Shown: positions 1 through 64,000 of the stretch, one piece after another | Layout: the number at the start of each line of letters is the position of its first letter | How positions within the stretch are numbered: the first letter of the stretch is position 1 | DNA from: Atopobium fossor DSM 15642 | GTDB taxonomy: Bacteria; Actinomycetota; Coriobacteriia; Coriobacteriales; Atopobiaceae | Assembly (NCBI RefSeq): GCF_000483125.1 | Contig: NZ_AXXR01000004.1 | Span: 62,001 to 126,000, forward strand | Direction of reading: 5' to 3' | Length of the DNA stretch: 64,000 nt | The notes under the pieces: model-generated | Seen by the model: only the letters and a program-made list of their open reading frames with translations | Databases searched by the model: none | Told to the model about the DNA's origin: nothing | Translations under genes and position numbers: made by a program

Positions 1-2665
1 GTTTGTCCATGAGTGTGCCCACCATCTTGTATTGTTTGCCAGGTATAAGTCCTGCATACGATACGGTGTCAATCAGTTCTAATGGAAATGCAGCTACTGT
101 TTTGTCTGAGGTTTGTTTATTGGCGAGTTCTGTTTTGATGGTTGGTGCTAAAACCGTCTGCTGACTATTGTTTAGACTTGTATGCTCAACAACACATCTA
201 TCGCCTTCATAAAGCCGGGTTTGAGCAACAAGTCTATTTCCCTTAACGGACTGTCTGTCTATCTCAAAAGCAACAACATGCTCAAGGTTTGTGTCTTGTG
301 CCGTGAATTCATAGCTTTGTTCAGCAAGTATGGCGGGGGTTTCTTCAAAAATATCAACGAGTTCGCTCTTGAGTACATACTTTGTATTTGGAACCAAACC
401 AGTAATACTTGTTTTATCAGTAAGTTTTTGTGTCGTTTCTAAGCCCAATATTTGTTCTTGTGTTGTATCACATTCCAAATGAGTAGTGATGATTGGATGC
501 CAGAGCGTTTGTTGTTGGTTATTAAGGTCATGATGTTTTACAACTTCTTTTCCACTGGAGTCAAAGAGGGAGACATAAGAAACAAGCTGGTTAGGTAGTT
601 CATCGAGCTTATCGATAGAGAAATGTAGATCAAGTCCACCAGACGATTCTTTTGGAGTAAATTTTTCTGTACAGGTAACAACTCCAAGTGAGTTGTTAAG
701 TTCATGTCCAGTAGTTTTATCAACTAACGATGCCTTGAGTGTATATTGTGCGTCTTTAACTAAACCAGAATAAGAAACATGATCTGTTAGTGAGATTGAT
801 TCGGAAGTTTCTTGCATATCTAGTTGGGCAATAGTGTGACTGTGAGTAGTGTCTTCAGTAAGCTCAGTTTTTATTTTGGGTTGGAGTACGCCAAACTTTA
901 CAACTGCAACACCAGATTGGGTTGTTACCTGCGGACTTACAAATCCAAGCACAACATAAGGTGTGTCACCGGTTTCCTTTTTAGCAAGTACGCGTAGCAT
1001 GGCTGTACATTCTGAGTAAGTGCCTGGTTTTACAACATTTTTTGGTTGTTTTACATGTCCACAGAGCATGGGTATCACACCAGAGCCCCTTGCCTGATCG
1101 GTGTGAGGATCGTTGGCGCGAAGACCATTAAAATCCCAAGCAGAATATTTAGAATGTCCCCAAGGAAGACCCAGAGCAAAAGCAACATCATCAACCAACT
1201 TAATGGCATGCCCATCGGCGTCGGAGAGCTTAGCAAGATGCGAATCCATATCATCCCAGGTTGCTCCAGAAAGGAGTTTATCGATAAGGACTTCGGTAGA
1301 TTCTTCTCCCTTATAACCTACGGTATTGTTAGTCCATGCGTAAATATAGGGTGCACATTGGGTTGCAAACGCGCGGAAGTAGGCATCATCATAGGAAATA
1401 GAGGTTTGAAACTCGTATTTATCACCAACTTGTATCTTGGAAAGGTCAATGGAGTCAAATTTTCCCCAAGGCCACATGGCCATCTCATCTGGATGAGAAA
1501 TACGAGCAAAGCCATATGCGGGCGTTGCGGGCATAAAGGTATCAACTAAGGTGTTGATGGCACTTTTACTAGTAATTTGGACGGTAATAGATGGTTGAGC
1601 AAAGGGGGAGAGTGCTAGCGTAAGTTTACCGGTGTTCTTGTCATAAAATGCACCCTCCTGAGTACTGAGCTTATATGGTGATGAATTGCTGTCTGTATAA
1701 ACAACTAAGTCTGCAAGAGAAATTTTTTCGGCTTGATGTTTGGAAACAAGCGGAATAGTTACGGTGTTTTCTAGGGAGTCTACTGTAATGATTTGAGTTT
1801 CTTTTAAGGGCTCAATACCCACACGCTTGCTAGTTACACGTGCTTGAAATCGTGTTTGCAAGTCACTATTGAGTTCTATGCCCACCAAAAGTTGTGCTTG
1901 TATGCCAAAGGCAATCTCCTGGCCCTTTTTATTGGTAAAAAGTGATTTTGGAATATAGGCAATGCCAGCTGACTTATCAAAAACTACACCGTGAATAAGC
2001 GTGCCTGATGTATCGTCTGTAGCAAATGTTGCGTCTTTGACAACGCCGCTGCGTGTAAGTTTGGTAGCATCAATAAATGCGACGTAGTAATCATTGGAAG
2101 CATCAAATAGATGCGCAATAGATTCGTATTGACCAACAATGGTGTCACGTGCCGTTTGAGCATTGGACCATATGGTGTCCAAGGTGGCATCCTTAGCTAA
2201 AACAGAGGCATCAGCCAAGGTGTACTTAATTGTCATGGTATGACCAGAGTCTTTGAGAGGAGGTCTGTTTAGCGTTGTGCCAGTAAAACGCATACGTTCC
2301 ACTCCGCGCAAGAAAAGTTTGTGTAGCCCAGCAAGGGGAGCTAAGTGATTAGCGTTCTGATCAGACTGATGGTTTGACTCGTCTTTGGAACTGTGATCAG
2401 TAGCAGCGTTCTGCAACAAAGCTTTGTCTATATGATGGGCAAGATACTCTTCTGTTTGTGGATAAATTGGCTTTTGGGTTACAGAAACTTCTTTGTTCAC
2501 AGAAGATTCCTTTGCCAGCGCGAGTGTGCTACACCGAGTAGGCGAGAGTGGAACAACCATACCGCCTGTTAAAAGTAGACATAAGCAAAGGGACATAGCT
2601 CTTTGAGTAATGCCAGAAAATGTCCTTCTCTTAGGAATTTTGATATGGTGAGGCGTGGTACACAT
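1..2665 (-). CDS. TQxA/VaFE repeat surface protein (C-terminus beyond window)
   Basis: The reading frame is open from an ATG at 2665 to the window edge, with a purine-rich RBS (GAGGAG) just upstream. The product starts with a basic stretch and a hydrophobic segment (about residues 20-42), which reads as a signal peptide. Around 1340-1375 is ATQCAPYIYAW, matching the TQxA motif of Gram-positive thioester surface domains. After about residue 600 come at least three VaFE-type Ig-like repeats, with signatures such as YSGLVKDAQYTLKASLVDK, TGLVPNTKYVLKSELVD and YAGLIPGKQYKMVGTLMDK. In this family the C-terminus normally carries more repeats and a sortase signal; that part lies outside the window. 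Likely role: cell-wall-anchored adhesin or pilin-like stalk. I see no cysteine between the signal peptide and the TQ motif, although the thioester normally needs one. Confidence 0.85.
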   Translation of the reverse strand, partial: MCTTPHHIKIPKRRTFSGITQRAMSLCLCLLLTGGMVVPLSPTRCSTLALAKESSVNKEVSVTQKPIYPQTEEYLAHHIDKALLQNAATDHSSKDESNHQSDQNANHLAPLAGLHKLFLRGVERMRFTGTTLNRPPLKDSGHTMTIKYTLADASVLAKDATLDTIWSNAQTARDTIVGQYESIAHLFDASNDYYVAFIDATKLTRSGVVKDATFATDDTSGTLIHGVVFDKSAGIAYIPKSLFTNKKGQEIAFGIQAQLLVGIELNSDLQTRFQARVTSKRVGIEPLKETQIITVDSLENTVTIPLVSKHQAEKISLADLVVYTDSNSSPYKLSTQEGAFYDKNTGKLTLALSPFAQPSITVQITSKSAINTLVDTFMPATPAYGFARISHPDEMAMWPWGKFDSIDLSKIQVGDKYEFQTSISYDDAYFRAFATQCAPYIYAWTNNTVGYKGEESTEVLIDKLLSGATWDDMDSHLAKLSDADGHAIKLVDDVAFALGLPWGHSKYSAWDFNGLRANDPHTDQARGSGVIPMLCGHVKQPKNVVKPGTYSECTAMLRVLAKKETGDTPYVVLGFVSPQVTTQSGVAVVKFGVLQPKIKTELTEDTTHSHTIAQLDMQETSESISLTDHVSYSGLVKDAQYTLKASLVDKTTGHELNNSLGVVTCTEKFTPKESSGGLDLHFSIDKLDELPNQLVSYVSLFDSSGKEVVKHHDLNNQQQTLWHPIITTHLECDTTQEQILGLETTQKLTDKTSITGLVPNTKYVLKSELVDIFEETPAILAEQSYEFTAQDTNLEHVVAFEIDRQSVKGNRLVAQTRLYEGDRCVVEHTSLNNSQQTVLAPTIKTELANKQTSDKTVAAFPLELIDTVSYAGLIPGKQYKMVGTLMDK

Positions 2666-2788
2666 AGGCTTCTCCTCTACAAAATTGATGGAAGCCAAAT
2701 GCTAGAGAATGCTTCTAACACGAATCCAACAACTACAAACAACCTTCCTCTTCCCAAAAATATGTCGTGTGATAGAATCGCTCTATGT

Positions 2789-2863
2789 GCGGGCATCGCC
2801 AAGTGGTAAGGCAACGGCTTCCCAAGCCGTCATGCGCGGGTTCGAATCCCGTTGCCCGCTCCA
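2789..2863 (+). tRNA. tRNA-Gly (anticodon CCC)
   Basis: Cloverleaf with acceptor GCGGGCA/TGCCCGC, anticodon stem ACGGC/GCCGT with loop TTCCCAA, T-arm GGGTTCGAATCCC, and an encoded CCA end. Discriminator is T. A TAGAAT box at 2773-2778 could be its -10. Confidence 0.95.
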
Positions 2864-2876
2864 AGAGAGCTTAATG

Positions 2877-2905
2877 AGCCCCGTTTTTTGGGGCTTTGTT
2901 TTTGT
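2877..2905 (+). terminator. Intrinsic terminator of tRNA-Gly
   Basis: Stem AGCCCC/GGGGCT around a T-rich loop, followed by a T-rich tail. Confidence 0.75.
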
Positions 2906-2919
2906 TGTTGGGAGGTTGT

Positions 2920-3423
2920 ATGGCTCGTGTGATGACACCCATGGCCAAGCACCTCATAACCCTACTAGACTCGTATTGCACTTCAGATGGAACATACGAA
3001 TTGCCCAGCACCGTTTCTGTTGAGGCACTTATGAATCTTGCACTAGAAATTGGTGGTGAAGATCTCTCGTTTTATTCCAAGGCAGATGAGGTAGTGTGGG
3101 CGGTTGCTCGCCATGAGGGTTACGTTGTTCCAGACTTTCCGCTGGACTCAAATTCTGAAGTTAAAGGGTTTTTAGCAGAGCATGGTGTTGCAACTACTAC
3201 AGGCTGGTACCTTAAGCGTGGCTTGCCTATCATGACAGTTACACATCTTTGGTTGTATTCCTGTTTTATGGCTCGCAACTTGCCATTTTGGCGCCGATTA
3301 CTTGTTTTTGAGGCAAATGAAGTTACTGATGTAAACAGACTTGCTTGTTATATCCGCGACGCGTTGACGTTTTGCTTGAGTGAACAAACAAGCGATGATG
3401 ACGCAAGCTTGTTCGCCGTGTAA
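2920..3423 (+). CDS. Conserved hypothetical protein
   Basis: A 167-residue protein starting MARVMTPMAKHL. The ATG at 2920 was chosen because GGAGG lies 4 nt upstream; ATGs at 2932 and 2941 are possible alternatives. It is predicted soluble, with no signal peptide. The C-terminal half is rich in Trp and Phe and may be helical. I do not recognise a family. It lies between a tRNA terminator and an aminopeptidase gene, with 37 nt to the latter, so the two may be cotranscribed. Confidence 0.65.
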   Translation: MARVMTPMAKHLITLLDSYCTSDGTYELPSTVSVEALMNLALEIGGEDLSFYSKADEVVWAVARHEGYVVPDFPLDSNSEVKGFLAEHGVATTTGWYLKRGLPIMTVTHLWLYSCFMARNLPFWRRLLVFEANEVTDVNRLACYIRDALTFCLSEQTSDDDASLFAV

Positions 3424-3460
3424 TATGTGCCTATATTTCCAATACGAGAGGAATATCCCT

Positions 3461-4735
3461 ATGGCTATGACAAAACAAGCATGTGCAAGCCGCATGGCTG
3501 AATTACATGAGGCAATTGTTGCATACGCAAAGCTGCTGGTAGAAGATGGTGCTGCAATTCAGCATGGTCAAGAGCTTGTGATTCAGTGTCCCGTAGAAGC
3601 TTATGAGTTTGGTCGTTTGGTTGTAGAGCAGGCATATGCTGCAGGTGCTGGTCATGTAACTATGATTTGGGGAGATGAGCCTACCGCCCGCTTGGAGTAT
3701 CTCAACTGTCCCGTTTCTTATTTTGAGACAGTGCCTTCTTGGAAGCGCGAGCAGCTTAATTCACTTGCCGAGAAGGGCGCATCTTTTTTGTTTATTGATG
3801 GTGCAGATCCTATGGCTCTTGCCGGCATTGATCCAGCAAAACCAGCCGCAGCATCTTTAGCTCGCAACTCTCAGTGTAAATCTTTCCGCGATGGTATGGA
3901 TTTTGGTCGTAATGTTTGGTGTATTGGCGGTGTTCCTGTAAAAGCTTGGGCCACTACTGTATTTCCTGGTGTTTCTGAAGACGAGGCTATGGTTAAGATG
4001 TGGGAGGTTATTTTATCGGTATCTCGCTCTTATGAAGGAGATCCTCATAAGAATTGGGAAGAGCACAACGCTAACTTTAACAAGAATCTTGAATTGCTCA
4101 ACAAGTACAAGTTTGATCAGTTGCGTTACAGTTCTTCCAATGGCACCAACTTTACTCTTGGCCTTACCAAGAAGCATATCTGGGAAGGTGGCGCAGCTAT
4201 TACCACTTCTGGAATACATTTCTTCCCTAACATTCCTACTGAGGAAGTCTTTACCACACCCGATCGCATGCGTACCAATGGCAAGGTTTTCTCGGCATTG
4301 CCATTGGTGCGGAATGGCGTAACCATTCGCGATTTTTGGTTTGAGTTTAAAGAAGGTCGTGTTGTAGATTTTGGTGCTGCAGAAGGAGCAGATGTTCTGA
4401 AGAGTATTTTGGATACCGATGACGGTGCCAAATACCTGGGCGAGTGCGCTTTGATTTCTAAATTTACTCCTATTCGCCAGAGCGGCGTACTTTTTTACAA
4501 CACCCTTTATGACGAAAATGCTTCTTGTCACCTTGCTATTGGCACTGGATTTCCCGAGTGTTATGAAGGTGGTCTAGAAATGACTTCTGAAGAGTTATTA
4601 GAGGTAGGCGTCAATAAATCTCATACTCACGTTGACTTTATGATTGGTTCTGATGACTTAACTATTACAGGCATTACCGCCAAAGGTGAGGAAGTTCCTG
4701 TATTTATTAATGGAACCTGGGCATGGAACGGCTAA
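3461..4735 (+). CDS. M29 family aminopeptidase (AmpS/PepS type)
   Basis: A 424-residue cytoplasmic metallo-aminopeptidase. The start at 3461 has GAGAGG 9 nt upstream; the frame extends further 5' into the previous gene, but that extension lacks family similarity. Diagnostic blocks are in the C-terminal half: PTEEVFTTP (metal-binding Glu), LGECAL (second Glu), LYDENASCHLAIG (His) and SHTHVDFMIG (His and Asp). Their order and spacing match M29 enzymes, which use a two-metal centre to release N-terminal residues from peptides. Length is normal for the family. Probable role is peptide turnover in an amino-acid-fermenting organism. Confidence 0.92.
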   Translation: MAMTKQACASRMAELHEAIVAYAKLLVEDGAAIQHGQELVIQCPVEAYEFGRLVVEQAYAAGAGHVTMIWGDEPTARLEYLNCPVSYFETVPSWKREQLNSLAEKGASFLFIDGADPMALAGIDPAKPAAASLARNSQCKSFRDGMDFGRNVWCIGGVPVKAWATTVFPGVSEDEAMVKMWEVILSVSRSYEGDPHKNWEEHNANFNKNLELLNKYKFDQLRYSSSNGTNFTLGLTKKHIWEGGAAITTSGIHFFPNIPTEEVFTTPDRMRTNGKVFSALPLVRNGVTIRDFWFEFKEGRVVDFGAAEGADVLKSILDTDDGAKYLGECALISKFTPIRQSGVLFYNTLYDENASCHLAIGTGFPECYEGGLEMTSEELLEVGVNKSHTHVDFMIGSDDLTITGITAKGEEVPVFINGTWAWNG

Positions 4736-4765
4736 GCGTGTTAAAATAGGCGAGCACAATGTATT

Positions 4766-4841
4766 GGGCCGTTAGCTCAGTTGGTAGAGCAGGGGACTTT
4801 TAATCCCAAGGTCGTGGGTTCGACCCCCACACGGCCCACCA
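4766..4841 (+). tRNA. tRNA-Lys (anticodon TTT)
   Basis: Acceptor GGGCCGT/ACGGCCC, D-arm AGCTCAGTTGGTAGAGC, anticodon loop CTTTTAA, T-arm GTGGGTTCGACCCCCAC, encoded CCA. Confidence 0.95.
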
Positions 4842-4854
4842 CTTTTTGATGAGA

Positions 4855-4888
4855 AACCCCAGGAATCTATGGTTCCTGGGGTTTATTT
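4855..4888 (+). terminator. Intrinsic terminator after tRNA-Lys
   Basis: Eleven-bp stem AACCCCAGGAA/TTCCTGGGGTT followed by a T-rich tail. Confidence 0.85.
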
Positions 4889-5068
4889 CATGACAGTTCC
4901 AGATAAAACCACGCACACCATCGGAAACTGGTACTATGCGCGTAAAGAAAATAAGTACCAAGAGAGCCGTGAGTATCGATGCAACTCTGGCGCCTGTGTG
5001 GATAACTTTGCCTTTCATTTTAGTATTTCGACATCCCAATGATTAGATATGAATATACATAAATGTCT

Positions 5069-5341
5069 CTATGGGCGGCTGGTAACCATAAAAAGGAAAA
5101 AGAGAAGAAAACCAGCAATGTGAAGCATCAAGGTGCCCTTTTGTTCGGGTAAGTATTTTCTCCAAAGATAAATATCAAGGAGACAGTCACAACTAAGAAT
5201 TGAATACGTAATAATATTTCCTATAAATGAGGGCGTGAGAAAGAGATACAGCGTGGAAGTAAATAGAGCAATACACGTTCCTATAGCATAGATGGTCTTT
5301 ACGTGGCCCGTGAAAGCGCCCTCATGCGTGCGGTGCTCCAT
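5069..5341 (-). CDS. Small multi-pass membrane protein, unknown function
   Basis: Ninety residues with about three hydrophobic segments: TIYAIGTCIALFTSTLYLFL, then a helix around IITYSILSCDCLLDIYLW, then MLHIAGFLLFFLFMV. The ATG at 5341 has AGGTG upstream at good spacing on the minus strand, which supports a real gene. The segment between this gene and tRNA-Lys (4890-5068) holds no convincing gene. I recognise no family. Confidence 0.55.
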   Translation of the reverse strand: MEHRTHEGAFTGHVKTIYAIGTCIALFTSTLYLFLTPSFIGNIITYSILSCDCLLDIYLWRKYLPEQKGTLMLHIAGFLLFFLFMVTSRP

Positions 5342-5649
5342 ACCATCACCTCATTTTATCTTTATTACAATCAAAGAGCATTCATATCTTTACTGCTACT
5401 GATGTATCAATAAGAACAAAACTAATCCTATAACCGACAGTAAATAAAAAGTATTCCCTTGTCAAAAAAATGTAATGTAGTTCGGTTATAAGGTAATTTG
5501 TTATGGCTGAATGGTAAGGTAATCTTAAAATTGATATTCGTATACACCATGAATTCGATGTAGTCCTGCAATGAGGTTTTAAGGCATTCTCAGCTCGGGG
5601 TAAAATCAAAATGCATTCTACCTTGCAGTTCGCCTTGAAAGGACAACGC
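5342..5649. other. Intergenic region without recognisable gene
   Basis: AT-rich stretch between the divergent small membrane gene and purB. No tRNA, hairpin terminator or convincing short coding frame is seen. It presumably carries both divergent promoters, but no clear -35/-10 pair could be picked. Confidence 0.5.
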
Positions 5650-6999
5650 ATGATTGATCGCTATACTCGCCCTCAAATGGGATATGTTTTTACGCTCGAA
5701 AATAAATATGCTATTTGGCAAGAAATCGAGGTGCTGGCTTGTGAGGCTCATGCACAACTGGGCGAGTCTGGTATCACGTGCGAAGAAGCGGCATGGATTC
5801 GTAATCATGCAAAATTTAATAAGGACGAGGTAGACGATATTGAAGCAGTAACCAATCACGACGTTATTGCGTTTCTTACCAATATGGGCTCCTACATTGA
5901 TGCGGAAGTTCCCGAAGAGCATCCAAAACCAAGTCGTTGGATTCATTATGGTATGACCAGTTCAGATTTGGGTGATACTGCTTTGTGCTATCAATTGGTA
6001 CAAGCAACCGACATTCTCATTAAGGATTGTCGTAAGTTAGGCGCTATTTGCAAACGCCGCGCATTTGAGGAACGCGAAACGTTATGTGTGGGCCGCACGC
6101 ATGGCATTCACGCCGAACCTATGACGTTTGGTATGAAGTTTGGCTCGTGGGCGTGGGAGTTGTATCGCGATCTTAACCGCCTGATTGATGCTCGTAAAAA
6201 TGTTGCTTTTGGTGCAATTTCTGGTGCGGTAGGAACATATTCAAGCATTGATCCTCGTGTAGAGGAGTATGTGTGTGAGCATCTGGGTCTTTCGTATGAT
6301 CCTTTGTCTACGCAGGTTATCTCGCGTGATCATCATGCCTATTTAGCTGGTGTTTTAGCAACGGTAGCTGCTACCTGTGAGCGCATTGCAACAGAAATTC
6401 GCAACCTTCAAAAAACAGATACACTTGAAGCGGAGGAACCTTTCCGTAAAGGGCAAAAAGGATCTTCCGCCATGCCTCATAAACGTAATCCCATTACGGT
6501 CGAGAAGGTCTGTGGACTTTCTCGCATTGTAAAATCAAATGCTCAGGTAGCTTTTGACAACGTAGCGTTGTGGCACGAGCGCGACATTTCTCATAGTTCT
6601 GCGGAGCGCGTGGCTCAAGCAGATAGCTTTATTGCGTTGGATCATATGTTTAGCTGCCTTATCCGCATTGTTGATGGATTGGTACTGTATCCTGCTCAGA
6701 TGATGGCTAATCTCAACAAAACGCGTGGTTTGATTTTCTCGTCTAAGGTTTTGTTGCATCTGGTAGATACGGGTATTACGCGTGAAGATGCTTACAAAAT
6801 TGTCCAGGAAAATGCGATGTCTACGTGGCGTGAGATTCAGCAATGTGAGCTTGGCACTACATTTCGCGAGAAACTCGAGGCAGATGAACGTTGTAGCCTT
6901 AGCCGTGAGGAATTAGATAGCATTTTTGATCCTAAGTCCTTCCTCACCCGGGTGGATGTGGTGTTTGATCGCCTTGAGCATCTAAGCTTTGAGGATTAG
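5650..6999 (+). CDS. purB: Adenylosuccinate lyase
   Basis: A 449-residue fumarase/aspartase-superfamily enzyme. It cleaves SAICAR to AICAR and adenylosuccinate to AMP, releasing fumarate, in purine synthesis. The signature KGSSAMPHKRNPI is present around residues 275-290. TSSDLGDTA and GRTHGIHAEP give the other two superfamily blocks, with the catalytic His in THG. The start ATG at 5650 (MIDRYTRPQMG) has GAAAGG upstream and matches the family N-terminus; the in-frame extension to 5611 is unlikely to be translated. It is followed one base later by a Tat lipoprotein gene, and purC lies 3.6 kb downstream. Confidence 0.96.
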   Translation: MIDRYTRPQMGYVFTLENKYAIWQEIEVLACEAHAQLGESGITCEEAAWIRNHAKFNKDEVDDIEAVTNHDVIAFLTNMGSYIDAEVPEEHPKPSRWIHYGMTSSDLGDTALCYQLVQATDILIKDCRKLGAICKRRAFEERETLCVGRTHGIHAEPMTFGMKFGSWAWELYRDLNRLIDARKNVAFGAISGAVGTYSSIDPRVEEYVCEHLGLSYDPLSTQVISRDHHAYLAGVLATVAATCERIATEIRNLQKTDTLEAEEPFRKGQKGSSAMPHKRNPITVEKVCGLSRIVKSNAQVAFDNVALWHERDISHSSAERVAQADSFIALDHMFSCLIRIVDGLVLYPAQMMANLNKTRGLIFSSKVLLHLVDTGITREDAYKIVQENAMSTWREIQQCELGTTFREKLEADERCSLSREELDSIFDPKSFLTRVDVVFDRLEHLSFED

Positions 7000-7000
7000 C

Positions 7001-8215
7001 ATGACCAAAAAGTATTCCGGAGTTTCTCGTCGTAGTTTCTTGAAGGGAACGGCTGCTACGGGAGTGGTGGCTGTTACCCTTAATGCGTTGGCTGGCTGTA
7101 AAAATCCAGCAAATAATAAAAACAAGACACCTACCGTGTTGGATGATAATGCGGCAACCAGCATCTTGGACGAGTATAAACAGGTTGACTTGCCATATGA
7201 GCAGATGGGTATGTGGTCTTTACCACTAGGAACCGTACTCCATACAGGTGAGGGAAGCTATCTTCCTGTGCTGGCAACCGGCGACACAGCGATGCATCCT
7301 ATTAAGGGGTCGGTTTTCTCGACAGCTTCTGGAATGATGAGCGATGTAGTTTCTAAATGCATCACAAGTGAGGGTTCTGGTTGGGTTGTATATGATGTGG
7401 CCTGCTCGGACAGTGCGTACGCTTGGGTTGAACTCAATCTCATTACGCGTGCCTGGGTGCTATATGCATCAAAGTTTGAGGGTGGGGTGCTTTCTGGCAA
7501 CGCATCTAAGTTGTGGGAAGCGGACGACTCCTATGATCCACCCCAAATGGCGGTGTCTGGTTCAAAAGTATTTTGGCAGGTTATGCCCTCTGCAAATGGT
7601 AAGCACCGTACAGAAAACTCTAATGGCTACTTGTGGAAGTTGGATGATTCGCAGGCAACGGCTGTGGTGGAAAGTCCAGGTCGTTTTGGTATGGCTCCTT
7701 CTGTTTCCGGTTCTACCATTACATTAGCTCCGCGTGTAAGCTCCAAGCAGGGCACGCTTTATGGTGTAACCACGTATGATTTGAACAACGACCTATCTTC
7801 CCAGGTGGATCAACTTGTTTTGCCTGTGGGAGTAAAGCCGTTTTATGCCACTCGCATTGGTGACAAATTTGTTATTTCTATTGAGGCAAACTATAACTCT
7901 GGTGGCTTGCTGGGTAAGATGGGCACCTATATTGGGAATAGCTCCGATGGGTTTATTGCTCTCATGCGTGAGCCGGCTGCTGTAGTATGTGGTACGGAAG
8001 CAGGTGTATACATCATAAAGAGCAAATCTTCATATTTCGTAGTAGATATCACAGCAAAAACGTATGCGATTCTAGGTGCGAATGATCGTGCGCTTGACTA
8101 CGGAGAATATCCCGCTCGCGATGGTGTCACTAAGGAATTTGTGACCTATTCTACGGTAAAAGATAAGGGTACAGGCTATCCATCTGCCGTTTTGGTTAGG
8201 TCTTTTGCGCTGTAG
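7001..8215 (+). CDS. Twin-arginine lipoprotein, unknown function
   Basis: A 404-residue exported protein. The N-terminus has the Tat motif SRRSFLKG (residues 9-16), a hydrophobic stretch, and the lipobox LAGC with Cys33. It should therefore be folded before export and lipidated on the outer face of the membrane. The body has repeated Gly-Ser-rich and aromatic beta segments (for example SGSKVFWQV and VSGSTITLAPR), which suggests a beta-propeller-like fold; this is inference only. It starts 1 nt after purB with GAGG at 6991-6994 as RBS, so it is translationally linked to purB. It precedes the two-component genes. Confidence 0.8.
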   Translation: MTKKYSGVSRRSFLKGTAATGVVAVTLNALAGCKNPANNKNKTPTVLDDNAATSILDEYKQVDLPYEQMGMWSLPLGTVLHTGEGSYLPVLATGDTAMHPIKGSVFSTASGMMSDVVSKCITSEGSGWVVYDVACSDSAYAWVELNLITRAWVLYASKFEGGVLSGNASKLWEADDSYDPPQMAVSGSKVFWQVMPSANGKHRTENSNGYLWKLDDSQATAVVESPGRFGMAPSVSGSTITLAPRVSSKQGTLYGVTTYDLNNDLSSQVDQLVLPVGVKPFYATRIGDKFVISIEANYNSGGLLGKMGTYIGNSSDGFIALMREPAAVVCGTEAGVYIIKSKSSYFVVDITAKTYAILGANDRALDYGEYPARDGVTKEFVTYSTVKDKGTGYPSAVLVRSFAL

Positions 8216-8300
8216 TAGGTGAAAAACTATTAAACCTGCGTTAGAATGTAACTCTATAGTGGACTTTATGTACCTAAACGAAATATAAGAGGAGACCAAC

Positions 8301-9026
8301 ATGTCTTCGGATGTAAAAAAGATTTTGCTTGTAGAAGATGAGAAGCCAATTCGTGACGCTGTTGCAGCTTACCTTGAGCGTGAGGGCTACTGGGTTCGTG
8401 GTGTAGGCGATGGACAGTCCGCCATGGAAGAGTTCGAGAAGCATAGTTTTGATCTTATTATCCTGGATCTTATGCTTCCTAAGCTGTCGGGTGAGCGCGT
8501 GTGCCACGCCATTCGTGATACTTCGGATGTGCCCATTATTATGCTTACAGCAAAGGGTGAGGTAGAGGACCGTATTGTTGGTCTTGAGCTTGGTGCAGAT
8601 GACTATCTGATTAAGCCTTTCTCTCCTCGTGAGCTGGTAGCTCGCGTTCGTGCGTTGCTACGTCGTGCGCATGCGGAAGCAGAGCCTCAGGTAGAGGTAC
8701 TAGATTTCGGCAGCTTGGTAATTGATATTTCTGGTCACAAGGTAACCGTAGAGGCTGTCGAGATTGATTTGACTGCTTCTGAGTTTAAGCTGCTCACCAC
8801 CTTAGCGCGTTATCCAGGACGTGTATACACCCGTATGGAGCTTGTCGAGAAGGTCTTGGGATACGACTTTGAGGGTTATGAGCGCACGATTGACTCTCAC
8901 GTAAAGAACCTTCGCGCCAAGCTGGGCGATGATCCTCGTTCTCCTCGCTGGCTATACACTGTTCACGGTGTAGGTTACCGTTTTGAAGGTGGCAACAAGG
9001 AAGCCGAAACCACAGACGAGAAGTAG
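8301..9026 (+). CDS. OmpR/PhoB-family response regulator
   Basis: 241 residues. The N-terminal receiver has the acidic pocket VEDE, the phosphorylatable Asp56 in LILDLMLP, Thr in MLTAK and Lys in LIKPF. The C-terminal winged helix (about residues 130-235) ends with the usual HGVGYRF. The ATG at 8301 has GAGGAG upstream. It is followed 3 nt later by its sensor kinase. It is the actinobacterial MtrA/RegX3 type by overall look, but the target genes cannot be inferred. Confidence 0.93.
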   Translation: MSSDVKKILLVEDEKPIRDAVAAYLEREGYWVRGVGDGQSAMEEFEKHSFDLIILDLMLPKLSGERVCHAIRDTSDVPIIMLTAKGEVEDRIVGLELGADDYLIKPFSPRELVARVRALLRRAHAEAEPQVEVLDFGSLVIDISGHKVTVEAVEIDLTASEFKLLTTLARYPGRVYTRMELVEKVLGYDFEGYERTIDSHVKNLRAKLGDDPRSPRWLYTVHGVGYRFEGGNKEAETTDEK

Positions 9027-9029
9027 TGC

Positions 9030-10550
9030 ATGGCTAATTTTGTAATAGGTAAAAGGACTCGCCAACAAAATATGGGCGAGTCCTTTTCTGACTCTAACAA
9101 GGCTGCTTGGAAAACAACCCGCCACGGCCAAAATACACGTGATACCTTTGGTACGCGTTTGACCTTGGGCTTCTCGGCAACTGCAATCATGAGCGTTTTG
9201 GTGCTGCTCGTTGTGTTGGGCATTGTGTGGGAAGCACAGTTTCAACGCTATGCGCGTGCCAATATGGAGCGCGTTGCTGCTTCTACTGCTCACGTATTGG
9301 CGCAAGAGTATGAAGCTGCGGGCGGTATTTGGACACATGATGTTTTATCATCGGTAGGAACTACCGTTGGTTATTCTACTGACGTGGGTGTGCAGGTTCT
9401 TAACAAGGACGGCCTGATTATCTATTTGAGTGACAAGGTTGGTCGCAAAGGTTCTGCTGTACCCGCACTTAATTCAAAAGATGGCAACAGTATAGTTTCG
9501 GCCGATATTATTACCTCCGATAAGGTCATGGTGGGCGAGGTTCGCATTTGGGTTAATGGCTCGGATACCTTCCTTACCAAAAATGACGCAGACTTCCGGA
9601 CGCACTCATATATGGCAATTGGCCTGGCTGCCATCATTGCGGTGCTTATCGCGAGCGTTATTGGCTACATTATTTCTCGTGGCTTTGCAGAGCCTATTCG
9701 CAGGATTACTTCTACCGCGCGCTTGATTCGGAATGGGGAGCTTTCTGCACGCAGTGGTCTTACTGGTAAAGATGAGATTGGTCAACTGGGAGAGACCTTT
9801 GATGATATGGCTACCTCCCTCGAGAAAGACCTGCAGTTGGAGCGCCGTCTTACCAACGACGTTGCTCATGAGCTGCGCACTCCTCTTATGGCTATGCTGG
9901 CAACGGTAGAGGCTATGCAGGATGGTGTTTTACCTCGTGATGATGAGCGTCTTGAAACCCTAGCATCTGAAACTCGACGTCTTTCTCGTCTAGTTAGTGC
10001 CATGCTTACTCTATCGCGTATGGAAAATGGTACCGCAAAGATGAATCCCACTAAAACCGAGTTGGTTGGTTTGGTACGCGGTATTGTTTCGAGTCAGGAG
10101 CAGCTTTTTGCCGATAAGGAATTGCGACTGCGCTTTGTAACAGACGCACCTAAGGAAGAAGTGTATGCCGAGATTGACCGAGACATGATAAATCAAGCGG
10201 TTATTAACTTTATGTCCAATGCTATGCGCTATACACCCGAGGGTGGATGGGTTGTGGTGGAAGTTGGTCAAGATCGCAACGATGTATGGATTGCTGTTTC
10301 TGATACTGGTATTGGCATTGCAAAAGAAGATTTATCTCGTGTCTTTAGTCGTTTTTGGCGTTCTGATGCAAGTCGTGAGCGTGTCTCGGGCGGGCTTGGT
10401 GTTGGCATGGCAGTTACTAAGGAAATTGCAGATAGGCACCATGGTTATATCTCGGTGGAGTCAGAACTGGGTAAGGGTACTACATTTACGTTACATCTTC
10501 CGCGAGAGTATCGTCCTTCTGAACTTTCGTCCGCTACAATAGACGAGTAG
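9030..10550 (+). CDS. HAMP sensor histidine kinase
   Basis: 506 residues. There is a cytoplasmic N-terminal extension of about 45 residues, then TM1 (LGFSATAIMSVLVLLVVLGI), an extracytoplasmic sensor region of about 110 residues, TM2 (MAIGLAAIIAVLIASVIGYI), a HAMP linker, HisKA with H280 in NDVAHELRTPL, and an HATPase with N-box NFMSNAMRYTP, DTGIGI and GGLGVGMAV. It is the partner of the regulator ending 3 nt upstream. The start is taken at 9030; an internal ATG at 9072 is possible. Confidence 0.92.
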   Translation: MANFVIGKRTRQQNMGESFSDSNKAAWKTTRHGQNTRDTFGTRLTLGFSATAIMSVLVLLVVLGIVWEAQFQRYARANMERVAASTAHVLAQEYEAAGGIWTHDVLSSVGTTVGYSTDVGVQVLNKDGLIIYLSDKVGRKGSAVPALNSKDGNSIVSADIITSDKVMVGEVRIWVNGSDTFLTKNDADFRTHSYMAIGLAAIIAVLIASVIGYIISRGFAEPIRRITSTARLIRNGELSARSGLTGKDEIGQLGETFDDMATSLEKDLQLERRLTNDVAHELRTPLMAMLATVEAMQDGVLPRDDERLETLASETRRLSRLVSAMLTLSRMENGTAKMNPTKTELVGLVRGIVSSQEQLFADKELRLRFVTDAPKEEVYAEIDRDMINQAVINFMSNAMRYTPEGGWVVVEVGQDRNDVWIAVSDTGIGIAKEDLSRVFSRFWRSDASRERVSGGLGVGMAVTKEIADRHHGYISVESELGKGTTFTLHLPREYRPSELSSATIDE

Positions 10551-10603
10551 GCTCGACCGGGCTTATCAATAATCAATGCGTATAGCGCGTAAGGAGATGG
10601 CAA

Positions 10604-11500
10604 ATGTCAACTATGGACATGCGTCCCGACTCTCACGGTAAGGTTCGCGACATTTATGATTGTGGCGATACTTTGCTTATGGTGGCAAGTGACCGTATTA
10701 GTGCTTTTGACTTTATTCTTCCCGATGAGATTCCCTTTAAAGGAGAAATTCTTACGCGTATATCTGCTTTTTGGTTTAACAAGTTTGCCAAGCTTATTCC
10801 CAACCATTTAGTAACAATGGATACTACAGAGTTTCCAGCAGAATACGGTCAATATGCGGAATACCTTAATGGTCGTGCCATGCTGGTGCGCAAGGCAACA
10901 ACCATTCCTGTTGAGTGTATTGTACGAGGGTATCTTACTGGCTCTGGTAAGAAAACCTATGATGAGGATGGTACCGTTTGCGGTATTAAGTTGCCAGATG
11001 GTTTAACTGAAGCATCTCAGTTGCCCGAGCCTCTTTTTACGCCTTCAACCAAGGCAGAGCTGGGTGATCATGATGAGAATATCTCGTTTGAGCGCTGCTG
11101 CGAAATCATTGGTGAGGACTTGGCAGCACAAATCCGCGATGCTTCTTTGGCAATTTATAAGGCTGCAGCGGAGTATGCGGCAACTCGTGGCATTATAATT
11201 GCAGATACTAAGTTTGAGTTTGGCATCATTGATGGTAAGCTCACACTTATTGATGAAGCTCTTACTCCGGATTCCAGTCGTTTCTGGCCTGCGGATGGCT
11301 ATGAACCTGGTAAGGTTCAGCCCAGCTATGACAAGCAGTATGTTCGCGACTGGCTTAAGGCAAACTGGGATATGACTGGCAATGCTCCCCATCTGCCAGC
11401 CGAGGTGCTTGAGGGTACATCAACCCGTTATCAGGAAGCTTACGAAATTATTACGGGTCAAAAGTTTGTTCCCATGAAGGAGTCACATGTCTTGGCGTGA
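10604..11500 (+). CDS. purC: SAICAR synthetase
   Basis: A 298-residue phosphoribosylaminoimidazole-succinocarboxamide synthase. It joins CAIR and aspartate using ATP in purine synthesis. Family blocks: GKVRDIY at the N-terminus, SDRISAFDFILPDEIP, PVECIVRGYLTGSG, IIADTKFEFG and DEALTPDSSRFWP. The ATG at 10604 has AAGGAG upstream. Its 3' end overlaps the next gene by 14 bp. Confidence 0.96.
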   Translation: MSTMDMRPDSHGKVRDIYDCGDTLLMVASDRISAFDFILPDEIPFKGEILTRISAFWFNKFAKLIPNHLVTMDTTEFPAEYGQYAEYLNGRAMLVRKATTIPVECIVRGYLTGSGKKTYDEDGTVCGIKLPDGLTEASQLPEPLFTPSTKAELGDHDENISFERCCEIIGEDLAAQIRDASLAIYKAAAEYAATRGIIIADTKFEFGIIDGKLTLIDEALTPDSSRFWPADGYEPGKVQPSYDKQYVRDWLKANWDMTGNAPHLPAEVLEGTSTRYQEAYEIITGQKFVPMKESHVLA

Positions 11501-12128
11501 TACATTGCAAGGTGCTCGTGAAGAGTTCGAGAAATCCCGTGCTGCTTCTGTAAAGACCGAGAAGCCAGCTGAGGCTGAAGAGCAAAGCTCTGGTGGCGTT
11601 ATGAAGCGTTCTGTTGCACGTGCAAAACCTGCACGTGAAGCTGCTTCTGGCGTACGCGTTGTTGCCGCAGGCAATGGTAAGGCCTATAAGAAATCAAGCT
11701 CAACAGCCAATCTGAGCAAGGAGCAGCGTAAAGAGATACGTCGCCAGGAAAATGATGCTCGCGATCGTATGGTGGCTGCTGCCAACATTGTGCTTAATAA
11801 GAATGAAGAATATCGCAGCAAGCGCAAGTTGTGGTGGGCACTAATTATTGTTGGTTTAGTAAGCACTGCAATCTCTTTTGCATTAATGTATCTGTCACCA
11901 AAGGGAGCATCTGCAGATTTTAGTACTCTTTGGGGCAAAGGCTCTTTAGCAACCCTTGTCATTGCCTATGCTGGCATTATTACTGCGTTTGTCTATGACC
12001 ATATTCGTATTCGCCCTCTGCGTGATTTAGCAGATTCCCGCGTTCGTGGGATGAGTACTAAGAAGATTGATTCCATCATTAAGGAAGATATCGCAGAACA
12101 GGAAGCAAAGGGTCGTAAGAAAAAGTAG
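11487..12128 (+). CDS. Conserved membrane protein of unknown function
   Basis: 213 residues. A charged, low-complexity N-terminal half (about 1-115, rich in Lys, Ala and Glu) is followed by two hydrophobic helices (LWWALIIVGLVSTAISFALM and TLVIAYAGIITAFVYDH) and a basic tail ending KGRKKK. The ATG at 11487 lies inside the end of purC with an AAGGAG-type RBS, so it is probably translated with purC. Two-helix proteins of this layout occur in Coriobacteriia, but I cannot assign a function. Confidence 0.8.
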   Translation: MSWRDTLQGAREEFEKSRAASVKTEKPAEAEEQSSGGVMKRSVARAKPAREAASGVRVVAAGNGKAYKKSSSTANLSKEQRKEIRRQENDARDRMVAAANIVLNKNEEYRSKRKLWWALIIVGLVSTAISFALMYLSPKGASADFSTLWGKGSLATLVIAYAGIITAFVYDHIRIRPLRDLADSRVRGMSTKKIDSIIKEDIAEQEAKGRKKK

Positions 12129-12185
12129 TCCTCATCTCAGGTGTTCATGATGTAGAATGTGCATGCACCTTATGCGTTGCATTAT

Positions 12186-12261
12186 GCCCTCGTAGCTCAG
12201 GGGATAGAGCACAGGTTTCCTAAACCTGGTGTCGGCGGTTCGAATCCGTCCGGGGGCACCA
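12186..12261 (+). tRNA. tRNA-Arg (anticodon CCT)
   Basis: Acceptor GCCCTCG/CGGGGGC, D-arm AGCTCAGGGGATAGAGC, anticodon stem CAGGT/ACCTG with loop TTCCTAA, T-arm GGTTCGAATCC, encoded CCA. Confidence 0.94.
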
Positions 12262-12270
12262 ATTACAATA

Positions 12271-12300
12271 AAAAGGCCGGGTTTTGTGCCCGGCCTTTTG
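12271..12300. terminator. Bidirectional terminator between tRNA-Arg and pknB
   Basis: AAGGCCGGG/CCCGGCCTT stem with A-rich left and T-rich right flanks. It can end both the plus-strand tRNA transcript and the minus-strand kinase operon. Confidence 0.88.
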
Positions 12301-12325
12301 CATAACAAAAGATACTAATTACTCG

Positions 12326-14158
12326 TTAATTGCCATCGGGATTTGGACTGCTAGAGTCAGATCCTGGCTTTTTAGTATCCGGAGGAGTAGTAGTGTCTGA
12401 ATTTGAGGTATTGGGTTTGTTGTTGGTGTTAGCGGGGGGTTTGGGACCATTAGAGACCTTAAGATCAATGGCAGTGCCCTTAGGAACGCTTCCTGTTGGA
12501 GAGGCAGAAATTATACAACCAGAAGGAACAGAACTGCTATAGTCGTAGCTTACATCTCCAACAGTCAGACCAAGTGTTGCAAGAGAACTCTTAGCATTTT
12601 CTAAAGTAGCACCTTGTAATGCGGGAACAGGAACTTCATCTGCACCAAGAGAGATTTGGTATGTTACCGTATCGCCTTCTTTTGCAGTGGAACCAGCAGC
12701 AGGTGTTTGTGCAGCAATATGTCCATTTTGAATGTCGTTAGAATGGACAGATTCTCCTGCTTGAGCTTTGAGGCCAACTGCACTTAGAGCAGCTTCTGCT
12801 TCTGCGGGTGTCATGTTTGACAAATCTGGGACAGTAACCTTAGATGCTGGTTCTGCGCCTTTAGAAATTACTAAGTTAATTTTAGTGCCCTGAGGAGCAG
12901 TTTTACTTGAGTTGGGGTCTTGGTCAATAACCTTGCCTTGCTCAACGCTATTTGAGTATTCTTCCTTGATGCTACCAACTTCAAAAAACTTAGTGTTGGT
13001 GATTTGTTGTACTGCCTGCTCCTGAGTCAGATTAAGGAGGTTGGGTACCTTTTGCATTTGAGAGGCTTGGTTGCCAAATAATTGCCAGGCGGCAAAGATA
13101 GCAATGGCAGCAGCAACAATAACGCCCATGGTAATAAGCATAATGTTGCGTTGTTTTTTAGCACGTTTAGCTGCCTGGTCGGTTGCAGATTCTATGGCAG
13201 AAGAGGAGTTGCGACCAGAGCCATTGGCACTGGGGCGGTTGGCAGCAGGAATGAGGGGAGTAGCCATGTGCATGGTTTGTGTTGTATCACCAGTGTTGCC
13301 CGAAACGCCCATAACAGAGGTTGCATCTGCAACAGCAGACATACGGCCAGCTAGATAATCACGCAGTACGCGGGAGAGTTCGTCTGCAGATTGGAAGCGA
13401 GCTGCAGGATCTTTTTGCATGCATTTAAGAATAATGCTTTCAAGCTGCTGATCTACACGAGGGTTAATCTGGCTTGGTGCTACAGGTTGCTCGTTAACCT
13501 GCTTGAGCGCAACGGAAATGGCGTCATCGCCCTCAAAAGGTACACGACCAGTAGCTGCTTCGTACATTACAATGCCCAGTGAGTAAATATCAGAGGTAGG
13601 ACCAAGAATCTTACCTTGTGTCTGCTCAGGGGAGACGTAATGTGCAGTACCCAGCACGTTATTATCGGTAGTAAGGTGGCTATTCTTAGCGCGTGCAATA
13701 CCAAAGTCCATGACCTTAATATTGCCATCAGGCTGAACCATGATGTTTTGTGGCTTAATATCACGGTGAATAATGTCGTGACGGTGGGCTACCGATAAAG
13801 CCTGCGAGATCTGTGAGCCAATCTGAGCCACCTTACGACAATCCAGAGCGCCATGCTTGCGAATACCACTCTTGAGGTCAGTACCATGTAGGTACTCCAT
13901 GATGATGTAGTAGGTATCGCCATCTTTGCCCCAGTCATAAACCCCAACAATATAGGGGGACTGTAAGGCTGCTGCAGCCTGTGCCTCCTGCTTAAAACGT
14001 GCAGCAAAGGAGTGATCTGCTGCATACTGGGGAAGCATAGTCTTGATTGCTACAGTTCTACCAAGTACGTTATCGAGGCCGCGATATACAATCGCCATGC
14101 CGCCCGTACCAATTTTGTCTTGGACCGTGTAACGGCCACCAAGAACAGTTGATGGCAT
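12326..14158 (-). CDS. pknB: PASTA-domain Ser/Thr protein kinase PknB
   Basis: 610 residues. The cytoplasmic kinase domain (about 9-275) has glycine loop GTGGMAIVYRG, VAIK with K39, HRDIKPQN, DFG and SPEQ. A Pro/Asn-rich juxtamembrane linker and one TM helix (MLITMGVIVAAAIAIFAAW) follow. Then come three PASTA repeats, each with the VPxL.. or VPDL.. start and the I-xxxP/G pattern (about 370-580), and a Thr/Pro/Ser-rich tail. PASTA domains bind peptidoglycan fragments, and PknB phosphorylates division, wall and FHA proteins. It is the last gene of the envelope operon. RBS GGGAGAG precedes the ATG. Confidence 0.96.
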   Translation of the reverse strand: MPSTVLGGRYTVQDKIGTGGMAIVYRGLDNVLGRTVAIKTMLPQYAADHSFAARFKQEAQAAAALQSPYIVGVYDWGKDGDTYYIIMEYLHGTDLKSGIRKHGALDCRKVAQIGSQISQALSVAHRHDIIHRDIKPQNIMVQPDGNIKVMDFGIARAKNSHLTTDNNVLGTAHYVSPEQTQGKILGPTSDIYSLGIVMYEAATGRVPFEGDDAISVALKQVNEQPVAPSQINPRVDQQLESIILKCMQKDPAARFQSADELSRVLRDYLAGRMSAVADATSVMGVSGNTGDTTQTMHMATPLIPAANRPSANGSGRNSSSAIESATDQAAKRAKKQRNIMLITMGVIVAAAIAIFAAWQLFGNQASQMQKVPNLLNLTQEQAVQQITNTKFFEVGSIKEEYSNSVEQGKVIDQDPNSSKTAPQGTKINLVISKGAEPASKVTVPDLSNMTPAEAEAALSAVGLKAQAGESVHSNDIQNGHIAAQTPAAGSTAKEGDTVTYQISLGADEVPVPALQGATLENAKSSLATLGLTVGDVSYDYSSSVPSGCIISASPTGSVPKGTAIDLKVSNGPKPPANTNNKPNTSNSDTTTPPDTKKPGSDSSSPNPDGN

Positions 14159-14237
14159 TTTCTCTCCCGTCCCGCTTAAGTGCGTTTAAAGTATCATTCC
14201 AAAATCCATGTGCGGGGATATACCCCTAGTGTAACGG

Positions 14238-17081
14238 TTATGCACCCTCCGATTGAGCCTGAAGGGCATGCGTCAAAACTTTTCCTGCAAGTTGCGCCGC
14301 AAGACCTTCGATGTCTTCATTGCTGGCACCCTCGACACAAATGGAGATTGCGATGGTGGGCTTGTCGTATGGTGCAAATCCAATAAACAAAGAGTTCATC
14401 TTGTTATTGCCTACTTGTGCGGTGCCGGTCTTACCAGCAACCTTTACACCTGATACCTGAGCAGCAGTACCAGTACCGCTAGTTACAACTTCCAACATAG
14501 CTTGCTTAAGAGATTGGGCAGTCCCAGAAGAAATAGCCTGGCCCAAGGACTTCGTGCTGGTGCTGGTAACAGTAGCTCCTTCTGGCGATAAAATCTTGGA
14601 GACTACGTAGGGGTTCTCGACAATACCGTCATGTGCAATAGCTGCTGCAATAACAGCATTTTGCATAACCGTAGACTGAGGACCAGCAGGACTGTTATGC
14701 TCGCCAACTGGTTGTCCACAGGCTGCCCAGGCCGTTTCCCATTGTGTCATTTCACCTGGAACAGGCATAACGGACGAGACAGACGAGAAGTCCTGTCCCA
14801 AGTTGGTTTCAAAGCCAAAGCTTTGTGCATAAGAAACAAGGCGATCGGGACCAATTTTGGTTCCCAGCTGTCCAAATGCTGTGTTGGAAGAAACTGTAAG
14901 CGCCTTTTGCAAATCAATGGTGCCATAGTCTACATCATGGTCATTTGTAACCTGAGCATTGCCAATATCCATAGAAGCGGGAGCCTCGATAGTGGTATCC
15001 AGCGTAGCATAGCCCGAGTCCAAAGCAGCTGCAAGTGAGACTACCTTAAAGGTAGAACCTGGAGCATAACGTACTTGGGTTGCACGGTTAAGTAATGCGC
15101 CCGAGCCATTGTCGTTGGCAATAAGTTCACCAATCTGCTCGTAGGTAAAGGTAGGGGAGCTAGCACTTGCTAAAACAGCGCCGGTATTGGGATCAAGGAT
15201 AACAATGGAGCCAATGCGTCCAGACAAGGCGTCTTCTGCCGCTTGCTGGATACGAGAGTCTATGGTGAGTACGGCAGTATTGCCAGGTACGCGCGCGCCA
15301 GACAAAGAATTAAGAGCGCTCAGCCAATCGGAATAATCTGCATGACCCGTAAGAGTTTCGTTGAGAGAAGCCTCTACGCCTGTGGCACCATAGCGTGTGG
15401 ATAAATAGCCCACGGTATGAGCTGCCATGGTCCCTGCAGGGTAGCTGCGCTGATAGGTGCCATCATCTTGTTTGACGCTTTCCGCAAGAGTTTTACCGTC
15501 TGATGTAAGAATGGCACCACGTTGGACATAGGCGCTTTTAGCAATAGTATGGTTGTTGCCAGGCTTATTTTGGTAATTGGATGCCTGAATAACCTGCACG
15601 TATGTAAGATTTGCAATAAGTAACGCAAAGAGTAGCGTAAAGGCACGAATAAGTAGGGTAAGGCGGTTACCCAAAGCAACTCGGCCCAATATGCCAGATT
15701 CGGGCGTTTGTAAACCAAACGTGCCACGCACATGGCTACCATGAGCTACGGAAGCAAATCGCTTACCAGCTTGTTTAATGGTGCCACTGCCTTGGAGCTC
15801 TTCATTGCGACCAGTGGCTTCATCACCAGCGCGCAAAATAAGGGCAATAATAATAAAGCTCGATAATAAAGAGCTGCCGCCCTGGCTAATAAAGGGCAGA
15901 GTCACTCCCGTTAGTGGCATAAGACGAGTGACGCCTGCAACAATTAAAAATGCCTGGAATGATAAAGAAGTAATAAGGCCAACCGTAGTAAAGGCTGCCA
16001 TATCTGATTTTGCACGTGCAGCGGTTGCACAGGCGCGGACTGCAAAAAGAATATAGAGCAAAAGAATTGCTGAGCCACCTAAAAGACCCATTTCCTCACC
16101 AATTGCTGAGAAAATAAAATCGGATTCTACAACAGGGATAAGGCCAGGCATGCCACGACCAACACCCGCACCAATCATGCCGCCGTCTGCCAGTGAATAT
16201 AAAGACTGTACGATTTGCAGGCCCTTGCCAGAAGGATCTTGCCAGGGGTCAAGCCAAATATCTACACGTATTCGTACGTGCGAGAAAAGATGATAACAAG
16301 CAAAGGCACCAATGGATAGCAAGAGTATGGATACCAGAACATATGACATGCGTCCTGTTGTGACATAGAGCATGACTACAAAAATAGTGAAAAAGAGCAG
16401 TGCACTACCAAGGTCGCGCTCAAAGACAACAACCAAAAGACTAATGCCCCACATAATAAATACGGGTGCAAGCATGCGCAGGCGTGGGATGGCCAAAGGA
16501 CCAATCTGCCTGGTAGAGGCACTTAGTAGTTCGCGGTTCTCGGCAAAATAGCTTGCTAAGAATACAACTATAAGAACCTTGGCAATTTCGCCTGGTTGGA
16601 ATGAAAAAGGTCCAAGAGAAAGCCACAGCTTAGAGCCGCCTTTCTCGGTACCAATAATCATAGGGAGCAGCAACAGAACAATGCCTACAAGGCCAATGGT
16701 GAATTTATATTTGCTCAAGCCTTCAAGACTGGGGACTGCTATGAGCACGGCAATCATAGCCACGATGGAGACAAATAGCCAGATAAGCTGATTGGTAGCT
16801 AGATTGGGCGCTAGACGTGTAACAAAGGTGATACCAGTACCCGATAATAAAAAGACAATGGGTAATAGTGCAGGGTCTGCTTCGGGTGCATATATACGAA
16901 TGGCTACATGTGCAATAGTAAACGCCACAAATAGAGCAAGAGGTACCGCAAGTGTTGAAAGACTGAGCGATAGACTTGCGTTAAGGATATAGAGGGCATA
17001 AAGCAAAATTACAGGAACGGCGGCAAGAGCAAGCAATAAGAGCTCGGTTGTACGCCGTGAAGTTCCAGAAGTTGTTGGCAT
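14238..17081 (-). CDS. RodA (SEDS glycosyltransferase)-class B PBP fusion protein
   Basis: One 947-residue chain with two complete enzymes. Residues 1 to about 420 are a SEDS polymerase with about ten TM helices, including the block [18 protein letters not shown] with the predicted catalytic Asp, and the family C-terminal motif [13 protein letters not shown]. After a linker of about 50 residues, a new TM ([19 protein letters not shown]) leads into a PBP of about 460 residues with SxxK (APGSTFKV), SxN (SSNTAFG) and KTG (AGKTGTAQ). Actinobacteria normally encode rodA and pbpA as adjacent genes; here no stop or start separates them. Both parts have cytoplasmic ends at the join, so topology allows the fusion. 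I chose the ATG at 17081 over an upstream GTG at 17090, because GAGGG lies 8 nt before it. Confidence 0.95.
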
Positions 17082-17082
17082 A

Positions 17083-18423
17083 TTAGTCACCCTCTTTCGA
17101 GGTTGTTAGTGCATCTTGCGTTTTCATAGAGTCCAGCTTAGAGGCTGCTTCGTCCTTTTCTTTAGTGATCTGATCGCGATAATCTTCTACGGTTTTGCGT
17201 GCTGCCTCTGGGCCAGATACGCTAATACCTTCTTCGAGCAGACGCTGCGTGGTTTCCGGCAAATCGGTAACCTTAATAGAAGTAGTTTCGGATAGCGTGC
17301 TGAGCTTATAGCCAAAGGGCGCAGAGTTTACACCCTGATAGATGGCAACGGTGGTACCGTTTGTACCAATGTACCAGGAGTTTTGTACTACAAGCCACGC
17401 GCTTGCAGTAAGCAGCATGATGGGAACGAGAATAGCAACAAGCCAGGTAACTATTGCGCGCCGGCGTACGCGGCGATGAAAGATGTCGCTTCCATCATTG
17501 GTTACATCCACAACGATGACAGTTACGTTGTCATGACCGCCTTCTGCCAAAGCTTCTGCTACAAGATTGTCTGCTGCTTGCTGTGGTGTTGCACTAGAGA
17601 CGGCAAGGTCTTCGATGGTGCTATCGGTCACCATGGAAGAGAGACCGTCCGAACAAATAATGATACGGTCGCCCTTCTCGATATCTAGGGTGAAGTGATC
17701 TGCATACATGTTTGGATCTGAACCTAGAGCACGAGTAATGACAGAACGAGAGGGATGCGTGCGCGCCTCATCCGCTGTGATTTCTCCTGCATCTACCAGC
17801 TCTTCTACAAAGGAATGATCGTGTGTGACGCGTACGAGGGTACCCTCATGCAAAATATATAAGCGAGAATCACCTACGTGCGCAATGGCTAACCGATTAT
17901 TTTCTATGATGGTGGCGGTGGCGGTGCAACCCATGCCGGGTCTACCCACACCTTGCGTTGCTCCATCGATGATGGCAGTGTTTGCCAACTCGATTGATGC
18001 GCCAAGCAAGATGTCATCTGCAACGGCAGGCGCATGTTCAGCAATACTGCGAACAGCAATTGCGCTTGCAACCTCACCTGCTGCGTGTCCGCCCATGCCA
18101 TCACATACACAAAACAAAGGAGCATGGACAAGAAATGAATCTTCGTTATGCTCACGAATGAGGCCAACATCAGAACGAGCGCCCCAAGAAAGTTGTAGGG
18201 TTTTGCCCGTATCGGTGTCCGAGTTAACGCGTTTCTCGACATTGATGACTTGTACGCCAGGTGCATTGACGGGCGCATCCTCAATAGACTCGGACGGCAT
18301 GATAGTATCCGCATTCTGTGTAGACTCGCTAAAAGCTACTTCAGGCTGCGGGTTTTTCTCTGCGATTGAAGAATCGATAGGAGAAAACGAAGCTGTTATG
18401 TCGGGCTTAAGCTCGTCGCTCAT
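17083..18423 (-). CDS. pstP: PP2C Ser/Thr protein phosphatase (PstP type)
   Basis: 446 residues. An acidic, Ser/Pro-rich N-terminal extension of about 80 residues precedes the PP2C domain, which has metal-binding motifs [24 protein letters not shown] and [11 protein letters not shown]. One TM helix follows ([20 protein letters not shown]), then an extracytoplasmic segment of about 100 residues. It reverses phosphorylation by the two kinases in the operon. Its ATG overlaps the fhaB stop by 4 nt (ATGA), and its stop lies 1 nt before the RodA-PBP start. The N-terminal extension is longer than in mycobacterial PstP, which starts almost at the catalytic domain. Confidence 0.95.
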
Positions 18424-18833
18424 CGACGACTAACCCTCATGATTGTGTCACCAATTTGAACTTCATCACTATCTCGTAGGGTGACAGGCTGTGTAATGGG
18501 ATGTCCATTTACATAGGTACCGTTGGTGGAGCCCAAATCTTCCACGACCAGCGCAGGACCTTGTATGGTAAAACGCGCGTGTGTAGAAGAAACATAAGGT
18601 TCGGCAATGGTGATATCGGACGATTGCGAGCGACCAACTACTACAGGACCAAGCACATCTATATGCAGGCCACGTAGCTGTTTAGGTCCTTTCTCTACAT
18701 CAATACACCAAATAGATGCATCACGACGTTGGCCACGTACAAGACCAATACCCGTACGAGCTACGAAGGACAAAAAGATATAAAGAAGAACAACAAGAAG
18801 AATGCGTCCAGCAAAAAGGACTAAATCAATCAT
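18420..18833 (-). CDS. FHA-domain protein FhaB
   Basis: 137 residues with an N-terminal hydrophobic anchor (LVLFAGRILLVVLLYIFLSF) and a C-terminal forkhead-associated domain: GRSQSSDITI, SSTHARF and DLGSTNGTYVNG. FHA domains bind phosphothreonine. In actinobacteria the FhaB/FipA homologue couples PknB signalling to cell division and wall growth. Gene order and length match that role. Its ATG overlaps the fhaA stop by one base (TAATG). Confidence 0.94.
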   Translation of the reverse strand: MIDLVLFAGRILLVVLLYIFLSFVARTGIGLVRGQRRDASIWCIDVEKGPKQLRGLHIDVLGPVVVGRSQSSDITIAEPYVSSTHARFTIQGPALVVEDLGSTNGTYVNGHPITQPVTLRDSDEVQIGDTIMRVSRR

Positions 18834-19996
18834 TAGTCCTCCCTGAACTCAAGTGTAGTAAGACCAAAGGTAATCATATCGCCAGAGCGTAGGATACACT
18901 CGTCAATATCTACATCATTGACCTGCGTTCCATTGGTGGAATTGAGGTCACGTACGTGCCAAGAAATACCATCAAAGCTTATTTGTGCATGGCTGCGCGA
19001 AACATTGGGATCATGCAGGACAATATTTGCACTTGCACGCTCACGACCCACAATGGCTCCACTGGTATGTACGGTGTACGTTTTACCGGAAATACGGTTG
19101 ATGAGAAGGGCCTGAACGGTGCGAGTTGATGCGGCTGCGCTGCGGTGATTGCGTGAGTTTACCAGAGGGACGTTACGACGTAGGGTCTTAGGTATGTCCG
19201 TAGACGCTGGAGCAGCCGCAGAAGCCGTGCTAACAGCAGAAGCAGCAACGCTGGCAGCATTTGCAGCAGCAACACCTGCAGCAACGTTAGCAGCTACGTC
19301 TGCAGAGGCAGCATGAGCTGCCGCAGCAGATGCCTGAGGAATGATGGGTGTTGGGGTGGGCATAGGAACAGAGGGAAAACCTGCGTTAAGTACAACAGGA
19401 TTGTTTGTTTCGCTTGCAGGAAGTACATTCAGACCAGCCTCGGAGTCGTCCAAGGGCACTGCGGGCCTGGGCTTGGGCAGAGGGTCTGCCGAAGGTTTTT
19501 GGCGACGACTGTGGTTGTGGATGCGAGAAGGATGGTTTGTACCCTGATCAGCAATGTTGTTAAGAGCGTCTTCTATGAACTTATCGCCAAGGAACTGGTC
19601 TTCCTCCATGCGTAGACGCTCCAAAACATGAGCTTCTACATTCTCTGCAAAAATGGCGTATTTGCCACGACGCAAACTAGGATCAACCATGAAGCGAACT
19701 ACAGGAGTACCCACCAAGCTAAGGTTTTTTTGGATGGCATGAGCTTCTAGTAGCTGAGATAGTTCGGTTGCAATAGAGCTATAAAACGGACGCATTTGTA
19801 GGTCATCATCTGCAGCAACTAAGATGGTAAACAGGGCGGGAGCGGTGTCTACATCGTCAATTATCAAGGTTTCATTTTTAAGTTCACGCAAGGTCTTTTT
19901 AGCAAGCTTCTTAAAAGAAAATGGGGCAACCTGTCCCTCTGCGGATGCGCCAAAAATACTTGCGATACGCGATTCAAAGGTATTTAGAAAGTTCAT
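18833..19996 (-). CDS. FhaA-like protein (DUF3662 plus FHA)
   Basis: 387 residues. The N-terminal DUF3662-type domain (about 1-135) starts MNFLNTFESRIASIFG. It is followed by a long Pro/Ala-rich linker with an alanine-rich run (about 215-265) and a C-terminal FHA domain (GRERASANIVL, SRSHAQISF, DLNSTNGTQVN). FhaA homologues bind phosphorylated MviN/pseudokinase partners and regulate peptidoglycan precursor flipping. The start codon overlaps the upstream kinase stop by one base, so translation is coupled. Confidence 0.94.
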   Translation of the reverse strand: MNFLNTFESRIASIFGASAEGQVAPFSFKKLAKKTLRELKNETLIIDDVDTAPALFTILVAADDDLQMRPFYSSIATELSQLLEAHAIQKNLSLVGTPVVRFMVDPSLRRGKYAIFAENVEAHVLERLRMEEDQFLGDKFIEDALNNIADQGTNHPSRIHNHSRRQKPSADPLPKPRPAVPLDDSEAGLNVLPASETNNPVVLNAGFPSVPMPTPTPIIPQASAAAAHAASADVAANVAAGVAAANAASVAASAVSTASAAAPASTDIPKTLRRNVPLVNSRNHRSAAASTRTVQALLINRISGKTYTVHTSGAIVGRERASANIVLHDPNVSRSHAQISFDGISWHVRDLNSTNGTQVNDVDIDECILRSGDMITFGLTTLEFRED

Positions 19997-21768
19997 TACT
20001 CAACCTCCAGCGGTGTGCCGGGCGTTTGGAAAATTACAGTAATCAGGCACGATAATCCAAACAAGATTACCGCAACAAACATGCTTAACATAGGGGGTGA
20101 GGCCCATATACCGCCATTCTCCACCCGTATGCGAACAAATAGTGTAGCTAGAATAAGAGCAAAACCAATAGTGTGCCCGAGAATGCCAAATAGTTTTCCG
20201 CCGCGGTTTACCAGCAGTGATGCTACAAAAGCAGCAATGCTAAAACCTACTAATTCCAATAATGTTGCGGGATGCCACATCCAGCGCTGGAACAAAAGAC
20301 CCACACTATCTAAAGATAAACCGCTTATCCGAGCAACGTCGGCGTATTGCGAGAAGATCCAGCCTACGGCTGTAGTGAGAGCAGCATATGTTGGAGTCAG
20401 ATAAGTAGCGCTAAGGTTAACGCCGGCAAATGCGGTGGAAATAAGGGTGGGAAGCAGTAGGGTAATGCTTGCAATGCCTTGTTTGCGTCCAATAAAGATC
20501 CACCACACAACAGGTATGAACAACGCTACAAGCGCAAGACCAAAGAGCGAGTAGCTCATAGCACTGCTTGCTGCACACATAGCAATAAAACAAAGTGTTA
20601 GTAAAAGAGCGGATCCAAAGTTGGGGAGGGCAGCACTCAAGCCGGTTATTACGCATACAATGGCCAGTTCAATACCGCTATTTGCAAGTCCCAAAGAAGG
20701 CGCTGCAAAACGTGCTATTTGGAAACTAAACACTGCAGCTATAGTGCGGGATAGTACAGGCGCAAGCCAGGGAGCGCGTTCTGTTAGGGTAAGAGGTCTA
20801 CCATGCATGACGGCCCCAGGCATTTCATCATTGGTGACCTGTTCCAAAAGCTCTGCAAGTGAAGCCTTACCTTGCACGCTGTCTCCAAGTAAGTCTGTTA
20901 CGACGGTAACGAATTTCTCGATAGACGAAGTGCGGTTGATTGCATCTGGAGCCAGTGCGCGTACAAATTCGTCGTAAACCTGGGGACCATAATCAAGGCG
21001 TAGTTGCGTCAAATAGTCATCTGCACCTTTATATATAAGTTTTGCAGAAGCTTGTGCTGTGGGAGCCAGATAGGGATTGGTGCCCGTAAGAGCCTGCATA
21101 AGGCATACAACCAGCGCAAAGAGGTCGCAGCGTTCATCCACGAGTTCGCCATCAATTTGTTCAGGTGGCATATAACCAATGGTTCCACCACGCGCATCTG
21201 CAAATCCGGCAGCAGAAGCAAGGGTTGCCATACCAAAGTCCGTAAGTTTAGGCGTGCCCGTGTGATCAAACATGATGTTTGCTGGTTTGATGTCTAGGTG
21301 TAACACGCCATTTTCATGAGCAAAGGCTAAAGCTGATGCCACGCCATCCAACATATGTGCGCATTCGTCTGCTGTGAGTGTGCCACCTTCTACACGGGCG
21401 AGAAGCTCGGCGAGGTTAACGCCATCTATGTATTCCATAACTAGGTAGGCATAGCTGCCGTCCCATTCAAAGTCATACATGGTCACAATATTGGGATGTG
21501 CAAGCATGCTTGCTGTACGCGCCTCCATAAGGGCTTCTTGCATAGTTGACGTAGAAGCCTGTAGACCATCTACGGTAGAAAGAGGCAAACATTTAATGGC
21601 TACGCGACGCTGAAGACGTGTGTCCCAGCAAATTTCTACCTTGCCAAAACCGCCATGAGCACGTGTTTCCAAGATGCGATAGCGACCAAGTAACAGCTCT
21701 GAGGCACTATCCTCAGGCTCAAGCGCTGCGCGGCGCAAGATAGTATGTGTATACGGCTGATCGTGCAC
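19996..21768 (-). CDS. Ser/Thr protein kinase with polytopic membrane domain
   Basis: 590 residues and the first gene of the envelope operon. The kinase domain (about 28-300) has VAIK with K59, the DFG Asp177 and a PPEQ activation-segment end. The catalytic loop reads HLDIKPAN (157-164), so the usual Arg of HRD is Leu. The glycine loop is HGGFGKV. The C-terminal half (about 345-585) has around eight hydrophobic helices and no PASTA domain. It occupies the locus where mycobacteria keep PknA, but is at the other end of the gene order. It probably phosphorylates the FHA proteins; the membrane half could sense lipid or act as an anchor (inference). Confidence 0.9.
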   Translation of the reverse strand: MHDQPYTHTILRRAALEPEDSASELLLGRYRILETRAHGGFGKVEICWDTRLQRRVAIKCLPLSTVDGLQASTSTMQEALMEARTASMLAHPNIVTMYDFEWDGSYAYLVMEYIDGVNLAELLARVEGGTLTADECAHMLDGVASALAFAHENGVLHLDIKPANIMFDHTGTPKLTDFGMATLASAAGFADARGGTIGYMPPEQIDGELVDERCDLFALVVCLMQALTGTNPYLAPTAQASAKLIYKGADDYLTQLRLDYGPQVYDEFVRALAPDAINRTSSIEKFVTVVTDLLGDSVQGKASLAELLEQVTNDEMPGAVMHGRPLTLTERAPWLAPVLSRTIAAVFSFQIARFAAPSLGLANSGIELAIVCVITGLSAALPNFGSALLLTLCFIAMCAASSAMSYSLFGLALVALFIPVVWWIFIGRKQGIASITLLLPTLISTAFAGVNLSATYLTPTYAALTTAVGWIFSQYADVARISGLSLDSVGLLFQRWMWHPATLLELVGFSIAAFVASLLVNRGGKLFGILGHTIGFALILATLFVRIRVENGGIWASPPMLSMFVAVILFGLSCLITVIFQTPGTPLEVE

Positions 21769-21874
21769 GGCGCCTCCTTGTTTGTTTAAGCTGCAATTGT
21801 GCCGTGTTTTCTAAAGTATTTTACCCTTATAGCTTGCTATGTGACAAAACTTCGGTGTAAAATCACCTCTGCAT

Positions 21875-21961
21875 GCGGGCGTGGCGGAATTGGCAGACGC
21901 GTACGCTTCAGGTGCGTATGGGAGCAATCTCGTGAAGGTTCAAGTCCTTTCGCCCGCACCA
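21875..21961 (+). tRNA. tRNA-Leu (anticodon CAG)
   Basis: Class II tRNA with a long variable arm. Acceptor GCGGGCG/CGCCCGC, anticodon stem TACGC/GCGTA with loop TTCAGGT, T-arm GGTTCAAGTCC, encoded CCA. Confidence 0.94.
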
Positions 21962-21972
21962 GGTATCAAAGT

Positions 21973-21999
21973 AACCTCTGGATAGCCGGAGGTTTTTTA
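21973..21999 (+). terminator. Intrinsic terminator after tRNA-Leu
   Basis: Nine-bp stem AACCTCTGG/CCGGAGGTT with loop ATAG and six Ts. Confidence 0.9.
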
Positions 22000-22035
22000 T
22001 TAATTATTTAGAGTTTTCAGATAATTTTATACATA

Positions 22036-22118
22036 TATACGAATCGTATAGTCTCATCTATAACTTTCGAACGAAAGTAAATGGTACAATGTGCGTAAGA
22101 CTTGTGCATTTGAGCACA
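22036..22118. promoter_or_regulatory. gldA promoter with three dyads
   Basis: Three inverted repeats precede gldA: TATACGA-A-TCGTATA (22036-22050), ACTTTCG-AA-CGAAAGT (22063-22078) and TGTGC-N6-GCACA (22103-22118). A TACAAT box at 22085-22090 is the probable -10, so the second dyad covers the -35 region and the third lies in the leader. This layout suggests repressor or activator control of glycerol dehydrogenase. Confidence 0.6.
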
Positions 22119-22138
22119 GCTATAACAAGGAGGGTTTC

Positions 22139-23233
22139 ATGGCACGTATTTTTATTAGCCCAAGTAAGTATGTTCAGGGTCCTGGAGAGCTCAATAAACT
22201 GGGAGAATATGTTTCCGCTTATGGTAAGCATGCTTTGGTGATTATCTCTTCTGGTGGTATTAAGCGTTTTGGCAAAACGCTGGAAAATAGCTTTGAGGCT
22301 GCAAACCTTTCTTTTACCTATGACAATTTTAATGGTGAGTGCTCTCAGGATGAGATTGACCGCTTGGTAGCTGTATATAAGGCAAATGGTACGGACGTTG
22401 TAGTTGGCGTGGGTGGTGGCAAGATTTTTGATACCGCCAAGGCAGTTGCTAGTAATGTTGATGCTCCTGTGGTGATTGTTCCAACTATTGCTGCAACTGA
22501 CGCACCTTGCTCTGCACTTTCGGTTATCTATACGCCCGAAGGTCAATTTAAGGAGTATCAGTTCTTTAAGTCTAACCCCAACCTCGTTCTTATGGATACC
22601 GAGGTTATCTCTAAAAGCCCTGTTCGCCTCTCTGTTGCTGGCATGGGAGATGCCCTGGCAACCTTCTTTGAGGGTCGTGCGTGTACACGCTCTGAGGCTG
22701 GTACTTGTGCAGGTGGTACCTCCACTCAGGCAGCTAATGCCTTGGCAGAGCTTTGCTACAACACGCTTATGGACGAGGGCGTAAAGGCAAAGCTTGCTCT
22801 TGAGGCTGGTGTTTGCACCGAGTCTGTTGAGAAGATCATTGAGGCTAATACCTTGCTCTCTGGTCTTGGCTTTGAGTCTGCTGGCTTGGCTGGTGCCCAT
22901 GCAATTCACAATGGCCTAACTGCTATGCCCGAGACTCACTCCATGTACCACGGTGAGAAGGTCGCTTTTGGCACCCTTACTCAGCTTGTTTTGGAGAATG
23001 CAGACGAGCTGTATGAGGTTTTGGACTTCTGTGTTGAAGTTGGTTTGCCCGTAACCTTTGCACAGCTTGGTGTATCTGATGCTTCTTATGAGCGTGTACT
23101 TGAAGTTGCTCAGCTTGCTTGTGCAGAGAATGATACCTTGGGCAACATGCCCTTTACGGTTACTCCCGAGAAGGTCGCTGCAGCTATGTTAGCTGCAGAC
23201 GCCTATGGCCGCGCTGCTTTGGCAGAGGAGTAA
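22139..23233 (+). CDS. gldA: Glycerol dehydrogenase
   Basis: A 364-residue iron-containing alcohol dehydrogenase-family enzyme that oxidises glycerol to dihydroxyacetone with NAD+. The nucleotide motif GVGGGKIFDTAKA is present. Metal-ligand regions are SVAGMGDALATFFEG (Asp) and AGAHAIHNGL plus MYHGEKVAFG (His residues). The ATG at 22139 has AAGGAGG upstream; the longer frame from 22091 has no RBS and would span the leader dyad. Codon use is strongly biased to a few codons, suggesting high expression. The gene is monocistronic, with its own promoter and terminator. Confidence 0.95.
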   Translation: MARIFISPSKYVQGPGELNKLGEYVSAYGKHALVIISSGGIKRFGKTLENSFEAANLSFTYDNFNGECSQDEIDRLVAVYKANGTDVVVGVGGGKIFDTAKAVASNVDAPVVIVPTIAATDAPCSALSVIYTPEGQFKEYQFFKSNPNLVLMDTEVISKSPVRLSVAGMGDALATFFEGRACTRSEAGTCAGGTSTQAANALAELCYNTLMDEGVKAKLALEAGVCTESVEKIIEANTLLSGLGFESAGLAGAHAIHNGLTAMPETHSMYHGEKVAFGTLTQLVLENADELYEVLDFCVEVGLPVTFAQLGVSDASYERVLEVAQLACAENDTLGNMPFTVTPEKVAAAMLAADAYGRAALAEE

Positions 23234-23272
23234 GGCTACAGTAGCGTAAGGTGACCGTAGGTTGCTATGTAT

Positions 23273-23308
23273 AAAATGGCGCTGGTCTGTATGATCGGCG
23301 CCATTTTT
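23273..23308 (+). terminator. Intrinsic terminator of gldA
   Basis: AAAATGGCGC/GCGCCATTTT stem with a T run on the plus strand. The A-rich left flank means it could also end the minus-strand small gene at 23331-23555. Confidence 0.85.
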
Positions 23309-23330
23309 CTTGCTTGTAGCGTAAAAGTAC

Positions 23331-23555
23331 TTACTTGTTTTTCTTCTCGTTAGCTTCATCATGGGAGGAAAGGTCTCCAAAAAGGCTCCAACCGCCATCA
23401 TCCTCCGTTGGTTCATGGTTGTAATAGCGCTTTTGACCGCGCTTCTCGGAAACAAACGCCACTATTGCAAAGATAACAACGCCTCCAGCAAGCAGGCATG
23501 CTACGCCAGGACGTGTGTGAAAAAGCCAATTTAAGATCTCGCCAATGGAAGCCAT
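23331..23555 (-). CDS. Small single-span membrane protein
   Basis: Seventy-four residues with a TM helix (VACLLAGGVVIFAIVAFV) at about 18-36 and a charged cytoplasmic tail (KRGQKRYY, then acidic, ending NEKKNK). GAAGGG lies upstream of the ATG at 23555. Function unknown. It is convergent with gldA, shares its terminator region, and is divergent from serS. Confidence 0.7.
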   Translation of the reverse strand: MASIGEILNWLFHTRPGVACLLAGGVVIFAIVAFVSEKRGQKRYYNHEPTEDDGGWSLFGDLSSHDEANEKKNK

Positions 23556-23662
23556 ATGAAAATGCCCTTCGATGCTTTGGAAGCCTCGTTCTGTAAGATG
23601 ACATACAAGTATATACTTTACCTATCTATGATTCACTGATTTTAAACGAGAGAGGCTTGTCG

Positions 23663-24949
23663 ATGCTCGACATTAAATTTGTACGAGAGAATCCCGATGC
23701 TGTAGATAAAGCCTGTGCGTCTAGGCAAAATGCGCACTGGGATCGTGAGCGCTTTTTTGAGTTGGACGAGCAACGCCGTGCAACTATTGCAGAGGTAGAG
23801 CAACTGCAAGCCGAGCGCAATACAATTTCCAAGCAAATTGGTCAACTCATGCGTGAGGGCAAAAAAGACGAAGCCCAGGCAGCAAAATCTCAGGTTTCTG
23901 CTAATAAAGATCGTATTGCCCAGCTTGATGAGAAGCGCAGCGTAGTTGAGGAAGAGTTGTTTGCTCTGGTAGCCGCTATTCCCAACATTCCTGATGAATC
24001 CGTTCCCTATGGCAAAGATGATTCCGACAATCCTGAGGTCCGAAAGTGGGGAACTCCTCGTGAGTTTGATTTTGAGCCTCAAGCACATTGGGATCTTGGT
24101 CCTTCTACCGGCATGATTGACTTTGATCGTGGTGTTAAGCTTGCTGGTACTCGTTTTTATCTGCTGGGTGGCATGGGTGCTCGTATGGAGCGTGCACTTA
24201 TCAATTTCTTTATTGATATGCATGTTAAGGCTGGCTTTAAAGAATGGTGGACTCCTGTTATTACTAATCACGATTCTTTATTTGGAACAGGTCAACTTCC
24301 TAAGTTTGATGAGGATCTTTATCATGTAGAGCCTAACCTGTATTTAATTCCTACAGCAGAGGTTCAGCTTACTAACATTCATCGTGATGAAATCTTGGAT
24401 GCCTCTGAGCTGCCCTTAATGTATACCGCCTTTACTCCATGCTTCCGTGAAGAGGCTGGTTCTGCTGGTCGTGATACCCGTGGTATTATTCGTGTGCATC
24501 AGTTTGACAAGGTAGAGATGGTCAAGTTTGCCAAGCCCGAAGACTCTATGAATCAACTTGAGTCCATGGTGAGTGAAGCAGAGGCAATCTTGCAGGCATT
24601 GGGTCTTCCGTACCATGTGGTTACGCTGTGTACCGGTGATATTGGTTTCTCGGCACGTAAGTGCTACGACATTGAGGTTTGGTTGCCTAGTTACCATGCC
24701 TACAAGGAGATTTCTTCTTGCTCTAACTGCTGGGACTTCCAGGCTCGTCGCGCTAATATCCGCTATAAAGATCCTTCTGAGTTTAAGGGAACGCGTCTGG
24801 TACATACACTTAATGGTTCTGGTTTGGCGGTAGGTCGTTGCATGGCTGCTATTATGGAAAATTATCAGAATGCTGACGGTTCCATTACTATTCCTGAAGC
24901 ACTTCGTCCTTACATGGGTGGTATTGAGAAAATCCTGCCAGAGGTCTAA
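23663..24949 (+). CDS. serS: Seryl-tRNA synthetase
   Basis: A 428-residue class II aminoacyl-tRNA synthetase. The N-terminal long coiled-coil arm (about 30-100) binds the tRNA-Ser variable arm. Motif 2 is FREEAGSAGRDTRGIIRVHQF and motif 3 is LNGSGLAVGRCMAAIMENYQ. The ATG at 23663 (MLDIKFVRENP) has GAGAGG 7 nt upstream; a TTG two codons earlier is less likely. No T-box leader is seen. Confidence 0.97.
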   Translation: MLDIKFVRENPDAVDKACASRQNAHWDRERFFELDEQRRATIAEVEQLQAERNTISKQIGQLMREGKKDEAQAAKSQVSANKDRIAQLDEKRSVVEEELFALVAAIPNIPDESVPYGKDDSDNPEVRKWGTPREFDFEPQAHWDLGPSTGMIDFDRGVKLAGTRFYLLGGMGARMERALINFFIDMHVKAGFKEWWTPVITNHDSLFGTGQLPKFDEDLYHVEPNLYLIPTAEVQLTNIHRDEILDASELPLMYTAFTPCFREEAGSAGRDTRGIIRVHQFDKVEMVKFAKPEDSMNQLESMVSEAEAILQALGLPYHVVTLCTGDIGFSARKCYDIEVWLPSYHAYKEISSCSNCWDFQARRANIRYKDPSEFKGTRLVHTLNGSGLAVGRCMAAIMENYQNADGSITIPEALRPYMGGIEKILPEV

Positions 24950-25004
24950 GTCTTTGACTGTATCTTTTATCTCTATGCATAAAATGCGATAGATATGTAC
25001 TAAC

Positions 25005-25045
25005 AATCCTCTTCACTGTACGCGCAGTGGAGAGGATTTATTTTT
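25005..25045 (+). terminator. Intrinsic terminator of serS
   Basis: Fourteen-bp stem AATCCTCTTCACTG/CAGTGGAGAGGATT (one G-T pair) followed by a T-rich tail. Confidence 0.9.
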
Positions 25046-25117
25046 GAAGAAAAACTAGAACATATGTTCTGTATATGATATGCTCTACTTATTAAAGAGA
25101 GGGAGAGAAGGCTATAT

Positions 25118-25432
25118 ATGGATCAGAAATTAGAAAGTGTATCGGTAAATAAAACAGGAGATTTGGAAGTTCGAGAAGAGCTTTCTGGACCAGGGGTTAT
25201 GGAAGTGTACGAGTGCGAATACTATGTACACAGCATTCTGGTTAAAAGGAATAAAGTACCCTTGGTAGCTGCAGTGTTAGGAAACCAAAAAGATGATATT
25301 ACAGAAGTGGTATTTAACAAGCTGAGGGACGAGGATTACTACCTTGCGGATCTTATGGATCTATTGGATAGCAAGCTTATTGCTTATGCTTATACCGCCC
25401 AAGTAGATGGCGTTGTACACTTTAGGCCTTGA
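25118..25432 (+). CDS. Hypothetical protein
   Basis: A 104-residue acidic soluble protein with an RBS (GAGAAGG) 6 nt before the ATG. It ends VDGVVHFRP. I recognise no domain. It stands alone between the serS terminator and the tRNA-Arg terminator. A Tyr/Asp-rich central part (DEDYYLADLMDLLDSK) looks helical. Confidence 0.65.
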   Translation: MDQKLESVSVNKTGDLEVREELSGPGVMEVYECEYYVHSILVKRNKVPLVAAVLGNQKDDITEVVFNKLRDEDYYLADLMDLLDSKLIAYAYTAQVDGVVHFRP

Positions 25433-25494
25433 TTGCAAGGGCATGGGCAAGGCTGCATAACTTGTGTTTCAGTAACATACAACTTGAAGAGCTA

Positions 25495-25520
25495 ATAAAA
25501 AACCGGGGAACCCCCGGCTT
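25495..25520 (-). terminator. Intrinsic terminator of tRNA-Arg(ACG)
   Basis: On the minus strand, CCGGGG-GTT-CCCCGG is followed by six Ts. Confidence 0.88.
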
Positions 25521-25531
25521 GAAATTACAAC

Positions 25532-25608
25532 TGGTGCGGCGTACAGGATTCGAACCTGTGACGTCCTGATTCGTAGTCAGGCCCTCTATCCAGCTGAGGT
25601 AACGCCGC
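25532..25608 (-). tRNA. tRNA-Arg (anticodon ACG)
   Basis: Minus-strand cloverleaf. Acceptor GCGGCGT/ACGCCGC, anticodon stem CCTGA/TCAGG with loop CTACGAA, T-arm AGGTTCGAATCCT, encoded CCA. A34 is expected to be converted to inosine. Confidence 0.95.
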
Positions 25609-25757
25609 GTCCGTGTGCTTAACTATATTGCCACCAGCCCTAAGGAGTGTCAAGCGAGATTTTTGAAAAATATTGAGAACATGATTACTAAATACGCATG
25701 AGAGAAACCAGAATAAAAAGAGAGCCGTATAAATAGCACTATCCGTGTTAAGCATTG

Positions 25758-26933
25758 CTATGCCTCAAAAGTTATGCTGCATACTATGCCGTTTTTATTA
25801 TTTGCTGCGGTAAGATGCCAACCATGCATTTCTATAATTTGTCGTGCAAGCGCAAGACCTATCCCTGTTCCGCCAGGTGTCTTGCTTGAATAAAAACGAT
25901 CAAACATATGAGCGAGTTCATCTTGTGACAGGGGCATACAGTCATTGGAAATGCGTAGCTTGTGATTTGTGAGCTGTATAACAATTTGTGAGCTGCTGTG
26001 ATCAATAGCATTGCGCATGAGATTAGAAAGCGCATGTTCAAGCTGGTGTTTGTCTCCCAAAACCTCAATATGAGCAAGTTCTAAATGAAGGGAAAGCTGA
26101 TGTGCTTTAATACTACCTTCTTGTGGCAAAAGGCAATCCTGTATAAGTTCATCAAGATACACTCGCTCTTTTTTGAGCTGTATAGCTCCACTTTCTAACC
26201 GACTTATATTAAGAATCTGAGTTATTTCCTGCGATATTTTTTGGGTCTGCTGGACAATAAGACCTCCTATTCGAGTGGGATTGTCCATGAGCCCTAACTG
26301 GAGGCCTTCACCGTATCCAGCAATAGAGGCAAGAGGTGTCTTAAGTTCGTGAGACATATTCTCATAAAAGCTTTTTACTGCGAGTTCACGCTGTTCGATT
26401 TGGCGTCCCGTATAGAATGCTGCGGCTCCCGCTGCACTGGTACCAACCAGTATGATAAGCATGAACAGGCTATTTATGGATGAGATAAGTTCTTGCTCAC
26501 CTGTTATATCTACGTAGGCGACAACTACATCGCTACTGTGTGCATCCGGAATATACTGCGCATAAAAGTTAAGTTTTGATGTATCAATATACGTGAGCTG
26601 TGCGCTTGCGGGATTTTGTGCGTACCAATGTGCAATGGCTTTATCTGCGGCTGTATAGAGTGCTTCCGGTTCTTGAGGAAGTTTAAAATCGTGTGTAAGA
26701 TGCAACAGCACGGCAACACGTTCAGTTGAAAAATCATCCTGATCATCATCTATGCGAAGAGCTTCCTGAATAGCACGCTGAGCTTCTGAATGTATGCGCT
26801 GATAAACAACAGCATTGTAAATTGTTGTCATAGTTCCTAAAACAAGAAGCATACATAGAGTGCTGACTAGAGCGAATCTCCAGCTAGGACGTTTGATTTG
26901 TGTGAAAATATGAGAGAGAATTTTATGGCTCAC
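25758..26933 (-). CDS. Sensor histidine kinase
   Basis: 391 residues: TM1 (LVSTLCMLLVLGTMTTIY), an extracytoplasmic domain of about 110 residues, TM2 (LFMLIILVGTSAAGAAAFY), HisKA with H195 in MSHELKTPLASIAG, and an HATPase with N-box NLMRNAIDHS, a degenerate G1 box and GGTGIGLALARQI. No HAMP domain is evident between TM2 and the His box. The ATG overlaps the response-regulator stop by 4 nt. Probable signal: something extracytoplasmic. The neighbouring secreted protein gene is a candidate target. Confidence 0.92.
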   Translation of the reverse strand: MSHKILSHIFTQIKRPSWRFALVSTLCMLLVLGTMTTIYNAVVYQRIHSEAQRAIQEALRIDDDQDDFSTERVAVLLHLTHDFKLPQEPEALYTAADKAIAHWYAQNPASAQLTYIDTSKLNFYAQYIPDAHSSDVVVAYVDITGEQELISSINSLFMLIILVGTSAAGAAAFYTGRQIEQRELAVKSFYENMSHELKTPLASIAGYGEGLQLGLMDNPTRIGGLIVQQTQKISQEITQILNISRLESGAIQLKKERVYLDELIQDCLLPQEGSIKAHQLSLHLELAHIEVLGDKHQLEHALSNLMRNAIDHSSSQIVIQLTNHKLRISNDCMPLSQDELAHMFDRFYSSKTPGGTGIGLALARQIIEMHGWHLTAANNKNGIVCSITFEA

Positions 26934-27643
26934 GCGTCATCTCCCGCTTCAAGACGGTACCCAAATCCCCAAATTGCCTTGATTGAGCTTGTGCTTTGTG
27001 CTTGCTGAAGTTTAATACGTACCCGTCGTATTGTTTCATCGCATACACGTGTTTCCACCTGCGCATCAATGCCCCAAACATCATGTAAGAGTTGTGTGCG
27101 TGATACAGCCTGTGGAAATGCTGCCATAAGTGCACGCAGAAGAGCAAATTCTGTAAGGCTCAAAGAAACCGCAGTATTCTTAGCATAAACACTATGATCT
27201 TGCTCTGTAAGCCTAAGATCACAAGCGCGGTAACTTCCTACAGTTTGTAAGCTAGCCTGTGTTGTCATCTCAACGCGTCTAAGAAGTGCACGCACGCGCA
27301 TAACAAGCATGGAGGGAGAGAATGGCTTAAAGAGGTAGTCATCTCCGCCAAGAGCAAGTCCAACTATGTAGTCTTCTTCAGATTCTTTTGCAGTAAGAAT
27401 AATGATAGGAACTTCAGAAATTGTGCGCAGCTCTTTACAAACACTAAGGCCGTCGGTACCTGGCATCATTACATCAAGAATAATAAGGTCACATGGTTCT
27501 TTTTTGAACTGTGCAAGGAGATCGTCTCCTGTAGTAAAGCACCTCGTGAGATACCCAGCTCCCTCAAGAAAGGTTTTCTCAACGCTCAAAAGATTGCAGT
27601 CATCATCGGCTATATAAATGAGCTGATGAGTGTCTGGATTCAT
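26930..27643 (-). CDS. OmpR-family response regulator
   Basis: 237 residues. The receiver has acidic pocket ADDD, Asp57 in LIILDVMMP, Thr in ILTAK and Lys in FKPF. The winged-helix output domain ends IWGFGYRLE. It is transcribed before its kinase. OmpR-type regulators often bind as tandem dimers to direct repeats with an 11-bp step, and exactly such an array lies upstream of the neighbouring secreted protein gene. Confidence 0.93.
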   Translation of the reverse strand: MNPDTHQLIYIADDDCNLLSVEKTFLEGAGYLTRCFTTGDDLLAQFKKEPCDLIILDVMMPGTDGLSVCKELRTISEVPIIILTAKESEEDYIVGLALGGDDYLFKPFSPSMLVMRVRALLRRVEMTTQASLQTVGSYRACDLRLTEQDHSVYAKNTAVSLSLTEFALLRALMAAFPQAVSRTQLLHDVWGIDAQVETRVCDETIRRVRIKLQQAQSTSSIKAIWGFGYRLEAGDDA

Positions 27644-27776
27644 GGGTTGCCTTTCTGTTCAGATACCATAGAGAGCGGGGGCTATGTACGATAAGCAAAC
27701 TCATTTAGGCTCATGTACAAGGTATTAAGTATTTGGATTGATTTATTGTATGGCATTTTAGGTGAAGTTAGTACAG

Positions 27777-27814
27777 ACGGTCCGCAGCCCATCTTTTTGT
27801 GGGTTGCGGACCGT
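27777..27814. terminator. Strong hairpin downstream of the secreted-protein gene
   Basis: Fifteen-bp stem ACGGTCCGCAGCCCA/TGGGTTGCGGACCGT with one G-T pair. No long T run follows on the minus strand, so it may act as an RNA-stabilising stem or a weak terminator between the secreted-protein gene and the response regulator. Confidence 0.6.
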
Positions 27815-27837
27815 TTCTCTGGGAGAGTAGGCGCTAT

Positions 27838-28299
27838 CTAGCTTGCGCACATGCCATTCTCGCACGTACCAGTTGAACCTACAACGTCTGTAGCATTCGC
27901 GCTGTTTGCATATGCTTTTTGTTCGAGCTCTTCTATACGCTCAAATCCTTGCGCGTCTATGCCCTCCTCAGAGTATTCTTTCATGTACAAGGACTTAAGT
28001 TCTGCCTTCTCCTGATCCGTTAACGCGCTCATTGTCAAAACGTCTTGTTCAATTTCTTCTTGGGTGGGCAGCCTATCTTGTTCGGCTTCTTTGATGTCGG
28101 CGCTTGGATCTAGCTGATCTTCGCAATCGAAGTGCGTGTCATCTATTACTTCAATTTGAATGTCCTGATTGCTGGCTGTATGGTCCTGAGCCGAATTAGG
28201 TGCAGCAAACGCTACCGCAGGTAGGGTGAGTGCTCCCATAAGGCTCATTGCACACAGTGTTGCGCCAATCATGCGCTGGGTGGATGTCTTCTTGTCCAT
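27838..28299 (-). CDS. Small secreted acidic protein with C-terminal Cys pair
   Basis: 153 residues with a clear Sec signal peptide (basic start, hydrophobic MIGATLCAMSLMGALTLPAV, cleavage after AVAFA). The mature part is strongly acidic and probably helical. It ends TGTCENGMCAS, giving Cys-x4-Cys five residues before the end, with one more Cys in the middle (FDCEDQ). AAGGAG precedes the ATG. No known family is recognised. It lies next to a two-component system in the same orientation, with ordered repeats in its promoter. It could be a signal, an inhibitor or an envelope sensor partner; all of these are inference. Confidence 0.75.
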   Translation of the reverse strand: MDKKTSTQRMIGATLCAMSLMGALTLPAVAFAAPNSAQDHTASNQDIQIEVIDDTHFDCEDQLDPSADIKEAEQDRLPTQEEIEQDVLTMSALTDQEKAELKSLYMKEYSEEGIDAQGFERIEELEQKAYANSANATDVVGSTGTCENGMCAS

Positions 28300-28379
28300 C
28301 TTTAATCTCCTTTGTTCCTAGTAGGTGTTGGACAAAAAGAGCATATGAGAAGCTAAGGGGGTAAATCTCCCTTCAAACT

Positions 28380-28412
28380 GTCAAAGTTTTGTCACAGTTT
28401 TGTGACACTTTT
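28380..28412 (-). promoter_or_regulatory. Triple 11-bp direct repeat, probable response-regulator site
   Basis: Three consecutive 11-bp units, GTCAAAGTTTT, GTCACAGTTTT and GTGACACTTTT, start at 28380, 28391 and 28402. The middle also forms GTCACA-GTTT-TGTGAC. It lies 81-113 nt upstream of the secreted-protein start. The step matches OmpR/PhoB-type binding sites. Confidence 0.6.
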
Positions 28413-28430
28413 TAAAACCTATAGGAACTA

Positions 28431-28470
28431 TGAGATTTTATGTAATCTTATGACACTTTATGCCAGATTA
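28431..28470. repeat. Four 10-bp phased units TGnnnnnTTA
   Basis: TGAGATTTTA, TGTAATCTTA, TGACACTTTA and TGCCAGATTA follow each other without gaps. Every unit starts TG and ends TTA. The last unit overlaps the 19-bp repeat that begins at 28461. Confidence 0.55.
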
Positions 28471-28507
28471 GATATTTCTTTGCGAGTTAAAAACAAAGCG
28501 TTTATCA
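28461..28507. repeat. Direct repeat copy A (distal border of AT-rich island)
   Basis: The first 19 bp (TGCCAGATTAGATATTTCT, 28461-28479) are identical to 30654-30672, and weaker similarity runs on to AAAGCG. On the minus strand the following bases form GCGTTTA/TAAACGC and a T-rich tail, so this copy also looks like a terminator, as copy B does. Confidence 0.7.
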
Positions 28508-28579
28508 GCTTAAACGCTGATAGCTAATAACGACTAAATGACCATCAATATATCTTTTTCAAAGAAACAAAAAAATGTA

Positions 28580-28615
28580 TTGACCTGTCCATTGGGAACA
28601 ATGTCATCTTTTAAT
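28580..28615 (+). promoter_or_regulatory. MerR-type promoter with dyad
   Basis: TTGACC at 28580 is followed by an imperfect dyad, TGACcTGTCC around ATTG and GGAACAatGTCA, placed where the -35/-10 spacer should be. The best -10 candidate (CATCTT) leaves a 19-bp spacer, typical of promoters twisted open by MerR-family activators. Probably autoregulation. Confidence 0.45.
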
Positions 28616-28631
28616 TAGGGAGGTGGCAATC

Positions 28632-29483
28632 ATGTTAAGAAACGAAATTCAAAGTAGAACAGGTTTAACAAGAAAAGCAATTGAATATTACGAGAAAAAA
28701 AGATTAATCAATCCTCAAAAAACAGATAATGGTTATAGAAATTATAGTGATAAAGATTTAGAGATTTTAACTAAGATTGCTTTATTTAGAAAGGTTGGAA
28801 TGAATCTAACCGATATAGAAAAGTATCTCTCTTCCAACAAAGGATCATTGTCTTCAGTCCTAAGAAGAAAACAACATCAGTTGTATGCTGAAGGAAAAAG
28901 AAAAGCAGTTCTTGAACTAATAGTAAAAGGAGAAAGCCAAGAACGTATAAATGAAAAAATTAAATTGATTGAAGCAGAAGAAACAATCTATGAAAAATTA
29001 GAGAGATCTTTTCCCGGATATTTTGGGCAAATGTTGTTTGCGGCATACCAACCATTTTTGAATGAGTTGTTGGATAAAGATGGAGAAGAAGCCTATAAAA
29101 AGTTCGTTGATTATTTAGACAATCTGCCATCATTTGAATTGAGTAAAGATGAGCAAGAATATATTGATGACATTAGTTCAGCTTTTGATATGCAGACACT
29201 AAATAAAGTTAATGAAGATAAGATAAATGCGATTAAAAACATTGAAGAATGGCTAAATGCAAATGGTAAAAGTATTTCACAATATGAGGAATATAAAACT
29301 AGTGAAGAATATCAAAATAGCCTAATGAAGCAAATTCAAGATAAGCTACAAAAATTTATGAAAGACAACAAGTATTATGAGATAGCAATTCCTCTTATTA
29401 GAAAATTCAGTAAAAGTTATAACAAGTATTATGAAAAATTATTAGAAGCAAATGATATCTACCTCAATATAGAAAACAATTAA
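28632..29483 (+). CDS. MerR-family transcriptional regulator
   Basis: 283 residues. The N-terminal winged helix (about 1-70) contains GLTRKAIEYYEKKRLI and NGYRNYSDKDLEIL, typical of MerR DNA-binding domains. A dimerisation coiled coil (to about 110) and a long effector domain of about 170 residues rich in Lys, Glu, Asn and Tyr follow. The ATG at 28632 has GGAGGTGG 6 nt upstream. The gene is strikingly AT-rich, using AAA, GAA and ATA, unlike every neighbour, and resembles low-GC Firmicutes DNA. The effector domain has no cysteine pattern for metal sensing. The usual partner (often a multidrug transporter) is absent. Confidence 0.85.
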   Translation: MLRNEIQSRTGLTRKAIEYYEKKRLINPQKTDNGYRNYSDKDLEILTKIALFRKVGMNLTDIEKYLSSNKGSLSSVLRRKQHQLYAEGKRKAVLELIVKGESQERINEKIKLIEAEETIYEKLERSFPGYFGQMLFAAYQPFLNELLDKDGEEAYKKFVDYLDNLPSFELSKDEQEYIDDISSAFDMQTLNKVNEDKINAIKNIEEWLNANGKSISQYEEYKTSEEYQNSLMKQIQDKLQKFMKDNKYYEIAIPLIRKFSKSYNKYYEKLLEANDIYLNIENN

Positions 29484-29507
29484 GTTGTTTAAAACTATTG
29501 GTAAACT

Positions 29508-29542
29508 AAGACAGTAAATCAAATCAGTTTACTGTCTTTTTT
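29508..29542 (+). terminator. Intrinsic terminator of the MerR gene
   Basis: Eleven-bp stem AAGACAGTAAA/TTTACTGTCTT followed by a T run. Confidence 0.88.
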
Positions 29543-29863
29543 ATTAACGATTTTAGTCTGTTGAGCGCGCATGAGCGTGCGAAACAAAAATCACCCGCTA
29601 TGCGGGTGAAAAATACCTTTTGCTCTGTAACAAAATACCTTTCTCTTTATTATGGGGATTGTTCAGGTTACCAATGTCTTTTAAAAAGAGGAAGATAAAT
29701 ATAACTATGGCACAAAACTAATAGTCTTGCCCATACTAAAGGTGTTAGAGGAAGTTATAGATGCAAGGATAGGAGCACAGGCTCTACCCATGGACAGGCA
29801 TTTTCTGGGAGTATATTAGTTCCTAGTGGGTCTAGGGTTGTTTCTCTTTAACGAAGGATAGAC
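29543..29863. other. Non-coding stretch within the AT-rich island
   Basis: No coding frame is supported. It contains a short hairpin TCACCCGC-TAT-GCGGGTGA (29591-29609), flanked by A runs on the left and right, so on the minus strand it resembles a terminator for a transcript that no longer has a gene. The rest is unremarkable. Confidence 0.5.
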
Positions 29864-30592
29864 ATGCTCGTAGACGTTTTTTTTGATAGCACAAGTGAGA
29901 GCATACTTAAGCTTGCTGCGCAAGCAGGTTTTTTCATAGAGGAAACAGCAGTTTTTCCAGATGATGTAACAATAGGCTCTATCACTACGATGACACCCAA
30001 AAATAGAAAGTCAGAGTTAGTACGACGGGGGTATAGCGTTGATCAAGACTTTGAGCAACGCTACAAAGCTTTTCTCAATACCATTACACAGGCAAAAGCA
30101 CTAAGAATCTGGATGCTTCCCTATCCTCATGCATCACTTGGCTTGTTATACATAAGTTCACTGGTAGATTTACAGACAAGGATACAGAGCATTAAAGGCA
30201 TAGAGCGCATCAATCCATCAGTACTATGGCTTGATGATGCGCATGTTAATACCGCACCTTTAAGTGAACTTATGGATGCAGGCTGTAGGCTGGAACAAAA
30301 AACATGCGCAAAGCAGTGGCAAGAGTTTGTAAAAGAAAATGCATCTTTTCGCATTATGCCAAATGGCGTTCCAATGAGTTGTGATGAGGATATATTCGAT
30401 AAAGACATCATTGCCTTTTGCAGGGAATGCAATCTGTCTGAAATTCATAAGTTAAGTGGTGAGAAAAAAGGATATGAGTTGCAGAATATTGCGATTAGTC
30501 TTTCTGAGCTGATGTCCGTAAGAACGGGTGGGATGCTTAATCCAGATTTTTATCTTTCGCGCATTGCAAAACTTATAAATTATCACCGCTGA
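29864..30592 (+). CDS. DUF1835/DUF3658-like protein
   Basis: 242 residues, soluble. The pattern resembles the DUF1835/DUF3658 family: an N-terminal segment with DSTSESILKLAAQ, then ITTMTPKNRKSEL, ALRIWMLPYPHASLGLLY, a central VLWLDDAH, and WQEFVKENASFRIM followed by DEDIFDKDII. That assignment is from pattern memory and is tentative. GAAGGA precedes the ATG. Base composition is nearer the chromosome than the MerR gene, although both lie between the two copies of the 19-bp repeat. Function of the family is not established. Confidence 0.6.
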   Translation: MLVDVFFDSTSESILKLAAQAGFFIEETAVFPDDVTIGSITTMTPKNRKSELVRRGYSVDQDFEQRYKAFLNTITQAKALRIWMLPYPHASLGLLYISSLVDLQTRIQSIKGIERINPSVLWLDDAHVNTAPLSELMDAGCRLEQKTCAKQWQEFVKENASFRIMPNGVPMSCDEDIFDKDIIAFCRECNLSEIHKLSGEKKGYELQNIAISLSELMSVRTGGMLNPDFYLSRIAKLINYHR

Positions 30593-30653
30593 TGACCCTA
30601 AGACCTCTTCTGTTCAGGGTGATTACTCCACTTCAATCAATATGGTTACGGTC

Positions 30654-30701
30654 TGCCAGATTAGATATTTCTCAGCAAGCTAAAATAAAGCGTCTACCAG
30701 C
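30654..30701. repeat. Direct repeat copy B (tRNA-Ser-proximal border)
   Basis: 19 bp identical to 28461-28479, then roughly 70% similarity to AAAGCGTCTACCAGC. It includes the T-rich tail of the tRNA-Ser terminator. Together with copy A it brackets 2.2 kb. Confidence 0.7.
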
Positions 30702-30720
30702 AAAAATACTGATAGACGCT
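30680..30720 (-). terminator. Intrinsic terminator of tRNA-Ser
   Basis: On the minus strand, GCGTCTATCAG/CTGGTAGACGC (one mismatch) encloses a T-rich loop and is followed by TTTATTTT. Confidence 0.85.
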
Positions 30721-30730
30721 CATACTGTTC

Positions 30731-30821
30731 TGGCGGAGAGTTGGGGATTCGAACCCCAGATAGGATTTGGTCCTATACTCGCTTAGCAGGCGAGCACCTT
30801 CAGCCTCTCGGTCAACTCTCC
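30731..30821 (-). tRNA. tRNA-Ser (anticodon GCT)
   Basis: Class II tRNA on the minus strand. Acceptor GGAGAGT/ACTCTCC, anticodon stem CTCGC/GCGAG with loop CTGCTAA, long variable arm, T-arm GGGGTTCGAATCCCC, discriminator G and encoded CCA. Its 3' side faces the repeat-bracketed island. Confidence 0.95.
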
Positions 30822-30874
30822 AAATAGTGGTGCATACGAATAATACCCTACTATACCAATTTTTGTTAGAGCAA

Positions 30875-31861
30875 CTATAAGTTTGTATCAAAAATTTCAG
30901 ACGTTATAACTATGTCTTGATGGAAGTTCGAGAGCTTATCCCAGCTAAAGATGGGAAGTAATTCTTGTGGAGTAAGTGCGGCATGCTTTGGTACGAGCCC
31001 TATCATATGAGCCAAAAAACCAATAATTTGTTGCGATGTAACGCCGCGCTTTTTAAGAGTGCCAAGGTCAAGATCTTTATTGCGTTTGGAAAGGCGATGA
31101 CCGTCTGGAGCAATTAGTAGAGGTATATGAGTGTAAGAAGGGTGTGGCGCCCCAAGCAAATCTTGTAAATAAAGCTGTCGAGGGACAGAGCTAAGCAAGT
31201 CTTTACCTCGAACAATTTGGTTAACACCCATAAGTGCATCGTCAAGAACAACAGCAAGTTGATATGCGTATACACCATCACCGCGCCTAATAATGAAGTC
31301 CCCACAATCGTTTGCGAGGTTTTGTCGATATGTACCTTGTAGGAGGTCGGTAACGCTATAGAGAGCTGACGCATTATTGCTGTGAGGAACGCGCAAGCGA
31401 ATAGATGGGACCTTCTCGGTAGCTTTTTCATGGCGAAGGTCTGAAGTAAGATTTCGGCAGGTACCTGGATAAATATAACTTCCATCACTTGCATGTGGAG
31501 CAGATCCAGTATGAAGCTCTGCACGTGTGCAAAAGCATGGGTAGGTATAGCCTGCGTCTGTAAGCTGAGCTATGGCCTGGTCATACAAATCAACACGATT
31601 ACTTTGAAAGTAAGGGCCTTCATCCCAAGCAAGCCCAAGCCATCTAAGGTCCTCCATAAGAATCTGTGCGTACTGGTGGTTTGCGGCACGAGGGTCAATA
31701 TCTTCTATACGCAGAATAATGCTGCCACCAGCGCTTTTAGCGCCCAGCCAGGCCAGGAGTAAGGAAAATACGTTTCCCAGATGCATGCGTCCAGAGGGAG
31801 AGGGCGCAAACCTGCCAACCACCGTGTTGTTTTTAGGATATGTAAACGTCTGTGACAGCAT
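30875..31861 (-). CDS. gluQ: Glutamyl-Q tRNA(Asp) synthetase-like protein
   Basis: A 328-residue truncated class I synthetase lacking the anticodon-binding domain. HIGH-like motif: GRFAPSPSGRMHLGN. Zinc site: CFCTR then YPGTCR (C-x-C ... Y-x3-C). KMSKS-like motif: LSKRNKDLD. The length of about 300 residues, with no C-terminal helical domain, fits GluQ-RS, which attaches glutamate to queuosine of tRNA-Asp. A queuosine-precursor transporter gene lies at 48611. No good RBS precedes the ATG, so the start is uncertain. Confidence 0.85.
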   Translation of the reverse strand: MLSQTFTYPKNNTVVGRFAPSPSGRMHLGNVFSLLLAWLGAKSAGGSIILRIEDIDPRAANHQYAQILMEDLRWLGLAWDEGPYFQSNRVDLYDQAIAQLTDAGYTYPCFCTRAELHTGSAPHASDGSYIYPGTCRNLTSDLRHEKATEKVPSIRLRVPHSNNASALYSVTDLLQGTYRQNLANDCGDFIIRRGDGVYAYQLAVVLDDALMGVNQIVRGKDLLSSVPRQLYLQDLLGAPHPSYTHIPLLIAPDGHRLSKRNKDLDLGTLKKRGVTSQQIIGFLAHMIGLVPKHAALTPQELLPIFSWDKLSNFHQDIVITSEIFDTNL

Positions 31862-31966
31862 GATAGTTATAGTAGCGCAGCGGCAAAGCTCAATGAAACC
31901 GCGAGTAACATCGTATAAAGTTAGATTATCAATAAAATACCGTTCGCTTTATGAAGCGGGGGCCGT

Positions 31967-33991
31967 ATGAAAACGCGTTTTGGGTTTAATTTTTTGTCAA
32001 TCACAACAGCTATATGCTGTTTTTTAGTGATGGCAATAGCTTTGTTTGGGCTACCAAGCCAAGCGCTTGCAAAATCTTATTCAATCGACCAAGTAACGAT
32101 TGATGCAACAGTCAATCCAGATGGCTCATTGGACGTTATAGAAAACCGCCACTTTGATTTTTCTGGCAAATTTAATGGCGTGTACTGGAAGCTTGTCGAG
32201 GGTGAATACGAAGGTCGTACACTCACCATCACAGATATACAAACAGGCCTTGCCGATAAGGGTAGCTTAACTCCCACTCAGCAACTTGAGCAAAGCTATT
32301 CTGAGGACAACGATACTTTCCAAATTCTTGATGAGGGTGGTAGTAAGCGCATTAAAATCTTTCATCGCGCTAGCAATGAAGGACAGTCATATCTGATTAG
32401 TTATCACATAGACAATGCAGTTTCGGTTTGGTCGGATTGTGCTGAGCTCTATTGGAAGTTTGTCTCTGATGGCTGGGATGTTTCTTCCAATAACGTAACT
32501 TGCACCATTCATCTACCAGTTCCTGCAGGTCAAACTGTAACTCCCGGAGATAACGTTCGCGGATGGGGTCACGGCGCTTTGACGGGTACCGTTACCCAAT
32601 CTAACGATAAAAACGGCGTAGTTTTTTCGGTGGATAAGGTTGATTCTGCTGATTATGCTGAGTCACGTATTACCTTTCCTCAGGATTGGGTGAGTGGAGT
32701 AACTCCGTCTTCAGAGGCGAGGCTTAAGAGCATTATTGCTGAAGAGACTGCTTGGGCAAATAGTGCAAATGAAAGACGTGCGGCCGCACGAAAGTATGAG
32801 GCCTTAAGAAAAGAACATGCCATTAATTTTGCAAATCAAACTAAGCCTTTCTTTGTGGTGAGCGTGCCTCTTATTTGTGCACTCATGGTGTTGTTTGCAG
32901 AAATGAATTATGGTCGTTATCGTCGTCTACACGAACCTCAGTTTAAGGGCAGTTATTTTCGTGATGTCCCTTCGAGCGATAATCCCGTGGTGTATTCCAT
33001 TTTAAAGAATAGAGGCAATGCCAAGAGTAAGTTCTTAACAGCTGCAATCATGCAGTTGAGTGCCACCAAAGCTATTCATATTGATAAAATCTCGGACGAT
33101 GATAGCTCTTGGAGGCTAACTGAGCTGAAGTATTACAGCGAACTAACAGACCCTATCGATCAGGCAACGCATAAATTCTTGTTTCAAAAGGTTGCTAAAA
33201 AAACTACTGGCTATATACAGGATGCCGAACATCAATCAATTCTTATGAGTGACCTTAAAGATGTTGCAGAAAGTCAACCTGAAAAGTATGGCGAGTGGAT
33301 GAAATCATGGATTACATCTGCTGAATCTGCGGCTTTTAAGAAACATTATTTTAAAGATAAAAATAACAATCGTGTCTGGCTCATGGTTGTTCTTTGCGTA
33401 GCAGTGTTTTTACTTTCTGCTGCGCCTATGGTAGTAGCATTACCTTCGATTTTGTCAGACTTTGGCAACTTGTATGGTTCAGTTGCATTTCTTTGGCCTG
33501 TGTATTTAATCTTGCAAATTGCTACGGCGATGTGGATTGGGAATCGTCTCACCAAGATGCAAAAACTTTCTGTTGATGGTGTTGAACTCAGCGCCAAGCT
33601 CGACGCGCTTACGCGTTGGTTTAAAGATTTCACGCGGTTAAACGAGGCAGTACCCAATGATGTTATTTTGTGGAATAAATTGCTGGTCATTGCTGTTGCT
33701 CTTGGTGTTTCTAAGAGGGTACTTGAGCAGATTAGAATTGCTCTTCCTCAGTACGTGGATAATGTAGATGCTATTCCTACGTATATGTGGATTAACAGCT
33801 ATGGTTGGAGGGATTCTCCTCTTACAAGCTTGGATCACAGCGTTGCAACTAGTTATGCAGCAAGCACTATTGCCAGCACCTTTGATTCTTCTGGTTCTGG
33901 AGACTTTGGCGGCTTTGATGGTGGAGGAAGTGGATTTTCTGGCGGCGGAGGCGGTGGCTTTGGCGGCGGAGGCGGTGGCGGAGCATTTTAA
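31967..33991 (+). CDS. DUF2207 predicted membrane protein
   Basis: 674 residues. A signal peptide ends near PSQALA. The extracytoplasmic beta domain (about 37-290) has the DUF2207 start (VTIDATVNPDGSLDVIENRHFDFSG), and a TM helix lies near 305. After a cytoplasmic helical region come two more TMs (VVLCVAVFLLSAAPMVVAL and VAFLWPVYLILQIATAMWI). The C-terminal tail is nearly pure Gly/Ser (SGGGGGGFGGGGGGGAF). The length and Gly-rich tail are typical of the family, whose function is unknown. It is monogenic and divergent from gluQ. Confidence 0.88.
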   Translation: MKTRFGFNFLSITTAICCFLVMAIALFGLPSQALAKSYSIDQVTIDATVNPDGSLDVIENRHFDFSGKFNGVYWKLVEGEYEGRTLTITDIQTGLADKGSLTPTQQLEQSYSEDNDTFQILDEGGSKRIKIFHRASNEGQSYLISYHIDNAVSVWSDCAELYWKFVSDGWDVSSNNVTCTIHLPVPAGQTVTPGDNVRGWGHGALTGTVTQSNDKNGVVFSVDKVDSADYAESRITFPQDWVSGVTPSSEARLKSIIAEETAWANSANERRAAARKYEALRKEHAINFANQTKPFFVVSVPLICALMVLFAEMNYGRYRRLHEPQFKGSYFRDVPSSDNPVVYSILKNRGNAKSKFLTAAIMQLSATKAIHIDKISDDDSSWRLTELKYYSELTDPIDQATHKFLFQKVAKKTTGYIQDAEHQSILMSDLKDVAESQPEKYGEWMKSWITSAESAAFKKHYFKDKNNNRVWLMVVLCVAVFLLSAAPMVVALPSILSDFGNLYGSVAFLWPVYLILQIATAMWIGNRLTKMQKLSVDGVELSAKLDALTRWFKDFTRLNEAVPNDVILWNKLLVIAVALGVSKRVLEQIRIALPQYVDNVDAIPTYMWINSYGWRDSPLTSLDHSVATSYAASTIASTFDSSGSGDFGGFDGGGSGFSGGGGGGFGGGGGGGAF

Positions 33992-34090
33992 GCACTTTTA
34001 GTGAATCCATCACCGTTTGCCCGTGACAAGCTCTTTGGTAAATATGTCTTAAATCAAGTCATTTTTGCGATTTTATGCATGATATATCAT

Positions 34091-34136
34091 AAGGGGGTAT
34101 CTGGTTTACAAAAGCAGGTATCCCCCTATATTTTTG
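34091..34136 (+). terminator. Intrinsic terminator after the DUF2207 gene
   Basis: GGGGGTATCTG and CAGGTATCCCCC pair with a one-base bulge and are followed by a T run. Confidence 0.75.
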
Positions 34137-34278
34137 AAAAAAATACCGCTCACAGGCGTGCAAAATATACCGGATTGTTTTACAGTAGCTACGCGCTATG
34201 ATTTCGTTAATAGCGCGTTTTGTTTCGCGCCCATTCGCGCAGTGCGAGTGGACAACCCGTCGATCTAGAGGAGACACA

Positions 34279-35238
34279 ATGGCTAAGTCTGGCGCAAGCC
34301 GCGTCGTCATCGCCCTTGGTGGCAACGCTCTTGGCAACACCCCCGAAGAGCAAATTGAGCGCGTTCGTAACGCTGCTCCTATCCTGCTTAAGGTTATTGA
34401 GCAGGGCAATGAGATCATCATCACCCACGGCAATGGCCCTCAGGTTGGCATGATCCAGAAGGCATTTACCTACGCAAACCAGACCGACGAGTCCATCCCT
34501 ACCATGGATCTTCCTGAGTGTGGTGCTATGAGCCAGGGCTACATTGGCTATCACTTGCAGCAGGCTATTGGTGCAGCTATGCACAAGTCCTACAAGCGTT
34601 GGCACGTTGCTTCTGTTGTTACTCAGATTGAGGTAGACCCCGACGATCCTGCATTCCAAAATCCCACCAAGCCCATTGGTGCATTCCTTACCAAGGAGCA
34701 GGCAGACGCCGAGATGGCAGCACACCCCGACATGATTTTTGTAGAGGATTCCGGCCGTGGTTATCGCCGCGTAGTTGCTTCTCCTGAGCCCAAGAAGATT
34801 GTTGAGAACGAGTCCATCCTCAACCTTCTTGATAATGAGTTTATCGTTATTGCTTGTGGCGGTGGCGGCATCCCTGTAGTTCGTGACTACTCTGATAAGG
34901 GTGCTTACAAGGGTCAGGCTGCAGTTATCGATAAGGACATGGGTGGCGAGCTTCTTGCTGAGGACTGCGCTGCAGACACCCTAGTTCTTCTCACTGCTGT
35001 TGATCATGTTGCCATTAACTTTGGTAAGCCTGATCAGAAGGATCTTGAGGACATCACCACTGAGGAGGCACGTCAGTACCTCGAGCAGGGTCAGTTTGGT
35101 AAGGGTTCCATGGAGCCTAAGGTTCGCGCTGCTGTTAAGTTTGCAGAGAGCCGTCCCGGCCGTACTTGCATCATTGGTTCTTTGGACAAGGCCGCCGAGG
35201 CCATGGCTGGTCTTTCTGGTACCCGCATTCATGCCTAA
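34279..35238 (+). CDS. arcC: Carbamate kinase
   Basis: 319 residues. Converts carbamoyl phosphate plus ADP to ATP, NH3 and CO2. N-terminal VVIALGGNALG, ITHGNGPQVGM and the later CGGGGIPVV and TAVDHV blocks define the family. The ATG at 34279 has GAGGAG upstream; the in-frame extension to 34198 has no family match. Codon use is highly biased (GTT, GGT, AAG), as in the agmatine genes downstream, which implies high expression. It is separated from those genes by purH, but it is the only carbamate kinase in the window and is needed to finish the pathway. Confidence 0.96.
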   Translation: MAKSGASRVVIALGGNALGNTPEEQIERVRNAAPILLKVIEQGNEIIITHGNGPQVGMIQKAFTYANQTDESIPTMDLPECGAMSQGYIGYHLQQAIGAAMHKSYKRWHVASVVTQIEVDPDDPAFQNPTKPIGAFLTKEQADAEMAAHPDMIFVEDSGRGYRRVVASPEPKKIVENESILNLLDNEFIVIACGGGGIPVVRDYSDKGAYKGQAAVIDKDMGGELLAEDCAADTLVLLTAVDHVAINFGKPDQKDLEDITTEEARQYLEQGQFGKGSMEPKVRAAVKFAESRPGRTCIIGSLDKAAEAMAGLSGTRIHA

Positions 35239-35270
35239 GTCGTGTTTGTATAACGCAATCATGTATGGCA

Positions 35271-35306
35271 AGAGCCTGTCAGAATTTTCTGGCAGGCTCT
35301 TTTTGT
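35271..35306 (+). terminator. Intrinsic terminator of arcC
   Basis: Stem AGAGCCTGTCAGA/TCTGGCAGGCTCT (one G-T) followed by TTTTTG. Confidence 0.92.
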
Positions 35307-35427
35307 GGTATCGAAGATGTATATTACGGCATCTTTGTAACAAATTGCGGTGTTTTACTATCGCAATCGATGATATGCTCATCGTACAATTTGCATATTC
35401 TGGCAGCACCGTGTTCAAGGAGTATAT

Positions 35428-37041
35428 ATGGCCGAGAAGCCCATTAAGCGCGCTCTTGTTTCGGTAACCGACAAAACCGGCGTCATTGATTTTGTAAAGA
35501 CACTGGAAAGTGAATTTGGTGTTGAGGTGATATCTACCGGTGGTACTGCACGTGTGTTGGCAGATGCTGGAGTGCGCGTGATTCCTATAGAGGAATATAC
35601 GGGCTTCCCCGAAATGATGGACGGTCGTGTTAAGACGCTTCATCCTAAGGTTCATGGTGGTTTGCTGTGCCGTCGTGATGACGAAGGTCATCTGGCAGAC
35701 GCAGCTGCTCATGATATTGGCATGATTGATTTGGTATGCGTTAATCTATACGAGTTTGAGAAAACGGTGGCCAATCCAGACGTAACGTTTGCAGATGCTA
35801 TTGAGCATATTGATATTGGTGGTCCATCAATGCTTCGCTCTGCAGCCAAGAACAACGATTCTGTTACGGTGGTAAGCGATCCAACAGACTACAAGGCCAT
35901 TTTGTCCGAGATGCGTGCTCATGGTGGTGCTACTACATTGGATACCCGCCGTAAGCTAGCGCTTAAGGTGTACTCCACTACAGCTGCGTATGACAAGGCA
36001 ATTTCCATGTGGCTTGCATCTAACCTTACAGCAGGTAGTGACGCTACCGTCAATCAGCCTACTTCTAATTTTCCCGAGCAACTGATTGTTAGTGCAACTA
36101 AAGAACAAGACCTACGGTATGGTGAGAACCCCCGTCAATCTGCAGCATTTTACGTAGCTCCTGATGCGCCAGAGCATTCACTTGCTCGTGCTCAACAACT
36201 CCAAGGTAAGCCCTTATCCTACAACAATTTGTTGGATACCGATGCCGCTTGGAGTGCTGTTCGTGAGTTTGATGAACCTGCAGTAATCATTCTTAAGCAT
36301 CAAAATCCCTGTGGTTCTGCCACTGCAGAAAATGTAACCGAGGCATATGATCGCGCCTTTGCCTGCGATCCCGTTTCTGCTTTTGGTGGCATTATTGCAG
36401 TCAATCGTGAAGTACCCCTCTCTTTAGTTGAGCATTTTGCAGACGTACATAAGCAGTTTGTTGAGGTTATGATTGCTCCGAGTTATACAGCTGAGGCACT
36501 TGAGCGTCTATCTAAACGTACTAATATGCGCGTTTTGGCAACTGGTGGTGTAGACCGCACCATTGGTCATGAAATTCGAACGGTGGATGGTGGCATTTTA
36601 GTCCAGGATATTGATCACGTAGACGAGGATGTTACAAGCTTTACAGTCCCCACCAAGCGTCAACCTACACAGGCCGAGATGGACGATCTTTTATTTGCGT
36701 GGAAGGTTTGCAAAACGGTTAAGTCCAATGCAATTTTAGTTGCTAAAGACAAGGCTGGTTTAGGCATGGGACCCGGCCAGCCCAATCGCGTGGATGCTGC
36801 ACTGTTGGCGTGTGAGCGTGCAGAAAAGGCTTGCGAACGCATGGGCGTAGAGGCAGCTGGGTTGGTTGCAGCATCCGATGCTTTCTTCCCCTTCCGCGAC
36901 AACGTGGATGTGTTGGCCAAACATGGTGTCACAGCTATTATTCAGCCAGGTGGCAGCATGCGCGATGATGAGTCTATTGCTGCTTGCAATGAATATGGCA
37001 TTGCCATGGTCTTTACGGGTAATCGTCATTTCCGTCACTAA
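35428..37041 (+). CDS. purH: Bifunctional AICAR formyltransferase/IMP cyclohydrolase
   Basis: 537 residues. Performs the last two steps to IMP. The N-terminal MGS-like cyclohydrolase (about 1-200) has SVTDKTGVIDF, STGGTARVL, EMMDGRVKTLHPKVHGGLL and IDIGGPSMLRSAAKN. The C-terminal transformylase has LRYGENPRQSAAFY, ILKHQNPCGSA, SAFGGIIAVNR and SDAFFPFRD. AAGGAG precedes the ATG. It interrupts the functional set arcC / agmatine genes but has its own promoter region and terminator. Confidence 0.97.
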   Translation: MAEKPIKRALVSVTDKTGVIDFVKTLESEFGVEVISTGGTARVLADAGVRVIPIEEYTGFPEMMDGRVKTLHPKVHGGLLCRRDDEGHLADAAAHDIGMIDLVCVNLYEFEKTVANPDVTFADAIEHIDIGGPSMLRSAAKNNDSVTVVSDPTDYKAILSEMRAHGGATTLDTRRKLALKVYSTTAAYDKAISMWLASNLTAGSDATVNQPTSNFPEQLIVSATKEQDLRYGENPRQSAAFYVAPDAPEHSLARAQQLQGKPLSYNNLLDTDAAWSAVREFDEPAVIILKHQNPCGSATAENVTEAYDRAFACDPVSAFGGIIAVNREVPLSLVEHFADVHKQFVEVMIAPSYTAEALERLSKRTNMRVLATGGVDRTIGHEIRTVDGGILVQDIDHVDEDVTSFTVPTKRQPTQAEMDDLLFAWKVCKTVKSNAILVAKDKAGLGMGPGQPNRVDAALLACERAEKACERMGVEAAGLVAASDAFFPFRDNVDVLAKHGVTAIIQPGGSMRDDESIAACNEYGIAMVFTGNRHFRH

Positions 37042-37078
37042 ACGTTACTTGCACTTAGCAAGCGTACGTTCTTAAGTA

Positions 37079-37113
37079 AAAAACGCTGGAACAGTTTTTG
37101 TTCCAGCGTTTTG
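37079..37113. terminator. Bidirectional terminator between purH and the LuxR regulator
   Basis: AAAACGCTGGAACA/TGTTCCAGCGTTTT with A and T runs on the two sides. It serves both convergent genes. Confidence 0.9.
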
Positions 37114-37136
37114 CTTGCGTAGCTTATGGCGCCCCA

Positions 37137-38120
37137 CTAGCTTGCCCAGAAATCCTTACGGAGATCTTCTCGGTTGGCTTGCTCGCATTTTTTCATGATG
37201 TTATGCAGGTGTGTCTTAATGGTGCCCTCAGCCAAGATGAGTTCACTTGCAATTTCTCGGTTGTTTTTCCCTTGCATAGCAAGACCCAAAATTTCACGCT
37301 CGCGCTTGGAGAGACCATGGGCGGCTGCATAGGCAGGAAGACGATCTTCTATGTGCTCGTTTAGGCGATGAGCTTCGCCCTCATCAGTCTTTGCTTCGGG
37401 AGGTTCATTAAAGTGCAGGCTCAGAATTTCAAGAGCGGGGCGCGCTACGGTATAGGTGAGGTACAGCATCATGATGTTCTCTGAAAAATTACGAGATGAG
37501 AGGAATAGTGCTGCAAAGATGCTGTCTTGACCAGGAATGGGTAGGTTGAGAATAACAAGGGTATCTTCAATGAGGATGCCGGCAATGAGAATGCTTAATA
37601 TCACCATCATGCGAGTTCGTTTAGTAATGCGCTGATGCATAATCTCGTCATCGCTCTTTTGGTATCGATATCGTGCATATACAAGACAGAAAATAAGTGA
37701 TATTTGTCGCATGGTGTAAAACAACCATTGCCTAAAAGGACCGTATGGCATTACTACTACGATGCCGGTACAAACCACAATAAAGATAACTGCTGGAATA
37801 ACTACAGCACGTAAGCGATGTACATCAACAATATCGAGGACAACGTACCAAAAACAAGAAAGAATTGCTGCACCAATAAGAATACGGAATGCCGGGAGGT
37901 CAATATCGTAGTAATTGGATGGATTAATGTTTGAGATATTTTGTACCATCCACTCAGAGCCAAAGATGCTAGCAAGTTCCGCAAAGTAAAAGATAAAAAA
38001 CAAGGCTTGCGGAATATAACGATTACGATGGGATACTGCCCAAGCAGCTCCGCAGATACTTGCGGTTGCAATACAGATAAAAAGCAGCGCAATCGTATAC
38101 ACGAAGAAGAATAAACTCAT
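37137..38120 (-). CDS. Membrane-bound LuxR-type regulator (AguR-like)
   Basis: 327 residues. About seven hydrophobic helices fill residues 1-230 (for example LFFFVYTIALLFICIATASI and MVILSILIAGILIEDTLVI). A LuxR/GerE helix-turn-helix lies at the C-terminus (LSKREREILGLAMQGKNNREIASELILAEGTIKTHLHNI). It is a one-component design in which the membrane part senses and the tail binds DNA. Low-GC cocci regulate agmatine deiminase genes with the LuxR-type membrane protein AguR, and this gene is divergent from such a cluster, so the same role is inferred. The ATG at 38120 was chosen; a TTG at 38165 would add 15 residues. Confidence 0.85.
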   Translation of the reverse strand: MSLFFFVYTIALLFICIATASICGAAWAVSHRNRYIPQALFFIFYFAELASIFGSEWMVQNISNINPSNYYDIDLPAFRILIGAAILSCFWYVVLDIVDVHRLRAVVIPAVIFIVVCTGIVVVMPYGPFRQWLFYTMRQISLIFCLVYARYRYQKSDDEIMHQRITKRTRMMVILSILIAGILIEDTLVILNLPIPGQDSIFAALFLSSRNFSENIMMLYLTYTVARPALEILSLHFNEPPEAKTDEGEAHRLNEHIEDRLPAYAAAHGLSKREREILGLAMQGKNNREIASELILAEGTIKTHLHNIMKKCEQANREDLRKDFWAS

Positions 38121-38179
38121 ACTGCTCTTCTCATTTCTAAAAATATAAACCCTTAAAGTAATCAATATGTCTAGCTTAG

Positions 38180-38345
38180 GTATACCCAGCCTGAACTGAT
38201 AGTTTATCGAAGTTTAAAAACTGCGAACGTTCATAAACTTAAATGAGCTAGACCAAATGCTGCTCGAGTCCCATTGTTATAAGTGAAATTGCGTGCAATA
38301 GAAAGCGCATTCTAAATATGGGCTCGAGCCTTTTGAAAGGAGGTT
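38180..38345 (+). promoter_or_regulatory. Divergent control region of regulator and antiporter
   Basis: It holds GCTCGAGTCCCAT (38262-38274) paired with ATGGGCTCGAGC (38318-38329), off by one base. Upstream, around 38196-38240, there are repeated AGTTTA/TAAACTT half-sites. TTGTTATAAG at about 38274-38283 could include a -10. The far arm lies just before the RBS, so a leader hairpin is also possible. Confidence 0.5.
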
Positions 38346-38350
38346 GCACA

Positions 38351-39781
38351 ATGGAGAAGAAAAAATTTAGCTTCCTGAGCGTAATTCTTTCCGTTATTTG
38401 CGTCGTGTTTGTAGCAGAAGCTGCAGCACCCGCAGCAGCCATTGGCAACGCACAGTTTTTCTGGTGGATCTTCCTCATCATCACCTTCTTGCTTCCTTAT
38501 GGCATGGTTGTTGCTGAGTTGGGTACTACCTACGACTCCGATGGTGGTCTGTACGACTGGATTCGTGAGGCATTTGGTGACAAGTGGGGCTCTCGCGTAG
38601 CGTGGTACTACTGGATTAATTACCCGTTGTGGATTGCATCCTGCGCAACCCTATTCCCTGATATTTTGGGCATGGTATTTGGCATTGAGTTTTCTCTAGT
38701 TGCCAAGATGGCTATTGAGCTGGCTTTTGTGTGGGTTGTTGTAGTCATGTCCTTCTCTAAGGTATCTGACTCTGAGTGGATTCTCAATGGTGGTGCAGTT
38801 ATTAAGGTGGCAATTGCTGTTGCAGTTGGCGCACTTGGTATTTGGTATGCAACTCAAAATGGCTTTGCATCCGATATGTCAGCTCAAACGTTCTTGCCAA
38901 GTTTTGATGGCACAGCTCTGACCAACTTGTCCATCATCTTGTTTAATTTCATGGGCTTTGAGGTTGTTTGCACCTTTGCATCTGACATGGAGCATCCCGA
39001 GAAAGACATCCCCAAGGCAATTATTCTTGGCGGTCTTGCTATTGCAGCCATTTACCTGTTTGCTTCCTTTGGTATTGGCGCAGCTATTTCTGCCGATGCA
39101 ATCGATCCGGACTTTGGCATGATTGTTGCGGTTCAGACCATGGTTGGCAGCTCACCCATCTTTGGCATTATTTCTATTGCATTTTTGCTAACCCTGTTTG
39201 CCAATATGGCTTCTTGGTCCTTTGGTGTTAACTTTGTTGCTGATTATGCTGCAAAGCATGGCAACATGCCCAAGATTTTTGCTCGTGAGAGCGCTAAGAC
39301 CGAGATGCCCAATGGCGCGGCTATTGTCGACGGTATTGTAGCCTCCTTGGCTTTGTGCCTGCAGCTCATTCCTAACGAGACCATTGCTAATAACATCTTC
39401 TGGATGCTTTTCTCGATGAACGTAGTGTTCTTGCTCATTAGCTATATTCCTATGTTCCCCGCATTCCTGAAGCTTCGTAAGGTTGATCCTAACCGCAAGC
39501 GTGTTTTCAAGTTCCCCTTCCAGGGCGCTATGCAAATGATTGCTTTAGCAGTTCCGGCAATTGAACTGGTACTCTGCATCATTGCAACAGTTGTATTCCC
39601 TGGCCTTGAGGGTGACTGGAGCTTCCTCATTGGTACGCTGGTATTCATCGTGCTTGGCGAAGTAGTCCGCGTATGGTCCGCTCGTGGTCGTGAGGTCGAG
39701 TACACGGGCCTTACTGCCGAACTTGCTGCTCAGCGTCTTGCAGAAGAGTCTGCCCAGCCTGCTGAGAATACCGAGGAGTAA
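38351..39781 (+). CDS. aguD: APC-family antiporter, probable agmatine:putrescine exchanger
   Basis: 476 residues with about twelve TM helices and the usual APC entry, where the first helix holds AAAPAAAIGNAQF. GGLYDWIREAFG and NFMGFEVVCTFASDMEHPEKDIPKA are superfamily blocks. The ATG at 38351 has AAAGGAGG upstream. Placement directly before putrescine carbamoyltransferase and agmatine deiminase, and divergent from an AguR-like regulator, indicates agmatine/putrescine exchange. Sequence alone would also allow arginine/ornithine or glutamate/GABA exchange. Confidence 0.8.
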   Translation: MEKKKFSFLSVILSVICVVFVAEAAAPAAAIGNAQFFWWIFLIITFLLPYGMVVAELGTTYDSDGGLYDWIREAFGDKWGSRVAWYYWINYPLWIASCATLFPDILGMVFGIEFSLVAKMAIELAFVWVVVVMSFSKVSDSEWILNGGAVIKVAIAVAVGALGIWYATQNGFASDMSAQTFLPSFDGTALTNLSIILFNFMGFEVVCTFASDMEHPEKDIPKAIILGGLAIAAIYLFASFGIGAAISADAIDPDFGMIVAVQTMVGSSPIFGIISIAFLLTLFANMASWSFGVNFVADYAAKHGNMPKIFARESAKTEMPNGAAIVDGIVASLALCLQLIPNETIANNIFWMLFSMNVVFLLISYIPMFPAFLKLRKVDPNRKRVFKFPFQGAMQMIALAVPAIELVLCIIATVVFPGLEGDWSFLIGTLVFIVLGEVVRVWSARGREVEYTGLTAELAAQRLAEESAQPAENTEE

Positions 39782-40233
39782 GTAACTTCCCCTCAGCGCT
39801 TCTGCGCCATTTCGCCCCCGTACTTTTTGCTCCCGTGCTATTTAATGGTTTGACCGTTGTCTATCCATTATTAATTTTAATAATGGATAGACGGCTCTAA
39901 AAAAGAAAAAAGTCACGCTAATAGGTAGACAGATCTTAAAAAAGCAAAGAGTGTTGTTGTAAGCAAGTATGCGGTGAAGTATGCAGTGAAGATAGCTACT
40001 CGTTACTGGGATTTGAGCCACTGACCTCTTCTGCGCTAGGGTAATTTATCCCAATTTATCTGCGGTGATTATAAGGTTTAGGGTAGGTATAGAGGCCGTC
40101 TACATTTAAACATCCAGTATAAACTCGCGTTTTTGTTGCAAGTAGGTAATGTGGAAGGTGTAGGAGCGCGACACCCACATACCTTTGTACGTGTCGTCAA
40201 TTGGTTAAGCGCCAAAGTAAAGGAGAATGTCTC
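39782..40233. other. Long intergenic region between aguD and aguB
   Basis: 452 bp with no supported coding frame. It contains a perfect 34-bp palindrome (39859-39892), a degenerate direct repeat of about 25 bp (39881-39905 and 39920-39945), A-rich runs, and a segment near 40008-40050 resembling the 3' half of a tRNA in reverse. Promoter for aguB presumably lies in the last 100 bp. Confidence 0.5.
39859..39892. repeat. Perfect 34-bp palindrome
   Basis: Arms GTCTATCCATTATTAA and TTAATAATGGATAGAC are exact complements around TT. There is no T run on the plus strand, so it is not a standard terminator. Confidence 0.85.
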
Positions 40234-41313
40234 ATGGCTATGCCCAAGGACTTCATCGATTCTAATGATTTTACCAAGGAGCAGATTCTTGCTATTGAGG
40301 ATCTTGCTATTGCAATGAAGAAGGCCATCAAGGTTGACGGTTACTATCCTCACCTTCTTCGCAACCAGTCTCTTGGCATGATCTTCCAGCAGGTATCTAC
40401 CCGCACCCGCCTTTCCTTCGAGACCGCTATGACCGACCTTGGTGGACATGCTCAGTTCTATGGCCCTGGCACCATTCAGCTTGGTGGCCATGAGTCTTTG
40501 GGCGACACCGCTCGTGTAATGGGTTCTCTGCTCGACATCATGATGGCTCGTGTAAATCGTCATAAGGATGTTGTAGGTTTGGCAGAGGGCTCTGCGGTTC
40601 CCGTAATCAATGGCATGTCTGAGTTCAATCACCCCACCCAGGAAATGGGTGACCTTCTTACCATGCTCGAGAACCTTCCCGAGGGTAAGTCCATCCAGGA
40701 TTGCACCTTGGCATTCATTGGCGATGCAACTCAGGTCTGCGTTTCTCTGATGTTTATTGCATCCAAAATTGGTATGCACTTTGTACAGTTTGGACCTAAG
40801 GGTCACCAGGTATGCGATGGTGGCTTGCATGTAGGCACCAAGGAAGAGCGTGCAGAGTTTGGTCGTCAGCTTATGGAGATTGGCGAGAAGAACTGCAAAG
40901 AGTCCGGCGGTACCATTGTTATCTCTGATGACATTGAGTGCATCAAGGGTGCAGACTTTATTTACACCGATGTATGGTATGGCCTGTATGACGAGGAGGA
41001 GTCCGGCGAGAACTACATGGACGTCTTCTATCCTAAATACCAGGTAACCATGGACATGATGAACTTTGCTGGTCCTAACTCCAAGTTCATGCACTGCCTG
41101 CCCGCTACTCGTAACGAGGAAGTAACCGACGAGGTTATGGACAATCCTGAGCGCTCTTTGTGCTGGGATGAGGCGGAGAATCGCAAGCACTCCATTCGTG
41201 CTCTGCTTGCTGCGCTTGGCAAACGTACTCCTCTTAATGATGAGGATGTTGAGTACTCCGCTAAGGCAGAGCTTCACGCTGCTCTTGATAAGATCAACGA
41301 GCTCCAGGCATAA
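40234..41313 (+). CDS. aguB: Putrescine carbamoyltransferase
   Basis: 359 residues. It splits N-carbamoylputrescine with phosphate into putrescine and carbamoyl phosphate. Carbamoyl-phosphate site: STRTR (55-59), and HCLPA near the C-terminus. Ornithine carbamoyltransferases have a DxxxSMG loop; here the position reads [12 protein letters not shown], and [15 protein letters not shown] replaces the OTC sequence. Both features mark the putrescine enzyme. ATG at 40234 with AAAGGAG 8 nt upstream. Strong codon bias suggests high expression. aguA follows after 82 nt. Confidence 0.92.
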
Positions 41314-41395
41314 ATTGCTGGTTAATGCTTATTAAAGTGCCGGGAGCAAGGGGCTTCCGGCATGTTTTGGAATCAAATTATCAAGGAGGTTCCAC

Positions 41396-42598
41396 ATGCG
41401 TACTATTACCGAATCTGAGTCCACTCCTAAGGCCGACGGCTTTTTCATGCCTGCAGAGTTTGCTCCCCAAGATCGCGTTTGGATGGGCTGGCCTCATCGT
41501 ACCGATACATGGGCAAACGGTGCTAAACCTGCTCAGGAGCAGTATGCAAATGTAGCTCGTGCAATTGCAGAGTTCACTCCTGTTGTTATGTGTGTCAATC
41601 AGGTTGACTATGCAAACTGTAAGGCTGTGTTCGAGAATGACGAGAACGTAACCGTTCTTGAGATGACCACCGACGACGCATGGTTCCGTGACACTGGTGC
41701 AACGTATGTCATCAACGGCAAGGGCGAGAAGCGCGCTAACCACTGGCACTTTAACGCTTATGGCGGTATGGTTGATGGATTGTACTTCCCTTGGGATAAG
41801 GACGAGCAAATCGCTTTGAAGATGGCTGAGTTTTCTGGTGTACGTCGTTATCGTCCCGATGACATGATTTTGGAGGGTGGCTCCATTACCGTTGACGGCG
41901 AGGGCACCGTTATTGTTACCGATCAGTGCTTGTTGTCTCCTGGCCGCACTGCTTCTGCAGTACGTGTGGACGAGCCCGATGCAGGTATTTGGCCTACCTT
42001 TGCTCTTAAGTATCAGCCTTGGAGCGAGGAACTTCGTGAATACATGACCGAGCACCTTAAGGAGTATTTGGGTGTTGAGAAGGTCATTTGGGTTAAGGAA
42101 GGCATTGATCCCGAAGAGACCAACGGTCACATTGACGACGTTGCCACCTTTGTTGCTCCTGGTGTTGTTGCAGTTATCTGGACTGACGATCCTGAATATC
42201 CTTTTTATAGTCAGTGCCATGCAGCCTATGAGACCCTTTCTAATGCAACCGATGCAAAGGGTCGCAAGCTCAAGGTATACAAGCTTCCCATGCCTGTTAA
42301 TCCACTGTTTATGACTCAGGAAGCGTGCGATTCTATTGACATCGACGAGAATGCAGAGCCTCGCGTTCCCGATGAGCCTCTCATTGCCTCTTACATGAAC
42401 TACCTGGTAACAAACAAGGGTGTTATTACTCCTCAGTATGGTGACGAGAATGATGCACTTGCTATTGAGACCCTCCAGAAGATTTATGACGAAACCTGGG
42501 GTGAGGGCGAGTACAAGGTAGTAGGCGTACAGTCCGAGCAAGTTGTATATGGTGGTGGCAACATCCACTGCATTACTCAGCAGGAGCCCAGCGCTTAA
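41396..42598 (+). CDS. aguA: Agmatine deiminase
   Basis: A 400-residue member of the guanidino-modifying (PAD) fold. Hydrolyses agmatine to N-carbamoylputrescine and NH3. Motifs: MGWPHRTDTW, TDDAWFRDTGATYVI, LEGGSITVDGEG, TNGHIDDVATFV (catalytic His), and C-terminal GGGNIHCITQQEP with nucleophile Cys392. AAGGAGG precedes the ATG. Length is slightly above the usual 365-385 because of an insertion around 325-350. Last gene of the cluster, followed by a terminator. Confidence 0.96.
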   Translation: MRTITESESTPKADGFFMPAEFAPQDRVWMGWPHRTDTWANGAKPAQEQYANVARAIAEFTPVVMCVNQVDYANCKAVFENDENVTVLEMTTDDAWFRDTGATYVINGKGEKRANHWHFNAYGGMVDGLYFPWDKDEQIALKMAEFSGVRRYRPDDMILEGGSITVDGEGTVIVTDQCLLSPGRTASAVRVDEPDAGIWPTFALKYQPWSEELREYMTEHLKEYLGVEKVIWVKEGIDPEETNGHIDDVATFVAPGVVAVIWTDDPEYPFYSQCHAAYETLSNATDAKGRKLKVYKLPMPVNPLFMTQEACDSIDIDENAEPRVPDEPLIASYMNYLVTNKGVITPQYGDENDALAIETLQKIYDETWGEGEYKVVGVQSEQVVYGGGNIHCITQQEPSA

Positions 42599-42643
42599 AC
42601 TGTATGCCAAGCATTCAGCACGGCTGGCACAACGAGCAATGGC

Positions 42644-42679
42644 AAGGGTCCTTCGCACATAAGCGTTGGACCCTTTTTG
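42644..42679 (+). terminator. Intrinsic terminator of aguA
   Basis: AAGGGTCC/GGACCCTT with a 16-nt loop, then a T run. Confidence 0.85.
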
Positions 42680-42714
42680 CAAGAACCTCTGTTTGATGTT
42701 TGATGTATTGCTGA

Positions 42715-43371
42715 CTACACTAAGACAGCTCCGTATAAGTAGCTTGCCCAGTTAGGGTCGTTAGGATCTGGGTTTTCTTGAATACGTTGCATGCCGCGGT
42801 GTTCATAAAAACGCCAGTTAGAGGCACTGTCTGTGGTAAGGAAAAAGCCAGGAGCGCCAGCTTCTTTAAAAAGCTTAATCATACCGTCTACCAACTTGCC
42901 ACCAATGCCTTTACCATGTAAAGCAGGCTCAAGCATAATCAAGTTAAGTTCCGCTTGTGCATAGGGGTTATTGGGGTTGTTAGCGATAAAATCATCGGCT
43001 GTTTTATGTTCGCGCAAATCGCCAAATAATGCGCCTTCAAGAGTGCGATTACCCGTCTCTTCTACACGCTTGTTACCACGTTCAATGAGTTTATCCAAAC
43101 GTGGACGCCAGCTTTCTACCAGGGTTTGCTTACCATGGGGGCTCAAGCCACCAAGGCAAACACCTACAACTACGCCGTCTTTCTCGGCAACATAAGCAAG
43201 GGGAGAGCGGAGTAGAGACCCTGCTAGGCTAAGAGAACCACACAGGAGCTTATCGTCGGGAAGCTCCACATTGTTGGTCCAGATGTGAGTGTATAGGGTG
43301 GCAACGTCTGTGAAGTCATTTTCTGTAAAAAGGCGGTAGGTAATGTTGAGGTCTTTGGTCTTTTCACCCAT
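42715..43371 (-). CDS. GNAT-family N-acetyltransferase
   Basis: 218 residues. Has a GNAT acetyl-CoA site (LEPALHGKGIGGKLVDGM), preceded by beta strands such as LAYVAEKDGVVVGVCLGG and followed by FFLTTDSASNWRFYEHRGM. Substrate cannot be inferred. The ATG at 43371 has AAAGGAG upstream; the extension to 43404 would be a leader. It is convergent with the agmatine genes. Confidence 0.88.
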   Translation of the reverse strand: MGEKTKDLNITYRLFTENDFTDVATLYTHIWTNNVELPDDKLLCGSLSLAGSLLRSPLAYVAEKDGVVVGVCLGGLSPHGKQTLVESWRPRLDKLIERGNKRVEETGNRTLEGALFGDLREHKTADDFIANNPNNPYAQAELNLIMLEPALHGKGIGGKLVDGMIKLFKEAGAPGFFLTTDSASNWRFYEHRGMQRIQENPDPNDPNWASYLYGAVLV

Positions 43372-43462
43372 GATTACTCCTTTGCAGGTATAGGTTGTGC
43401 GCATAGAAGTGCGTAAAGAGTTGTAAGAACGTTTTTAAATCCATTGTAGTATGGGGGTTGTT

Positions 43463-43573
43463 GTGGACATAGCATGGTTTGTCTATACGCTCGTAATTAT
43501 GCTGGCAGCGGTTATTGCCTGTGCCACATCACTTATGGTGTGGATTCTTACAACTAAAAATTTGCAGATGTAA
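43463..43573 (+). CDS. Possible 36-residue membrane peptide
   Basis: GTG start at 43463 with GGGGG about 6 nt upstream. The product is MDIAWFVYTLVIMLAAVIAC followed by ATSLMVWILTTKNLQM, almost entirely one TM helix. Its end runs into the amidohydrolase remnant in another frame. It could be a real small protein or the N-terminal relic of a broken transporter gene. Confidence 0.35.
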   Translation: MDIAWFVYTLVIMLAAVIACATSLMVWILTTKNLQM

Positions 43574-43683
43574 TTGTTCTCTCCAAGAACTTGTTTGATG
43601 TGGAACCGGCGGAGTATCTCACTACAGAAGTAGAGCTTACTGTTCACAATGGTCAAGTGCTTTACGAGAAGGACTTCCAGTAA
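43558..43683 (+). pseudogene. C-terminal remnant of an amidohydrolase (YtcJ-like)
   Basis: In the frame ending with TAA at 43681-43683 the translation is ADVIVLSKNLFDVEPAEYL followed by a short strand and NGQVLYEKDFQ. This is the characteristic C-terminal end of metal-dependent amidohydrolases of the YtcJ type (ADLIVLDRNLFxVxPxE...GGxxVY). A stop lies in frame immediately upstream and there is no start codon or RBS, so only about 40 residues of a normally 500-residue enzyme survive. Confidence 0.6.
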
Positions 43684-43746
43684 GTTTTAATTTTAAGCAA
43701 ATTGCATATGCATAGTTGTTATAGGTTTCTATAACCTACACTGCTC

Positions 43747-43781
43747 ATGAGCCCAGCGGCAGCTTGTTGGGCTCATTTTTT
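43747..43781 (+). terminator. Intrinsic terminator after the amidohydrolase remnant
   Basis: ATGAGCCCA/TGGGCTCAT stem followed by six Ts. It presumably once ended the lost gene. Confidence 0.88.
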
Positions 43782-43955
43782 GTGCGTTTAACAGCAAAAT
43801 GCTGCAAATTCAAGACACTAACCACTCGCCCGATATAACTTATCGCCTGTCGAACAACATGCCTTGGATACTGTATTTTTCTTTCAGTTACGGTAGATTT
43901 TATACGTATGCGTTTTAGTTTTTTCGTAAAGGAAGCGAAGAAAGAAGGTGAGTAC

Positions 43956-46900
43956 ATGGCATCCCAACAAAACAGGAAGAAGGCTGTTATTGCAGCTCTC
44001 GTTCTTAGTTTGGGTCTTGGAACTGTAGCAGCTCCCCCGCTGGCAAACTTTGTGAATCAGCGTGCTTTGCTTGCAACGGTTGCTCAGGCCGAGACAGTCG
44101 GGAAGTTTGAACGTACTGACGCAAAGGCAGTTGCTGGACAAAAGGTAGGCATCTCCATGACGGAGGAGCGTTCCTATAAAGCAACCGTACCTACAAAGGC
44201 TGCTAGTGTAGAGGAGCTCCAGCAGCAAATTGATGCCGGTAAGGTTACGTGGACTCTGTCCCGCGATAAAGGCATCATGGATCCAGAAATCTATCCCAAG
44301 CAGTATATGGGTGGCAAGCTGGATGAGTGGAAGACCGTTGCTGTTAAGGTGAGCGGAAGCCCCAAGATTCCTTCTCAGCCCATGTTTAGCGACATTACCA
44401 TGAGGGCAGAGGATGTTGATGGTACGCCCAGCATCGTTCTTACCTTTAACAACAAGCTGCTTTTTGGTCTTGATGGTATTGACGTACGCGCCCGCGCTAC
44501 GGTGCGTTCTGCCATGTATGACTACACAGGCACCTTTAAGCTTGCTTGCTCAATCGATGGCACTGAGGCTTACTCCACTGATGTTGATGTTCGTCCCTAT
44601 GACGAGTACCGCACCCAGGAAGAGATTTATCAGGAGCTTCCTGAGTTGGTAGCACAGGCCAATGCTAATGGAATGTATGCAGAGATTCGCGAGATAGGCA
44701 AGACCGTACAGGGTCGTCCTATTCAGGCCGTCTTTGTAGCTAAGTCCAAGGCAGACCTGGACAACTATCAGGCTCTTAAGCAGCGCATGGAGTCTGAGCC
44801 TGCAAAGGTTCAGGAGGAAGTTAGGTCGGGCTCTCTTAAATATAAGGTCCCCGTTGTATACAGCAACGTCCACGCAGATGAGATTGTAGCTGTAGACGCA
44901 ATTATGGAATTCATGCGCGACTTGTCCACTGGCAAGCCCCTTGAGTACAAGACCGTAACAGGTTTGACTGAGGCTGGTAAGCAGGAGCTTGCTACCGAGA
45001 TGACAGCAGACAAAAAGGTTTGGTCTGATCTCATCAAGGATCAGGTAACGGGTATTGGCTATCTTCGTGGTGATGGTGGCGGCGGTAGCGTTGCTGCAGC
45101 AGACCTTACTGAAGACCAGCTTGACCTGTACTACAACAGGGAGACAAGGACCTTTGATCCTTCCAAGCTGCTCGATGATATGTTCTTCATTCTTATCCCT
45201 TCCGAGAATGCAGATGCTCGTGAGGTAAATGTTCGTACTAACGCCAACGCGTTTGACCTTAACCGTGACAATACCTATCAAACTCAGCCCGAGACTCAGG
45301 CTATGTCTGGTTTCATTACAGAGTGGGATCCCCTGTCTTTGCATGAGCTTCACGGTTATTACGAGCAGTATCAGGTAGAGCCTTGCTCGCCTACGCATGA
45401 CCCCAACAACGAGTATGACCTGTTCATCGACACTGCTCTTGCACAGGGTGAAGCCTTCATGGGCGCTTCTATCTCTAACAATGAGACCATTAACTCGGTT
45501 CAGATGCCCATGCGTGACTACCTCAAGATACAAGACGATGGCTCCAAGTATTGGGCAGAGCCCTTTGACGACATGTCAACGAGCTACACTCCTCAGTACG
45601 CCATGATGCACGGCACCAATGCCTATACGGTTGAGGCTCCTTCTGCAAATGTCGATGCCCTATATGCTTTGGAGTACGGTTTTATTGGCAATGCAGACTT
45701 TATTGCTGCCAACAAAGACCGTATGTTCATCAACCAGCTTGAGCGCTTCCGTCGTGGTATCGAGAATATCGATGCAGACACCATTCGTCCTTACTATGTA
45801 AACCAGAATGACGTTGCTGGTGCTGAAGCTGACATCTTCCGTCCTCAGAACAATGAGAACCATAACTTCTTCCCTGAGTACTATGTCATTCCAATGGACG
45901 CTCAAAATCAGCAGGATCGTGCTGCAGCAAGCAAGACCGTTGCTTTACTTCTTCACAATGGTGTAAAGATTAACCAGCTCAATAAGGATGTTACGGTTGG
46001 CGATAAGACCTATGCTGCTGGTACCGTTATCGTTGATATGCATCAAGCAAAGCGCAACATGGCTAACTGTGTTCTGTATCCTAACCTGGTAATTTCTGAT
46101 TGGGCACAGTACACGCTTTATTCTGAGCCTGTAACCAACTTTGCTGATTTCCGTGGCTTTGATATGGATACCATTCGCAAGGTCGGCGTCTTTGCCGCAG
46201 ATGCAATGGACCAGATTACCGAGGCTCCCAAGACCGCTACCGTTTATGAGGGTCAGGGTTGTATTTCCATTGTTAAGAACAATGGTCTTGATGCAATTAA
46301 TGCAGTAAATGCTCTACTTAAAGATGGCAAGAGCGTTGGTCTTATCACCGAAGGTGAGCATGCTGGTAGCTATGTTGTAGCCGCCTCTGATCTTAATACG
46401 GTTCAGGATAAGTGGACTTTGGACGTGGTAAACGTCGAGGATGCTCCTAAGGCCAAGAAGCTCAACAATGGTATCAAGGTATACATTCCTCTTGGAAATT
46501 CTGACTACGTAGCTGATGCCGATGGCCACGAGGTTGGTATGAAGGGTTACAAGAATCGCCTTAATACCGATCGCGGTTGGGATATCTTTGCTCTTCAAAC
46601 CCAAATGGGCTTTGAGATTACCACCAATTTAGATGAAGCTAACGTTATTGTTGGTTCTCAGTATCCTATCAACGAAGATGAAGTAGCAGCTAAGATTAAG
46701 GCCGGCACCCCTTACGTTGCGTATACCGCGGACGCTATGGGCTTCCTTAAGGCACAGAATCTTATGCCAGGCTTTGCAGGTGTTCCTGACAATGACTGGT
46801 GGGGCTATGATGCTTTGAGCATGGTAGAGTTCCCCGAGGATGACATCATCACAGCTACGTACAAAAATGAAGGTGACTTCAAGATGTATGGCTATGGTGG

Positions 46901-47651
46901 TGGCTATATCACCAGTGTTCCGGATGGTGCTAAGACTCTTATCAAGACCACCCAGGATGAGCCTCTTGAGGCCTTTATGACCAAGTCTGCCATTGCGCAG
47001 TATAAGGGTTCTATTCAGGCTATTGATTACCAGAAGGATGGCCTTAACATTGCCGTCTTTGCTAACACTTTGGTAAACAAAGCACATCAGCAGGACGATT
47101 ATCGTTATTTAACCGCTGCTGTATATTCCAAGCTTTTGGGTGAGGACTTTGTAGTTGAGGGAACCTGCCCCAGCTATACGTTGATTAAGGAGACCCCCGA
47201 GGTCAAGCAGGGCGACACCGCGTTGTTTGCTTCCGATGCTCCCTTTAACAAGTTTAAGGAAGTACAGGTAGATAATGCCGTTGTAGATCCTAAGTTCTAC
47301 ACTGCCGCCGAGGGTTCCACCGAGATTACTCTGAGTGGTGACTTTACCAAGACGCTTGCTCTGGGCATGCACACCATCACTATTGTTTCTAACGATGGTC
47401 AGGTAAGCGGCAGGTTTAATGTTGTAAAGGCAGCAGATTCTAATGCCTCCAACGACGATACCAACAAGCCTAATACCGATTCCAATAAGCCTGGTAGCAA
47501 CAACAAGAAGCCTGGTGCTTCCAAGCCTTCTGGTAAGCTCCTCCCCAGGACTGGTGATTATGCAACTGCAGCAGTACCCTTTGTACTGGTTGGCGCAGCT
47601 GCAGCTGTAGCCGGTGCTTACTATCTCAAGAAGAAGAATGAGAAGAACTAA
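43956..47651 (+). CDS. Cell-wall-anchored M14 zinc carboxypeptidase
   Basis: 1231 residues. Signal peptide (KKAVIAALVLSLGLGTVAAP), an N-terminal beta region (about 35-210), then an M14 peptidase domain with the zinc motif H306-x2-E309 (NVHADEIV), a third-ligand region LHELHG (H463/H466) and a candidate general-base Glu560 (YTVEAPS). A domain of about 600 residues and an Asn/Lys/Pro spacer follow, then sortase signal LPRTG (1196-1200), a hydrophobic helix and the charged tail KKKNEKN. It should trim C-terminal residues from peptides or peptidoglycan stems at the cell surface. ATG 43956 has GAAGGTGAG upstream. Confidence 0.93.
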   Translation: MASQQNRKKAVIAALVLSLGLGTVAAPPLANFVNQRALLATVAQAETVGKFERTDAKAVAGQKVGISMTEERSYKATVPTKAASVEELQQQIDAGKVTWTLSRDKGIMDPEIYPKQYMGGKLDEWKTVAVKVSGSPKIPSQPMFSDITMRAEDVDGTPSIVLTFNNKLLFGLDGIDVRARATVRSAMYDYTGTFKLACSIDGTEAYSTDVDVRPYDEYRTQEEIYQELPELVAQANANGMYAEIREIGKTVQGRPIQAVFVAKSKADLDNYQALKQRMESEPAKVQEEVRSGSLKYKVPVVYSNVHADEIVAVDAIMEFMRDLSTGKPLEYKTVTGLTEAGKQELATEMTADKKVWSDLIKDQVTGIGYLRGDGGGGSVAAADLTEDQLDLYYNRETRTFDPSKLLDDMFFILIPSENADAREVNVRTNANAFDLNRDNTYQTQPETQAMSGFITEWDPLSLHELHGYYEQYQVEPCSPTHDPNNEYDLFIDTALAQGEAFMGASISNNETINSVQMPMRDYLKIQDDGSKYWAEPFDDMSTSYTPQYAMMHGTNAYTVEAPSANVDALYALEYGFIGNADFIAANKDRMFINQLERFRRGIENIDADTIRPYYVNQNDVAGAEADIFRPQNNENHNFFPEYYVIPMDAQNQQDRAAASKTVALLLHNGVKINQLNKDVTVGDKTYAAGTVIVDMHQAKRNMANCVLYPNLVISDWAQYTLYSEPVTNFADFRGFDMDTIRKVGVFAADAMDQITEAPKTATVYEGQGCISIVKNNGLDAINAVNALLKDGKSVGLITEGEHAGSYVVAASDLNTVQDKWTLDVVNVEDAPKAKKLNNGIKVYIPLGNSDYVADADGHEVGMKGYKNRLNTDRGWDIFALQTQMGFEITTNLDEANVIVGSQYPINEDEVAAKIKAGTPYVAYTADAMGFLKAQNLMPGFAGVPDNDWWGYDALSMVEFPEDDIITATYKNEGDFKMYGYGGGYITSVPDGAKTLIKTTQDEPLEAFMTKSAIAQYKGSIQAIDYQKDGLNIAVFANTLVNKAHQQDDYRYLTAAVYSKLLGEDFVVEGTCPSYTLIKETPEVKQGDTALFASDAPFNKFKEVQVDNAVVDPKFYTAAEGSTEITLSGDFTKTLALGMHTITIVSNDGQVSGRFNVVKAADSNASNDDTNKPNTDSNKPGSNNKKPGASKPSGKLLPRTGDYATAAVPFVLVGAAAAVAGAYYLKKKNEKN

Positions 47652-47698
47652 GTCAATCTGACTAACTTCTTATAACGCTTTTAAGGCTAATGCACGTT

Positions 47699-47739
47699 AA
47701 ACCGAGTCAGAGACCTCATGTTTCTGGCTCGGTTTTTTG
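47699..47739 (+). terminator. Intrinsic terminator of the carboxypeptidase gene
   Basis: AACCGAGTCAGA/TCTGGCTCGGTT (one G-T) with a T6 tail. Confidence 0.9.
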
Positions 47740-47853
47740 TTAGAAAAAACCGCTGAGCGTTGTTAGATATTTTTCTGTGCTTGCTGGTTACAATACGGGT
47801 ATTGCACTCATGCACATATACAACAAGTATTTAAGTTTTGTTAAAGGAGAACT

Positions 47854-48519
47854 ATGGAGCAGACAAATGTACAAGCTTTTGAGCTGGGTACGCCAGCCAT
47901 TGTCTGTCGCTGGCGTTTGTGCGAGTCTATGCTTCCTCTGGAAAATAGGCTCCTTCGTGCATTGGGTAAGCGTCAGATAGATGGCGTACCGGTATCTCGC
48001 AAACTACTTGCCTGGGCAAAGCAGCATCTTGAGTGGACTTTACGCAGTGGCTCATCTGACTATCCAGAAGGTACTCTCATGGTAGTTATTGATAAGAACG
48101 GTCAAGCTGTAATGACTGTTGGACCCTATGAGCCTCTTCAGTCCACAAGTCTTGCCGCTCTTATCGATCGAGCAAGTATTTCTGGGATTGAAGCGCATAA
48201 AACCTGTGTGGCTCCAGAAACCCTATGGATTGTTAAAAACGATGTACTTTATGCGAGCGTAGAACAGGGAACCTTTATGTCTGGCGTTGCTAGTCTTGTT
48301 GCAGATCTTGCACGCACCTTGGGTATTCCTATGGTATATGACTCAGATTTAGTAGAGAAGCTCAGTCATAAACAAATAGCATTTGACCAGGTATTTTTAT
48401 GTTCAGATGAACACGGTATTGTGGCTGCAGATGGCTATGACACAGGTATGGCACATAAATTTGTGGGTAGCTACCAAACTCTTTTGGAAAAAGAACGAAA
48501 AAAGAAGCGCACCCATTAA
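47854..48519 (+). CDS. Hypothetical protein with class IV aminotransferase-like C-terminal half
   Basis: 221 residues, RBS AAAGGAG before the ATG. The C-terminal half resembles the second domain of fold-type IV PLP enzymes: TLWIVKNDVLYASVEQGTF, MSGVASLVADLARTLGIPM and AFDQVFLCSDEHGIVAADG. It is shorter than D-alanine or branched-chain aminotransferases (about 280-350), and I cannot place the PLP lysine with confidence. Either a degenerate aminotransferase-like protein or a separate small family. It is upstream of a transporter gene with its own leader. Confidence 0.6.
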   Translation: MEQTNVQAFELGTPAIVCRWRLCESMLPLENRLLRALGKRQIDGVPVSRKLLAWAKQHLEWTLRSGSSDYPEGTLMVVIDKNGQAVMTVGPYEPLQSTSLAALIDRASISGIEAHKTCVAPETLWIVKNDVLYASVEQGTFMSGVASLVADLARTLGIPMVYDSDLVEKLSHKQIAFDQVFLCSDEHGIVAADGYDTGMAHKFVGSYQTLLEKERKKKRTH

Positions 48520-48610
48520 TGTAGGTCAGGGCATTATATGCGGGTATTTGTTTAGGAAAAAGCTGCTTGATGCGTTAAACTGAACGAGTTGCCTATTAAA
48601 GGAGTTTAAC

Positions 48611-49189
48611 TTGTCAAGCGTAAATAAGACTACGCGTATTGCACGGATTGGCATGATTGCCGCAGCCTATGCAGCCGCGACCATTATTACTCTGTTGTTT
48701 CTAGGTGGTCTAGCATGGGGCCCCATACAGTTTAGGGTTTCTGAGGCGCTTGTTGTACTTGCGCTTTTTACGGTAGATGCTGTTCCTGGTCTTGCACTTG
48801 GTTGTGTTATTGCAAATGTGGTTAACGTTGTATTGAGCGGTTCGGGTGCCTTAGGACTCTTTGATGTGGTTTTTGGTTCTTTGGCTACTCTGTTAGGAGC
48901 TTGGGTTACTTGGCGTTTTCGCGAGAATCCTAAGGTGGCGTTGCTTGGGCCAGTCTTTGCAAACGCCCTTATTGTTTCGGCATATTTGCCCATTATTTTG
49001 AGTGGCTTAGGTTTTTATACTATTCCCTTTACCTCTATTTCTCTTGAGGGTACTTATATGTTCATGTATGCCTTTGGCTTTATTACTACGGGCATAGGTG
49101 AAGCTGTGGTGTTGTATATGTTAGGTCTTCCTTTAGCAGCAGCTCTGAAAAAGACTTCTTTTATCAAAAAGATGACGGAAGAAGAGTAA
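48611..49189 (+). CDS. queT: QueT-family transporter (queuosine precursor)
   Basis: 192 residues with about six TM helices. GPIQFRVSEALVVLALF, PGLALGCVIANVV and GLFDVVFGSLATLLGAW match the COG4708/QueT family, the ECF-type S component for queuosine precursors. TTG at 48611 is the start, with AAAGGAG 7 nt upstream and no ATG in range. No preQ1 riboswitch was recognised in the 90-nt leader. The next gene begins immediately after the stop codon. Confidence 0.85.
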   Translation: MSSVNKTTRIARIGMIAAAYAAATIITLLFLGGLAWGPIQFRVSEALVVLALFTVDAVPGLALGCVIANVVNVVLSGSGALGLFDVVFGSLATLLGAWVTWRFRENPKVALLGPVFANALIVSAYLPIILSGLGFYTIPFTSISLEGTYMFMYAFGFITTGIGEAVVLYMLGLPLAAALKKTSFIKKMTEEE

Positions 49190-50497
49190 ATGCGTCGAGT
49201 TGACGAGCACGGGTACCAAATTCTTTTTATAATTGGAAGCACTTTAGGTGCTATTACCATTTTGTTTTTGTCGTACGCACTCGTCCAGGATATGGCTCTT
49301 GAACTGGCTCTTATTGTGCCTATTGCTGTCAGTTCAATTCTTATTTTGGTGCTAGGTGGGATATTCTATCCGCAAGAAATTAGAACCAACACCACTCGTC
49401 AAGTATTGCATGCTGCGTATCATCTATCTGAAGTGTTGCAGGATGGACTTAATTACAATAATGCAAATGCTGTTTGCAAGATTTTGCTCAAATATGCCGA
49501 TGCGGATGCCGTTGCTATTACCAATACGGATACTGTTTTGGGATATGAAGGCTACATGGCTTCCGAGTATCCGCTCGGCACACCCATCCATACTTCTGCC
49601 ACTAAAGAGGTTTTACAAACAGGCATTACCACACTATTTAGGCAAATCTCCACGACAGGAGCTTCGGGAACTCATATTATTCCTGCAGGAATTGTGGGCC
49701 CGCTCAAGGTAAGGGATGAGGTCATAGGCGTTGTAAAGTTTTATTATCACAACGCTCGTAAAGCAAATCGTACGCAGTTTGCGCTGGTTAAAGGCTTATC
49801 AAATCTACTTTCCATTCAGTTATCCGCAGGAGAGCTAGAACGCCAAGCAGAACTTACAGCTAAGGCAGAGGTCAAGGCGCTCCAAGCTCAGATTAATCCC
49901 CATTTTCTTTTTAATACCCTTAACACAATGGCCGCACTTACGCGCACTGATCCTATGCGCGCACGTACCTTGCTGCGTGAGTTTGCAACGTTTTATCGCC
50001 AAACATTGGAAAACTCTGAGGCACTTATTTCTATCGAGAAGGAACTCGAACAGACACGTCGTTATTTGGGCTTTGAGCATGCGCGCTTTGGTGAAGATCG
50101 CATTATAGAGCATGAATATGTCGAGCCCGGTTGTGAGCAAATTCAGGTTCCCGCTTTTATCATCCAACCAATTGTAGAAAATGCAGTGCGTCATGGCATG
50201 CGCGATGATGGACCTCTGCACATAGACATTCATATTGCTACCGAAGGCGATGACATTTTGATTTCTGTGACCGATGACGGTTTAGGTATGAATGAAGAAG
50301 CTGCTGCTCGATTGGCAGGTGAGCCTATTGGCCCAGACGCTACAAGCGAGAAGGGTACAGGAATTGCCATGCGCAACGTGCAGGAACGTATTGAGCATAT
50401 TTTTGGTGCAGATTCGGGTATAGAGATAATGTCACGTCCCAACGAAGGAACAAGTATCTCTATTCGCCTTGCCAATGCACAGGCTAGCAAACTATAG
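49190..50497 (+). CDS. LytS-type sensor histidine kinase
   Basis: 435 residues. Two TM helices at the N-terminus (about 10-60), a GAF-like domain (70-210), then the His_kinase domain typical of LytS/YehU, with H238 in QINPHFLFNTLN, and an ATPase domain with N-box QPIVENAVRHG, DDGLGM and GTGIAMRNV. It directly abuts queT (TAAATG) and is followed by a LytTR regulator, its obvious partner. Unlike typical LytS there are only two TM helices, not six or more. Confidence 0.92.
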   Translation: MRRVDEHGYQILFIIGSTLGAITILFLSYALVQDMALELALIVPIAVSSILILVLGGIFYPQEIRTNTTRQVLHAAYHLSEVLQDGLNYNNANAVCKILLKYADADAVAITNTDTVLGYEGYMASEYPLGTPIHTSATKEVLQTGITTLFRQISTTGASGTHIIPAGIVGPLKVRDEVIGVVKFYYHNARKANRTQFALVKGLSNLLSIQLSAGELERQAELTAKAEVKALQAQINPHFLFNTLNTMAALTRTDPMRARTLLREFATFYRQTLENSEALISIEKELEQTRRYLGFEHARFGEDRIIEHEYVEPGCEQIQVPAFIIQPIVENAVRHGMRDDGPLHIDIHIATEGDDILISVTDDGLGMNEEAAARLAGEPIGPDATSEKGTGIAMRNVQERIEHIFGADSGIEIMSRPNEGTSISIRLANAQASKL

Positions 50498-50584
50498 GTT
50501 TTATGAGTTTTGCTATTATTAATAATTGCGCCAGTTAAGCAATAGATAGTCTCTTAACTGAGATCGCTAGGATGGAGTGAGTAC

Positions 50585-51304
50585 ATGCTTTCTGCGATGA
50601 TAATTGACGATGAAGCCCCAGCACGTTCTGAGCTCAATTACCTTCTTAAAGAAACAGGCCGTGTAGATCACATCGTGGAGGCCTCTAATGCTCGTCAGGC
50701 TGTAGAGAAGCTCATGGAGGGACGCGTAGACGTTCTCTTTATGGATATTTCTATGCCAAAAACTACAGGTATGCAGCTTGCAGAGGCAATGCAAAAAATC
50801 AAAAATCCTCCTGCAATTGTGTTTGTAACTGCTCACAGTGAGTATGCGCTCAATGCTTTTAACGTGGATGCAGTGGACTACCTAATGAAGCCGGTAGAAA
50901 ATGATCGTTTGTTGCAGGCTCTTAATAAGGTACAAAAACGCTTGGCTCCTGCACCCGAAGGACATACTGCCATCGAGCGTATTCCGGTTGAAAAAGCTGG
51001 CCGTAAGGTACTGGTGCCCGTAGATACTATTCGCTATATTGAAGCTAAGGATGATTACTCCTGTATCTATACAGATACTGACAGGTATTTGTCTACAACT
51101 TCTTTAGCCCAGCTGGAGAATAAGCTATCTTCACATGGCTTTTTCCGCGTGCATCGCGGCTATATAGTTAACTTGGAATATATTGAAGATGTAGCTGGTG
51201 TTTCCAGCGGTAATTTGCAGTTGGGTCTTAGTGGTATTACCGATAAAAAGATTTCTGTTTCCCGCCGTCGTGTGGTTCAGCTTAAGCGTACGCTAGGCAT
51301 ATAA
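50585..51304 (+). CDS. LytTR-family response regulator
   Basis: 239 residues. Receiver with DDE pocket, Asp54 in LFMDISMP, Thr/Ser in VTAHS and Lys in LMKPV. C-terminal LytTR DNA-binding domain with DTIRYIEAKDDYSCIYT and FFRVHRGYIVNLEYI. GGAGTGA precedes the ATG. Pairs with the LytS-like kinase upstream. LytTR regulators often control envelope or competence genes, but the target here is unknown. Confidence 0.94.
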   Translation: MLSAMIIDDEAPARSELNYLLKETGRVDHIVEASNARQAVEKLMEGRVDVLFMDISMPKTTGMQLAEAMQKIKNPPAIVFVTAHSEYALNAFNVDAVDYLMKPVENDRLLQALNKVQKRLAPAPEGHTAIERIPVEKAGRKVLVPVDTIRYIEAKDDYSCIYTDTDRYLSTTSLAQLENKLSSHGFFRVHRGYIVNLEYIEDVAGVSSGNLQLGLSGITDKKISVSRRRVVQLKRTLGI

Positions 51305-51348
51305 ACAGGTAGTAGTATTTCCTAAAGGCACACCATCAGAGGCATACC

Positions 51349-51816
51349 ATGGTAAAAAATGAGATTTCTGTAGGTATTGTTAGCGACACTCATGGCATGC
51401 TGTCCGATTCACTTATGGCAGAACTTGCCACAAATGATTATCTTGTCCACGCAGGAGATATTTGCTCTACCAGTAACTTTGATATCCTACGTAACACAGC
51501 ACCTCTCTATGCCTGTCTGGGCAACAACGATGGAAGTTACTTGTACGGTCCAAATGTCGGGAAAGTTACTCGATTTGTACTGGGTGGTTTGCGTTGGCAA
51601 GTTTGTCATTATCGCGAGATGTTGGATCTTACAACCTGTGATATTGCTATTTGCGGCCATACGCACAAGCCTTTTGTGGAGGACGAGAAACCCGGCGTGC
51701 TGGTAATGAATCCCGGAAGTCCTACATATCCTCGCACTATGATGGGTCCCACCTGTGGAAAGATTGTTGTTGCAGATGGAAAAATTATTTCTGCAGAGAT
51801 AGTTCTTCTCGATTAA
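51349..51816 (+). CDS. YfcE/MJ0936-family metallophosphoesterase
   Basis: 155 residues of the calcineurin-like fold. Metal ligands in order: SDTHG, HAGDI, GNND, H in VCHYREM and GHTHKP, ending MNPGSPTYPR. Family members hydrolyse phosphodiesters in vitro with Mn; the natural substrate is uncertain. It is downstream of the LytTR regulator and may be cotranscribed. Confidence 0.93.
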   Translation: MVKNEISVGIVSDTHGMLSDSLMAELATNDYLVHAGDICSTSNFDILRNTAPLYACLGNNDGSYLYGPNVGKVTRFVLGGLRWQVCHYREMLDLTTCDIAICGHTHKPFVEDEKPGVLVMNPGSPTYPRTMMGPTCGKIVVADGKIISAEIVLLD

Positions 51817-51830
51817 ATTACGTGCATAAG

Positions 51831-51866
51831 AAAAACGGCCTCCTGCCTTAGCAGGGGACCGTTTGC
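51831..51866. terminator. Bidirectional terminator between phosphodiesterase and trxA
   Basis: AAACGGCCTCCTGC pairs with GCAGGGGACCGTTT with one internal mismatch; A run on the left and T-rich right flank. Confidence 0.75.
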
Positions 51867-51909
51867 ATTCAAGCCATGTCAATAAAAGGTAGGTAATTAC
51901 CTACAAGAC

Positions 51910-52230
51910 TTAGATATTCTCGCTAATCTCCTTGATAAGGGCAGCCTTGGGCATGTTGCCTACCATAGTATGAACAGGCTGGCCATCTTTAAAAAGAATC
52001 AAAGTTGGAATAGAAACAATGTGGAACTTGGTTGCAAGATCGGCCTCGTCATCAACATTGCACTTCAAAACGTTAATTTTGTCTGCCATCTCGTCAGAGA
52101 CTTCCTCAACAATGGGACCCAAAGCGCGACAAGGACCACACCAAGTTGCCCAGAAGTCTACGAGTACGGGTTTATCACTATGAGCTACCAAAGAGTCAAA
52201 GGTAGCGCTGGTTACTTTCTCAGAAGCCAT
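51910..52230 (-). CDS. trxA: Thioredoxin
   Basis: 106 residues, the normal size. Active site WCGPC (Cys31, Cys34) in DFWATWCGPCRALGP. The cis-Pro is in SIPTLILFKDG, and the end is VGNMPKAALIKEI. ATG 52230 has GGGAGGAA upstream; four more upstream codons are in frame but contain the RBS. Reduces protein disulfides in the cytoplasm. Confidence 0.97.
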   Translation of the reverse strand: MASEKVTSATFDSLVAHSDKPVLVDFWATWCGPCRALGPIVEEVSDEMADKINVLKCNVDDEADLATKFHIVSIPTLILFKDGQPVHTMVGNMPKAALIKEISENI

Positions 52231-52354
52231 GGTTCCTCCCATTCGATACGGGCGGGACTGCCCGTAAATTACTTAACTGAGGTTTTTGTACCCAGCTCGC
52301 AAGAATTATGACGCGCGGTACAATTTGTTGTAGTCAATTTATGATTGGAATGTG

Positions 52355-52912
52355 ATGGTTCTTATGGCAAGTGGCCGAGAAGCTCGTAGAGCAGCCTATG
52401 TCTTAAACGCACAGACCCAGTTTGTAAGCCTTGCTCAGCGTGGCGTATACATGTCGGGAAATGCTGCGGCATCCGTTGTACTACTCAAAGGAGAACTTAC
52501 GGCTGCAGATACAACCTTATTGCTTTCTGGTCCCGATGGGGCGGCCTTACGTGCCGCACTTGAACAGTTGGGGTATGCACCTCAAGCATGGGGTGGTCTT
52601 GCAAGCTGCACGGTAGAAGGTACTCCTCTTTGCCCTAAACTTTTACGAGAAGCTCTTTGTGCGTTTGATCCAGATACTATCATTGCATGTGATGAGGCGG
52701 CGGCCCAAGTTTTACGTGAAGCGTATGCAGATGAACTTGCAGCTCTTCCAGATATTTCGCATGCAATGTTGGATAGGGGAGTTGTGACCATGCTGCTTGG
52801 CATGCGTGTTCTTAACCTAGGAGGTTTTGAAGCTGCACTGTTGGATAAAACATCAAAGCTCAAGATGTGGCATGCTCTTAAACAGCTTCCCGCTTTGGGA
52901 GAACCGTTTTAA
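52355..52912 (+). CDS. Hypothetical protein
   Basis: About 185 residues, Ala/Leu-rich, soluble. Blocks such as ALRAALEQLGYAPQAW and DPDTIIACDEAAAQVLREAY suggest an alpha/beta fold. There is no catalytic motif I can name. Start is uncertain: GTG 52352, ATG 52355 and ATG 52364 are all in frame and the RBS is weak (GGAA). It precedes pgi by 47 nt and is probably in the same transcript. Confidence 0.65.
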   Translation: MVLMASGREARRAAYVLNAQTQFVSLAQRGVYMSGNAAASVVLLKGELTAADTTLLLSGPDGAALRAALEQLGYAPQAWGGLASCTVEGTPLCPKLLREALCAFDPDTIIACDEAAAQVLREAYADELAALPDISHAMLDRGVVTMLLGMRVLNLGGFEAALLDKTSKLKMWHALKQLPALGEPF

Positions 52913-52959
52913 TGTAAAGCGTTTTGAACGCAAGAACCCTTTATGAGAAAGGTAATCAT

Positions 52960-54666
52960 ATGTCAGATACCACCGCATCAATCAAAAAACCTGTAGATGC
53001 AACGCAAACAGCCGCTTGGGCTTCTCTGCAAGAGCATTTTGCTACTGACTTTATGCAGCCTGATTTGCTTAAAACCTGGTTTGCCCATGACCCCAAGCGT
53101 GTGGAAAAACTCAGTTTTACCGTATATGATTTGTACTTTGACTTGTCCAAAAACTTACTTACTCCCAAAACAATAGAGCTGTTGTGCCAGCTAGGCCGTG
53201 AGGTGGGTCTGGAGGAGCGTCGTGATGATATGTTTGCTGGCAAGCATATTAATACTACTGAGGATCGCGCCGTACTTCATACAGCACTCCGTCGTCCTGC
53301 ATCTGAGGCAGGTACGCTTATGGTGGATGGTCAGGATGCCGTAGCCGATGTTCATGAAGTACTAGAGCGCATGTACGCGTTTGCAAACAAAGTACGTTCA
53401 GGTGAATGGACAGGTGTTACAGGTAAACGCATTAAAACGGTGGTTTCCATTGGCATTGGAGGTTCTGATTTAGGCCCCTTTATGATGTACGAGGCTCTTA
53501 AACCCTATGCCGATGCAGGCATTTCGTGTCGTTTTGTATCCAACATCGATCCTACCGACCTTGCCGAGAAAACCGTCGACCTTGATCCAGAAACTACACT
53601 GGTTATTGTGGTGTCCAAAACGTTTACCACGCTAGAAACGCTTACCAATGCACGCGGTGCACGCACGTGGCTGCTGGACTGTTTGCGCGCATCTGGTGCC
53701 ATTGATGGTTCTGACCAAGCAGCTGCAACAGCTATTGAGCGCCATTTTGTTGCCGTATCCACCAATCTTGAGCTTGTGAGCAAGTTTGGCATTAACCCAG
53801 ATAATGCCTTTGGTTTTTGGAATTGGGTAGGCGGTCGTTACTCTGTAGATTCTGCCGTTGGCTTAGCGCTTATTCTGGCATTTGGGCCCCAGCGCTTCCA
53901 GGAACTTCTCGCAGGCTTTCATGATTTAGATACCTACTTTGCTACTACGCCTCTAGAGAAGAACGTAGTAGCTTTAATGGGTCTTCTTAATGTGTGGTAT
54001 GTAAACTTCTTTGGCATGAGTTCTCATGCCGTGTTGCCCTACGATCAGTATCTGCATCGTTTTCCTGCATATTTGCAGCAGCTTACCATGGAGTCTAATG
54101 GTAAGTCTGTTCGTTGGGATGGTACGCCTGTTACCACAGATACTGGTGAGATTTTTTGGGGCGAGCCAGGAACCAATGGTCAACATGCCTTCTACCAGCT
54201 TATTCATCAGGGGACACGCAAAATTCCCTGTGACTTTATTGCGTTTGTAAATCCCGCCCACCCTACTTCTGACGGTAACCAAGATGTGCATGAGTTGTTC
54301 TTAGGTAACTTCCTGGCACAAACTAAGGCGCTTGCCTTTGGGAAAACAGCAGATGAGGTTTGTGCTGAGGGTACGGCGCAATGGATGGTTCCTGCTCGTG
54401 TATTTAGTGGTGATAGGCCCACTACGTCTATTTTTGGCGAGGCTCTAACACCTCATGCGTTGGGTGAATTAGTTGCTTTGTATGAGCACATTACTTTTGT
54501 TGAAGGCACGGTTTGGGGTCTAGATTCCTACGATCAATGGGGTGTAGAGCTAGGCAAGCAGTTAGCTAAGCAGATTACACCTGCTTTTCATGACGACAAC
54601 GTTCTTGCGCAGCAAGATGCGTCTACTCGTGCGCTGATTGAGTTTTATCGTAATAAGCGCAAGTAA
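52960..54666 (+). CDS. pgi: Glucose-6-phosphate isomerase
   Basis: 568 residues, of the long bacterial/eukaryotic type. Interconverts glucose-6-phosphate and fructose-6-phosphate. Blocks: [47 protein letters not shown], the signature [20 protein letters not shown] and [15 protein letters not shown]. The ATG at 52960 has GAAAGG upstream. Confidence 0.97.
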
Positions 54667-54703
54667 CTACGGACAGCTCGTACGTAGTTTATAAGCGGCT
54701 GTA

Positions 54704-54737
54704 AAAGAGGTATTGACTCAGGTCAGTACCTCTTTAT
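54704..54737. terminator. Terminator after pgi
   Basis: AAGAGGTATTGAC and GTCAGTACCTCTT pair with one mismatch around TCAG. Confidence 0.75.
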
Positions 54738-54758
54738 CGAGTTTTTGTGTACTTTATA

Positions 54759-55427
54759 TTAGTGCTGCACAATCTTGCGACCAACATAGCTAATAAAATC
54801 TTCGTCGCTCATGGGTTTGCCATCCATGCCCGTTATAGCACCTCGCATAAAAATAGCATCTTCGGTGGCTTCACGGTCTGCAAGAGCATTTGCGTAATTG
54901 TCACGGCGCCAAAAATCAAAGGGATTTCCCAAATCAAAGTGAGTGATAAGTACAATAAGGTGTTTTGTTACTAAAATACGGTCAAACTTTTTGTAAGACT
55001 GGTTTAGTACTTCAAAGTTTCCGTCTTTGGTAAGGTAGCTCATCTCTACATGGTTAGGGCTTGCATGGCTGCGTAGGGTACACATCCATGGGCGAGGTAT
55101 GTCGGAATCTACGCCATGGCGCACAAAAAAACGCGTATAGGTTTTGCGCCACAATGCGCGCGGCCAAAAAATAGTGGCACCGGTAATGGCTTCTGCAATG
55201 CCTGCTATCAAAGCTACGCCTACTACAATGCCAAAAATCCAACCCAGTGGATTGAAATTAAACTTAAATAACAAACCAGCCCAAAACCAAATACCAAAGA
55301 GAAGGCCATCGCCAATGCTAAATACCGTAGCGTCACGACGATTAAGCGGCCTGTCTTTGCCCGCAAAGTACTCTTCAAAGAGCTTCTCATCAAATTGCGT
55401 GGTGCTGGTAATGCGTGGCTGTGCCAT
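54759..55427 (-). CDS. Membrane protein, unknown function
   Basis: 222 residues. Two adjacent TM helices (about 40-85: DGLLFGIWFWAGLLF and IFGIVVGVALIAGIAEAI), then a cytoplasmic domain containing YLTKDGNFEVLNQSYKKFDRILVTKHLIVLIT, which resembles YcxB-type C-terminal domains; tentative. ATG 55427 is taken as the start; the frame extends to 55472 through the ade terminator, which is unlikely to be translated. Confidence 0.7.
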   Translation of the reverse strand: MAQPRITSTTQFDEKLFEEYFAGKDRPLNRRDATVFSIGDGLLFGIWFWAGLLFKFNFNPLGWIFGIVVGVALIAGIAEAITGATIFWPRALWRKTYTRFFVRHGVDSDIPRPWMCTLRSHASPNHVEMSYLTKDGNFEVLNQSYKKFDRILVTKHLIVLITHFDLGNPFDFWRRDNYANALADREATEDAIFMRGAITGMDGKPMSDEDFISYVGRKIVQH

Positions 55428-55440
55428 GAGTCCCCGTTTC

Positions 55441-55483
55441 TCAAAAATACCCGACTGCAGTGTAAACCACAACAGCCGGGTAT
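55441..55483 (-). terminator. Intrinsic terminator of adenine deaminase
   Basis: On the minus strand, ATACCCGGCTG/CAGTCGGGTAT with one mismatch and a 15-nt loop is followed by TTTTTG. Confidence 0.8.
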
Positions 55484-55529
55484 GTCAGCGAGTATCTAGC
55501 TTGTTTGGCTCAATGCACCTAAGAAAATA

Positions 55530-57365
55530 TTAGGCAACGATAAGATCTTCCATAGTGAAGGTAACACAATTAACGTAGCCGCGGTTGGTTAGTCGTAGCT
55601 CGGGAACGCAAGCCAAAGACATAACACCCATGGTCATAAAGGGCGAGGGCATGGTGTTGCCCATGGCCATCCAAGCTTCTTCGACCTTCTCTACCTTTGC
55701 AGCAACTTGTTCTGCAGGAAGGTCACTCATAAGACCACAAAGAGGCAGTTCAACGAGGGCCAGAACCTTACCATCTGCAACAGCAACCTCGCCTCCGCCG
55801 CACTGGATAAGCGTGCGAGCAGCCAGAGCCATATCCTCATCATTGTCACCCATAACAAGCAGGTTGTGGGCATCATGTGCAACGGTTTGAGCAAGAGCAC
55901 CGTGGATGCCAAAGCCATGGACAAAGCCAAAAGCATGTGTTCCTTCTGCGCCATGATGGCGATCAAAGACACAAAGTTTAAGGAGGTCGGTGGCAGGATC
56001 TGCACAAACTGCACCATCTTGTACAGGAGCAGTACAAATGGTATTGCGCGTAATGGTTTGACCAGGATCTACAGTAATAGTGCGTACCTTACAGGTGGTA
56101 GGGCCATCAATGTCTGTTGTTCCGTTTGCAGTGGGCGCGGGAATACGGAACGTGTCCGCTGTAATTTCGCGACCAAGATTCATGGTGTTGGTCATAAACT
56201 CAGGCCATGCGAAGGGTGTAACTTCAAAACAGGCCTTACCATTGAGGGCTACTAAATCACCGTCAATGTATACGCGCTTGGCTTCAAAGTTGGTGAGGTC
56301 GCGCATAAGAACAATATCTGCGCATTTGCCGGGGGTAATGGAACCTATATCTTCGCCAATGCCTAAATATTCTGCGCAGTTGATACTTGCCATCTGCAAA
56401 GCTGTTACCGGATCACAGCCTAAACGGACAGCCTCACGCAAAATACGGTCCATATGACCGTCAGAGACTAGGGTGTTGGGGTGGTTATCATCGGAACACA
56501 ACAGGCAGTGACGTAAATCAATGCCCATTTGCAGTAGAGGCGGCAGATAAACGGGAAGGTTGTGCCAGGCAGAACCATAACGCAACTGCACCCACATACC
56601 CATACGTAGCTTAGCAACTACGTCATCAATACCAATGGATTCGTGGCAGGAGCTTACGCCACAGGCAATGTAGGCTGCAAGACCACGATCGGACTCTGGC
56701 ACGGAATAGTGACCCGTGACGCGACGGTCTGCTTTAAGGGTCTCGCGCACTTCATTGGTGGCGTTAGGCTCGTTATTGAGAATACCAGGGAAGTTCATCA
56801 TTTCGCCTAAGCCATAGGTTTCGGGCCACGTCATAGACTGAGCTACCTGGGAGGCATCAATACTGGAGCCAGTGTCTTCTACGCCTAGTACGGCAGGTAC
56901 GCAGGAGGGTGTGGTAAGCATGGTCTTAAGTGGAGTGCGAGCAGCGTCTTCCCACATGGATTTAACACCGTCCAAGCCACGAACATTAGCAACCTCGTGG
57001 GGGTCTGCCAAAATGGCGGTGGTGCCATGGGGAACCACGGCACGAGCATACTCGGATGGACCAAGCATGGCAGATTCAATATGAATATGGCTATCAATGA
57101 GGCCGGGCGTGGCATACAGACCTGTGGCATCAACTACAGTGGTTTTCTCGCCAATACAATGTTCTGCTGTATGACCGGCAACACCAATGTATGCAATGCG
57201 TCCACTGGCAATAGCGATGTCGGCATCTTCTAGAATCTCATGCGTTGTAACGCTTACCAATTTTGCATGACGAATAACGGTGTCTGCGGGCTCTTTACCT
57301 TGAGCAACGCGCACTAGGTGGTCGTTAACTTCCCAAAGCGGCTTCTTACAAAAAGTGTTACGCAT
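55530..57365 (-). CDS. ade: Adenine deaminase
   Basis: A 611-residue amidohydrolase that deaminates adenine to hypoxanthine for purine salvage. Motifs: PGLIDSHIHIESAML (metal His pair), ILADPHEVANV, GHYSVPESDRGLAAYIACGVSSCHES, LCSDDNHPNTL (metal Asp) and ALVELPLCGLMSD in the C-terminal domain. The length fits the bacterial Ade family (about 570-610). The ATG at 57365 follows AGAAAGG on the minus strand. Divergent from the SRP RNA. Confidence 0.95.
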   Translation of the reverse strand: MRNTFCKKPLWEVNDHLVRVAQGKEPADTVIRHAKLVSVTTHEILEDADIAIASGRIAYIGVAGHTAEHCIGEKTTVVDATGLYATPGLIDSHIHIESAMLGPSEYARAVVPHGTTAILADPHEVANVRGLDGVKSMWEDAARTPLKTMLTTPSCVPAVLGVEDTGSSIDASQVAQSMTWPETYGLGEMMNFPGILNNEPNATNEVRETLKADRRVTGHYSVPESDRGLAAYIACGVSSCHESIGIDDVVAKLRMGMWVQLRYGSAWHNLPVYLPPLLQMGIDLRHCLLCSDDNHPNTLVSDGHMDRILREAVRLGCDPVTALQMASINCAEYLGIGEDIGSITPGKCADIVLMRDLTNFEAKRVYIDGDLVALNGKACFEVTPFAWPEFMTNTMNLGREITADTFRIPAPTANGTTDIDGPTTCKVRTITVDPGQTITRNTICTAPVQDGAVCADPATDLLKLCVFDRHHGAEGTHAFGFVHGFGIHGALAQTVAHDAHNLLVMGDNDEDMALAARTLIQCGGGEVAVADGKVLALVELPLCGLMSDLPAEQVAAKVEKVEEAWMAMGNTMPSPFMTMGVMSLACVPELRLTNRGYVNCVTFTMEDLIVA

Positions 57366-57526
57366 TGCAAGCCTTTCTGTTAAGCGTTAGTTGTAAGGCT
57401 AGAGTACCCCGAGAGCTGGGCTTTTGGGGTCCACAATTTACATGTGCGTAATATTTTTATGGGTGTGCAGAAAAGCAATGTGGAAAAACTAGGCAGATAA
57501 GCCGGTTGCACGTATACTAAGTTCCT
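57366..57526. promoter_or_regulatory. Divergent promoters of ade and SRP RNA
   Basis: TATACT at 57513-57518 is correctly placed as the -10 box for an RNA starting near 57527. The remaining sequence towards ade shows no clear operator. Confidence 0.5.
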
Positions 57527-57634
57527 AGTGCATTCAGCGGGTTCGGGCGACGCTATGTTCTGAACCTGGTCAGGGCCGGGAGGCAGCAGCCATAAGGAGC
57601 CTCTGGCGGGCGTCCGTTCCCGCTGAGCGCACTT
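57527..57634 (+). ncRNA. ffs: Signal recognition particle RNA (small bacterial type)
   Basis: A long near-complementary hairpin runs from AGTGCATTCAGCGGG to CCCGCTGAGCGCACT. The apical part carries the conserved M-domain site GGTCAGGgCCGGgAGGcAGCAGCC and the return strand GGAGCCTCTGGCGGGC. Length is about 108 nt, as in 4.5S-type RNAs without an Alu domain. Confidence 0.93.
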
Positions 57635-57635
57635 G

Positions 57636-57672
57636 AAGCCCTTCTACCGCATGCTGGCAGGAGGGCTTATTT
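57636..57672 (+). terminator. Terminator of SRP RNA
   Basis: AAGCCCT and GAGGGCTT form the outer stem with a second inner stem; a short T-rich tail follows. Confidence 0.75.
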
Positions 57673-57713
57673 GTAAATGATCTTTTGTAATTAACACCCT
57701 TAAGGACGGTGTC

Positions 57714-58358
57714 ATGTCTTTTTTTAATTACCTGGTAGAGTTACTTCGTGATCCTCGTGCTGCTATTGCCAGTGCCATAGCAGCAGGTCCACTTTTTGCA
57801 TATGGCTTTGTGTTCCTTATTATTTTTGTAGAGACAGGCGTTGTCTTTTTCCCCTTTTTACCTGGTGATTCCTTGCTGTTTGCTTCTGGTTTTTTTGCTG
57901 CAGGGGGCGGCTTTAATATTGTTATGCTGCTTATAGTAGTTTGGGTTGCAGCTATTTTAGGTGACCAGTGCAATTTTATGGTTGGCCACTTCTTTGGTCG
58001 CAAGATTGTTGATTCTGGCAAGGTTAAGGCCATGACACCCGAACGCATCCAAAAGAGTGAGGAGTTTTTAGATAAGTGGGGCCACCTAGCTATTTTTCTA
58101 GGGCGCTTCTTTCCATTTATACGTACCTTTGTGCCCTTTATTGCAGGCATGGGCGGCATGCACTGGCGCAACTTTGTTGTGTATAACATCTTAGGTGGCC
58201 TTACGTGGTCCACTGTATTTGTTCTGTTAGGTTATTTCTTTGGCGGCATTCCTTTTGTTCAGAAACATTTTGAACTTTTAATCGTGGGGATCGTTGCTGT
58301 TTCTTTAGTGCCAACAGTTTTTGGCTTAGTTAAAGCCCGTATGGGCAAGAAAAAATAA
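57714..58358 (+). CDS. DedA-family membrane protein
   Basis: 214 residues. Family blocks: FVETGVVFFPFLPGDSLLF, GDQCNFMVGHFFGRK and LGRFFPFIRTFVPFIAGMGGM, with the conserved Arg residues in the last block, and about five hydrophobic segments. DedA proteins are implicated in lipid (undecaprenyl phosphate or phospholipid) scrambling. It stands alone downstream of the SRP RNA. Confidence 0.93.
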   Translation: MSFFNYLVELLRDPRAAIASAIAAGPLFAYGFVFLIIFVETGVVFFPFLPGDSLLFASGFFAAGGGFNIVMLLIVVWVAAILGDQCNFMVGHFFGRKIVDSGKVKAMTPERIQKSEEFLDKWGHLAIFLGRFFPFIRTFVPFIAGMGGMHWRNFVVYNILGGLTWSTVFVLLGYFFGGIPFVQKHFELLIVGIVAVSLVPTVFGLVKARMGKKK

Positions 58359-58497
58359 AAGTTGACTACGGTTTACTATACAATTCCTAGTAAACTACTA
58401 ACATTTTAAATCAAATTTATCATTTATGCGATTTTGCGCAGCACACTCGAGTATCCTGTGAGGTAGTAGCTTAGTCCTTTAAAGGAGAGTGTGGCAT

Positions 58498-60639
58498 ATG
58501 CAAGATGCATGGCATGGCTTTGTAAGTGGTAAGTGGGAACGCGAAATCAACGTTCGCAATTTTATTCAGCTTAACTATACGCCTTACGATGGTGACGAAT
58601 CTTTCTTGGCCGGTCCTACCAAGGCAACCTCTCAGCTCTGGGATAAGGTTATGGACCTTTTTGCGCAAGAGCGTCAGCACAATGGCGTGTTGGATATGGA
58701 TACTAAGGTAGTTTCTACTATTACCAGCCACAAAGCAGGCTATATTGATCAGTCTCTCGAGAAAATCGTGGGCTTGCAGACCGATAAACCTCTCAAGCGC
58801 GCTCTTATGGTTAACGGAGGTATCCGTATGGCCGTTGCAGCGTGCGAGCAAAATGGTTACCACGTAGATGCTGAGGTTGTAGATACCTATACCAATTATC
58901 GCAAGACTCACAATGCTGGTGTATTTGATGCATATACGCCCGAGATGCGCGCCTGCCGACACAGCCACATTATTACGGGTTTGCCCGATGCTTACGGCCG
59001 TGGTCGCATTATTGGTGATTATCGTCGTGTTGCTCTGTACGGTGTAGACCGCTTGATTGAAGATAAGCTTGCCCAAAAAAATGGCACTACTTCCATAATG
59101 ACCGAGAAGGTTATTCGTCATCGTGAAGAGCTGTCTGAGCAAACCCGCGCTCTTAAGGAGCTTAAGCAACTGGGCTCTATTTACAGTCTTGATCTAGGAC
59201 GTCCAGCCCAAAACTTCCAAGAAGCAGTTCAGTGGTTGTACATGGGCTACCTTGCTTCTGTAAAGGAGCAAAATGGTGCCGCCATGTCTATTGGTCGTAA
59301 CTCAAATTTCTTGGATATTTATGCAGAGCGTGATTTGGCTGCTGGCATCATTACCGAGGCCGGAGTGCAGGAAATCATTGACCATTTGGTTATGAAGCTG
59401 CGTATGATTAAGTTTGCTCGCACTCCTGAATACAACGAGCTCTTCTCGGGCGACCCCCAATGGGTAACCGAGTCTATAGGCGGCATGGGTATAGATGGCC
59501 GTTCCATGGTAACTAAAACCAGTTTCCGCTACTTGCGCACCCTGGAGAACATGGGCACAAGCCCCGAGCCAAATCTCACTGTTTTGTGGTCTACTCATTT
59601 GCCCGAGGGCTTTAAGCGTTATTGCGCCAAGATTTCTATTGCAACCAGTTCTATTCAATATGAGAACGACGATCTTATGCGTGTATACCACGGAGATGAC
59701 TATGCAATTGCGTGTTGCGTAAGCTCTATGCGCATTGGTAAGGAAATGCAGTTCTTTGGTGCTCGTGCCAATTTGGCAAAGTGCTTGCTTTATGCCATTA
59801 ATGGTGGCCGTGACGAGAAAACCGGCGAGCAGATTGGTCCTAAGTTCTGTCCCGTTGAGGGCGATTACCTTGACTACGATGACGTTATGGCCAAGTATAC
59901 GGACATGATGCGTTGGCTGGCGGGCGTGTACGTAAATGCTTTGAATGTTATCCACTACATGCACGACAAATATAGCTACGAGCGTATACAGATGGCTCTG
60001 CATGATGAGCATGTACATCGTTGGTTTGCTACGGGCATTGCAGGTTTGTCTGTTGTGGCAGATTCCCTGTCTGCAATTAAGTATGCCAAAGTCAAAGTTG
60101 TTCGTGACAATTCTGGTTTAGTAACAGACTTTGTAACCGAGGGAGACTTCCCTAAGTATGGTAATGATGACGATCGCGTAGATCTTATCGCCCACGATAT
60201 TGTTGAGAAGTTCATGGCTATTATCCGCGAGTTCCCCACCTATCGTGATGCTGTTCCTACTACGTCTATCCTTACTATTACTTCTAATGTGGTATATGGC
60301 AGTGCTACCGGCAACACCCCTGACGGTCGTCGTGCGGGTGAACCCTTTGCTCCAGGTGCTAATCCCATGCATCGTCGTGATACTCACGGCGCAGTTGCCT
60401 CTTTGGCATCTGTTGCCAAGTTACCTTTTGCAGATGCTCAAGACGGTATTTCTAACACCTTTAGTATTGTTCCTCATGCACTGGGCAAGAATCAGGATGT
60501 TATGTTTAACGGTACCGAGCTTGATTTGGGCGACATTGCCGATCTGGATTTACGCGGCGAGATTAGCTTTGAGAATGGTATTGATTGTGCGTGCTCGGCA
60601 GACGCATCTGCACCCGAAGGCCTATCTGATCGTGATTAA
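58498..60639 (+). CDS. Pyruvate formate-lyase catalytic subunit lacking the glycyl-radical domain
   Basis: 713 residues. Aligns from memory with E. coli PflB from its N-terminus ([24 protein letters not shown]) through [22 protein letters not shown] and [10 protein letters not shown]. The catalytic Cys pair is Cys406-Cys407 (IACCVSS). After LGK the chain does not continue into the glycyl-radical loop. It carries a tail of about 50 residues, acidic and ending DRD, with two Cys (DCAC). The RVSGYA motif is supplied by the next gene. GTG at 58489 is rejected for ATG at 58498 because AAAGGAG lies 10 nt upstream. Converts pyruvate and CoA to acetyl-CoA and formate. Confidence 0.93.
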
Positions 60640-60710
60640 TGGCAGCTAATTGCAGCGAGCTACTTGTTTGCTGTATCCATACGCCTTACAGCTCTTAGAA
60701 AGGAGCACCT

Positions 60711-60962
60711 ATGAAGACCAGCGATATTGCACCCAGCCAGGTAGATAATCTGGTTACTATGCTTGATGGCTATGTAGCCGAGGGCGGACATCACCTTAAC
60801 GTAAACGTTTTTACCAAAGACACACTGCTGGATGCTCAGGCTCATCCCGAGAAATATCCTCAACTCACTATCCGTGTTTCTGGTTATGCGGTAAAGTTTA
60901 ATTCGCTTACCAAGAAGCAGCAGGACGATGTAATTTCTCGTACTTTCCACGAGGCAATGTAG
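60711..60962 (+). CDS. Stand-alone glycyl-radical domain of pyruvate formate-lyase (GrcA-like)
   Basis: 83 residues matching only the C-terminal end of Pfl[19 protein letters not shown], then [14 protein letters not shown] with radical Gly58, ending [10 protein letters not shown]. It has its own ATG and AAAGGAG RBS, 71 nt after the catalytic gene and 16 nt before the activase. It is like E. coli YfiD/GrcA, which repairs damaged PFL. Here, however, the large protein has no glycine loop of its own, so the small protein must be an obligate subunit rather than a spare part (inference). Confidence 0.93.
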
Positions 60963-60978
60963 GAGCACTAGCGCACCT

Positions 60979-61791
60979 ATGTCTGACATATCAGACAACA
61001 ATCAAAATAAAGACCCGCTCACAAGTTGTGGGTGGGTCCATTCTGTTGAATCGTTTGGCACAGTTGATGGTCCGGGATGCCGTATGGTGGTCTTTATGCA
61101 GGGGTGTCCCATGCGCTGTGCATATTGTCATAATCCAGATAGTTGGGAATTTAACACTGGTACGCGGGTTAGTGTAGCTGATCTTCTTACACAATTTGAA
61201 CGCAACCGTCCGTTTTATAAATCTGGTGGACTTACGGTAAGTGGCGGTGAACCGCTCATGCAGGCGGGTTTTGTAGCAGACTTGTTTGAGAAGGCTCATC
61301 AAGCACGAGCGGGTAAAATTCATACCTGTCTTGATAGCTCTGGCTTTAGCTTCAATCCGCATAATACACATCATTATCAGCAAATCTCTCGCTTGTTGGA
61401 TAATTGCGATATGGTCCTTTTGGATATTAAGCATTCAGATCAAGCAAGTCATATGGATTTGTGTGGTCAACCTATAGATGATCCACTTGCTTTTGGAGAT
61501 GAGTTGGCACAACGCAAAATTCCGGTAGTCATCCGTCATGTGGTTGTGCCCGGTATTACCGATACGGACGAGGAGCTTGCGGGCGTAGGTCGCATAATTG
61601 CGCAGTGGGACAATGTGGTTGGTTTGGATATTTTGCCTTACCACACTATGGGCAAATCTAAATATGAACAGCTGGGGCTTCTCTACAAACTTGAGGGTGT
61701 TCCCGCTATGGATCCCAATCATGTTCCTGGGATTCGACAAAAGATTTTACGTGAACGTGCTCGCGTTCGTGCAGTTAGAGCGGCTCATTAG
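60979..61791 (+). CDS. pflA: Pyruvate formate-lyase activating enzyme
   Basis: A 270-residue radical SAM protein. The [4Fe-4S] motif is CPMRCAYC (C-x3-C-x2-C), preceded by ESFGTVDGPGCRMVVFMQG and followed by HNPDSW. GGLTVSGGEPLMQ and LLDIKHSDQ are activase blocks. It abstracts hydrogen from the radical glycine, which here sits on the 83-residue protein. Starts 16 nt after that gene, so the three genes form one operon. Confidence 0.96.
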   Translation: MSDISDNNQNKDPLTSCGWVHSVESFGTVDGPGCRMVVFMQGCPMRCAYCHNPDSWEFNTGTRVSVADLLTQFERNRPFYKSGGLTVSGGEPLMQAGFVADLFEKAHQARAGKIHTCLDSSGFSFNPHNTHHYQQISRLLDNCDMVLLDIKHSDQASHMDLCGQPIDDPLAFGDELAQRKIPVVIRHVVVPGITDTDEELAGVGRIIAQWDNVVGLDILPYHTMGKSKYEQLGLLYKLEGVPAMDPNHVPGIRQKILRERARVRAVRAAH

Positions 61792-61897
61792 TCTCAGGCT
61801 TAAAACCGTCACTCGTTTTGCATGGGTATAATAAAACATTAGCAAAATGTTTTTCTAGGCTGTAACGGTAGCCTGATTTGTTCTTAAGGACATGCGG

Positions 61898-64000
61898 ATG
61901 GAATCGCTGTATACAAAGTATCGCCCTCAAACGTTTGATGATGTGGTTGGTCAAAGTCATGTGGTGAGCACGCTTAAACGTGCGGTAGTCGAGGGTCGTA
62001 CTGGTCATGCCTACCTGTTTTGTGGTCCACGTGGTACCGGTAAAACTACTATGGCTCGCGTGCTGGCAAAGGCGCTTATTTGCAAGAAAGGCAAAGACGG
62101 TTTGCCTGATGGTACCTGCGAGGATTGTCAACTTATTGCTGCGGGTGAGCACCCTGACGTGTATGAACTGGATGCTGCGTCTCGTACGGGTGTAGACAGT
62201 GTCCGTGATGAGATTATTAATAACGTGAACTTTGCACCCGTACGTGGCCAATGCAAGGTCTACATCATCGATGAGGTTCACATGCTTACCAACCAGGCGT
62301 TTAATGCACTGCTTAAAACCCTGGAAGAACCTCCTTCCCATGTAGTCTTTATTCTATGTACCACCGATCCTCAAAAGATTTTGGCAACCGTACTTTCTCG
62401 TGTGCAGCGCTTTGATTTTCACGCTATTTCTTTGGACGACATTACTAATCGTTTGGCTTATATCTGCAATGCTGAGAGCTTTAACTATGACGAGTCCGCA
62501 CTTGAGCTGGTAGCACGTCATGCGCGCGGTGGCTTGCGTGATGCTCTGAGCACCCTTGAACAACTATCTGTGTTTGGTGCCGGTACCATTTCTATTGCCG
62601 GTGCCAATGATATGTTGGGTTCTATGAGCAATCAGCAGCTTGGTCAAGTAACAGCTGCTCTTGCCACGCGTGATGTGACGGCACTTTTTAACATAGTTGC
62701 AGAGCTGGTTAATAACGGTCATGATTTGCTGCAATTTACTCGCGAGCTTGCTGCTCATATTCGTGATTTATATGTCATTGCAGCAGGTGGAAATCCCGCA
62801 ACTCTTGTTTTGGGCACGCACGAGGAAATCACTCAACTTACTGAGGAGGCTCAGCAATTTCTGGGCGGTGTAGACAGGCTTTCTCGTGTTTTGGTGGAGT
62901 TAGGACATGCATCTTCTCAGATGCGCATGGCAACCAATCAGCGCCTGGTGCTCGAGGTATGTTTTACACGACTTGCTCGACCCGAGTCAGATCTTACCCT
63001 TGAGGCTCTAGCCGAGCGCATTGCTGTGCTTGAGTCTCAACTTACGCAGGGTTTTTCTCCGGCTTTAGCTTCGGTACCTACTTCTGCACCTGCGTCCGAG
63101 CCTGCTGATCCCACTGCAACTCCTGTGCCTGCCCCAATGTCTGTACCTGAGCCTGTGGTAATTCCTGCAAACAAGCCCGTGGAGTCTGCACCAGAGCCTT
63201 TCGTGTCACAACCTTCTGTTGCTGAGTCCACACCAGAGTCCAAGCCAGACATAACTCCTAGCGCACCTGGTAGTCCAGAGCTTATGCGTGGATGGCGACA
63301 GGTTTTGGATAACTTACATCAAAAAGCTCCTTCTCGTAGCTCCTTGCTTATGAATGCGATTCTTACTGCAGATTCTGGTAAGGTTCTTACGGTAAGTCTA
63401 CCTGCGGGTTCTAGGTTTGCTATGAACATGCTGGTACGCCCTGAGGTCATGAAAGAAGTTCAGGCTGCCGTACAAAGCGTGTTTGGGCAGCGTGGTATTG
63501 ACTATGTTGAGTCCAGTACACCAACAACTCAGGTGAGTGCACCTTCATTGGCTCCTCAGCCTGTAGCAATGCCTGTATCAGCATCTGTGCCCGAACCCGC
63601 ACCTAAGCTAGAGCCTTCGCCAGTACCTATGCCTGCGGAAGAGATAGATTTCGTATCCGCACCTGTGCCAGTGCCAGAGCCTGCAAGTGATAGTCAGGTC
63701 CCTGTGGATGTATATGGGGACATTGAGCCTGCACCTTGGGAGGACACAGCTGCACCAACTCCTACACCAACGTCAACGCAATCGCCAAAGCCAGCAGCCA
63801 AGGCAACGCCCAAACGTACCAAAGTAGGAAAGACGGCAGATTCGTACTTCTCGGCAAGAATAGCTATTCCAAATGAGGTTCCTGATGATTTAACAGCGTT
63901 GCTCGAAGATGTATTTGGTGGTCCTGTAACGGTAACCACCATTGCATCAGAGGTGGAAGATGAGGCAGATGCTTACGATGTATTAGCAGAGGATACAATT
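61898..64000 (+). CDS. dnaX: DNA polymerase III gamma/tau subunit (3' end beyond window)
   Basis: 701 codons are present and open at the right edge. AAA+ clamp-loader ATPase: Walker A GPRGTGKTT, Walker B IIDEVHML, SRC-like VLSRVQRF. Zinc module reads ICKKGKDGLPDGTCEDC, so three of the four usual Cys are present and the second is Asp. A long Pro/Ala/Glu/Val linker (about residues 385-440 and 545-635) joins the tau region. ATG at 61898 has AAGGA at 7 nt; an in-frame ATG at 61892 is too close to it. Confidence 0.96.
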   Translation, partial: MESLYTKYRPQTFDDVVGQSHVVSTLKRAVVEGRTGHAYLFCGPRGTGKTTMARVLAKALICKKGKDGLPDGTCEDCQLIAAGEHPDVYELDAASRTGVDSVRDEIINNVNFAPVRGQCKVYIIDEVHMLTNQAFNALLKTLEEPPSHVVFILCTTDPQKILATVLSRVQRFDFHAISLDDITNRLAYICNAESFNYDESALELVARHARGGLRDALSTLEQLSVFGAGTISIAGANDMLGSMSNQQLGQVTAALATRDVTALFNIVAELVNNGHDLLQFTRELAAHIRDLYVIAAGGNPATLVLGTHEEITQLTEEAQQFLGGVDRLSRVLVELGHASSQMRMATNQRLVLEVCFTRLARPESDLTLEALAERIAVLESQLTQGFSPALASVPTSAPASEPADPTATPVPAPMSVPEPVVIPANKPVESAPEPFVSQPSVAESTPESKPDITPSAPGSPELMRGWRQVLDNLHQKAPSRSSLLMNAILTADSGKVLTVSLPAGSRFAMNMLVRPEVMKEVQAAVQSVFGQRGIDYVESSTPTTQVSAPSLAPQPVAMPVSASVPEPAPKLEPSPVPMPAEEIDFVSAPVPVPEPASDSQVPVDVYGDIEPAPWEDTAAPTPTPTSTQSPKPAAKATPKRTKVGKTADSYFSARIAIPNEVPDDLTALLEDVFGGPVTVTTIASEVEDEADAYDVLAEDTI

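Follow-up and report, generated by a model that had tools for sequence, protein, structure and literature searches.

Upstream of a gene for a small secreted protein in Atopobium fossor, a member of the Coriobacteriales, three short direct repeats follow one another at a period of 11 bp, and the question raised by this locus is which factor reads them. The original prediction pointed to an OmpR-type regulator encoded next to the secreted-protein gene. Here we follow that proposal through the window, by which we mean the whole 64 kb stretch of DNA that was analysed, and through the genomes of relatives.

The locus and its repeat array

On the minus strand the secreted-protein gene comes first, followed by the regulator gene and then by the kinase gene. 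The relevant features are these:

28380-28412, no strand assigned: array of three 11-bp direct repeats (sequence reading, period-11 scoring and shuffles)
27838-28299, minus strand: small secreted protein of 153 aa (signal peptide by eye; predicted helical hairpin)
27777-27814, minus strand: strong RNA hairpin between the secreted and regulator genes (z -4.55; no clear U run)
26930-27643, minus strand: OmpR/PhoB-type response regulator (Pfam PF00072 and PF00486, Response_reg and Trans_reg_C)
25758-26933, minus strand: sensor histidine kinase (Pfam HisKA and HATPase_c)

The Response_reg and Trans_reg_C domains confirm that an OmpR-type regulator is the neighbour of the secreted-protein gene, and no minus-strand open reading frame of at least 60 aa lies between the two. 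For the secreted protein, Pfam returns no family at E<=1, LTXXQ included, and no cysteine lipobox is seen by eye. Its structural model (mean pLDDT 58.8) is reliable only near helices 80-88, 95-108 and 116-139; a structure search with this model gave no CpxP or Spy row and middling helical matches only, a result with no weight against such a fold.

The three repeats are present as first described, reading GTCAAAGTTTT GTCACAGTTTT GTGACACTTTT, and they do lie 81-113 nt upstream of the secreted gene's minus-strand ATG at 28299. With 27/33 pairwise matches, the array is the highest-scoring period-11 triple of the 64 kb window, and at periods of 8-10 and 12-14 no triple in the window equals that score. 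First-order Markov shuffles of the window gave top triples of 19-24, with 0/200 reaching 27; when the AT-rich 321 nt surrounding the array were shuffled instead, 27 was reached in 3/20000. A general repeat finder recovered a family made up of the first two array copies only (28379-28400), and the window has a single TGTCA-N6-TGTCA, at 28379 on the plus strand.

On the far side of the array a MerR-type gene at 28623 diverges from the secreted gene. The array was considered as the plus-strand promoter of this gene and rejected, since reading by eye showed no promoter element there that is both conserved and in register. The stretch at 28580-28603, ahead of the MerR-type gene, has TTGACC and after it the dyad CATTG-GGAA-CAATG, and so resembles the promoter of a MerR-type gene that regulates itself. 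A 62-bp stretch beside the array (28461-28523) is repeated with 81% identity about 2.2 kb away at 30654-30715, close to where a minus-strand tRNA-Ser gene (30731-30821) has its 3' end. The AT-rich MerR-type gene lies between the two copies, an arrangement that may be the remnant of an inserted element.

A promoter layout shared among relatives

Ten promoters were aligned: that of the window, those of the secreted genes of five relatives, two from thioredoxin-like lipoprotein genes and two from clostripain-like peptidase genes. The rows align nearly gap-free and have a common layout, in which three half-sites at 11-bp spacing are followed by a -35 that is weak and GATTT-like and, 16-17 bp further on, by a -10, the array ending upstream of the -35 position. 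In the window the elements are as follows:

28401-28407, minus strand: half-site 1 (distal), TGTCACA on the gene's strand (10-row alignment)
28390-28396, minus strand: half-site 2, TGTGACA on the gene's strand (10-row alignment)
28379-28385, minus strand: half-site 3 (proximal), TTTGACA on the gene's strand (10-row alignment)
28363-28368, minus strand: weak -35-like element AGATTT (G41, A42 and T44 invariant in 10/10 rows; presumed role)
28340-28345, minus strand: -10-like element TATGCT, 17 bp after the -35-like element (conservation; presumed role)

Within the half-sites, T14, T25, C6, C17 and C28 (window numbering) are invariant and T3 is kept in 9/10 rows, with a period of 11; in the -10-like element, TAnnCT-like across the rows, T63, A64 and T68 are invariant in 10/10 rows and C67 is kept in 9/10. 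The array copy of one relative (G026) is degenerate and has one extra base. The direct repeats of the original prediction are thereby seen to be conserved, while its units need redrawing, the conserved half-sites on the gene's strand being TGTCACA, TGTGACA and TTTGACA. A consensus promoter scan detected no promoter before the secreted gene, so the assignment of the -35 and -10 draws on conservation. Because AGATTT is far from TTGACA, it suggests a promoter that would need an activator. If transcription began some 7 bases past the -10, the three half-sites would have their centres at about -72, -61 and -50.

Nested in the array there is indeed a palindrome, of which the length first given was too short: it is a perfect 7-4-7 dyad, TGTCACA-GTTT-TGTGACA, at 28390-28407, and the 1.65 Mb genome holds no second exact copy. 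A perfect dyad that is unique in the genome, beside a divergent MerR-type gene, could be taken to mean that another dyad-binding regulator, either a one-component repressor or the product of that gene, uses the 18-bp TGTCACA-N4-TGTGACA as its operator. Across the aligned promoters, however, the dyad is exact in one and near-exact in one more (G026), the direct repeat being kept in the others, and the presence of the site across genomes tracks the two-component pair (see below). We consider such an operator quite unlikely. Missing from 8/10 of the promoters, the palindrome was rejected in that role, and given how rarely it is retained it looks like a by-product of the variant carried by the first half-site.

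Occurrence of the site and the genes behind it

The family sample comprised 140 genomes, a kinase-positive genome being one with the kinase at E<=1e-40. The kinase is held by 15/140 and is absent, at this threshold, from the two other genomes of the window's genus. Regulator and kinase are adjacent in 13 fetched loci besides that of the window. A secreted protein of the same kind is encoded ahead of the regulator in five loci (L024 and L025 by BLAST; L034, L035 and L036 by motif and position), where the arrays begin about 110-130 nt before the gene in the register seen in the window, the copy in L024 being degenerate; in L032 the array precedes a clostripain-like gene that is itself ahead of the regulator. 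Conservation of the repeats before orthologues, the check proposed at the outset, was thus run and came out in favour of the prediction: same-register arrays precede the secreted gene in relatives that have it, and where a genome carries this regulator the array also stands upstream of further genes for exported proteins. As in systems of the OmpR/PhoB type, for which direct half-sites 10-11 bp apart are expected, a receiver is joined to a winged-helix Trans_reg_C domain, and conserved direct half-sites at 11-bp spacing stand upstream of the promoter before orthologues. In two further genomes (G091 and G094; loci L081 and L082) an array and a clostripain-like gene lie directly behind the kinase gene, not before the regulator.

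An IUPAC pattern for two units, TGACANTTTTNTGACANTTTT, derived from the arrays known at that point and allowed one mismatch, found 8 sites in 8/140 genomes, five of them the source arrays and three new (G093, G102, G104), while the reversed-pattern control found 0. The window's spacers are A-rich on the gene's strand and those of most relatives T-rich, so that the pair pattern matches the window on the opposite strand. A looser pattern was tried in the window's own genome and dropped, with 8 matches versus 12 for the control.

Broader coverage came from R1, a sequence-only profile of the ten promoters run in Infernal, whose filters were set more strictly for the 140 genomes; E<=1e-4 was taken as strong. 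At that threshold R1 gave 27 sites in 20/140 genomes. A strong site is present in 15/15 kinase-positive genomes versus 5/125 kinase-negative ones, an association with a Fisher value of 2.8e-16 overall and of 3.5e-8 once the ten training-row genomes are removed; all six kinase-positive genomes that contributed no training row have a strong site. A regulator profile search covered 11/140 genomes. Among those with a site and no kinase, G097 has the regulator whole and G099 has it in two pieces, on the site's own contig, whereas the incomplete assemblies of G003, G104 and G149 (73, 86 and 76% complete) have the site and no regulator orthologue, the G003 contig stopping 82 bases beyond the secreted-gene match. 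The regulator in G099 (L183) appears split into several frames.

In the window's own genome, R1 at E<=0.1 found the array alone, on both strands, with one partial match at 0.12, and the secreted gene is the only strong target of that search. When the window row was left out of the alignment, the resulting model (R2) still had the window site as its top match in that genome, though at only 18.9 bits (E 0.0016); next came a partial match to the other strand of the same site (16.5 bits). At E<=1, R1 has matches in 43/140 genomes, of which those from 1e-4 to 0.005 are mixed. The genes behind such weak matches were checked in G030, G142, G004, G100:C41 and G028:C16, with G035 left out: G030 and G142 are without a clear exported gene downstream, while a thioredoxin-like lipoprotein follows in G100:C41 and an Asp/Tyr-rich protein in G028:C16. 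In G004 (L098) a short Tat-type open reading frame with a weaker array upstream (E 0.001) is followed by a more distant regulator of this type, perhaps as part of a diverged sister system. The secreted protein was also sought in viral contigs, where five pattern matches included no relative.

All 27 strong sites precede a gene with a signal peptide or lipoprotein signal, as judged by eye. Nine of these genes encode secreted hairpin proteins and ten clostripain-like peptidases, the rest being three thioredoxin-like lipoproteins and five Asp/Tyr-rich proteins, one of which (G095:C160) lies on a fetched stretch that ends before its C-terminus. Pfam was applied to two of the targets, a clostripain (PF03415, E 8.7e-35) and a thioredoxin-like protein; the others were grouped by eye on the sequence they have in common. 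A profile of the hairpin built from six secreted proteins scores 20.5-26.5 bits on the three Asp/Tyr-rich proteins examined and at most 8.7 in 700 shuffles, a difference from which the two groups seem to share a domain.

Beyond the family, a regulator scan of genome contigs was followed through its best 80 loci, among which the closest Bacillota regulators (L102-L115 and L132) have 43-52% identity and mostly an adjacent kinase. A secreted protein is encoded ahead of the regulator in L102, L103, L104, L112 and L114. Over 21 loci, R1 matched L103 (3.3e-7), L102 (8.7e-6) and L104 (0.0043), together with a partial match in L105 that falls behind the kinase gene (0.021) and, in L101, the known G095 site; the other 16/21 gave no match, L112 and L114 among them, and in 65 other loci of the scan (640,998 bases) R1 had no match at E<=5. 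In L112 and L114 repeats can be seen by eye at the right place, with period-11 scores of 20 and 22 of 33. Those scores are 24 in L102 and 22 in L104, against 13-20 in loci without an evident array (L105-L109, L111, L115 and L132), so score alone fails to single out the Bacillota arrays. Taken together, R1 matches and period-11 scores leave conservation of the predicted site outside the family well supported at two loci and suggestive at one.

The Bacillota secreted proteins were also tried as homologues of the window protein and rejected as such: L114 scores 3.6 bits on the hairpin profile, below the best shuffles (8.7), and, with four of the five proteins tried, L103, L104 and L112 are not among the matches listed. 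We therefore call them positional counterparts. The kinase region of L114 (Streptococcus sp. HF-1907) appears split into several frames. The window protein ends in TGTCENGMCAS (27838-27873) and its L103 counterpart in NTGCESGICPL (1577-1609), with a terminal Cys-x4-Cys in common; the motif occurs in a predicted regulon that also includes thioredoxin-like lipoproteins.

Known systems and a proposed circuit

The E. coli pho box, for instance before phoA, is described as TGTCA-N6-TGTCA with 11-bp spacing (PMC10294691), and the array has the same half-site and spacing on the plus strand. Coupled with an OmpR/PhoB-type DNA-binding domain that matches PhoB at E 2.3e-10, this likeness could make the array a true pho box and place the secreted gene in the phosphate (PhoB) regulon. 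We regard this as highly unlikely. The genome has a separate pst-phoU operon adjoined by its own regulator and kinase, the regulator at 26930-27643 scores 177.9 bits versus a PhoB equivalog cut-off of 296.2, and the targets are exported proteins, with a phosphate gene directly after 0/27 strong sites. Unlike the pho box as described in that source, moreover, the window's TGTCA lies on the strand opposite the gene, a third half-site is present and the array ends upstream of the -35. The other regulator at pst-phoU and the 27 sites devoid of phosphate genes point to a sister system with a similar reading head. That the palindrome and a T run form a weak plus-strand transcription terminator is scarcely credible: a terminator scan lists the palindrome, but the stem has 3 G-C pairs, the scan gives 3 sites in the region versus 2.0 expected, no listed plus-strand open reading frame of at least 60 aa ends just before it, and the dyad is not conserved.

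Two systems offer closer parallels for the gene arrangement. In SaePQRS of Staphylococcus aureus an accessory exported-protein gene is described ahead of the regulator and kinase genes, the regulator binds GTTAA-N6-GTTAA direct half-sites at 11-bp spacing, many targets are exported, and the accessory proteins induce phosphatase activity of the kinase (PMC5083920). The window likewise has an exported-protein gene upstream of regulator and kinase and direct repeats in its promoter. Its half-sites, in contrast, are TGTGACA/TTTGACA rather than GTTAA, three of them in one array, and against the lipoprotein SaeP and membrane protein SaeQ of that account it shows no visible lipobox and no saeQ-like gene. 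In E. coli, CpxP is a small exported protein described as encoded with the CpxRA two-component system (PMC4160245) and reported to be under its control (PMC4817254). The small exported protein of the window, encoded with a two-component system, resembles CpxP by analogy; unlike CpxP, it has neither LTXXQ nor another Pfam match at E<=1, and its host belongs to the Coriobacteriales and is not Gram-negative.

Since the three repeats and the weak promoter recur together before exported-protein genes in relatives that bear the regulator, the array is very probably (roughly 85%) the operator of the regulator at 26930-27643, which, when phosphorylated, would bind three half-sites and activate the secreted gene. 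The kinase at 25758-26933 would phosphorylate the regulator, copies of which would then occupy the three adjacent pho-box-like half-sites immediately before a promoter with a -35 that appears too weak alone. Binding would switch the secreted-protein gene on, activation rather than repression being what we infer. Within this explanation, the same operator-promoter before exported-protein genes makes the site set a predicted envelope/secretome regulon in relatives. Feedback by the secreted protein on the kinase, like that exerted by CpxP or SaeP, is a conjecture from analogy, albeit a reasonable guess. More tentatively, and with odds that we put somewhat below even, the system may represent an undescribed two-component regulon of the envelope-stress type in Coriobacteriales and Bacillota, read through three reversed pho-box-like half-sites, in which the secreted protein would act as a feedback or sensing subunit of the kinase and a Gram-positive counterpart of CpxP/SaeP.

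In the open-licence PMC literature we found no operator description of this kind in Coriobacteriales. What began as a visual repeat becomes a defined operator-promoter assigned, at the strength given above, to one regulator and its kinase, with exported proteins of Coriobacteriales as the predicted regulon. The secreted protein, which belongs to no family listed in Pfam, would thereby gain its first regulatory context, and its possible feedback role is made testable.
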